From Nautiliaceae bacterium (GTDB taxonomy: Bacteria > Campylobacterota > Campylobacteria > Campylobacterales > Nautiliaceae): a DNA stretch of 34,888 bases. The notes under the pieces are model-generated. The model saw only the letters and a program-made list of their open reading frames with translations, was not told the origin of the DNA and made no database searches. This document shows, one piece after another, positions 1 to 34,888 of this stretch (position 1 is the stretch's first letter; every line of letters starts with the position of its first letter). Location of the stretch: assembly GCA_027008345.1 (NCBI GenBank), contig JALTBU010000056.1, positions 1 through 34,888 of the forward strand, in the 5' to 3' direction. The translations under genes were made by a program, and so were the position numbers.

Positions 1-556
1 AATCAAACGGTTGAATCCTGTTTACCGCTTTTTGGGTTGCTTCATTAAAATCCTGTACTCCAAAACTAATTCTGTTTACTCCATATTTTTTCATAACATC
101 CATATGCTCTTTGCTGAAATATCTTGGATCAATTTCTACACTTATTTCAGCATCTTCTTCAAAATTTTTAAAATATGAATAAATCAAAGAATAAATCTCT
201 TCAAGTTCTTCTGGATTAAAAAATGTAGGAGTTCCACCTCCAAAATGAAGCTGTCTGAGCGTTCTATTCGTATCAAGATATTTACTTAAAGTTTTAAGCT
301 CTTTTTTTAGATATTCGATATATTTTGTTCTTTTATCTGCTTTGCTTGTATATACAACATTACATCCGCAAAAATAACATGCGCTTTTGCAAAAAGGAAG
401 ATGAAAATAAAGGCTCAAAGGTTTAGTTGAATTTTGTAAAAAAGGTATTATATCCTCAGGAGTTAAATCTTTAAATTCCACTGCTGTCGGATATGAAGTA
501 TATCTTGGTGCATGTCTTGAAAATTTACTTAATTTTTTAAAATCTATTTTTTCCAT
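1..556 (-). CDS. hemN: Oxygen-independent coproporphyrinogen III dehydrogenase (partial, N-terminal 185 codons)
   Basis: Radical SAM enzyme that decarboxylates coproporphyrinogen III to protoporphyrinogen IX without oxygen, in the cytoplasm. I read it directly from the minus strand: it begins MEKIDFKKLSKFSRHAPRYT and runs off the left edge. The [4Fe-4S]/SAM motif Cys56-x3-Cys60-x2-Cys63 followed by Gly-Cys is visible, with HLPF just before it as in HemN. A Gly-rich LHFGGGTPTF motif and an EIDPR motif follow. The ATG at 556 has an AGGAA ribosome binding site and lies 8 bases after the hemC stop, so it is the last visible gene of the hem operon. The C-terminal part is outside the window. Confidence 0.95.
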   Translation of the reverse strand, partial: MEKIDFKKLSKFSRHAPRYTSYPTAVEFKDLTPEDIIPFLQNSTKPLSLYFHLPFCKSACYFCGCNVVYTSKADKRTKYIEYLKKELKTLSKYLDTNRTLRQLHFGGGTPTFFNPEELEEIYSLIYSYFKNFEEDAEISVEIDPRYFSKEHMDVMKKYGVNRISFGVQDFNEATQKAVNRIQPFD

Positions 557-564
557 ATCGTTTC

Positions 565-1440
565 CTATTTAAATTCTCTTGCAAATTCTCTACCTGCCGT
601 TTGCCATTCATCAAAAGCCACTACCATCTCTTTTTTAACAAGCTTATCATCTTTAAGTAAGGCAGCTTTAATTTTAATCGAATCATCAACCATAATTTTT
701 GCATTAACTCCAACAGGTGCATGACATCCAAGATTAAGTTCATCTACAAAATCTCTTTCAATTGTAACTTCTACTTGGGTTCTTAAATCATTAAGAGGTT
801 TTACAGCATTAATTACTGCTTCATCATTTATAGTCTCTATCCCCAATGCACCCTGCCCCATTGCAGGAATAATAATATCGGTATCAATAACTTCATAATA
901 TTTTACTTCTTTTAACAGATTAAGTCTTTTAACTCCTGCATGTGCTAAAATAATTGCATCATATTTACCATCTTTTAGTTTTCTGATTCTTGTATCGACA
1001 TTTCCTCTTAAATCTGTAATCACCAAATCTTCTCTAAATGCTTTAAGCTGCATTGCTCTTCTTATTGAGCTCGTTCCTACAACGGCATTATGAGGAAGTT
1101 CTGCCAGAGTTTCAAATGTTTCAGACAAAAATATATCTTCAACTGCTTCTCTTGTTGGAATAGCAGCAAGTGTAAAATGGTCTTTATCATAAACTGTTGG
1201 AAAATCTTTAAGCGAATGAACTGCAATTTGAGCTTCGCCTTTTAAAAGAGCTTCCTCTACCTCTTTAATAAAAAGTCCTTTCCCGCCAATTTCGGCAAGA
1301 GGTTTATCAAGAATTTTATCACCTGTTGTAGTTACAATTTTAAGTTCAATCTCATGACCCAAATTTTCAAGTCTTTTTTTAACCCATTCAGCCTGCCATA
1401 ATGCAAGTTTACTCCCACGTGTTGCGATTGTCAGTTTCAT
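565..1440 (-). CDS. hemC: Hydroxymethylbilane synthase (porphobilinogen deaminase)
   Basis: Condenses four porphobilinogens to hydroxymethylbilane in cytoplasmic haem synthesis. The 291 residues are close to the usual family length of about 310. The N-terminal IATRGSKLALWQA motif, the RGNVDTR motif (substrate and cofactor arginines) and the dipyrromethane-cofactor cysteine in LGCHAPVG (Cys239) are all present. It sits between hemB (31 bases upstream) and hemN (8 bases downstream) in one minus-strand run. No hemD (uroporphyrinogen III synthase) is present in this cluster, so that step must be encoded elsewhere. Confidence 0.96.
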   Translation of the reverse strand: MKLTIATRGSKLALWQAEWVKKRLENLGHEIELKIVTTTGDKILDKPLAEIGGKGLFIKEVEEALLKGEAQIAVHSLKDFPTVYDKDHFTLAAIPTREAVEDIFLSETFETLAELPHNAVVGTSSIRRAMQLKAFREDLVITDLRGNVDTRIRKLKDGKYDAIILAHAGVKRLNLLKEVKYYEVIDTDIIIPAMGQGALGIETINDEAVINAVKPLNDLRTQVEVTIERDFVDELNLGCHAPVGVNAKIMVDDSIKIKAALLKDDKLVKKEMVVAFDEWQTAGREFAREFK

Positions 1441-1471
1441 TTAATCCCTTTTTTATTTTTATTATATCAAA

Positions 1472-2449
1472 CTATAAAAGTTTTGCAGCGTCTTTGCTGT
1501 GATAGCTTATAATCATATCAGCGCCTGCTCTTTTAAATGAAGTTAAAATCTCCATCATTAAAGATTCATAATTCATCCATCCGTTCATACTTGCAGCTTT
1601 TACCATAGAATATTCACCGCTTACATTATAAACACAAAGTGGTTTTAGAGTGTTTTCTTTAATAGTTTTTATAATATCCATAAATGCAAGGGCAGGTTTC
1701 ACCATAAGTATATCAGCACCCTCTGCTTCATCAATCAAACTCTCAAGCAAAGCTTCTCTTGAATTTGCTATATCCATCTGATATGTTTTTCTGTCTTTTG
1801 GAAGATATTCGTTTGCCACAGGGGCACTCTCAGCCGCATCTCTAAACGGTCCGTAAAATGCAGAAGCAAATTTTGTAGAATAACTCATAACAGGAATATG
1901 GGAAAATCCGTTCGAATCAAGTGCGTTTCTTAATGTTTCAATAATATTATCCATCATACCGCTTGGCGCAATCATATCTGCTCCGGCCTGAGCGTGAATT
2001 AAAGCCTGTTTTGCACTGATTTCAAGTGTGGCTTCATTATCTACAGTTTTCAAATGAGGATTTATAATTCCACAATGACCGTGTTCTGTAAATTCGCAAA
2101 AACAAAGATCGGTAATAATTGCTATTTTATCTCCAAACGCCTCTTTTGCCGCTCTTACACTTCTGGCAATTAATCCTTCTTCACTTAATGCGTCGCTTCC
2201 GCATGAGTCTTTAAGTTTTGGAATACCAAAAAGAATAACGGCTTTTATACCAAGTTCTATACACTCAGCAATTTCATCCAAAAACTCTTTTTCACCAAAT
2301 TGATAAATTCCAGGCATTGATTTAATTTCATTTTTGCCTTTAAGACCTTCTTTTATAAATACAGGCATAATTAAATCATTTTTTGTAACATAATTTTCCC
2401 TTACCAAATCCCTAATATTTGAATTTAGTCTAAGTCTTCTTAAATTCAT
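1472..2449 (-). CDS. hemB: Delta-aminolevulinic acid dehydratase (porphobilinogen synthase)
   Basis: Joins two 5-aminolevulinates to porphobilinogen. At 325 residues it has standard length. The metal-site motif DLCFCEFTEHGHCG has the three cysteines of the zinc-dependent class rather than the aspartates of the Mg-dependent class. The two Schiff-base lysines lie in the STKFASAFYGPFRDA segment and in ILMVKPALAF. It starts one base after the hemE stop (hemE ends at 2451, hemB starts at 2449), so the two are translated from one transcript. Confidence 0.97.
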   Translation of the reverse strand: MNLRRLRLNSNIRDLVRENYVTKNDLIMPVFIKEGLKGKNEIKSMPGIYQFGEKEFLDEIAECIELGIKAVILFGIPKLKDSCGSDALSEEGLIARSVRAAKEAFGDKIAIITDLCFCEFTEHGHCGIINPHLKTVDNEATLEISAKQALIHAQAGADMIAPSGMMDNIIETLRNALDSNGFSHIPVMSYSTKFASAFYGPFRDAAESAPVANEYLPKDRKTYQMDIANSREALLESLIDEAEGADILMVKPALAFMDIIKTIKENTLKPLCVYNVSGEYSMVKAASMNGWMNYESLMMEILTSFKRAGADMIISYHSKDAAKLL

Positions 2450-2450
2450 T

Positions 2451-3476
2451 TTATCTCCTTGTAATTTCCTTACACAAATCTACAAAATATTTTGCATTTT
2501 CAACTGGCACATCTGGCAAAATTCCATGACCGAGATTAAATATATGTCTGTGACCTTTCATAGTTTCTGCTATTTGTATAACTGCCTCTTTTGTAGCGTC
2601 TTTGCTGTAAAGCCTGGTTGGTTCCATATTTCCTTGAAGTGTATAATTATCTTTGAATATATTTAATGCATACTCCATAGGTGTATTCCAATCAACTCCG
2701 ACAACATCAAATTCACCGTCCATCCCGTCCATATATAGACCAACACCTTTTGAGAATAAAATAACAGGAACATCTGAATGTTTTTGTTTAATACTTCTTG
2801 CAATTTCTCTCATATAATTCCATGAAAATTCAAAAAATTTATCTCTTTCAAGTGCTCCTCCCCAACTGTCAAACACCATCACAGCATCAGCACCTGATTC
2901 GATTTGTTTAAGGAGATATTTTGTAGTCTGATTTGTTACTTTTTCAAGTAATTTATGAAGTAGCTTTGGTTGAGTATAAACCATTTTTTTAATTTTTGCG
3001 TATTGTTTAGAACCTCTTCCTTCAACCATATATGTAGAAACTGTCCAAGGAGAACCGCTAAAACCTATTAATGCCTTTTCTTTTGGCAAATCTTTTTTTA
3101 TAAGTTTAATAGCTTCATATACATAAGAAATTTTTTCATAAGCATTCTCATCAAGAGATACAATATCATTTTCATTTGAAATAGTTTTATCAAAAATTGG
3201 ACCAACACCTTTTTCAAATCTAAGTGGAAGTCCCATCTCCATTGGAAGATTTAGAATATCACTAAAAAGTATGGCAGCATCCACATCAAGTCTTCTAACC
3301 GGTTGAAGTGTAATTTCAGCAGCAATTTCAGGATTTTTAGTCATATCAAGAAAATTACCTACTTTTTTTCTTATTTCCATATATTCAGGCAGATATCTTC
3401 CAGCCTGTCTCATCATCCATACAGGAGTATAAGGAGTCTCTTTACCAAAACATGCATCAATAAAAATCTTTCCCAT
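2451..3476 (-). CDS. hemE: Uroporphyrinogen III decarboxylase
   Basis: Converts uroporphyrinogen III to coproporphyrinogen III, the substrate of the HemN encoded downstream. At 341 residues it has family length. The N-terminal [15 protein letters not shown] signature is intact, as is the [15 protein letters not shown] segment near residue 140 and the C-terminal [15 protein letters not shown] motif. Its start is preceded by AAAGGATAAAAA, and between it and hemA lies a short tandem repeat listed separately. Confidence 0.97.
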
Positions 3477-3500
3477 TTTTTATCCTTTATTTTCCATTTT

Positions 3501-3530
3501 ACTCATCCACTCATCCACTCATTCACTCAT
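3501..3530. repeat. 8-bp tandem microrepeat between hemA and hemE
   Basis: The unit ACTCATCC (GGATGAGT on the coding strand) occurs about 3.75 times, with one base change in the third copy, filling the space between the hemA stop and the hemE ribosome binding site. It is not coding on the minus strand. A related purine-rich tract (GGATGAGG, GGAATTA units) occurs before lgt at 26610-26650. Its role is unknown; length changes would alter only intergenic spacing. Confidence 0.85.
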
Positions 3531-4790
3531 CTACTTAAAAATTCCCTTCTCCATATGATATTCACATTTATTCATATCCATTTTAAGTTCATTTTCACCA
3601 AAAAGTCTTCTAATTACTGAAACAAATATATCAACCTCAGCGCTGTCTGACATTTTTCTAAGAGTCATATTAGGATGATGCAAAAATCTTTTAAAAGCAT
3701 TATGAAGGATTTTTTCTACTTCATCTTCCATTTCAGCCGGTATATAATGTTTTTTTACTGCATTTTTCAGTGCTCTTTTAGAACATTCATGTGCTTTATC
3801 CTGTAAAAATTTAATTACAGGTTCAATTGAAACAGATTGAAGATATTTTTCAAATTCTTTTACACATTTTTTTATAACTTCTTCTGCCACTTGAACTTCT
3901 TTTTGTCTTTTTTCAAGATTTTTTTCACTAATCTCTTTTAAATCATCAACTTTTATAACTTTTATATCATTACAAGAAGGTATTTCAATATCGCTTGGAA
4001 TTGCCAAATCAAACCATAATCTTTTAAAATTTTTAGGTTTTATATTTTCATTTTTAATAACACAAAAAGGTGCTGATGTTGCAGAAAAAAGAAGTCTGTA
4101 ATTGTTAATTAATTTTGGAAGTGAATCCATTGAATGAACATCAATATTTACTTCATCACCAAGTTCTTCTTTAAGCGCAAATGCATTTTCAATAGTTCTA
4201 TTTACAAGAATAATATTAACGCCTTCTTTAATTAAATTTTTACATACAATCCTTGCAGTATCTCCAACACCAACTACTACTGCACTATAACCGCTTAAAT
4301 CTCCAAGTTCTTCTTTTGCCTGTCTTACAGCAATACTTGCAACACTTACAGGCTCAGATGAAATTTGAGTCTGATTTCGAATTTTTTTAGCACATTTAAA
4401 AGAAAAATGTATCAGTCTTGTTAAATCCTGAGAAATAAAATGCTTTTCATAGCTTTCTATAAAAGCTTCTTTTAACTGTCCAGTTATTTGAGTTTCACCG
4501 ACCACCATAGAATCAAGAGATGCAGCAACTTTAAAAATATGCTCTACCGCATCCATTCCTTCATAAATTTCAGCTTTTAAAAACTCTTTTGGAGACACAA
4601 CCTTATGAAAAACTTTGTCATAAAGTTCATTAATGTCTCTTTTTTTATCAAAAATAACTTCAATCCTATTGCATGTCTGAAGATACATAACTTCTTTAAA
4701 ATCTTCAAAATCTTCTAATTTAAGCTGAGACAATTTACTTCTTAATGTAACATCTGAATTTCTATAATTAAAACTTATTATAAAATACAT
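3531..4790 (-). CDS. hemA: Glutamyl-tRNA reductase
   Basis: NADPH-dependent reduction of glutamyl-tRNA to glutamate-1-semialdehyde, the first committed step of C5-pathway haem synthesis. The 419 residues match the family. The catalytic cysteine lies in YLQTCNRIEV (Cys40), followed by the VVGETQITGQLK signature near residue 100, a Rossmann segment VVGVGDTARIV near residue 172 and the helical dimerisation domain from about residue 310. The start lies two bases after the yjdM stop, so it is probably cotranscribed with the cytochrome c maturation genes upstream, linking haem supply to cytochrome assembly. The partner hemL is not in the window. Confidence 0.97.
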   Translation of the reverse strand: MYFIISFNYRNSDVTLRSKLSQLKLEDFEDFKEVMYLQTCNRIEVIFDKKRDINELYDKVFHKVVSPKEFLKAEIYEGMDAVEHIFKVAASLDSMVVGETQITGQLKEAFIESYEKHFISQDLTRLIHFSFKCAKKIRNQTQISSEPVSVASIAVRQAKEELGDLSGYSAVVVGVGDTARIVCKNLIKEGVNIILVNRTIENAFALKEELGDEVNIDVHSMDSLPKLINNYRLLFSATSAPFCVIKNENIKPKNFKRLWFDLAIPSDIEIPSCNDIKVIKVDDLKEISEKNLEKRQKEVQVAEEVIKKCVKEFEKYLQSVSIEPVIKFLQDKAHECSKRALKNAVKKHYIPAEMEDEVEKILHNAFKRFLHHPNMTLRKMSDSAEVDIFVSVIRRLFGENELKMDMNKCEYHMEKGIFK

Positions 4791-4792
4791 TA

Positions 4793-5263
4793 TTAAACCT
4801 TTTTGATAAACTCCGTTTTGATATATATATTTTTTGCCAAAATATGACCAGGAGTATCACCAAGGCGTATATTTTTAAAAACTTCACCTCTTTTTATTGT
4901 ACTTCCGCCTTTTACATTCAAATCTTTTATAATCATTACATTATCACCGTTTTGCAAAACATTTCCATATGCGTCTTTTTTGATTTCAACTTCTGTATTT
5001 GCCCAAGACTCTTCATCAGGTTCAAGATACATCATATCCAGTAAATCACCTCTTCCAAGCTCTTTTAAAAGTCTGTAAGTCAAAACTTTTACAGCGCTTT
5101 TTTCACTCCACATTGAATCATTTAAACATTGAAAATGATTTTCATCTAAATTACCGCTTTGAATTTGTTTTATACACTCTTCACATAAATTTACATATTC
5201 CTCTTTTGGCTCAACTTTAAAAGGTTTTACATTTTTATCACTGCCGCATAATTCACAATTCAT
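4793..5263 (-). CDS. yjdM: PhnA/YjdM-family zinc-ribbon protein
   Basis: A 156-residue protein of the family historically named PhnA (E. coli YjdM). It has an N-terminal zinc ribbon with two CxxC pairs (CELCGS near residue 4 and CEEC near residue 28), then a linker, then the C-terminal PhnA domain with the characteristic GDNVMIIKDLNVKGGSTIKRG segment and a terminal FIKKV. The family is unrelated to phosphonoacetate hydrolase, which shares the name PhnA, so that function should not be transferred. Its biochemical role is unknown. It is packed between ccsBA (12 bases) and hemA (2 bases), so it is expressed with haem and cytochrome genes. Confidence 0.9.
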   Translation of the reverse strand: MNCELCGSDKNVKPFKVEPKEEYVNLCEECIKQIQSGNLDENHFQCLNDSMWSEKSAVKVLTYRLLKELGRGDLLDMMYLEPDEESWANTEVEIKKDAYGNVLQNGDNVMIIKDLNVKGGSTIKRGEVFKNIRLGDTPGHILAKNIYIKTEFIKKV

Positions 5264-5275
5264 TATTTTCTCCTT

Positions 5276-7792
5276 TTATTTTTTAAATTCCGGATGATAA
5301 TCATTATTTTGATTATTATCTTTAAATTCAACAGGTTTGCTTACCTTTTGCAAAATACCCATAACAAGAGTTACAACGGCTACCGCAAACCATGCACCCA
5401 TACCAGCAAATAAAACTACAACCCACCAGTATCCTTCTGCCACTCCCTGACCGTAACTGTGAAGACCTTGTGCTATATAGAAATTTACTCCAAAATATGT
5501 CATCAAAATAAAAAAGAAACTTAAAAATGCAAGAAGTGAAAATATAAATTCTCCTCTCATTTTAGGAATCATTTTGGTATGTATTACAAGCGCATAAACT
5601 ACCATACTTATTAAACTCCAAGTCTCTTTCGGGTCCCATGACCAGTATCTACCCCAGCTCTCATTCGCCCATACACCACCAAGGAATGTTCCAATACTAA
5701 GAAGTGCAAGACCTATATAAAGCGCAATATAGATAATATTATTGAGCTGTTTTATCTGTAAATCCAAATCTCTTTTTAAATATTTTTTTATTCCAAATAA
5801 AATTATATTCAAAAATCCGAGCATACCGCCGACCGCTAAAAATCCGTAACTAGATGTAATAACGGCAACATGCACTAAAAGCCAATAAGATTTGAGTACC
5901 GGAACAAGATTTGTAATCTGAGGATCGATATTATTTAGATGAGCAACCATCATAAACATACCGGCCACAAAAAAACCTGCTCCAAATGCAAGCATTGAAC
6001 GTCTGAAAAATATAAGCGATGCAAATGCTGCACCCCAAGCAATAAATATAATTGACTCATATGCATCTGACCAAGGAGCATGACCAGCTACATACCATCT
6101 TAAAAGCATATTACCTGTATGAAGTAAAAAAGCAATCCATCCAAGTGTTACTATAACAAATTCAGTTTTTTTAAATCTTTTTAATTTAAGAATTTCAATA
6201 AATCCTAAAATAATTGCAATTAAACCAAGAGTAGAATAAAACCCTATAAGTTTTGGAAAAATTTGAAGTCTATTATATGTAACCTCCCATTTTATTCTGC
6301 TTTTGCTTGGTAGAATATCTCCGCTATATGTTTTTTGCAATTCATAAATTTTTTCTCTCGCTTCTTTTACTTTCTGAGCATTATATGTTTTCACACCGTC
6401 GACTAAATTTTTAAAAAGATTAAAATAGAAATTTGCATCCATAGGACTCATAAGTCCCATTTTTACAGCCTGATCAAGCTCAGGCAGAGAAAACCATTTA
6501 TAATTCATTTTTTTAGCTTTTGGTGTTGGAAAAAGATGAAAAATAGAAGCGGTATAAATGGTAAAAGCAACATATACCCTTTCATTTAGTTTTAAAAACT
6601 CTCTTTGAATCTGAGTTCTGTCTTTATCAGGTGTTCTCATTGCTTTATCAATCTCTTTTTGGAATCTAAGATTCCCTTTTTCATCAAAAAAAGCATTATA
6701 AGGTGCATATTTCCCTTTAATCCCAAGCATTCTTCGAATTGCAGGATGTCCTACATAAATTAAAGGCAATTTTTGAAATTCATTTGGATATGCCACCATA
6801 CCTGCAACAACTTGATTATAATTCATTCCTAAAATTTTTGCTTTTTTACTCATTTTATGAACAACATCCAGATCAAGCGTATCCATAGGTTCTATTCTAC
6901 CTCTTTGCTGTACAAGTGTTAATGCCCATTCGTTTGAAGCTTTTAAAGATTTTTTTGCATACTCATTTAAATCAAAAGCATGAAGATTATATGAAGTTGC
7001 TAAAAGTAAAACAATTCCAAAAAGTCCGCTTTTTTTAAGTTTTTTGACAGTAAGCATAAATCTTGATTTTTTATAAAGCATACTCCAAAAGAATCCTATT
7101 GCCATAAGAATATATCCAAAATATGTGATATACATCCCCGGGTCGTGATTTACTGATAAAATACTGCCTTGTGCGTCCATATCATAACTTGCCTGATAGA
7201 ATCTATATCCTCTGTAAACCAAAATATGATTCATATAAATATGGTATTTAAATGTTTTATTATGTTCTTTATCAATTACAGTGATATAACTGTCATAACT
7301 GCTTGGCTGCATACTTCCTGGATATTTATGAAGAACAAATTTATCAAGTCTAACTGTAAATCCGAGTTTTTTTGGATAAACATCGGCAGGGTTACTTTTT
7401 GTTCTTTCAACCATTATAAAATCTTTGCTTTCACCGTTTCTTAAATGCAACTGACCTTCATATCCGAAATATCTTGTTACAGCCGCTCCTATTAAAATAA
7501 CTATAACAGATAAATGAAGAACAAAAATAGGAAGTTTTTTATATGTCTTATATCTGAACATTACACCTATTAAATTAATTCCAAGAAGCCAGAGAATTGC
7601 TTCAAACCATTTAGTTTCATAAACATATTTCCATGCATCACTCATACTGAATGCGTGTTTTACACCTGATGAATCAACATAAAATCCAAGCGTAGCCCAC
7701 ATCATAGCCGCTATAAATATTAAAGATAAAACTACTGCGACTTCAAGCGAAAAGAAGAAATTATATAACTTTTTTAAAGATGCATTACTCAT
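5276..7792 (-). CDS. ccsBA: Fused System II cytochrome c synthase CcsBA (ResB-CcsA)
   Basis: Inner-membrane protein that exports haem and ligates it to CxxCH motifs in the periplasm. The 838 residues show a ResB/CcsB half (membrane segments near 15-37, 62-80, 86-106 and 219-240), a periplasmic region (about 275-510), and a CcsA half with about seven membrane segments. The haem-handling WWD motif WGRYWSWDPKETW lies at about 713-725. Candidate haem-ligand histidines include His93, His558 and His641, and a GLHSYG histidine near 778. It overlaps the thioredoxin-like gene by 4 bases. Campylobacterota often hold several CcsBA paralogues with different haem-motif preferences. All cytochromes in this window use standard CxxCH motifs, so this copy is probably the general one; that is inference. 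Confidence 0.95.
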   Translation of the reverse strand: MSNASLKKLYNFFFSLEVAVVLSLIFIAAMMWATLGFYVDSSGVKHAFSMSDAWKYVYETKWFEAILWLLGINLIGVMFRYKTYKKLPIFVLHLSVIVILIGAAVTRYFGYEGQLHLRNGESKDFIMVERTKSNPADVYPKKLGFTVRLDKFVLHKYPGSMQPSSYDSYITVIDKEHNKTFKYHIYMNHILVYRGYRFYQASYDMDAQGSILSVNHDPGMYITYFGYILMAIGFFWSMLYKKSRFMLTVKKLKKSGLFGIVLLLATSYNLHAFDLNEYAKKSLKASNEWALTLVQQRGRIEPMDTLDLDVVHKMSKKAKILGMNYNQVVAGMVAYPNEFQKLPLIYVGHPAIRRMLGIKGKYAPYNAFFDEKGNLRFQKEIDKAMRTPDKDRTQIQREFLKLNERVYVAFTIYTASIFHLFPTPKAKKMNYKWFSLPELDQAVKMGLMSPMDANFYFNLFKNLVDGVKTYNAQKVKEAREKIYELQKTYSGDILPSKSRIKWEVTYNRLQIFPKLIGFYSTLGLIAIILGFIEILKLKRFKKTEFVIVTLGWIAFLLHTGNMLLRWYVAGHAPWSDAYESIIFIAWGAAFASLIFFRRSMLAFGAGFFVAGMFMMVAHLNNIDPQITNLVPVLKSYWLLVHVAVITSSYGFLAVGGMLGFLNIILFGIKKYLKRDLDLQIKQLNNIIYIALYIGLALLSIGTFLGGVWANESWGRYWSWDPKETWSLISMVVYALVIHTKMIPKMRGEFIFSLLAFLSFFFILMTYFGVNFYIAQGLHSYGQGVAEGYWWVVVLFAGMGAWFAVAVVTLVMGILQKVSKPVEFKDNNQNNDYHPEFKK

Positions 7793-8211
7793 TTTTTACC
7801 TTTAAATCTTTGCTCAATTTCTTCTAAACCTTTTAAAAATATTTGCGGAGGTCTTGCACCATAAATTGCACTATAAAGCTCTCCGTTTGGTTTAATAAAA
7901 AGAATTGTCGGAGTTGAACCTGCAAAATAGTTTTGAACTTCTGTTGGGAGAGAATCTTCGTCGGCAAGATAAAATACCGGAACAAAGTGAGAATTAATAT
8001 AATTTGCAACTTTATCATTTGTATAAACATGCTGTGCCAAATATCTGCATGGAGGACAATGAGATAAAGAGACATCCACCATTATTAATTTATGCTCTTT
8101 TTTTGCAATTTGCTTTGCAGCATCATAACTGATAGACCAGTTAACTTTTCCACTCCAGTCAAATGCAAATGCAAATAATACACCCATAATAAGTAATAAA
8201 AGCTTTTTCAT
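7789..8211 (-). CDS. Periplasmic thioredoxin-fold protein, CPPC motif
   Basis: A 140-residue exported protein: signal peptide in residues 1-16, then a thioredoxin-like fold with active site Cys52-Pro-Pro-Cys55 (SHCPPCRYL) and a cis-proline segment GSTPTILFI near residue 101. It resembles the C-terminal domain of DsbD and 'thioredoxin_7'-type proteins. The stop overlaps the ccsBA start by 4 bases, so a role as ResA/CcsX-like reductant that keeps apocytochrome cysteines reduced is likely. The electron donor would be the CcdA-type membrane protein at 23854-24549. The role is inferred from context; the fold and motif are seen. Confidence 0.85.
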   Translation of the reverse strand: MKKLLLLIMGVLFAFAFDWSGKVNWSISYDAAKQIAKKEHKLIMVDVSLSHCPPCRYLAQHVYTNDKVANYINSHFVPVFYLADEDSLPTEVQNYFAGSTPTILFIKPNGELYSAIYGARPPQIFLKGLEEIEQRFKGKK

Positions 8212-8285
8212 TTTAAACCTTTTTTTTTGTATTTTAACATAAATTTAATATTAATATTACATAAATGAAGAAAAAAAGAAGAAAA

Positions 8286-8843
8286 TTATTTAGATAAAGC
8301 TTCTAAAAGATTAGGATGAGCAAAGTGTGTCATAGTTCTATCATTATGACATTTTACACAACTTACATCTTCTCCTGCATTTTTTGGTTCCCAATAATAT
8401 TTTTCATGAATTTGTTTAATATTTTCACTAAGTCCCACTGCTGTTTCAGGATCTTTGATGCCTTCATGGCAGCGAAGACATGCACTGTCATATACATAAT
8501 TATCCATTTCATTGAAATTTTCTTTAAAATCAACCATTTTCATAATTCCGACATGAGCTAAGAAATCTCTTGTACCACTTATACCTTTTGCAACCAAATA
8601 TCCAATTAATGAATTATGAGGTAAGTGACAATCGGTACAGTGATGAGCCGCAAACCCCTGAGGATTGTTTCCTCCATGGACACTGTATTTAAATGTTTCA
8701 CCCATTGGTTTCATTTCATGACAGTTCATACAAAATTCAGGCTGACCAGTTTTATCAACTGCAACAGCAGCAATATATGAAATACCAAGACCTATTATAA
8801 CACCACAAATTAGTGAACCCCATAAAACTTTTTTACTTGCCAT
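8286..8843 (-). CDS. NapC/NrfH-family tetrahaem cytochrome c (quinol dehydrogenase)
   Basis: A 185-residue membrane-anchored cytochrome. One N-terminal transmembrane helix (about 8-29) is followed by a periplasmic domain with four CxxCH motifs at 38-42, 69-73, 122-126 and 162-166. The first is CMNCHEM, the Met-containing arrangement typical of NapC/NrfH proteins. Such proteins oxidise menaquinol and pass electrons to a periplasmic reductase. The nap operon here uses napGH and lacks napC, and no nrfA is present, so the octahaem Hao at 20897-22435 is the most attractive partner; the two share the same upstream repeat box. Partner choice is inference. It has its own promoter (8870-8902) and SD AAAGG. 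Confidence 0.93.
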   Translation of the reverse strand: MASKKVLWGSLICGVIIGLGISYIAAVAVDKTGQPEFCMNCHEMKPMGETFKYSVHGGNNPQGFAAHHCTDCHLPHNSLIGYLVAKGISGTRDFLAHVGIMKMVDFKENFNEMDNYVYDSACLRCHEGIKDPETAVGLSENIKQIHEKYYWEPKNAGEDVSCVKCHNDRTMTHFAHPNLLEALSK

Positions 8844-8869
8844 ACATTTACCTTTAAATTTTTGATTTG

Positions 8870-8902
8870 ATTATAAATAAATAATGTGCTTAAAGAGTGC
8901 TT
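8870..8902 (-). promoter_or_regulatory. Promoter of the tetrahaem cytochrome with OmpR-type direct-repeat box
   Basis: On the minus strand, AAGCACT (8902-8896) and AAGCACA (8891-8885) are separated by 4 bp, giving an 11-bp period. Nine AT bases follow, then a perfect -10 box TATAAT (8875-8870), with the ATG about 20 bases past the expected start site. No good -35 box exists; the repeat occupies its place, as in PhoB/OmpR-activated promoters. The box lies in the last codons of the kinase gene. The same half-sites and the same 9-bp gap occur before hao. Confidence 0.6.
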
Positions 8903-10515
8903 TTTTTATTCAAATCAATAATAAATACAGCTCCTTTTTTAGAGTTGTATGCATATAACTCACCATTAAAATGTTGATTTATAATTACTTTGCTCATATA
9001 AAGGCCTATTCCGGTACCCTGAGACTGAAATTTGGTTGTAAAATAAGGCTCAAATATTTTATCTTTAATTTCATTAGGTATACCGCCTGCATTATCTTCT
9101 ATTTCTATTTTTTTTCCATTTATTCTAATCCAGATTTTTCTATTTTTTATATCTCTTTCTTTAAGAACATCAATAGCATTATTTATAATATTCAAAATTA
9201 CCTGAGAAAATTCACTTCTATATCCTAAAACTGGCTCGGTTTTTAAAAATTTAAGTTCTACATCAACCCTGTTTTGTTTAAGCCTTCCTTCGATAAGTTT
9301 AAGTGCTTCTTCTATTATTTCTTTTGGACAAAATTCAACTTTTTTTGTATCTTTTTTAAAGAAATTGGTAAAATCATCTATTGTCTGTGTCATATACTGA
9401 ATCTGAGCGTTTGCCTGTGTTTTAAATTTTTCTATAAATTCAGGAGTTAGTCTGTTTTTTTCTGCTGCAAGTTCAAAATTTTGAATTAAAAGTGAAAGCC
9501 TTGTTAAAGGATGTCTCCACTGATGGGCAATATTTCCAAGCATTTCCCCAAGAGAAGCAAGTTTGCTCTGAGCAATTAACAGCTGTTCTTTTTCCTGCCT
9601 TTTTTCAATTTCTTCTTTTACCCTTTTATCAAGCTCTTTATAAAAAGAATAAAGTGGTTTTGAGAAAAACATACCAAGTGGAACTGCTAAAAATATCGAT
9701 AAAACAAGCATTATTATTGTTAAAGTTTTGGAAATTTGATTTGTTTTATTAATAAGTCTTTTATTTTGTATAAAAATCATCTTGATATTATTAGTTAATT
9801 TTTTTACATATATTTCATCAGTAACGAATCCTTCATCAGTCTGTAATATTTTCTTATTCAAAAAGTAATTAAAGATATCATTAAGATTTTTTTCATTGTA
9901 AATATCTGATGAAAGGATATTTCCTTTATTATCAACTATTATATAATGGTAAAAATTATTATTTTCAAACAAATTTTTAATTAAAGCTTTTACTTCAATA
10001 AATCCTGGGGATTTTTCAATTTTTACCGGGGCAAAAGCTGTAAATTCAATACCGTTTGCTTTAAATTTTTCTTTGAAAAACAAATCTTTATCAGTTTTAA
10101 TATCTCCTATTTTTAAAGATTTACCATTATTATGACAATAAATATTGTTTTGATTTTTTATACAAAAAATTAAATTTTTACCATAACTGTTGAAATAATT
10201 TATCTCTTTTAAATCGCTATTTGAATAAAGCATTGTTTTAAAAACTGATTTTAAAATATCATCATTTGGTACAAAAGTAGAATTAAATATATCATTTTTA
10301 GCAAGTGCAAGAGTGGTATTTTTGATAGTATTTTCTTTTGATTTGTAATTTTTATATATGTTTTCAGCAATTATTTTTATTTTATCTTCAAATTCCTGTG
10401 TTGCAAGTTTTGTAAAAAGGTAAATTGAAGTATAAGTGGTAATTACAATAATAACAAAAGCAAAAATCACAAAAGCAAAAGTCAAATCAAATTTAAAATC
10501 ACTTGAATTTTTCAA
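8890..10515 (-). CDS. Sensor histidine kinase, membrane-bound, Cache-like periplasmic domain
   Basis: A 541-residue kinase. Transmembrane helix 1 (13-35) and helix 2 (263-284) enclose a periplasmic sensor domain of about 225 residues with an alpha/beta pattern like dCache domains. A coiled-coil linker (about 290-322) leads to the dimerisation box with the phosphorylated His331 (NIAHQWRHPL). The ATPase domain follows: N box NIINNA (about 442-447), G1 DNAGGIP (474-480) and G2 GTGIGLYMSK (500-509). The QWRHPL type of H-box is common in Campylobacterota. Its start overlaps the end of the response regulator gene by 17 bases. The ligand is unknown; position between mod genes and the cytochrome supports an oxyanion or respiratory signal, by inference only. 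Confidence 0.92.
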   Translation of the reverse strand: MKNSSDFKFDLTFAFVIFAFVIIVITTYTSIYLFTKLATQEFEDKIKIIAENIYKNYKSKENTIKNTTLALAKNDIFNSTFVPNDDILKSVFKTMLYSNSDLKEINYFNSYGKNLIFCIKNQNNIYCHNNGKSLKIGDIKTDKDLFFKEKFKANGIEFTAFAPVKIEKSPGFIEVKALIKNLFENNNFYHYIIVDNKGNILSSDIYNEKNLNDIFNYFLNKKILQTDEGFVTDEIYVKKLTNNIKMIFIQNKRLINKTNQISKTLTIIMLVLSIFLAVPLGMFFSKPLYSFYKELDKRVKEEIEKRQEKEQLLIAQSKLASLGEMLGNIAHQWRHPLTRLSLLIQNFELAAEKNRLTPEFIEKFKTQANAQIQYMTQTIDDFTNFFKKDTKKVEFCPKEIIEEALKLIEGRLKQNRVDVELKFLKTEPVLGYRSEFSQVILNIINNAIDVLKERDIKNRKIWIRINGKKIEIEDNAGGIPNEIKDKIFEPYFTTKFQSQGTGIGLYMSKVIINQHFNGELYAYNSKKGAVFIIDLNKKSTL

Positions 10516-11149
10516 TTTTATATCCGATTCCTCTTATGTTTTTAATAAAATTCTCATTAAGTTTACTTCTTAGTTTTTTTACTTGCGTTCTTATTGTGTT
10601 ATTACATATATCTTTACCATCCCATACATAATCCCTAAGCCTTTCAAGCTCAACAACCTGACCAATGTTTTTTACCAGCATTTCAAGAAAATATTTTTCA
10701 TTTTGAGTTAAATCAACTTCTTCATCATTATAAAAAAGTTTTAATTTATCTAAATCAAATTTATAATTTTGGGTAATTTTAATTTCATTTGTATTTTTAA
10801 AGACAAGTCTTTTTATTCTAAGTTCAAGTTCTTTTAGCTCAAAAGGCTTTTTAATATAATCAGCAGCCCCAAGTTCAAATGCCTTTTCCACATGATCAAT
10901 ATCAGAATATGCCGTAATAAAAATAACCGGTACATTTTTTGCATAATTTTTTAGCTCATTATAAAGTTCATAACCGTTCATTTCCGGCATATTAATATCA
11001 AGTAGAAATATATCGTAATGATCAGGATAAACTTCTTCCAATGCTTTAAGTGGAGATGAATAATAATCAACTCTGTTATCTTTAAGTTCAAAATAATCTT
11101 TTATCGATTCTCCGATAAATTCGTCATCTTCAACTAAAAGTATTCTCAT
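10499..11149 (-). CDS. OmpR/PhoB-family response regulator
   Basis: A 216-residue regulator. The N-terminal receiver domain has the acidic pair in VEDDE (residues 6-10), the phospho-acceptor Asp51 in LLDINMP, a Thr in FITAYS and Lys in YIKKPF. The C-terminal winged helix (about 128-216) has a recognition helix around NTIRTQVKKLRSKL and the wing GIGYKIE. It overlaps modC by 20 bases at its start and the kinase by 17 at its end, so the pair is translationally coupled to modABC. OmpR-family proteins bind direct repeats with a 10-11 bp period. Such repeats occur at napA, hao and the tetrahaem cytochrome, making this a candidate regulator of all three. Confidence 0.94.
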   Translation of the reverse strand: MRILLVEDDEFIGESIKDYFELKDNRVDYYSSPLKALEEVYPDHYDIFLLDINMPEMNGYELYNELKNYAKNVPVIFITAYSDIDHVEKAFELGAADYIKKPFELKELELRIKRLVFKNTNEIKITQNYKFDLDKLKLFYNDEEVDLTQNEKYFLEMLVKNIGQVVELERLRDYVWDGKDICNNTIRTQVKKLRSKLNENFIKNIRGIGYKIEKFK

Positions 11150-12002
11150 TTATAACCTTTATATTAGGATGAAATGCTTTAGTCGACAGTAAAACATTAC
11201 TTCCAATTTTTAAATTTTTTGCTTCATTTTGGGAAATAACACATTCAACTATACTATTTCCTATACTTATAACAGCTATATTAACAATATCAGCTTTTAT
11301 TATATCAATAACTTTACCTTTTACGGAAAATTTTTCACTTGTTTTTGAATTTATTAAAAGTTTTTTTGCATCACCATATTTTATCTGTTTACCATAACTT
11401 AATTCTAACATATTATCTGCAAGTTTATATATTTCATTAGAAGAATGACTGACCATTATTGTAGTCAAATTAAATTTTTTATGAAAAATATAAAGTTTTT
11501 CCTGTAAATCTTCTCTTCTTTTTTCATCAAGTGCTGAAAAAGGTTCATCTAAAAGCAAAATTTTCGGTCTTCTCATTAAAGCCCTGCAAAGTGCCACACG
11601 CTGTTTTTGTCCTCCGCTTAATGTATTTGGGAATCTATCTTTTAAATTTTCTATACCGCTTAGTTTTAAAAGATTTAAAGCAAAATCTCTGTCTTTATTC
11701 ACATATAAAAGATTTTGTAAAACATTCATATTTGGAAAAAGTGCAAAATCCTGAAAAACATATCCGATTTCTCTTTTTTGAGGAGGCAAAAACTTTTTAT
11801 CATCCATCCATATTTCATTTTCAACATTTATTATACCTTTTGCCTTTTCAAGACCTGCAATAATCCTAAGAAAAGTTGTCTTTCCGCTGCCACTCTCACC
11901 TGTAACTGCTAAAAATTCACCTTTTTTCAGTTTTAAACTTACATTTAATTCCATATTTTCAATAACACCGCTTATTTTTTTGCTTACATTAATATAAATC
12001 AT
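11130..12002 (-). CDS. modC: Molybdate/tungstate ABC transporter ATP-binding protein
   Basis: A 290-residue ATPase: Walker A GESGSGKTT (35-43), Q loop VFQDF (about 82-86), signature LSGGQKQR (128-135), Walker B ILLLDEP (148-154) and H loop MVSHSS. A C-terminal TOBE/MOP-type domain starts near residue 222, as in ModC. It powers oxyanion uptake with ModB. It overlaps modB by 14 bases and the response regulator by 20 bases. Nothing in the sequence distinguishes molybdate from tungstate preference. Confidence 0.94.
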   Translation of the reverse strand: MIYINVSKKISGVIENMELNVSLKLKKGEFLAVTGESGSGKTTFLRIIAGLEKAKGIINVENEIWMDDKKFLPPQKREIGYVFQDFALFPNMNVLQNLLYVNKDRDFALNLLKLSGIENLKDRFPNTLSGGQKQRVALCRALMRRPKILLLDEPFSALDEKRREDLQEKLYIFHKKFNLTTIMVSHSSNEIYKLADNMLELSYGKQIKYGDAKKLLINSKTSEKFSVKGKVIDIIKADIVNIAVISIGNSIVECVISQNEAKNLKIGSNVLLSTKAFHPNIKVINENTFS

Positions 12003-12666
12003 ATTTTCTTCTTTGAGAATGGTTTATAAAATAAACAACAAAAAGCACCAAAAAGCTTATTATAAGTAATATTGCACTGTATATATGGGCTGAATGATAA
12101 TCAAGATTTTCCACATAATCATAAATTGCAACACTTGCAACTTCCGTTTTACCCGGAATTGAACCTCCAACCATCAAAACAACTCCAAATTCGCCTATGG
12201 TATGTGCGAATGTAATTACAATTGCGGTTAAAAGAGAAGGTTTAATGTTTGGTAAAATTACTTTAAAAAGTGTCATTAATCTACCTTTACCGCTTAAAAA
12301 AGAAGCCTCTATTATATTTTTATTAAGTGATTCAAATCCGCTTTGTATCGGCTGTATCATAAAAGGAAAAGAATATATTGCACTTGCTACTACAAGTCCT
12401 GGAAATGTAAAAACAAGTTTAACATTAAAAAGTCTATAAAAAAGCCCTCCTAAAAAAGAATCGGGTGATAAAAATACAAGCAGATAAAACCCAAGGACTG
12501 ACGGAGGCAGTACAATTGGCAAAGCTGTTATTGTTTCTAAAAAAGGTTTTATTTTTGATTTCGTAGATGAAAGAAACCATGCATAAGGAATCCCGACAAA
12601 AAGCAAAATAAATGTTACAATAAATGCAAGTTTAAATGATAAAATAAAAGGTGTTACATCAATCAT
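11989..12666 (-). CDS. modB: Molybdate/tungstate ABC transporter permease
   Basis: A 225-residue inner-membrane permease with about five to six hydrophobic helices. The cytoplasmic EAA-type loop is visible as EASFLSGKGRLMTLFKVILPNIKPS (residues about 141-165), followed by the AHTIGEFGVVLMVGG segment typical of ModB. It overlaps the TOBE gene by 8 bases and modC by 14. It forms the channel that receives the oxyanion from ModA. Confidence 0.95.
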   Translation of the reverse strand: MIDVTPFILSFKLAFIVTFILLFVGIPYAWFLSSTKSKIKPFLETITALPIVLPPSVLGFYLLVFLSPDSFLGGLFYRLFNVKLVFTFPGLVVASAIYSFPFMIQPIQSGFESLNKNIIEASFLSGKGRLMTLFKVILPNIKPSLLTAIVITFAHTIGEFGVVLMVGGSIPGKTEVASVAIYDYVENLDYHSAHIYSAILLIISFLVLFVVYFINHSQRRKYDLY

Positions 12667-13024
12667 TTAAGACCTCTAAAACTGATATATCACTTGACTT
12701 GAAATATAAATATGCATCATTTACAAAATTAATATATTCTTTAAGCATTAAAACTTCTATTTCAAAATTTTTATATAAGCATATAATACTTGCTAAAATT
12801 TCACCTTTTATTATTTTTTGAATACTTACTTTAAGTCTGTTTTCATAATCAAATTTTTGTGAACTTAAAAATAACTTAGTAGGTTTAATATAAAGTTTTG
12901 CTTTTTCACCAATATCAATAGGAATATTTTTTTGTAAAATCAAAACTTTTGCATCATTAAAAATAAGTAAATTTATATTATCAAGACTTTTTATACCTTT
13001 AAGTTCTGAAATTATTATATTCAT
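12659..13024 (-). CDS. TOBE/MOP-like protein of the mod operon
   Basis: A 121-residue protein without signal peptide. The segment VLILQKNIPIDIGEKAKLYIKPTKLFLSS (about 27-55) has the beta pattern of TOBE/MOP oxyanion-binding domains, and the second half (about 62-115) may be a second, degenerate repeat. A TOBE protein at this place, between modA and modB, is also found in Campylobacter mod operons. It may bind molybdate or tungstate in the cytoplasm as a store or a sensor; the function is inferred. It overlaps modA by 4 bases and modB by 8. Confidence 0.75.
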   Translation of the reverse strand: MNIIISELKGIKSLDNINLLIFNDAKVLILQKNIPIDIGEKAKLYIKPTKLFLSSQKFDYENRLKVSIQKIIKGEILASIICLYKNFEIEVLMLKEYINFVNDAYLYFKSSDISVLEVLND

Positions 13025-13734
13025 TGATATCCATATTTTTTAAAAATTTTTTTTGCATCTTTGCTTAATAAAAAATTATAAAATTTTTTAGCACTTTCTT
13101 TTTTTGAAATTAATAATACTCCCTGATTTATAGGCGGATATAAAGAAGAATCAATATCTGAATAATAAAATTTACCTAAATTTTTTATTTTATTTGAATA
13201 AATAATCGATTTACTTATAACACCCACATCAGCTCCGTTTTTTATATAAGAAAGAACTGCCGGTATAGTTTCTGCATAAACAAGTTTATCTTTAATTTTG
13301 TTATATATTTTTGTTTTTTTAAATGCTAAAATAGCACTGTGACCATAAGGTGTAGTATTAGGTTTTGATATTGCAATTGAATCATATTTTGTCAAATTTT
13401 TAATATTTACATTTTTGAATTTAAGAGAAATTATACCAAGAGTTCCTTTTGCATAAATTTCAGGAGCTTTAATTCCTATACCTTTATTATATAAATAATT
13501 AGGATATTTCATATTAGCTGAAAGAAACAAATCATAAGGGGCACCATTTAAAATTTGAGCAGTTAATTTTCCACTGCTTGAAGTAATAAATTTTACTTTT
13601 ATGTCAGGATATTTTTTATTAAATATTTTTACAATTTTTGGCATTACATATGTAAGATTTGCAGCAGTTGCAACATAAATTTGTGAAGCAAAAAGAAACA
13701 AAGAAGTTAATAAAAAAATAATTATTTTTCTCAT
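13021..13734 (-). CDS. modA: Periplasmic molybdate/tungstate-binding protein
   Basis: Solute-binding protein of the ModABC importer, about 237 residues. The signal peptide MRKIIIFLLTSLFLFASQ is followed by VATAANLTYVMPKI, the SSSGKLTAQI oxyanion loop and GAPYDLFLSANM, all ModA hallmarks. I chose the ATG at 13734 because it has a strong GGAGGAG ribosome binding site (13744-13738) and starts a proper signal peptide. An in-frame ATG at 13845 would add 37 residues, but that DNA is the riboswitch and the residues are not signal-like. The ribosome binding site can be sequestered in a hairpin, so translation is probably riboswitch-controlled. Confidence 0.94.
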   Translation of the reverse strand: MRKIIIFLLTSLFLFASQIYVATAANLTYVMPKIVKIFNKKYPDIKVKFITSSSGKLTAQILNGAPYDLFLSANMKYPNYLYNKGIGIKAPEIYAKGTLGIISLKFKNVNIKNLTKYDSIAISKPNTTPYGHSAILAFKKTKIYNKIKDKLVYAETIPAVLSYIKNGADVGVISKSIIYSNKIKNLGKFYYSDIDSSLYPPINQGVLLISKKESAKKFYNFLLSKDAKKIFKKYGYQ

Positions 13735-13737
13735 TCT

Positions 13738-13782
13738 CTCCTCCATAAGGTATTCCCGGGCGGAAATATCCTTATGAAGGAG
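13738..13782 (-). promoter_or_regulatory. Expression platform: hairpin sequestering the modA ribosome binding site
   Basis: On the minus-strand RNA, CTCCTTCATAAGG (13782-13770) pairs with CCTTATGGAGGAG (13750-13738): 13 pairs with one G-U. The 3' arm is the modA Shine-Dalgarno sequence, so the hairpin blocks translation. Its 19-nt loop contains GCCCGGGA (13761-13754), perfectly complementary to TCCCGGGC (13802-13795) in the conserved core of the aptamer. Pairing between them would compete with aptamer folding or form a pseudoknot. The switching logic is inference; the complementarity is seen. Confidence 0.8.
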
Positions 13783-13878
13783 GGTTTCTTTCCAGCCCGG
13801 GAGGCTTAATCTTTTCAGACTAAACCCTATCGGCCACAATTCCATAGCTAAGCCTTAGGAAAAGTGGCTCGAAACCCC
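13782..13878 (-). promoter_or_regulatory. Moco-family riboswitch aptamer (P3-less form) upstream of modA
   Basis: Read on the minus strand. The closing stem is P1, GGGGTTTC (13878-13871) with GAAACCC (13788-13782). A second stem has GCCAC/GTGGC and TTCC/GGAA (13868-13833). A hairpin GGGTTTAGTCT, loop GAAA, AGATTAAGCCT (13827-13802) follows, then the core CCCGGGCTGGAAAG. The E. coli moaA Moco RNA, as I recall it, has the same order: GGCCG, a GGG-hairpin-CCTCCC, then CTGGAAAG before P1 closes. Here GGCCGATAGGG joins the stems directly, so the extra stem (P3) of the E. coli form is absent. In the original description P3-less forms were linked to tungsten cofactor. Downstream modABC fits the family. 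Confidence 0.85.
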
Positions 13879-13887
13879 TTTTTGAAA

Positions 13888-13916
13888 ATTGTATATCAAA
13901 TTTTTTTGAAAGTCAA
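13888..13916 (-). promoter_or_regulatory. Sigma70-type promoter of the riboswitch-modABC transcript
   Basis: On the minus strand, TTGACT (13916-13911), a 17-bp spacer and TACAAT (13893-13888). The expected start site is near 13881, only a few bases before the first stem of the riboswitch aptamer. The fit of start site to aptamer edge supports both calls. Confidence 0.75.
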
Positions 13917-13960
13917 ATTACTTTTATTTAAGTTTTACACTGACACTTTTTTACACATAT

Positions 13961-13995
13961 AGTGCCTTAATAGTGCCTTGAATCTTAATTATAAC
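13961..13995 (+). promoter_or_regulatory. napA promoter with 11-bp-period direct-repeat box
   Basis: AGTGCCT occurs at 13961-13967 and 13972-13978 (extended: TAGTGCC-TTAA-TAGTGCC from 13960), followed 11 bp later by a -10-like TATAAC (13990-13995) with no -35 box. The half-sites read AGGCACT on the minus strand, the same sequence as in the boxes before hao and the tetrahaem cytochrome, but here in reverse orientation relative to the gene. A further ACTGACACT lies at 13939-13947. It is a candidate binding site for an OmpR-family regulator; the -10 choice is tentative. Confidence 0.55.
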
Positions 13996-14010
13996 TTAAA
14001 ATAAAGTAAT

Positions 14011-14061
14011 ATGAATGTAAAAAGGAGTATTATAATAATGTTAAAATTCCTAAAGGAGTGA
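14011..14061 (+). CDS. Possible leader peptide before napA
   Basis: A 16-codon frame MNVKRSIIIMLKFLKE ends with TGA inside the napA ribosome binding site region. An internal ATG at 14038 (7 codons) has its own AAAAGGAG upstream at 14020-14027. AAAGGAGT occurs twice, at 14021-14028 and 14052-14059, the second serving napA. Either a short leader peptide is translated and coupled to napA, or the first site is a duplicated relic. There is no codon or family evidence. Confidence 0.25.
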   Translation: MNVKRSIIIMLKFLKE

Positions 14062-14064
14062 ATT

Positions 14065-16884
14065 ATGTCAATGAATAGAAGAGATTTTTTAAAAACAACA
14101 GCTGCTGTTGCAGCAGCGAGCGCAGCAGGATTATCAATCCCAGAAGATGCAAAAGCAGCATCTAACGAGGCACAAGAAGGCTGGCACTGGGATAAAGCTG
14201 TATGTAGATTTTGTGGTACCGGATGCGGAATTATGATTGCTACAAAAGGAAACAAAGTTGTTGCGGTTAAAGGTGACCCTGAAAATCCAGTTAACAGAGG
14301 TATTAACTGTATTAAAGGTTATTTTAACGCGAAAATTATGTATGGTGCTGACAGACTTACACAACCACTTTTAAGACTAAACGAAAATGGTGAATTTGAT
14401 AAACATGCTCCGTTTAGACCTGTAACTTGGAAAAGGGCATTTGATGAAATGGAAAAACAATTCAAAAAATATTACAATAAATATGGACCGACAGCCGTAG
14501 GTGTATTTGGTTCAGGACAATATACAATCCAAGAAGGTTACGCAGCATTAAAACTTGTAAAAGCTGGATGGAGAAGTAACAATATAGACCCAAATGCAAG
14601 ACACTGTATGGCAAGTGCGGTTGTAGGATTTTATCAAACATTCGGTATTGATGAGCCAAGTGGATGTTATGATGACATTGAACTTACTGATACAGTAATT
14701 ACCTGGGGTGCAAATATGGCTGAAATGCATCCGATTCTATGGTCAAGAGTAAGTGATGCTAAACTAAATAATCCTGATAAATATATGGTAGTAAACCTAT
14801 CAACTTACAGAAACAGATGTTCAAATCTTGCAGATATGGAAATTATTTTTAGACCAAATACCGACCTTGCTATATGGAATTACATCGCAAGAGAAATAGT
14901 TCATAGAAATGCTGTAAATTGGGATTTTGTGAAAAAACATACAGTATTTGCTACAGGATTTCCAGACATCGGTTATGGTATGAGAAATCCAAATAACCCT
15001 CATGTAACACCAAAAGAAAAAGACACTGTTGAAAAACAAGTTGCAAAAGTGGTAACAGAAGAAGAAGCTGTTGCACTTAGCCCAATTGGCAAATGGAAAG
15101 CCGGTGATGAAATGAAAATGACTCACGCAAATGGTAAAAAACCATTCTGGCATTGGGAAATCAGCTTTGAAGATTTCAAAAAAGGAGTTGAACCTTATAC
15201 ACTTGATTATGTTGCAAAAATCGCAAAAGGTGATAAAAACGAATCTCTTGAAAGTTTCAAAAGAAAACTTAAAAAATTAGCTGACTTATACTGTGATCCA
15301 AACAGAAAAATAGTATCTTTCTGGACAATGGGATTCAACCAACACGTAAGAGGAAGCTGGGTTAATGAACAATCATATATGGTTCATTTATTACTTGGTA
15401 AACAAGCAGAACCTGGTAATGGAGCGTTTTCTCTAACTGGTCAACCAAGTGCTTGTGGTACAGCAAGAGAAGTTGGAACATTTGCTCACAGACTCCCAGC
15501 AGACTTATTAGTAGCAAATCCTAAACACAGAAAAATTGCTGAAAAACTTTGGAAAGTACCACATGGAACAATCAATCCAAAAGTTGGATATCATTTCTTA
15601 AAAATGATGAGAGAAATTGAAGACGGAAATGTAAAATGGGTATGGGTTCAAGTAAATAACCCATGGCAAAATACAGCAAATGCAAATCACTGGCTAAAAG
15701 CTGCAAGAGAAATGGATAACTTTATAGTTGTTAGTGAATGTTATCCAGGTGTATCTGCAAGAGTAGCTGATCTTATTTTACCAATAGGTATGATTTATGA
15801 AAAATGGGGTGCATATGGAAATGCTGAGAGAAGAACACAACATTGGAGACAACAAGTTGTAGCTCCTGGTATTGCAATGCCTGACCTTTGGACAATTGCA
15901 GAATTTGCAAAAAGATTTAAATTAAAAGAAGTATGGCATGAATGGAAACTTCCGAATGGAACAGTTCTACCTGATGTATTAGAAGAAGCAAAAGCAATGG
16001 GATATAGCCCAGATGATACACTCTTTGATGTTCTATTTAACAGACCTGAATATAGAAAAAATTTCCCATGGCCAGATCCAATTGCAAAAGATGCAGGCGG
16101 CAGAATGCATCCAAATACTGAAGCTGAGGGTGATTTCAGAAATGTTGTAGGAAGCGATGGAAAAGTATTTAAAGGATACGGATTCTTTATCCAAAAAGCT
16201 TTATGGGAAGAATATAGAAAATTCGGTATTGGTCACGGACATGACTTAGCTGATTTTGATACATATCAAAAAGTTAGAGGTCTAAGATGGCCAGTTGTAA
16301 ACGGACATGAAACAAAATGGAGATTTAATGTTGATTATGACCCATATGCAAGAAAATATGCTAAACCTGGTGAAAAATTCGCATTTTATGGACCGCTTCT
16401 TAAAGCACTTAAAAAAGGTGATTTAAAAGGTCCTAAAACTCATAAAAAATATCCTTTGCCAAATAAAGCAAAAATTTTCTGGAGACCATTTATGGTGCAT
16501 CCTGAAGATCCTAAATATGACAACAAAGGTTACAATTTCTGGCTATGTACAGGAAGAGTTCTTGAACACTGGCATACAGGTACAATGACAATGAGGGTTC
16601 CAGAATTATATAGAGCAATGCCAGAAGCACTTTGTTATATGAATCCAGAAGATGCAAAAGAACTTGGACTTAACAGATTTGATTTAGTTGTAATCGAATC
16701 AAGAAGAGGAAAAGTTAAAGCAAGAATTGAAACAAGAGGAAGAAATAAACCTCCAAGAGGACTTGTAATGGTTCCATGGTTTGATGAAAAAATCTTAATT
16801 AATAAATGTACACTTGATGCAACTTGTCCATTAAGTAAAGAGACTGATTATAAAAAAGCAGCAGTTAAAATTTATAAAGCCTAA
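14065..16884 (+). CDS. napA: Periplasmic nitrate reductase, catalytic subunit
   Basis: Reduces nitrate to nitrite in the periplasm with Mo-bis-MGD and one [4Fe-4S] cluster. The 939 residues match the long NapA of Campylobacterota. The Tat signal has Arg5-Arg6 (NRRDFLK). Cluster cysteines are Cys47, Cys50, Cys54 and Cys82 (CRFCGTGC...NCIKG). The molybdenum-ligand cysteine is Cys181 in ARHCMASA. The C-terminal cofactor domain has [17 protein letters not shown]. The ATG at 14065 has SD AAGGAG with 6-base spacing; starting there keeps the Tat motif. It heads the nap operon, divergent from riboswitch-controlled modABC that imports its metal. Confidence 0.98.
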
Positions 16885-16893
16885 GGAAATAAT

Positions 16894-17709
16894 TTGGATA
16901 GAAGGACCTTTCTAAACAATCTGATTCAACTCTCAGCAGCGGCTACCGCTGCTGGTGCCGTTGTTGCAGGTTTTGCAGAAGAAAACAAAGACAAACCATT
17001 AACTCTAAGACCTCCGGGAGCTTTACCGGAGAAAGAATTCATTAAAACATGCATAAGATGCGGTTTATGCGTAGAAGCATGTAAAAACAGAGAAAATAAA
17101 ATGATTGTTAATGGAAAGGAAATTGATACACTTTTTTTAGCGGCACCTGGTGATAACGCACCAGTTGGTACACCATTTTTTATTCCAAGGACAGGACCTT
17201 GTTTTATGTGCGATGATATTCCTTGTATGTATGCCTGTCCCACAGGTGCCCTTACACCAAAAGAGTGCCAAAACGACAAAGGTGAAGTGGCAATTGATTA
17301 TGCAAAAATGGGAGTAGCCGCAATAGATCCGAGCAGTTGTATTGCATTTTGGGGATTACAATGTACAGCATGTTATAGGGCATGTCCTGAACTTGATAAA
17401 GCAATTACAATAGAATGGAAACAAAATAAAAGAACAGGCAAACACGCATATAGAATCCCTGTGGTGCATGAAGAATATTGCACTGGATGTGGAATGTGTG
17501 AAATGGCATGTGTAACTGAAAAACCGGCTATAAAAATATTTCCAAGAGAAGTATTTCTTGGAAAAGCTGGTGATAGGTATGTCAAAGGATGGGATAAAAA
17601 AGATCAGCAAAGAGTTAAAAAAGCAAGTACAAAAACAACCACAAAAACTCCTTGGAGTGAAAAAAATCCACTTCAAAATCTAAATCAGGGAGTAAATTGG
17701 AATGAATAA
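16894..17709 (+). CDS. napG: NapG ferredoxin-type quinol dehydrogenase subunit
   Basis: Periplasmic Fe-S protein that with membrane NapH carries menaquinol electrons to NapB/NapA. The 271 residues begin with a Tat signal DRRTFLNN. They hold four cysteine clusters: CIRCGLCVEAC near 52, CFMCDDIPCMYACP near 105, CTACYRACP near 161 and CTGCGMCEMACV near 192. The start is a TTG codon (16894), supported by AAGGA six bases upstream and by the Tat motif directly after it; no ATG or GTG is available between the napA stop and this motif. It overlaps napH by 8 bases. Confidence 0.95.
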   Translation: MDRRTFLNNLIQLSAAATAAGAVVAGFAEENKDKPLTLRPPGALPEKEFIKTCIRCGLCVEACKNRENKMIVNGKEIDTLFLAAPGDNAPVGTPFFIPRTGPCFMCDDIPCMYACPTGALTPKECQNDKGEVAIDYAKMGVAAIDPSSCIAFWGLQCTACYRACPELDKAITIEWKQNKRTGKHAYRIPVVHEEYCTGCGMCEMACVTEKPAIKIFPREVFLGKAGDRYVKGWDKKDQQRVKKASTKTTTKTPWSEKNPLQNLNQGVNWNE

Positions 17710-18544
17710 AATATTTAAAAACAGATATCTCATCCTAAGACGTATTACTCAATTTACTATACTTTTTTTGTATTTTGCAGCGAATTACTGGGGTTGGAAA
17801 ATATTAATTGGAAATTTAAGTTTTTCAAAACTTTTTAACACAATTCCTTTAACAGACCCTTATGCATTTTTACAAATGCTATTTGCTGGAGCAGTATTAA
17901 GCTCTGACTTAATCATAGGTCTTGTTGTAGTTATTCTTTTTTATGGAATAATAGGCGGAAGAGCTTATTGCAGCTGGGTATGTCCTGTAAATCTAATTAC
18001 CGATTTAGCAGCGTGGGTTAGAAGAAAAACACACCATGAAAAAGATAATTTAGTAAGTGCAATGAAAATTAAAAAATTCCGATATGCATTTTTAATTGCA
18101 ATGCTTTTATTTTCAACAATTATAGGAGCAGCAGCCTATGAATTTATAAATCCTATCGGATTTTTTACAAGAGGTGTTGCTTTCACTCTTGGATTTTCAT
18201 GGGTATGGCTTTTAGTTATTTTTCTTTTTGATGCATTTGTACTCAAAAATGGTTGGTGCGGACATATATGCCCGGTTGGTGCAACATATGCACTTATAGG
18301 CTCAAAAAATATTATAAGGGTATTACATAATAAAGATAATTGTACAAATTGTGGTAACTGTTTTATGGTATGTCCTGAAAATCAGGTTTTAGCACCAGTT
18401 ATTACTAAAAAAAATGACTTTATACACGGTATAGAATGCACTAATTGCGGAAGGTGTATTGAAGTATGTGAAGACAATGCTTTAAAATTTTCATTAAGAA
18501 ATTTTATAAAAGGAGAAAAAAATGAAAAAAATAGCTCTAATTAG
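17702..18544 (+). CDS. napH: NapH membrane quinol dehydrogenase subunit
   Basis: A 280-residue inner-membrane protein with four main hydrophobic helices (about 12-32, 72-92, 125-147 and 155-178). Two CxxxCP motifs on loops (YCSWVCPVN near 98 and WCGHICPVG near 184) are hallmarks of the NapH family. A C-terminal cytoplasmic pair of [4Fe-4S] motifs, CTNCGNCFMVCP (about 214) and CTNCGRCIEVC (about 241), completes it. It oxidises menaquinol and delivers electrons to NapG. It overlaps napG by 8 bases and napB by 23. Confidence 0.96.
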   Translation: MNKIFKNRYLILRRITQFTILFLYFAANYWGWKILIGNLSFSKLFNTIPLTDPYAFLQMLFAGAVLSSDLIIGLVVVILFYGIIGGRAYCSWVCPVNLITDLAAWVRRKTHHEKDNLVSAMKIKKFRYAFLIAMLLFSTIIGAAAYEFINPIGFFTRGVAFTLGFSWVWLLVIFLFDAFVLKNGWCGHICPVGATYALIGSKNIIRVLHNKDNCTNCGNCFMVCPENQVLAPVITKKNDFIHGIECTNCGRCIEVCEDNALKFSLRNFIKGEKNEKNSSN

Positions 18545-19022
18545 TGCTGCTGCAGCACTTTTATTATTTACAGGATGTAATCAAAGTGCATCTACAAATA
18601 AAGTATCAAATAAAAAAGTAGAAGTTACAGGTATAAGAAAAGCAACTCTTGATAAAGGTTCACAAAATCTTCCAGTTGTAACCTATACTTCCCAAGCACC
18701 AATACCTGGAAAAGTTAAACCTTTCCAAAAATCATATGTTACTGCACCTCCTATGATTCCACATAGTATTGCTGGTATGACTCCAATTACTGTTAAAAAC
18801 AATATGTGTCTAAATTGCCATATGCCTCAAAATGCAAAAGCCCTTGGTGTAACACCTATGCCAAAAGACCATTTTGTTGATAATTTTGAAGGCGGCAAAC
18901 ATGTCCAAAGAGTTGCTGGAAGCAGATATTTCTGTACAACATGCCACGCACCTCAGGCAAATTTAAATCCAGTAGTTGAAAACAAGTTTGAATCAATGAA
19001 AGCAAATGCAGGGCTTAAATGA
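18522..19022 (+). CDS. napB: Dihaem cytochrome c subunit of periplasmic nitrate reductase, predicted lipoprotein
   Basis: Transfers electrons to NapA. The 166 residues contain two CxxCH motifs at 96-100 (CLNCH) and 138-142 (CTTCH), with NapB segments PPMIPHSI and RYFCTTCHAPQ. The N-terminus has a hydrophobic stretch ending LLLFTGC, which looks like a lipobox with Cys19. Processing there would anchor NapB to the membrane, whereas well-studied NapB proteins are soluble. The start lies 23 bases inside napH behind AAAAGGAG, and the stop overlaps the napF start. Confidence 0.94.
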   Translation: MKKIALISAAAALLLFTGCNQSASTNKVSNKKVEVTGIRKATLDKGSQNLPVVTYTSQAPIPGKVKPFQKSYVTAPPMIPHSIAGMTPITVKNNMCLNCHMPQNAKALGVTPMPKDHFVDNFEGGKHVQRVAGSRYFCTTCHAPQANLNPVVENKFESMKANAGLK

Positions 19023-19495
19023 TTGATAAACAAAAAAGAAATCTTTTCAGGAGAGCTTCCTCTCCTTTTAAATCTTTTATATATCCTCCGTATTTTGAAA
19101 AAAAAGAAGATTTTTTAAAATGTATTGAATGCGAAAATAAAGAATGCATAAATGCTTGTCCTGAAAAAATAATTGAAATTGAAAATGAAATTCCGATAAT
19201 TAAATTTGGGATAAACGGATGCACTTTTTGCAATGAATGTGCAACCGCTTGTCCCAATCAAGTGCTTGATATAAAATTTAAAAAAGAAAAACTCAATGCA
19301 GAATTTATAATAAATCCTAAAAACTGTCTTTCTTGGAATCAAACTATGTGTTTTTCATGTCAAGATATATGTCAAGAAAATGCTATAATATATAAAGGGA
19401 TGTTTAATCCTGTAATTGATCTGGATAAATGCACTTCGTGCGGATTTTGTATAAGTGTATGTCCTACTTTCGCAATTGATGTTAAAATAATATAA
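19019..19495 (+). CDS. napF: NapF ferredoxin-type maturation protein
   Basis: Cytoplasmic Fe-S protein thought to help mature NapA before Tat export. The 158 residues start with the NapF-like MIDKQKRNLFRRAS segment and have cysteine groups CIECENKECINACP (about 39), CTFCNECATACP (about 68), CFSCQDIC (about 111) and CTSCGFCISVCP (about 138). It has no signal peptide. The ATG overlaps the napB stop (ATGA at 19019), so translation is coupled. Confidence 0.93.
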   Translation: MIDKQKRNLFRRASSPFKSFIYPPYFEKKEDFLKCIECENKECINACPEKIIEIENEIPIIKFGINGCTFCNECATACPNQVLDIKFKKEKLNAEFIINPKNCLSWNQTMCFSCQDICQENAIIYKGMFNPVIDLDKCTSCGFCISVCPTFAIDVKII

Positions 19496-19505
19496 AGGTA
19501 ATCAA

Positions 19506-20465
19506 ATGAAAAAAATAATTTTAATTCTAATAAGTATAGTATTTTCTTTTGCAATTACTATATTAAAACCATATAAATTTTATAGATACGATTATTATAT
19601 TTCAAAAATTGCTTTTAATAAAAAATTACTGGTTGTAGGCCTAGAAAACGGAACAATCCTTATTAATAATTTTAAAACAAATAAAAATTTAGACAAAATA
19701 ATCTTGCCAAAAATTCATGATTTTATGGGAGATTTAATTGCTATGCCAATTTATTCAATAGATATATCTCCTGATGGAAACAATATTTTTATATTAGCAC
19801 AAGGCGAAGATGCAAAAAGAGAAATGTATATTTATAATTTAAAAAATAAAAAGCTTACACATATTTATGAAACAAAAGATACTCTTATGAAAGCAAGATA
19901 TATTAATAATAATCATATTTTTATCGCCCTTTTAAGTGATGAAGTAGAACTTTTTAATTTAAAACAAAAAAAATTTCTTTACAGAACACAAGTTGGGAAT
20001 TATGTTTTCTCAACATATGCAATAAATGAAAATAAAACAAAAGCTGTCATAGGTGATGAAAGTGGCAGTATTAAAATTGTAGATATTAAAACAGGGAAAA
20101 AATTAGCAAAAATAGAAGGATTTAACAAAGATAAAACCATTTCACTCGATTTTGTGAAAAACTATATTATAAATGGTAGCAGTGATAAAAGAGTTGCAAT
20201 ATATGATGTTATTAATAAAAATGAAGTTTTAACCTTAACTGCAAATTTTTTACCTTATGCAAGTGCAATAAGTCCTGATTTAAAAACATTTGCAATTCAA
20301 TTTGATGAAAAAAACAATATAAAAGTATTCGATATGAATAAAAAACCTTTATTTTTACTTAAAGGTCATCAAATGCCTCTTATTGATATGAAATATATCA
20401 ATAAAAACACTATTATAAGTTATTCACCAAGTGAAATAATAATTTGGAAAATAAAAGGAGAATAA
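19506..20465 (+). CDS. napL: NapL, periplasmic WD40-like beta-propeller protein
   Basis: A 319-residue protein with an N-terminal signal peptide (about 1-18) and repeated WD40-like blades, for example DESGSIKIVDIKTGKKLAKIEG, SSDKRVAIYDV and SPSEIIIWKIKG. NapL occurs only in nap operons of Campylobacterota (Wolinella, Campylobacter and relatives); its exact role in Nap assembly is not settled. It sits between napF (10 bases) and napD (directly adjoining), which supports the name more than the weakly conserved sequence. Confidence 0.85.
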   Translation: MKKIILILISIVFSFAITILKPYKFYRYDYYISKIAFNKKLLVVGLENGTILINNFKTNKNLDKIILPKIHDFMGDLIAMPIYSIDISPDGNNIFILAQGEDAKREMYIYNLKNKKLTHIYETKDTLMKARYINNNHIFIALLSDEVELFNLKQKKFLYRTQVGNYVFSTYAINENKTKAVIGDESGSIKIVDIKTGKKLAKIEGFNKDKTISLDFVKNYIINGSSDKRVAIYDVINKNEVLTLTANFLPYASAISPDLKTFAIQFDEKNNIKVFDMNKKPLFLLKGHQMPLIDMKYINKNTIISYSPSEIIIWKIKGE

Positions 20466-20810
20466 ATGAATATATCAAGTATTATAGTTAAAACAAGACC
20501 TGAAAATTACGATGCAGTATGGTTAAATCTTAAAGAAAGTGAACTTTGCGAAGTGCATTTTGGTGATAAAGAAAAAGGTGTGATAATTATCACAATAGAA
20601 GGTGAATGTGTAGAAGAAGAGATTGAAAAATTAAGACAGATTGAAGAGATGCCTTTTATCATAAGTGCAGATATGCATATGAGTTACTGTGAAGAAGAAC
20701 TTGATAAAATGATGGAAGACATTGACGCAAATAAAACAATTAAAAAATTAAATGATGAAAAAAAAGCTGAAGAAATAGAATATTTTGGCTCTCTTAAAGG
20801 TAAATATTAA
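20466..20810 (+). CDS. napD: NapD, NapA signal-peptide-binding chaperone
   Basis: Small cytoplasmic chaperone that binds the Tat signal of NapA until the cofactor is inserted. The 114 residues show the NapD fold pattern: MNISSIIVKTRPEN at the start, a central beta strand GVIIITIEG, and the IISADMHMSYCEEE motif. A charged C-terminal extension (about 83-114) goes beyond the E. coli length (87). The ATG directly follows the napL stop, with AAAGGAG inside the napL end. It is the last gene of the nap operon proper. Confidence 0.93.
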   Translation: MNISSIIVKTRPENYDAVWLNLKESELCEVHFGDKEKGVIIITIEGECVEEEIEKLRQIEEMPFIISADMHMSYCEEELDKMMEDIDANKTIKKLNDEKKAEEIEYFGSLKGKY

Positions 20811-20833
20811 AAATTTTTTTCAAAATTCATTTT

Positions 20834-20866
20834 TGGCACTTTTGAGACACTGAAATTATATAGAAT
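20834..20866 (+). promoter_or_regulatory. hao promoter with OmpR-type direct-repeat box
   Basis: TGGCACT (20834-20840) and AGACACT (20845-20851) are separated by 4 bp (11-bp period). Nine bases follow, then a -10-like TAGAAT (20861-20866). Half-site sequence, spacing, orientation and the 9-bp gap to -10 equal those before the tetrahaem cytochrome at 8902-8870. There is no normal -35 box. A sigma54 promoter was considered because of TTGGCAC, but the -12 GC is missing. Confidence 0.55.
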
Positions 20867-20888
20867 TTTAAAGAGATAGTCTCAAAAG
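20839..20888 (+). repeat. Inverted repeat flanking the hao promoter, reaching the ribosome binding site
   Basis: CTTTTGAGAC (20839-20848) and GTCTCAAAAG (20879-20888) are perfect 10-bp inverted copies with a 30-bp middle containing the -10 box. In a transcript reading through from napD the arms could pair and partly cover the AAAAGGAG of hao. A transcript from the local promoter would lack the left arm. It could equally be a DNA operator. Function is unknown. Confidence 0.55.
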
Positions 20889-20896
20889 GAGTGAAA

Positions 20897-22435
20897 ATGA
20901 AAAAAGCACTAACAGCAGGGCTAAGCGTTGCAGCACTTACAACTGTTGCATTTGCAGCAAACAGCTTAGACTCAAACCCAAATTACAAAAAACTTAAAAA
21001 CTTTCACCCAAAAGGTGTAAGTAACGACCAATGTTTAATGTGTCACAAAACTATGGATCCTGGAATTGTTGCAGATTGGCAACATTCTAAACATGCAAAA
21101 GCTGGTGTAGGTTGTGTTGAATGTCACGTTGTGCCAAAAGACTATCCGACTGCATTCAAAAACCATCCAATGCAAGGTGCTAACTGGACTGTTCAAATTG
21201 CAGTATCTTCTGTAACTTGTGCAAAATGTCACGCAAAAGAAGTTACTGAATATCTAAATTCAGGGCACGCAAGAGGTGGTGCTCAATGGCTTGCAGTAAA
21301 TGGTAGCAAACATGGATATTTAATGAGCAAACTTTCTTATTATTATGAAAGTTTAAAAGGTAAAAATCCATCTTTAAATGGTGTACCTGGTGCTAAAATG
21401 GCAAAAGGCATTAGAAAAGACGGTTCTGTATATTATGCAAATCAAAATAATCCAAAAATTGCTGATTTAAATGTAGCTAATATCTGTATCCAATGTCATG
21501 GTACTACTGTTAAACTTGATAAAAACGGTGTTCCTGATCCAAGAACATGGCCAAGTGATGGTATTGCTTCACTTTATCCAGATGGTGGTGTTGGAAATTG
21601 TTTAGCATGTCACAGCAGACATAAATTCAGCGCAGCTGAAGCAAGAAATCCAGCAAGCTGTGGAAACTGTCACTTAGGACCTGACCATCCAATGAAAGAA
21701 ATTTTCGAATCAAGTGTTCATGGTCATATCTATGATACAAATGAAAAAGATTATAACTTTGAAACAGGTGCACAAATCCCTGGAAAAACTCTAAGAGCAG
21801 CTACATGTTTTACATGTCATATGGCAGCAATTAATGGTCTTAAAGCTACTCACAACGTATCACTAAGACTTAAATGGAACCTATGGGCACCAGATAGTTT
21901 CTTAAGAACAGGCGGACATGAAACAGCTGGATGGGCTTTCTGGAAAGGTGGAGGAAAAATAATCGGCGGAAAAACTGTAATTAGAGGTAACGCTAAAGCT
22001 GGTAATCCAAATGGACCAGAAGCTGCAAGAGCAGATATGAAAAAAGTTTGTATGACTTGTCACCAAGCAACATTTACAAACAACTATTTCCAAAGAGTAG
22101 ATGCAGCAGTAACAATCTACAATCAATATAAAGCATTTGCAAACAAAATGATGAAAGATCTTAAATCTAAAGGTCTAATCAAAGCTGATGTGTGGAGCGA
22201 TCCATTCTTTAAATTATATTACTATCTATGGCATCATGAAGGAAGAAGATTCAGACATGGTGCAGCTATGGGAAGCCCGGATTATGCTCACTGGCATGGT
22301 GTTTTCCAAGTTATGCAAGATATCAGAGAAATGAACGATATCTATAACTACAGAATGAAAATGTACAAAAAATATGGAAACGCTAAAAAAGTTCTTGAAA
22401 ACGAACCACCAATGCCAGTTGTTACTCACGAATAA
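20897..22435 (+). CDS. hao: Octahaem cytochrome c of the hydroxylamine oxidoreductase family (epsilon-Hao type)
   Basis: Secreted 512-residue cytochrome. After a signal peptide (1-21) there are eight CxxCH motifs, at 46, 73, 108, 197, 235, 255, 304 and 385; the fourth would correspond to the catalytic haem. The C-terminal WHHEGRRFRHGAAMGSPDY...HWHG region is typical of the family. In Campylobacterota such enzymes lack the tyrosine crosslink of ammonia oxidisers and act reductively on nitrite or hydroxylamine; this is family knowledge, and I could not place the tyrosine by eye. The ATG at 20897 follows AGGAG by five bases; a GTG at 20891 overlaps that site and is rejected. It has its own promoter and a terminator after it. 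It is the likely partner of Nap in nitrate ammonification. Confidence 0.94.
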   Translation: MKKALTAGLSVAALTTVAFAANSLDSNPNYKKLKNFHPKGVSNDQCLMCHKTMDPGIVADWQHSKHAKAGVGCVECHVVPKDYPTAFKNHPMQGANWTVQIAVSSVTCAKCHAKEVTEYLNSGHARGGAQWLAVNGSKHGYLMSKLSYYYESLKGKNPSLNGVPGAKMAKGIRKDGSVYYANQNNPKIADLNVANICIQCHGTTVKLDKNGVPDPRTWPSDGIASLYPDGGVGNCLACHSRHKFSAAEARNPASCGNCHLGPDHPMKEIFESSVHGHIYDTNEKDYNFETGAQIPGKTLRAATCFTCHMAAINGLKATHNVSLRLKWNLWAPDSFLRTGGHETAGWAFWKGGGKIIGGKTVIRGNAKAGNPNGPEAARADMKKVCMTCHQATFTNNYFQRVDAAVTIYNQYKAFANKMMKDLKSKGLIKADVWSDPFFKLYYYLWHHEGRRFRHGAAMGSPDYAHWHGVFQVMQDIREMNDIYNYRMKMYKKYGNAKKVLENEPPMPVVTHE

Positions 22436-22442
22436 CAAATCT

Positions 22443-22459
22443 GCCCTTTTGGGCTTTTT
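22443..22459 (+). terminator. Rho-independent terminator of hao
   Basis: GCCC-TTTT-GGGC followed by TTTTT and further T-rich sequence, 8 bases after the hao stop. The stem is short (4 GC pairs). It has no T-run in the other direction, so it acts on the plus strand. Confidence 0.65.
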
Positions 22460-22477
22460 CATTTTTTCTTCATATAC

Positions 22478-22496
22478 TAGTGTCAGTCACTATAAT
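22478..22496 (+). promoter_or_regulatory. Promoter-like element with inverted repeat between convergent genes
   Basis: TAGTG-TCAGT-CACTA (22478-22492) is a perfect 5-bp inverted repeat with 5-bp centre, merging into a perfect TATAAT (22491-22496). AGTGTCAGT also occurs upstream of napA on the other strand (13947-13939). No plus-strand gene follows; a transcript would be antisense to the mini-cytochrome gene. The function is unproven. Confidence 0.3.
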
Positions 22497-22505
22497 TGAA
22501 TAAAT

Positions 22506-22530
22506 AAAAAAAGGGAAATTATTTTTTCCC
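22506..22530 (-). terminator. Rho-independent terminator overlapping the stop of the mini-cytochrome gene
   Basis: On the minus strand, GGGAAA-AAATAA-TTTCCC followed by TTTTTTT. The 5' arm is formed by the last codons and the stop codon TAA lies in the loop, so the terminator starts inside the gene. Confidence 0.7.
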
Positions 22531-22755
22531 ATATTTTTTTGCTGCGTCAGCAATATCTTTATCGCTTAAACTTTTAGCGATATTAACCATCATAGGGTTA
22601 CCTTTGCCTGCTTTAAATTCTTTCATTTTTGCTTCGATTTGTGCTGGTGTTAAAGTGTCAAGTTTTTTTGCCATTCCACCATTATGACACATTGCACAAT
22701 CTTGATATGCAAATGCCATTACGCCAAGTGCTGCTAATGCTAATAATTTTTTCAT
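22519..22755 (-). CDS. Mini monohaem cytochrome c (c553-like)
   Basis: A 78-residue exported cytochrome: signal peptide 1-16, CxxCH at 20-24 (CAMCHNGG), and a GNPMMVNIAKSLSDKDI segment with the likely distal Met ligand near residue 55. Only about 60 residues remain after cleavage, short for class I cytochromes. It is a clear paralogue of the protein at 23627-23857 (shared CHNG, IAKSLS-KDI and YG end). It has a separate -10 box and its own terminator, so it can be made at a level different from the operon upstream. It may be a periplasmic electron shuttle; the partner is unknown. Confidence 0.88.
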   Translation of the reverse strand: MKKLLALAALGVMAFAYQDCAMCHNGGMAKKLDTLTPAQIEAKMKEFKAGKGNPMMVNIAKSLSDKDIADAAKKYGKK

Positions 22756-22783
22756 TGTTTCTCCTTTTAAAATTTTAAGCTTA

Positions 22784-22789
22784 ATTATA
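22784..22789 (-). promoter_or_regulatory. -10 box of the mini-cytochrome gene
   Basis: Perfect TATAAT on the minus strand, about 22 bases of leader, then SD AAAAGGAG (22768-22761) before the ATG at 22755. The upstream side is in the end of the lipoprotein gene and shows no clear -35 box. Confidence 0.55.
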
Positions 22790-22794
22790 TCATA

Positions 22795-23625
22795 TTATGT
22801 TCTAAACCTCATAGGAAGAGGAGCAAATTTAATTTTACATTTGTTTTTAAGTATTTTCCCATTTTTATTGATAATTATCTGATAATAACTATCTGCTCCC
22901 ATTTCATCAGTTGAATGTAAATTTAATATTATTGTATTATCATCAATTTTATAACTATCAATTTTTTCATCCATTCCTAAATCAAAAAATCTAATCCATC
23001 CTTTTGTAATATTGCTTACAAACGCATCTTCATTATTTCCTTTAACAGTCCCTATAATAAAAATATCATTTCCATCTTTAAAAACAAAATTTCCATTAAT
23101 CGGACGGGTTAATTTTATTTTTTTAAATAATTTTCCATTTTTATAGATTTCAATAAAGCTTTGACCATTATTAAAAACATCTATTAATACCAAAATATCA
23201 TTTTTCGTTATAAACATATCTTTTGGTAATGCATATTTTTTCTTTAAAACATCTTTTTTAACAAGTTTTCCATCTTGATTTAATATTAAAAGCTCAGGAA
23301 AATAAGTCTCTTCATTTACTCCTAATACATAAATCTTATTATTCACAATTGCTATTTTTTTAGTATCTAAGAAATAAGGAGTTGAGAACTTTTTAACTTC
23401 TTTGTAATTTTTATCCAAAAAAACTATATCAGTACCATTTGGCCCTGGAGTATAAAAAATATAATACTCTCCAAATTTAATAAGATTATTAGTTGTAATA
23501 TGATATTTTTTCATCAATATTTTATCAGTGTTTACTTCTTTTATTTTCTTGTCAAGATTTGCATTATTACCTGCGCATCCTCCTATTAATAAAACAATAC
23601 TTATACTTCCTAATATTTTTCTCAT
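22795..23625 (-). CDS. Putative beta-propeller lipoprotein of unknown function
   Basis: A 276-residue protein with lipoprotein signal MRKILGSISIVLLIGGC (lipobox IGGC, Cys17). The rest alternates short beta strands and turns (VNNKIYVLGVNEE, TKNDILVLIDVFNNGQ, KDGNDIFIIGTVKGN), suggesting a six- or seven-bladed propeller. I do not recognise a family. I chose ATG 23625, which starts the signal peptide behind AAGGGA; the in-frame ATG at 23640 would add MEGIK before it. It lies between two paralogous mini cytochromes, so a role in cytochrome handling or as a periplasmic docking protein is possible but unsupported by motif. Confidence 0.75.
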   Translation of the reverse strand: MRKILGSISIVLLIGGCAGNNANLDKKIKEVNTDKILMKKYHITTNNLIKFGEYYIFYTPGPNGTDIVFLDKNYKEVKKFSTPYFLDTKKIAIVNNKIYVLGVNEETYFPELLILNQDGKLVKKDVLKKKYALPKDMFITKNDILVLIDVFNNGQSFIEIYKNGKLFKKIKLTRPINGNFVFKDGNDIFIIGTVKGNNEDAFVSNITKGWIRFFDLGMDEKIDSYKIDDNTIILNLHSTDEMGADSYYQIIINKNGKILKNKCKIKFAPLPMRFRT

Positions 23626-23626
23626 T

Positions 23627-23857
23627 TTAATCCCTTCCATAGATTTTTAAAATTTCTTTTATATCTTTTTTTGATAAACTTTTTGCAATATAACCCATTG
23701 TGTTTTTTTGATGTTTAAGCTCTTTCAAACGTTTTTTTATATAACTTTTTTTTAAACTATTTAAATTAATTTCTTTTCTTCCATTATGACATGATAGACA
23801 AAAAGTATAGTTTTTTGCCAAAATTAAAACCGGTATTAAAAATATTATTTTTTTCAT
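23627..23857 (-). CDS. Mini monohaem cytochrome c, paralogue of the downstream one
   Basis: A 76-residue protein with signal peptide 1-14, CxxCH at 20-24 (CLSCHNG) and a distal Met in NTMGYIAKSLSKKDI. It aligns over its whole length with the product of 22519-22755 but is far richer in lysine. The start overlaps ccdA by 4 bases and the stop is one base before the lipoprotein ATG. It is probably a periplasmic electron carrier, with haem attached by the CcsBA system. Confidence 0.82.
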   Translation of the reverse strand: MKKIIFLIPVLILAKNYTFCLSCHNGRKEINLNSLKKSYIKKRLKELKHQKNTMGYIAKSLSKKDIKEILKIYGRD

Positions 23858-24549
23858 CTTAATCCTTTATAAAGCATAAAAAATCCTACTAATATAAGTA
23901 AAACCCCGCTAACTTTTTCAATTAATCCCATATATTTTTTCATTTTTTCAATTAACTTCAAACTCATTACAGTAAATAACGCCATTAATATAAAAGGAAG
24001 AGCAAGGCCAGATGTATATAAAAACATCATAAAGACACTTTTTGCCGGTTCAGTTGCAGCCATCCCGACTATTGTTCCAAATATAGGACCAATACAAGGA
24101 GTCCATCCAAGAGCAAATGAAACTCCTAAAAGAAAACTTCCTACATTTTGTAAATTAAGTCTTTTTTCATACTGTAAAAACTTAATTTTAAAAAATCCTC
24201 CGATATGAAGCCCAAAAATTATAATAATTATTGCAGCTACAATATTAAAAACTTTATTATGAAAAAAATTACCTATTAAATTTGCCATTGCGGCTCCTAG
24301 TAGGATAAATACCAGGGCAAAACCTAAAATAAACATAACTGAATTAATAAAAATTTTTAATTTTTCTTCTTTATTTAAACTCCTCTGCTGTAATTCAGAT
24401 GCGCTTATACCAGTAATATAAAAAAAATAAATCGGTACAAGAGGAAGTACACAGGGTGAAAGAAAAGATAAAATTCCTGCTATAAAGCTTACAATATAAG
24501 GCATTGAATCAAAATAATTAAAAAGAGAATAAACTAAATTATCAAACAT
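23854..24549 (-). CDS. ccdA: CcdA/DsbD-type transmembrane thiol reductase
   Basis: A 231-residue inner-membrane protein with six hydrophobic helices. The two redox cysteines sit in the family motifs LSPCVLPLVP (near residue 32) and GWTPCIGP (near 151). CcdA moves reducing equivalents from cytoplasmic thioredoxin to periplasmic thiol proteins and is a standard part of System II cytochrome c maturation. The CPPC protein encoded next to ccsBA (7789-8211) is its probable acceptor. It overlaps hemY by 8 bases and the mini-cytochrome gene by 4. Confidence 0.94.
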   Translation of the reverse strand: MFDNLVYSLFNYFDSMPYIVSFIAGILSFLSPCVLPLVPIYFFYITGISASELQQRSLNKEEKLKIFINSVMFILGFALVFILLGAAMANLIGNFFHNKVFNIVAAIIIIIFGLHIGGFFKIKFLQYEKRLNLQNVGSFLLGVSFALGWTPCIGPIFGTIVGMAATEPAKSVFMMFLYTSGLALPFILMALFTVMSLKLIEKMKKYMGLIEKVSGVLLILVGFFMLYKGLR

Positions 24550-25777
24550 TACCTTCCTTTATTTTTTGAGCCAATTCATAAGAATTTTTTATACAGTCAT
24601 TAAAACTGACTCCCTTATAAGCATTTCCTGTAAGGATTATACCTTCTTTTTTCGCTTCTTCAAAAATCTGACCTATAAGTTTTTGATGTCCCAAAGAATA
24701 ATTGGGAATCGCTTTTTTATGAAGTTTAAGCCAGGTTATTTTAGGATTTTTAGCACCGGTTATTTTTTCTACATCTTTTTTCGCCAGCTTTATAATCTCT
24801 TCTTCATTTAAATCTTTTATTTCAGGATATCTGGCACCTCCAAGCATCACTCTTATTCCATTTCTGTTTGGAAAAATATATTTATCCATTAAAACACCGA
24901 GTGTTTTTTCTTTAATAGTAAGAATTCCAAATCCGATCGGTTTAATATCATCATAATCAAATCCTACTATTGCCACAGGATTATAGTCTATTTTTGAGAG
25001 AAGATTTGATAATTTATTATATTTTTGTAAAATTTTTGCCGCTTCAAAAGCAGGTGTGGCAATAATTATTTTATCAAAATCTTTAAGCTCACCAATATCT
25101 CTTATTTCTTTTTTTATGAATTTTGCATTTGTTTTTTCTTTTAGTTTATTTATAAATTCACTCATTCCATATTCAAATGAATGAAGCTCACCGCTTGGCT
25201 GACCGCCTCTTTTTAATTTTATCATACCTTTAAAAAGTGAACCGTATTCGCATTCTATTTTTTTAAGTTTAGGAAAAGCTGCATTCATAGAAGTTTTAGA
25301 AGGAGTTGATGCATATATTCCTGCAAGCATCGGTACCATCATTTTTTCAGTAAACTCTTTTCCAAGACGCCTAGTTGCAAATTCTTCAACACTTTCTTCC
25401 TTATCACAAACAGGTTTTATAAAAAATTCTTTTAAAATTCTTAATTTTCCCCAAAAACTCATAATATCACTTTTTAAAAAATCAAATGGTTTTACAGGAA
25501 TTTCGACTATTTTATTATCATAAATAAATCTTTTTTTGCTGTTTTCATTAGCTTTTATTGGTTTAATACCTATCTCCTCACATAATTCCATTGTTTTAGG
25601 TGAATTACTTAAAAAGCCGTTAACACCTTCTTCAAAAAGATAACTTTCAATTTTTTGAGTATAAGCTTTCCCACCCCATTTATCTTTTTCAAACACACTT
25701 ACATCAAAATCGTTTTGTAAATAGAAAGCTAGACTAAGACCGCTTATTCCTCCTCCTATAATGGCTAATTTTTGCAT
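24542..25777 (-). CDS. hemY: HemY-type protoporphyrinogen oxidase (FAD-dependent)
   Basis: Oxidises protoporphyrinogen IX to protoporphyrin IX. The 411 residues have the FAD motif AIIGGGISGLS (about 5-15), an acidic end of strand 2 (VFEKDKWGG), the EEGVNGFLSNSP segment, the GIYAS motif near 170 typical of this family, and a C-terminal LTGNAYKGVSFNDCI FAD segment. It is short compared with the usual 450-470. Many Campylobacterota use HemJ at this step; a HemY-type enzyme next to anaerobic HemN in the same genome is notable. The electron acceptor is not shown by the sequence. It overlaps lgt by 13 bases and ccdA by 8. Confidence 0.88.
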   Translation of the reverse strand: MQKLAIIGGGISGLSLAFYLQNDFDVSVFEKDKWGGKAYTQKIESYLFEEGVNGFLSNSPKTMELCEEIGIKPIKANENSKKRFIYDNKIVEIPVKPFDFLKSDIMSFWGKLRILKEFFIKPVCDKEESVEEFATRRLGKEFTEKMMVPMLAGIYASTPSKTSMNAAFPKLKKIECEYGSLFKGMIKLKRGGQPSGELHSFEYGMSEFINKLKEKTNAKFIKKEIRDIGELKDFDKIIIATPAFEAAKILQKYNKLSNLLSKIDYNPVAIVGFDYDDIKPIGFGILTIKEKTLGVLMDKYIFPNRNGIRVMLGGARYPEIKDLNEEEIIKLAKKDVEKITGAKNPKITWLKLHKKAIPNYSLGHQKLIGQIFEEAKKEGIILTGNAYKGVSFNDCIKNSYELAQKIKEGNV

Positions 25778-26580
25778 TGTTTTCTCCTATATATTAAAAC
25801 TATAAGACCTGTTATTATCATAAATGAGCTTAATATCTGTCCCATTGTAAATGGACCTATTATAAATCCAAGCTGAACATCAGGCTGGCGCCAAAATTCG
25901 CACAAAAATCTAAAAAATCCATAGGTCACAAGATAAAGACCTATAAGTTCCCCTATACATTTATAAAACTTTTTATAATAAAAATAGATAATTAAAAAAC
26001 TGACTATACCTTCAAAAAAGGCTTCATAAATTCCTATCGGATGCCTGAATGCCCCCTCGATATATACTCCCCAAGGCACATCTGTAACTCTTCCTACAAT
26101 CCTTCCGTTTAGAAAATTACCTATTCTTCCAAAAACATAAGCAAGAGGTACGGCAAGCGCTACTACATCCAATATTTTCCAAAAATTAACTTTTTTAAAA
26201 TAACAAAACAAAATTGTAGCAACGGCAAATCCTATAACCGCTCCATGGTAACTCATACCTGCAATTCCTACAAACTTACCGTTTATAAAAGGATTAAAAG
26301 CCTGCCATGGATGAAGAAGATAATATTTTTGATATCCCGGCATATAAAAAAGAACATACCCAAATCTTGCCCCAAGAATTACACCAATTTCAGCCCATAT
26401 AAAATATTCATCAATTGTTTTTTTATCAAATCCGAGTTTTTCACCAAATTTAACACCCAAATAATACCCGACAATCAATGCAGTAATATACATAAGGGCA
26501 TACCAGTGGACTTTAAAACCAAAAAAAGAAAAAGCTATAGGATTTATATGAGAGTAAATATGCTGCCAAAATTCAATCAA
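25765..26580 (-). CDS. lgt: Prolipoprotein diacylglyceryl transferase
   Basis: Transfers diacylglyceryl to the lipobox cysteine of prolipoproteins at the inner membrane. The 271 residues hold about seven helices and the conserved GMSYHGAVIG (essential His of the HGG loop, here HGA), GRIGNFLNGRIVGR (Lgt signature, with Arg where Glu is usual) and RHPIGIYEA (usually RHPSQLYE). The C-terminal EFWRQPDVQLG is also conserved. The variations are modest and probably lineage-specific. It overlaps hemY by 13 bases. The operon also encodes one of its likely substrates, the lipoprotein at 22795-23625. Confidence 0.95.
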   Translation of the reverse strand: MIEFWQHIYSHINPIAFSFFGFKVHWYALMYITALIVGYYLGVKFGEKLGFDKKTIDEYFIWAEIGVILGARFGYVLFYMPGYQKYYLLHPWQAFNPFINGKFVGIAGMSYHGAVIGFAVATILFCYFKKVNFWKILDVVALAVPLAYVFGRIGNFLNGRIVGRVTDVPWGVYIEGAFRHPIGIYEAFFEGIVSFLIIYFYYKKFYKCIGELIGLYLVTYGFFRFLCEFWRQPDVQLGFIIGPFTMGQILSSFMIITGLIVLIYRRKQCKN

Positions 26581-26609
26581 AATTTTTCCTTTTTAAAAAT
26601 AAAACTATC

Positions 26610-26650
26610 ATTCCTAATTCCTAATTCCTTTTTCCTCTTCCCTCATCCCT
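26610..26650. repeat. Low-complexity microrepeat tract at the end of the Fe-S protein gene
   Basis: ATTCCTA occurs twice and a third time truncated (26610-26628), continuing into TCCTCTTCCCTCATCCC. On the coding strand it reads as purine-rich GGAATTA and GGGATGAGGG units. The tract supplies the last codons of the Fe-S protein (RDEGRGKRN) and its stop, then ends before the lgt ribosome binding site. It resembles the tract at 3501-3530. Confidence 0.7.
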
Positions 26651-27913
26651 AATTACTTCAGCTATAAGTTCAAGCGGATGTTTAAAAAGTTTATTATCAC
26701 CTACTTTATCAAGATGTTCTGTTATCTGCATTCTACATGCACTACATTCAGCACTTACATATTCCGCCTCTACTTTTTTTATCATTTCAGCTTTAATAAG
26801 CCCTTCTTTTTTAGCTAAATCAAATTTTTCACTTTGAATTGTAATTCCTCCGAATCCACAGCAGATGTTTGGATCTTCCATTTCATTAATGGTATAGTTT
26901 TTAGCTATAAGACTTCTTGGCTCTTTTCTTATATTAAATACCTTACCAAAATGACATGCATCGTGATAAGTTATTTTTTTATCGGTTTGTTTAATATTTT
27001 CAAGTCTTTTTTCAAGGTCTGTATATTTATAAAGCCATTCAGTGGTTCCAAAAATTTTGGATTTTACTCTTTTGTGCCTATCAAGCCATTCAGGCATATA
27101 ATGTTTTATATACTCTTCATAATCTTTTTTAAGCATAGCAGTACATGTGGCTTCCGGGACTAAAATGGCATCCACCTCATCTAAAAAACTCTCAAAATAT
27201 TCTATATTTCTTTTTATAAGTTCCTCAGTTGTTTTAAAATCCCCTGTAAAATATGCAGGTGCCCCACAACATGCCTGTTTTTTTGGAATAAATATATCAA
27301 TATTCAAAAATTTTAAAATATCAACCAGTGCGTCTCCTACTTCCGTATAATTATAATTTGCAAGACAGCCTATAAAAATAGCAACTTTTTTTTGTGGATT
27401 TTCAACTTTAATTCTTTCAGGATATTTTTTTAGAAAACTTTTTTTTCTAAATGCAGGAAGAAGTCTTCCTTTTTTAAGCATTGGAAGATTAAATCTGCTT
27501 CTGATTGATTTTTTTTCTTCTTCAATTTTAAATCCGCAAGTCTGAAAATAAAAACCAAGTTTACTAATTATATCATAAGCCCATCTGTGTTTCAGCATAA
27601 AGAAAAATGCCCTCTTCCACCATGCTATACCGTATTTTTCAGCAACCTTAGCCCTTGCATTTTCTATCATAAAATCAGTTGGAAGTGAATTTGGACATAT
27701 TTCAACACACTGATTGCATAAAAAACACGATTCGACTGTATTTTTTAAATTTTTATCAATTTCAATTTCACCCTCATCAACAGCTTTTAAAATATCCAAA
27801 AAACCTCTTGGAGATGTTGCTTCATCTGGATTTACTCTATGAATTGTACATCCGGGAATACATTTACCGCATTTAATACATAAATCACTTATTTCGCTGA
27901 ATTTAAACACCAT
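26621..27913 (-). CDS. Fe-S oxidoreductase with two CCG domains (GlcF/LutA/HdrD-like)
   Basis: A 430-residue cytoplasmic protein. Two [4Fe-4S] motifs at the N-terminus (CIKCGKCIPGCTIHR near 12, CFLCNQCVEICP near 63) are followed by two cysteine-rich CCG domains, with CCGAPAYFTGD near 215 and ICCGFGG near 352, plus single upstream cysteines (GCLANYNY; TYHDACHFGK). This is the architecture of glycolate oxidase GlcF, glycerol-3-phosphate dehydrogenase GlpC and heterodisulfide reductase HdrD. The substrate cannot be assigned, because no flavoprotein partner gene is adjacent. The C-terminal RDEGRGKRN tail is encoded by a low-complexity repeat. It heads the operon leading into lgt. Confidence 0.87.
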   Translation of the reverse strand: MVFKFSEISDLCIKCGKCIPGCTIHRVNPDEATSPRGFLDILKAVDEGEIEIDKNLKNTVESCFLCNQCVEICPNSLPTDFMIENARAKVAEKYGIAWWKRAFFFMLKHRWAYDIISKLGFYFQTCGFKIEEEKKSIRSRFNLPMLKKGRLLPAFRKKSFLKKYPERIKVENPQKKVAIFIGCLANYNYTEVGDALVDILKFLNIDIFIPKKQACCGAPAYFTGDFKTTEELIKRNIEYFESFLDEVDAILVPEATCTAMLKKDYEEYIKHYMPEWLDRHKRVKSKIFGTTEWLYKYTDLEKRLENIKQTDKKITYHDACHFGKVFNIRKEPRSLIAKNYTINEMEDPNICCGFGGITIQSEKFDLAKKEGLIKAEMIKKVEAEYVSAECSACRMQITEHLDKVGDNKLFKHPLELIAEVIRDEGRGKRN

Positions 27914-28056
27914 CGGCCTTTTTTATGTGGAATTTATCAAAATAAAATAAAAATGTAAAGTTAATATAAATTACAATACAACAATAAAAAATAAAAGCAT
28001 TATTAAACACATAAAACTTAATCTATCTATAAATGATATTTTTAATAATTAATCAA

Positions 28057-28866
28057 TTAATCTTTTTTTAATGTATTAAGTCTTTCTGCCTTACTTCCTA
28101 TTGAAGTTATCTGAATGCCAAAATTTCCGTCGACTATAACAACTTCACCTTCACCTATTTTTTTGTCTTCAATTAAAATATCAAGAGGTTCACTCGCAAG
28201 TTGATCAAGTTCAACCACACTTCCTATATCCATAGATATTACATCTTTTAAAAGCATAATTTTACTTCCGATTCTAACTCTTAGTTGAAGCTTTATATCC
28301 ATAAGCATTTCAAGATTTTTAACTTCTTCACTTATTACAGAAGAGACTGATGTATTCTCGCTTATATTCTCTTCACCTTGAAAAAGAGATAAAAAAACAT
28401 CATCAAATAAAACTGCACATACACCCGCTATATCTTTAACCTTACAGTTAAAATTTACAATATATGAATAAATTGAAAAATCTTCTTTTTGTGTGACAAA
28501 TTCTGCATCTATTATTTCGAATTTAAGATCAGGCATATCCGGCTGAGCTTCAAGAGTAGTACTTAAAGCGCCAAGAATATTTGAAACAATCTCTTTAATT
28601 GCATCTAAATCATCCGCATCTATTTCTTCTTTTGTCTCACCTTCACCTCCAAGCATTAAATCACAAACTGCACTTGAAAATGCTGGGGGAAGTAAAAAAC
28701 ACATTCTCCCTTTTGGAGTTACTTTGACCTCAACTTTTACAAAAGGAGGATTTGGCTCGCCTATTTCTTTGGATTGTGACAAAATATTGATTTCTGGTGA
28801 AAGCCCTATTAAACCTTCAACTGTCGATTTTATCTCACTTTGCAGTAAATTTATAAAATCATTCAC
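28057..28866 (-). CDS. fliY: Flagellar motor switch protein FliY
   Basis: A 269-residue C-ring protein. The C-terminal FliN/SpoA domain (about 185-262) has the typical ISEEVKNLEMLMDIKLQLRVRIG and LDILIEDKKIGEGEVVIVDGNFGIQI segments. The N-terminal two-thirds resemble the CheC/FliM-middle fold (GGEGETKEEIDADDLDAIKEIVSNILG). There is no N-terminal CheY-binding LSQEEIDALL motif, unlike Bacillus FliY, which agrees with other Campylobacterota. It overlaps fliM by 8 bases and is last in its operon. Confidence 0.92.
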   Translation of the reverse strand: MNDFINLLQSEIKSTVEGLIGLSPEINILSQSKEIGEPNPPFVKVEVKVTPKGRMCFLLPPAFSSAVCDLMLGGEGETKEEIDADDLDAIKEIVSNILGALSTTLEAQPDMPDLKFEIIDAEFVTQKEDFSIYSYIVNFNCKVKDIAGVCAVLFDDVFLSLFQGEENISENTSVSSVISEEVKNLEMLMDIKLQLRVRIGSKIMLLKDVISMDIGSVVELDQLASEPLDILIEDKKIGEGEVVIVDGNFGIQITSIGSKAERLNTLKKD

Positions 28867-29929
28867 CTTCTTCTCCTGTTATCTGTTCAAGTTTTTGTTT
28901 TCTTTTTAGTTCCAAATATTCCAAAATTTCTTTAACTTCATCATGTTCAGTTTTGAGTTTTTCTTTTATTTTAATACATCTTCTATATCTTCTTACACCA
29001 AAATCAGCTATAAATTTTTCTCTCCCATCCACTTTTACAACCACTGTATCATTTGCAGGTCTGTCAAGTTTTATTATATCGCCTACTTCAAGCTCCATTA
29101 CTTCTTTCATATTAAGTTTGGCATACCCAAGTACAGCTTCAAGTTCTATTTTTGCACCCCTAAGCAAGGCTCTTAATTCTTTATTTCTTGATTTTCTACT
29201 ACTTGTTTCACTAAGCATCAAATCCCTGCTTGCAAGTTTTGGCAACAGAGATTCAATCGAAATAACAGGATAACATATATTCATCATACCGCTTGTCTGA
29301 CCGATTATTATCTCCATTACAACCATTATTACTATCTCATTTTGTGCAACAATTTGAACTACATTGGGACTTGATTCTTTTGCTTCTATAATAGGATAAA
29401 CTTCCATAATAGGAGACCAAACATCTTTCATATTTTGTGTAATTACTCTTAAAATCTGATCAAGAAGATTTAATTCAATATCTGTAAATTCCCTATTTGC
29501 ATCAAAAGGCACACCAGGACCACCTAAAAGCCTGTCAATCATTGGAAATACAATAGAAGGGTTTAATTCAATCACACCTTTTCCATCAAGGGGTTTAAAA
29601 GAAAAAACATTAAATGAAGTGGGACTTGGCAAGCTCATAAGAAATTCCCCATATGTCATCTGATCAACTGAGTGAAGCTGAATTTCAACAATACTTCTCA
29701 TAAGTGAAGATATATCGCTTGCGAGGTTTCTTGCCATTTTATCATGAAGTGCCCTTATACTTCTTAATTGCTCTTTACTTACTCTATTTGGTCTTTTGAA
29801 ATCATAAAGAGTAATTTGACGCTGTTCTAAAATATCCGGAGTTTTTTCAAGCTCATCCGGAGTTACCTCCTCATCTTCAACAACTTCTAAAAGAGCGTCA
29901 ATTTCCTCTTGTGATAAAATCTCAGCCAT
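28859..29929 (-). CDS. fliM: Flagellar motor switch protein FliM
   Basis: A 356-residue C-ring protein. It starts with the CheY-P-binding peptide ILSQEEIDALL (residues 4-14), then a linker, the middle domain with GGPGVPFDANREFTDIE (the conserved GGXG loop), and the SpoA-like C-terminus with the VGDIIKLDRPANDTVVVKVDG segment. It overlaps fliA by 8 bases and fliY by 8. The CheY-binding motif indicates a chemotaxis-controlled flagellum. Confidence 0.97.
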   Translation of the reverse strand: MAEILSQEEIDALLEVVEDEEVTPDELEKTPDILEQRQITLYDFKRPNRVSKEQLRSIRALHDKMARNLASDISSLMRSIVEIQLHSVDQMTYGEFLMSLPSPTSFNVFSFKPLDGKGVIELNPSIVFPMIDRLLGGPGVPFDANREFTDIELNLLDQILRVITQNMKDVWSPIMEVYPIIEAKESSPNVVQIVAQNEIVIMVVMEIIIGQTSGMMNICYPVISIESLLPKLASRDLMLSETSSRKSRNKELRALLRGAKIELEAVLGYAKLNMKEVMELEVGDIIKLDRPANDTVVVKVDGREKFIADFGVRRYRRCIKIKEKLKTEHDEVKEILEYLELKRKQKLEQITGEEGE

Positions 29930-30599
29930 TTAGTTCTTTCCTTATTTTTTTAATTACTTTTTTATGAATTTGAGAAACTCTACTTTCTGTAACTTCAAGT
30001 ATTTCTGCTATTTCTTTTAATGATAATTCTTCAAAATAATAAAGCTGTATTACCAGCTGTTCTTTTTCTGGCAAAGTTTTAAGAACTTTTTTAACAGACT
30101 CCAAAAGTTCTTCTTGTTCTATTTTTTTTTCAATATTTTCAAAATAATTAAGCTGATCTTCAATAGGCATTACACTGTATATCTCATTTGCAGTTCTTGC
30201 ACTTTTTATCTTTTCAATATCTACATTTAAAATTTCACTCAAATATTCATTACTTGGTTCATAATTATATCTGCATACATAATCCTCTATAATTTTATCA
30301 ATCTGTTTTACAAGTTTCCTGTCCCCTCTACTTAAAGTATCAAGTTTTCTTAAAAAATCAAGCATTGCCCCATATATACGTTTTTGGGCATAGCCCCAAA
30401 AATTATCATTTTGCTTGGGATCATATCTATAAGATAATTTAACAAGTTCTTCATACCCAATTGAGACAAGTTCATTAAAATCGACACTTTCAGGAAGCCT
30501 CTCTTTAAGTTTTGCTGCCATTGCCTTTACAGCTGGCATATAATCAGCTGCCAAATTTTTTTTATAAGTTTCAAGCTCCTTTACATAAGGATTACACAT
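29922..30599 (-). CDS. fliA: Flagellar sigma factor FliA (sigma 28)
   Basis: A 225-residue sigma70-family factor. Region 2 includes NELVSIGYEELVKLSYRYDP and FWGYAQKRIYGAMLDFLRKLD (-10 recognition), and region 4 near the C-terminus has LPEKEQLVIQLYYFEELSLKEIAEILEVTESRVSQ (-35 recognition). The short length and the RIYGAMLDFLR segment mark the FliA class. It directs late flagellar genes. Its start overlaps the small membrane protein gene by 8 bases, and its end overlaps fliM by 8. Confidence 0.95.
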   Translation of the reverse strand: MCNPYVKELETYKKNLAADYMPAVKAMAAKLKERLPESVDFNELVSIGYEELVKLSYRYDPKQNDNFWGYAQKRIYGAMLDFLRKLDTLSRGDRKLVKQIDKIIEDYVCRYNYEPSNEYLSEILNVDIEKIKSARTANEIYSVMPIEDQLNYFENIEKKIEQEELLESVKKVLKTLPEKEQLVIQLYYFEELSLKEIAEILEVTESRVSQIHKKVIKKIRKELNG

Positions 30600-30933
30600 T
30601 CTTTTTCTTTCTTATGATTTCAAGTTCTTCTTCTTCTATTTTTTTTATAAAATCATAACTTTGAATAATAAAATCTTCACATTTTTCAAGCTCTTTTATC
30701 TGCACATCAAGTATTTCATCGACCTGATGTTTATTAAAAAATACAATCTGTTTGATATTTAAATATTTTATAAAAAATGAAACGCTTGCTAATGAAACAA
30801 CATAAAATAAAGTAGTAATTAAAAATGTGGCAAATAGAAAATCAAAAAAATCAAAATCCTTTAAAATTGAAAATATTATCCCAATAAAAAAACCGCTAAC
30901 ACTTGCAAAATATATAAAATTCTCTCCTCTCAT
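30592..30933 (-). CDS. Small membrane protein of the flhG-fliA cluster, function unknown
   Basis: A 113-residue protein with two transmembrane helices (about 5-24 and 31-53) and a charged, probably coiled-coil C-terminal half (about 60-113, rich in Glu and Lys). No family motif is recognised. A similar small integral membrane protein stands at the same position between flhG and fliA in Campylobacter, so conservation of place suggests a flagellum-related role. It overlaps fliA by 8 bases and lies 9 bases after flhG. Confidence 0.8.
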   Translation of the reverse strand: MRGENFIYFASVSGFFIGIIFSILKDFDFFDFLFATFLITTLFYVVSLASVSFFIKYLNIKQIVFFNKHQVDEILDVQIKELEKCEDFIIQSYDFIKKIEEEELEIIRKKKNV

Positions 30934-30942
30934 TTTCTACCT

Positions 30943-31806
30943 TTAAAAACCTGCAAAAATTTTTTTGAAAAAATCTTTAATACCGCTTTTATTTTCAAGC
31001 ACATTTCGTTCCGAAATTTTGGCAATTTTTTTTGCGATTGAAAACATCTGTTCTGATACAGCCGAATTAGGAAATTCTTTTACAAAAATCTGCCTTTTTA
31101 TCGATGATGTCGAAATTATTTTATTTTTTTGTATAAATCCAAGCATTTGAAGTCTGAAATCTCTTTTTATATTGTTTTTTGCAACATTAAAAATTGTTTT
31201 AAAAACATTTCTTGCCTCTTTTTCATTTGCGACTTCATTTAACAACATATAAATCAAATCTCTTTTTTCACTTATAACTTTTATCATTGCATAAGCATCT
31301 GTTATAGCAGCAGGTTCTGGTACAGTTACAACTAACACATCATCAGCCGCATCTAAAAAAACCTGAACTCTTTTATCGATTCCCGCACTTGTGTCGATTA
31401 TAAAAAAATCATAATCTTTTAAAAAATCAAGCTGAGTAAAAAAACTGTTTAAATTTCTCTCATCTGCATATTTTATAATATCTTCACCGCTTTCACCAGG
31501 TATTAAAGTAAAACCGTCTTCAATATCAATAGCCACATCTTTTAATTCACACTCACCTTTTAATACATTAAATATATTTTTTTTAGCATTAACCCTTAAA
31601 AGCACATCAAGATTAGCAAGACCGATATCTGCATCAAACAAAGCCACTTTAAATCCAAGTGAATGAAGGGCATAACCGAGATTAGCACTGATTGTAGATT
31701 TCCCAACCCCGCCTTTACCGCTTGTAATCGCAACTACCCTTGTGGGAAGTTCTTTTTTTACATCATTTTGAACTAAATCTTTTAGTTTATCGGCCTGCGT
31801 TTTCAA
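30943..31806 (-). CDS. flhG: Flagellar number regulator FlhG (MinD-like ATPase)
   Basis: A 287-residue ParA/MinD-family ATPase. The deviant Walker A motif [10 protein letters not shown] spans residues 29-38, followed by [10 protein letters not shown] (Walker A' region) and [10 protein letters not shown] (Walker B). FlhG stimulates the FlhF GTPase and limits flagellar number and, in Campylobacter, also cell-division site choice. It overlaps flhF by 4 bases, so FlhF and FlhG are made together. Confidence 0.95.
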
Positions 31807-32999
31807 CTAAGCTCCTTTTCTAAAATACCTTTTAAAAGATATTCTGCATTTGCTTCCATTAAATCATCAGGAACTTCCTGACCAATAGAGTAATAACTGA
31901 CAGGTTTTTTAGTATCAAGAAGAAGAGAAAAAATATTGCCGTAATTTCTTGTCTCATCTAGTTTTGTAAATATCAGGGTATCAATAGGTAAAATTGAAAA
32001 ATTATTATAAATATCCGTTAAATCTTCATATTTGGTTATTGCCGAAAGTACGAGATTTATATTAATTTCAGCAAAAGTATTAATTTTTAAAAAACTGCTG
32101 AGTTTTTCTATTTTTTCTTTATCGTGTTGAGAACTACCAACAGTATCTATCAAAATATAATCATTATGTCTTAGTGCTTTTAATGCTTCTTCGAAATCAC
32201 TCGGATCAACAACCGTTTCAATAGGAAGTCTCATCATTTTTGCATAAGTCATAAGCTGTTCAACAGCCCCGATTCTGTATGTATCAAGTGTAATAATTCC
32301 GACTTTATGACGTGCACTCAGTTTATAAGCATACCTTGCGGCAAGTTTTGCTATGGTAGTGGTTTTCCCAACACCGGTAGGTCCTACAAACATCATAATT
32401 TTTTTATGAGGAGGTTTTATTTCCCTTTCTATTCTTACCGGTATCATTTTTTTAAGCAATGTATGAAAATATCTTTTTATTGCGGTTCTGTTTTTTCTCA
32501 TTTTAAGAGGCATATATTTAATAGTAAGTCTCATTATCTCATCAAGATGTTTTGAAGCAATACCACTTGCTTTTGCAAGAGCATATATTTCACTAAATTC
32601 AGGAGGTAATTCGAGTTCATTTTTATTTGTTATATCCCATACTGTTGCTTGAAGATATTTTAGGGTATCCGCAATTTTTGAAATCTCTTCTTTAAGAGCC
32701 ATAATTTCGTCATTGTTAACTGGTCTTAAACTATTAGTCACTTTCTTTTCATTTTTAGATAAAGAGCTTATTTCTTTTGCAGCAGTAGAAAGTTTTAAAA
32801 GTACTTCATCGTTTTTTTTAGGTTCAATTTTTTTTACATCTTCCTCGACGGCAACAACAATCTCATATAATCCGGGAGAACTGAGGGTTTTCCTTTTTAT
32901 TTCTTTACTTGAAACAATTACAACATCATCTCCAAGCTCGGTTTTAATTTTATTGAGTGCCTCTGTATATGTGGGTGCCGTAAATGTTTTAAGTTTCAA
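31803..32999 (-). CDS. flhF: Flagellar placement GTPase FlhF (SRP-type)
   Basis: A 398-residue GTPase. An N-terminal basic/B domain ([23 protein letters not shown]) is followed by an NG domain with G1 [12 protein letters not shown] (206-217), the [15 protein letters not shown] motif near 245 and G3 DTVGSSQHD near 288, with FTKLDE near 347 (G4). It marks the pole for flagellar assembly and in Campylobacterota is needed for sigma54-dependent flagellar genes. It overlaps folK by 11 bases and flhG by 4. Confidence 0.96.
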
Positions 33000-33504
33000 T
33001 TTTATCCTTTAAAGCAAGTGGTACCAAAACCGAATCCCTTTGTTTAAAATACGGATGCGGCAATATTAAACCGGGTCTATTGATTTTTATATTGTCATAA
33101 ATAATTATATCTAAATCCAGAGTCCTTGGAGCGTTTTTGAAACTTCTTTTTCTTCCAAATTTTTTTTCTGTATAAAGCAAAAACCTCAAAAGCTCATAAG
33201 GAGAAAAATTTGTATAAATAACCAAAATCGTATTATAAAAATAAGGCTGATTTAAATAACCAAAAGGAGGATTTTTATAAATTACCGATGTTTGTACAAT
33301 ATCTATTTTTGGATGTGAATTTAAAAAAGCATACAATTTTTTAAATCTTCTTGTACACTCTCCTAAATTACAGCCCACTCCTATTAAAGCCTTGTGTCTT
33401 TTCATTGATTTTTTTATTTTTGCAGGGAAAAAAACGGAAGAAAAAATTTCTTTATCATCTATTTTTATTTTTCTAAAACCTCTTTTTAATTGTAACTTTC
33501 CCAT
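32989..33504 (-). CDS. folK: 2-amino-4-hydroxy-6-hydroxymethyldihydropteridine pyrophosphokinase
   Basis: Transfers pyrophosphate from ATP to 6-hydroxymethyl-dihydropterin in folate synthesis. The 171 residues start with an about 35-residue basic extension before the HPPK domain (ALIGVGCNLGECTRRF). The domain signature RTLDLDIIIYD is near 130, and LPHPYFKQRDSVLVPL closes it. The position between aroQ/peptidase and flhF is conserved in Campylobacterota. It starts directly behind the small gene at 33505-33669 and overlaps flhF by 11 bases. Confidence 0.94.
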   Translation of the reverse strand: MGKLQLKRGFRKIKIDDKEIFSSVFFPAKIKKSMKRHKALIGVGCNLGECTRRFKKLYAFLNSHPKIDIVQTSVIYKNPPFGYLNQPYFYNTILVIYTNFSPYELLRFLLYTEKKFGRKRSFKNAPRTLDLDIIIYDNIKINRPGLILPHPYFKQRDSVLVPLALKDKIET

Positions 33505-33669
33505 TTATTTCGGCATTCCTTTTCCTGTTATGTATCCATAAATTCTTCTTGTAATTCTTTTTAATATTGGAGTAAAATCTTTTTTTTCTATTGCTCTTTT
33601 TACTGCATTAAAATCACCCAAATATTTAGCCGTTTTATACAAAATTGTACGTATTTTACTTATACTCAT
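33505..33669 (-). CDS. Small basic protein of 54 residues, function unknown
   Basis: I translated this gap by hand: [20 protein letters not shown], then NAVKRAIEKKDFTPILKR, ITRRIYGYITGKGMPK and a TAA stop. The ATG overlaps the stop of the M24 peptidase gene (ATGA) and the stop touches the folK ATG, so it fits the operon with no spare base. It has about 13 Lys/Arg and a YKTAKYLGDFNAVKR core. Small proteins with a KTAKxLGDxNAVKRG-like core are, as I recall, widespread beside unrelated genes; no function is known to me. Length under 60 codons explains why it is easily missed. Confidence 0.8.
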   Translation of the reverse strand: MSISKIRTILYKTAKYLGDFNAVKRAIEKKDFTPILKRITRRIYGYITGKGMPK

Positions 33670-34667
33670 AATATTTCCGCCTCCCCATTATAATTTATAG
33701 CAATCATATCTTCAATCCTGATACCGAATTTTCCAGGAATATAAATACCTGGCTCAATTGTAAAAACCATTCCTTCTTTAAGTCTTATTTCATTTCTTGA
33801 ATTTATAAAAGGCCATTCATGTATATCAAGACCGACTCCATGCCCAAGAGAATGAACAAAATATTTTCCATATCCCGCTTTTTCTATAATATTTCTTGCA
33901 ATTTTATCAAGCTCTTTTGCTTTTATTCCTACTTTTACAGCTTTTATAGCTTCTTCCTGGGCTTTTAAAACAACATCATATACTTTTTGTATTTCACGGG
34001 AAAATTTCTGATTTTTTGACATTGATATATTATTGCCTACATAAATGGTTCTTGTCCTGTCTGAACAGTATCTTTGATACTTAATACCAGCATCAAGCAA
34101 AAGCAAATCACCTTTTTTGAGTTTTTTTTCTGTCACAACCGCATGGGGTTTAGCAGCATTTTCATTTATTGCAACAATTGGTTCAAAACTAAGCTCCCTT
34201 CTACCTCTTTTTGTCAGCTTTTCTTTAAATCTAAAACTAAGCTCAAATTCATCAATCCCTTCTTCAATTACTTTTGCAAACTCATCAAAAGCTTTTGCAC
34301 CTTCTTTTACCGCTTCTTTTATAATTTCAAGCTCTTTTGGTGTTTTTATCATTCTTTTTTTAAAAGAAAAATTCTCTTCATTTTGAAGCGTTACAACTTT
34401 TTGAAGTTGTGTGTATGATTTATAACTCCAGTTATTCGGATCTATTTTAAGTTTTTTGACCTTATGTTTTAATATAAGCTCTTTTGCTTTTTTTATTAAA
34501 TCTTTTGCCTCAACAACTTCTGCATCTGCATTTTCTTTTGCGTCAAGGGTATAGCGTCCGTCTGTAATGACATATTTATACCCTTCAATAGCTAAAAAAA
34601 GAGCATTGTCACTGCTCCATCCGCACTCATAATAAATTTCATTTTCTTTATTTAAAATGTAATTCAT
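33666..34667 (-). CDS. M24-family metallopeptidase (Xaa-Pro aminopeptidase-like)
   Basis: A 333-residue cytoplasmic peptidase with pita-bread fold. The metal ligands are visible in order: [15 protein letters not shown] (two Asp, about 193-204), [13 protein letters not shown] (His), TIEPGIYI (Glu) and RIEDMI (Glu). The N-terminal creatinase-like domain is short (about 1-115). It probably cleaves an N-terminal residue before proline; the exact specificity cannot be seen. It overlaps aroQ by 4 bases and the small downstream gene by 4. The same neighbour order with aroQ occurs in Campylobacter. Confidence 0.92.
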
Positions 34668-34888
34668 TGTCTGTTTTGCCCCTGCTGTGCCTGTGCCATT
34701 TTAATCTGATTTAAAATCTCCATCATTGAAATAAGTCCTAAATGATAACTAAGAGGTCCAAAACCTGTAATAGTCCCAGCTACAACATCGCTTATCATTG
34801 ATTTATGTCTAAACTCTTCCCTTGCAGCAACATTGCTCATATGTACCTCAACCACAGGTTTTTTAATAGCAGTTATAGCATCTCTTAT
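34664..34888 (-). CDS. aroQ: 3-dehydroquinate dehydratase, type II (partial, C-terminal 74 codons)
   Basis: Shikimate-pathway enzyme. The start is beyond the right edge; the visible frame reads [20 protein letters not shown] and continues [10 protein letters not shown] to the stop. The VEVHMSN motif, with its histidine, and the REEFRHKS arginine motif are hallmarks of type II dehydroquinases. The tail [24 protein letters not shown] is normal in length. The residues before the internal ATG at 34855 are conserved in the family, so that ATG is not the start. Confidence 0.95.

Follow-up and report, generated by a model that had tools for sequence, protein, structure and literature searches.

A P3-less RF01055 (Moco/Tuco) riboswitch family member in the modA leader of one genus of Nautiliaceae

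The RF01055 RNAs described by Regulski et al. in 2008 consist of P1, P2 with a tetraloop receptor, P4 with a GAAA loop and a conserved junction, and lie before genes for synthesis, transport or use of the molybdenum or tungsten cofactor. RNAs bearing an additional hairpin, P3, have been linked to the molybdenum cofactor (Moco) and P3-less RNAs ("Tuco") to the tungsten cofactor, with tungsten genes in 17 of 19 organisms carrying a P3-less RNA (PMC2408646). Among the cases named there, the nearest to the RNA analyzed here are a P3-less RNA at mod in Pelobacter carbinolicus and those of Haemophilus ducreyi and Hyphomonas neptunium, two organisms without tungsten genes (PMC2408646). The Moco riboswitch of E. 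coli moaA includes P3 in its functional RNA and has its ribosome-binding site (RBS) among the nucleotides of P1 (PMC2408646). Hosts listed in 2008 are gamma- and delta-proteobacteria, Clostridia, Actinobacteria and Deinococcus-Thermus (PMC2408646), a later survey mentions sporadic occurrence in other lineages (PMC3766115), and T. ammonificans, a bacterium from vents, is reported to have one copy (PMC4227106). We found no literature report of an RF01055 RNA in Campylobacterota, although supplementary lists were outside this search and an unlisted earlier match is thus possible.

To compare the modA leader of a Nautiliaceae bacterium with these systems, we analyzed the 34,888-nucleotide stretch of DNA that contains it (the window). 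A covariance-model search gave an RF01055 match at 13886-13769 on the minus strand (71.9 bits, E 1.2e-15), far above the gathering threshold of 36 bits. All 135 model positions (1-135) were covered, with P1, the two-part P2, the 11-pair P4 with its GAAA loop and the core aligned end to end. RF01055 was the sole Rfam family above threshold in the window, and this match was the only one in the window's own genome bin. Its 3' edge is 35 nt upstream of modA, and modABC lies downstream, as computed from the gene content. Nine homologues of the aptamer score 71-82 bits against the same model. The 5' leader of modA is therefore a genuine member of the RF01055 family. The features of the locus are the following:

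13888..13916, minus strand: sigma-70-like promoter TTGACT-17-TACAAT, start site expected near 13881
13769..13886, minus strand: RF01055 aptamer without P3 (covariance-model match and covariation)
13877-13871/13788-13782, minus strand: P1 (RF01055 alignment)
13859-13853 (CCUAAGG) / 13846-13842 (UAUGG), minus strand: 11-nt tetraloop receptor in P2 (RF01055 alignment)
13827-13817/13812-13802, minus strand: P4, with GAAA loop at 13816-13813 (RF01055 alignment)
13805-13786, minus strand: conserved aptamer core (RF01055 alignment)
13789..13801, minus strand: 5' strand of the anti-core helix, CCCGGGCUGGAAA, within the conserved core
13755..13766, minus strand: 3' strand of the anti-core helix, UUUCCGCCCGGG, within the RBS hairpin loop
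13738..13782 (13782-13770/13750-13738, 13 pairs), minus strand: RBS hairpin CUCCUUCAUAAGG...CCUUAUGGAGGAG, which buries the modA RBS
13744-13738, minus strand: modA RBS GGAGGAG, inside the RBS hairpin
13021..13734, minus strand: modA (ATG at 13734), molybdate ABC transporter substrate-binding protein (TIGR01256, 150.7 bits, cut-off 62.5)
12659..13024, minus strand: 121-amino-acid protein between modA and modB (position conserved)
11989..12666, minus strand: modB permease (TIGR02141, 223.6 bits, cut-off 182.6)
11130..12002, minus strand: modC ATPase, short (290 amino acids; best NCBIfam match TIGR02142, below its cut-off)
10499..11149, minus strand: OmpR-family response regulator (RR) in the mod operon (operon position)
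8890..10515, minus strand: sensor histidine kinase (HK) in the mod operon (operon position)
14065..16884, plus strand: divergent napA, periplasmic nitrate reductase, a molybdopterin enzyme (NF010055, 1406 bits)

The operon order is thus modA-X-modB-modC-RR-HK, X being the 121-amino-acid protein. This protein has no Pfam or NCBIfam match and looks like a small Mop/TOBE-type protein; it occupies the same place in 7 of the genus's 8 genomes as well as in sister genera. A preliminary description of this DNA, made from the letters alone, had proposed the promoter, P1, a two-part stem, the 11-pair GAAA hairpin, the core and a hairpin over the modA RBS, and all of these elements lie where it had placed them. 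For the promoter, 3 such sites were found against 1.7 in shuffles, which makes this call weak alone; at most mod copies in the genus a similar TTGAC/TA-rich promoter occupies the equivalent position.

The window sequence aligns to the model without its P3 hairpin, so that the stem characteristic of the Moco-specific group is lacking. The joint between P2 and P4 consists only of CCGAUA in all ten copies of the genus, all of which are P3-less, and the GAAA loop on P4 and the P2 receptor CCUAAGG...UAYGG are present in 10/10 copies. Downstream, the loop UUUCCGCCCGGG of the RBS hairpin (13766-13755) is complementary to the aptamer core CCCGGGCUGGAAA (13801-13789), and because the resulting anti-core helix and the RBS hairpin cross, they are mutually exclusive. 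Neither the missing P3 nor this complementarity figured in the preliminary description.

We then examined the conservation of the two exclusive helices in the ten homologous leaders. Both were kept in 10/10 copies, with compensatory changes. In the named structure, 10 pairs were changed on both sides, and the compensatory two-sided cells amounted to 29, compared with 9.5 +/- 2.6 in shuffles and 2-4 in slid registers; 95% of the cells were paired, compared with 32-62% in slid registers. Covariation was seen in P2, P4 and the anti-core helix, the latter with a G-C/A-U exchange at pair 5, a C-G/U-A exchange at pair 3 and an outer helix paired in 59/60 cells, while one pair of the RBS hairpin appears as C-G, A-U or G-C. 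The family's P1, P2 and P4 with the conserved junction are thus present together with covariation, and the compensatory changes in the leader therefore indicate selection. The core-loop duplex was more stable in matched leaders (-18.8 kcal/mol) than in swapped ones (-15.6 kcal/mol; permutation p 0.00015, in tests that ignore kinship among the ten sequences), and in each leader this pairing beat 97-99.9% of shuffled platforms. The preliminary description had named an RF01055 score below threshold and a lack of covariation in related genomes as grounds for dropping its proposal; the score is well clear of the threshold and the stems covary in the ten related leaders.

From the computed conservation and covariation of these helices we infer ligand binding and the direction of switching in the cell as follows. 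A molybdopterin metal cofactor, for which the molybdenum form is judged likelier, would bind and hold the aptamer core, leaving the hairpin loop free; the 13-pair hairpin 13782-13738 would then form and bury the modA RBS. Without cofactor, UUUCCGCCCGGG would pair with CCCGGGCUGGAAA, blocking the RBS hairpin and leaving the site open. The order of synthesis is compatible with this scheme, the core being made first, the loop strand second and the RBS last. Because the cofactor would hold the core, the switch is predicted to be OFF in its presence, which is the sense expected of an uptake system, and oxyanion uptake would follow the cofactor level through the leader, as the preliminary description had suggested. 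We consider it probable that the leader of modA-X-modB-modC-RR-HK is a P3-less RF01055 riboswitch acting as a translational OFF switch.

Folding calculations (Vienna energies at 37 C, a model that leaves out the ligand, the tertiary contact and the warm habitat of the family) gave the hairpin state as the minimum-energy fold of the window leader and, unconstrained, the anti-core state for a relative (G382). Across the ten leaders the lowest-energy fold varies, being the anti-core state in some and the hairpin in others, with most within 10 kcal/mol. On leaders trimmed to the expected start site (untrimmed 5' bases give misleadingly low values in some), the openness of the RBS was 0.67-0.99 in the anti-core state in 9 of the 10 leaders and 0-0.2 in the hairpin state. 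The exception is G400, whose short P1 leaves the RBS mostly paired in either state (0.35 open).

Three other accounts of the leader were weighed against a translational switch. Some Moco RNAs use terminators (PMC2408646), and the leader could accordingly act on transcription, through a terminator or Rho; a scan of its minus strand found no terminator-like site, however, and the start codon directly follows the hairpin with no U run, so that we regard this as improbable, with some room left for Rho-dependent coupling. Still less probable is that a ModE-like or other protein reads the leader and the RNA is a mere scaffold: ModE-like proteins do occur in the family, but no ModE equivalog was over the cut-off in the eight genomes of the genus, only G404 having a weaker two-domain relative, and conservation falls on the residues of the known aptamer. 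The window comes from a draft genome bin (87.7% complete, 5.9% contamination), which might suggest that the leader is degenerate or a contaminant and has no current function. Against this, the operon, its neighbours and the leader are alike in all eight genomes of the genus, including one that is 96% complete and has 0% contamination, and the leaders carry compensatory changes, which reduces this account to a negligible chance. Contamination itself was ruled out by the identical operon order in all eight genomes and in a sister genus (g2).

The translational switch preferred here resembles the RNAs of the 2008 study not only in its aptamer but also in the promoter just upstream, the modABC target and the predicted repression by cofactor (PMC2408646). 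It differs from them in its platform, a hairpin apart from the aptamer with a loop that pairs with the core. Translational control is predicted as for E. coli moaA, but the RBS is in this separate downstream hairpin and not within P1. ModE control of modABC likewise stops molybdate uptake when the supply is sufficient, but ModE is a protein that senses molybdate. The sensor is thus an ordinary one of a known class; what is new is the lineage, the covarying two-state platform, which provides a readable ON/OFF device supported by covariation, and the mismatch with the P3 rule.

RF01055 RNAs were then searched for in 21 genomes of the family. They were found in all eight genomes of the window's genus (bins 70-97% complete), in 10 copies, and were absent from 13/13 genomes of four sister genera. 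Genomes sampled from the class, order and phylum (397-399 per sample), searched with stricter filters than the family, gave matches only in the window's genus. This extends the range of the Moco/Tuco riboswitch to Campylobacterota, a phylum that the 2008 survey does not name (PMC2408646), in the form of one hydrothermal-vent genus. The earlier reading of an RF01055 riboswitch controlling modABC in a Campylobacterota genome agrees with the family match, the operon genes, the presence in 8/8 genomes and the covariation; its taxonomic scope was right but narrows to one genus of the family and not the phylum.

In g2, the order napA / modA-X-modB-modC-RR-HK is common to loci L057 and L058 (all seven genes) and to L033 as far as that locus extends. 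The gap between napA and modA is 129-157 bp there, with no riboswitch, and 279-521 bp in the window's genus. Because g2 keeps the napA/mod arrangement without the riboswitch, the leader was either gained in the window's genus or lost in g2 at one fixed site. A search for a donor found none: no plasmid record was similar to the leader, a 14-base aptamer pattern had 26 matches in viral contigs, about what chance gives for a collection of that size by our own estimate, and a search of genome contigs with ModA returned distant relatives only, none with RF01055. One of these relatives, on a Spirochaetales MAG contig, is accompanied by a match to PYLIS_3, the mttB pyrrolysine element (L010, 2156-2255, minus strand).

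The metal we infer from the computed gene content. Like the "Tuco" group, all ten copies lack P3; unlike it, their host genomes are mostly without the tungsten marker genes behind the group's correlation. The wtpA gene was found in 1/8 riboswitch genomes compared with 6/13 sister genomes without the riboswitch, and neither TupB over its cut-off (hence 0/8 in the genus) nor aldehyde:ferredoxin oxidoreductase (AFOR_C) was present in any of the 21 family genomes. In G404, wtpABC (locus L072) has a formate dehydrogenase and a protein regulator as neighbours, with no RF01055 match there. The mod operon, by contrast, adjoins napA in 8/8 genomes. Because AFOR and TupB are absent, wtpA is found in one genome of eight and napA adjoins mod in all eight, Moco is more likely than the tungsten cofactor as ligand, roughly twice as likely in our estimate, bearing in mind that the bins are 70-97% complete, that formate-dehydrogenase-like proteins could use tungsten and that ModABC may carry tungstate. 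The term "Moco-type" used in the preliminary description is not given by the sequence, since P3 is missing, but finds an argument in the gene inventory.

The RNA could instead read the tungsten cofactor, as the missing P3 predicts, with ModABC importing tungstate. ModA-type proteins commonly bind both oxyanions. The formate-dehydrogenase-like proteins present might carry tungsten, P3 is absent in 10/10 copies, and the correlation in 17/19 organisms (PMC2408646) points the same way. We nevertheless regard a tungsten sensor as possible but doubtful: wtpA is missing in 7/8 genomes of the genus and yet occurs in 6/13 riboswitch-free sister genomes, TupB over cut-off and aldehyde:ferredoxin oxidoreductase are found in 0/21 genomes, the wtpABC genes of G404 adjoin a protein regulator and not RF01055, and in all eight genomes of the genus the operon stands together with napA, which encodes a molybdenum enzyme. 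Because 7/8 genomes are without wtpA, TupB and AFOR are absent and NapA is encoded next door, the rule that P3-less means tungsten either fails here or implies tungstate import through ModABC. The presence or absence of P3 is the only clue to the metal published so far, and in these eight genomes it conflicts with the gene content; this disagreement makes the rule directly testable with one short leader.

At L072 (G404:C78, 6279-14493) the genes are formate dehydrogenase, wtpA (379.7 bits to NF003196, over cut-off), wtpC and wtpB; the formate dehydrogenase frame crosses an in-frame TGA, read as selenocysteine, and a divergent 243-amino-acid regulator has a weak ModE match and a LysR-type helix-turn-helix near its end.

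Two genomes, G404 and G401, have an additional RF01055 copy upstream of a second ModA-like protein; in G404, ModB comes after this protein. These second copies share 82-85% identity with the mod leader of G404; because the resemblance includes the platform, the duplication probably took in the entire switch at once. In G404 (L049, G404:C10, 7775-10577), the second copy precedes a 438-amino-acid protein and then the ModA- and ModB-like genes. This protein has no Pfam match; it is a probable outer-membrane barrel and may be a cofactor-controlled porin for molybdate or tungstate.

A ModE equivalog was over the cut-off in sister genera g3 and g4, while g2 lacks both ModE (over cut-off) and the riboswitch; in the window's genus it was over the cut-off in 0/8 genomes. 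The riboswitch may have taken over the role of ModE in the genus. A broader reading, which we advance tentatively, is that sensing tungsten is not a property of P3-less RF01055 RNAs as a class and that here a Moco sensor replaced ModE on modABC and was copied within the genus for a second oxyanion transporter with an outer-membrane porin.

On the napA side of the intergenic region, an 11-bp direct repeat, AGTGCCTTAAT-AGTGCCTTGAA, is found at 13961-13982 on the plus strand, about 100 bp upstream of napA. Its spacing and its place before napA recur in 6/8 genomes of the genus and in g2. Because 11-bp direct repeats suit OmpR-family regulators and the mod operon ends with genes that include one such regulator (10499-11149), the repeat is a candidate binding site for this type of regulator in the control of napA.
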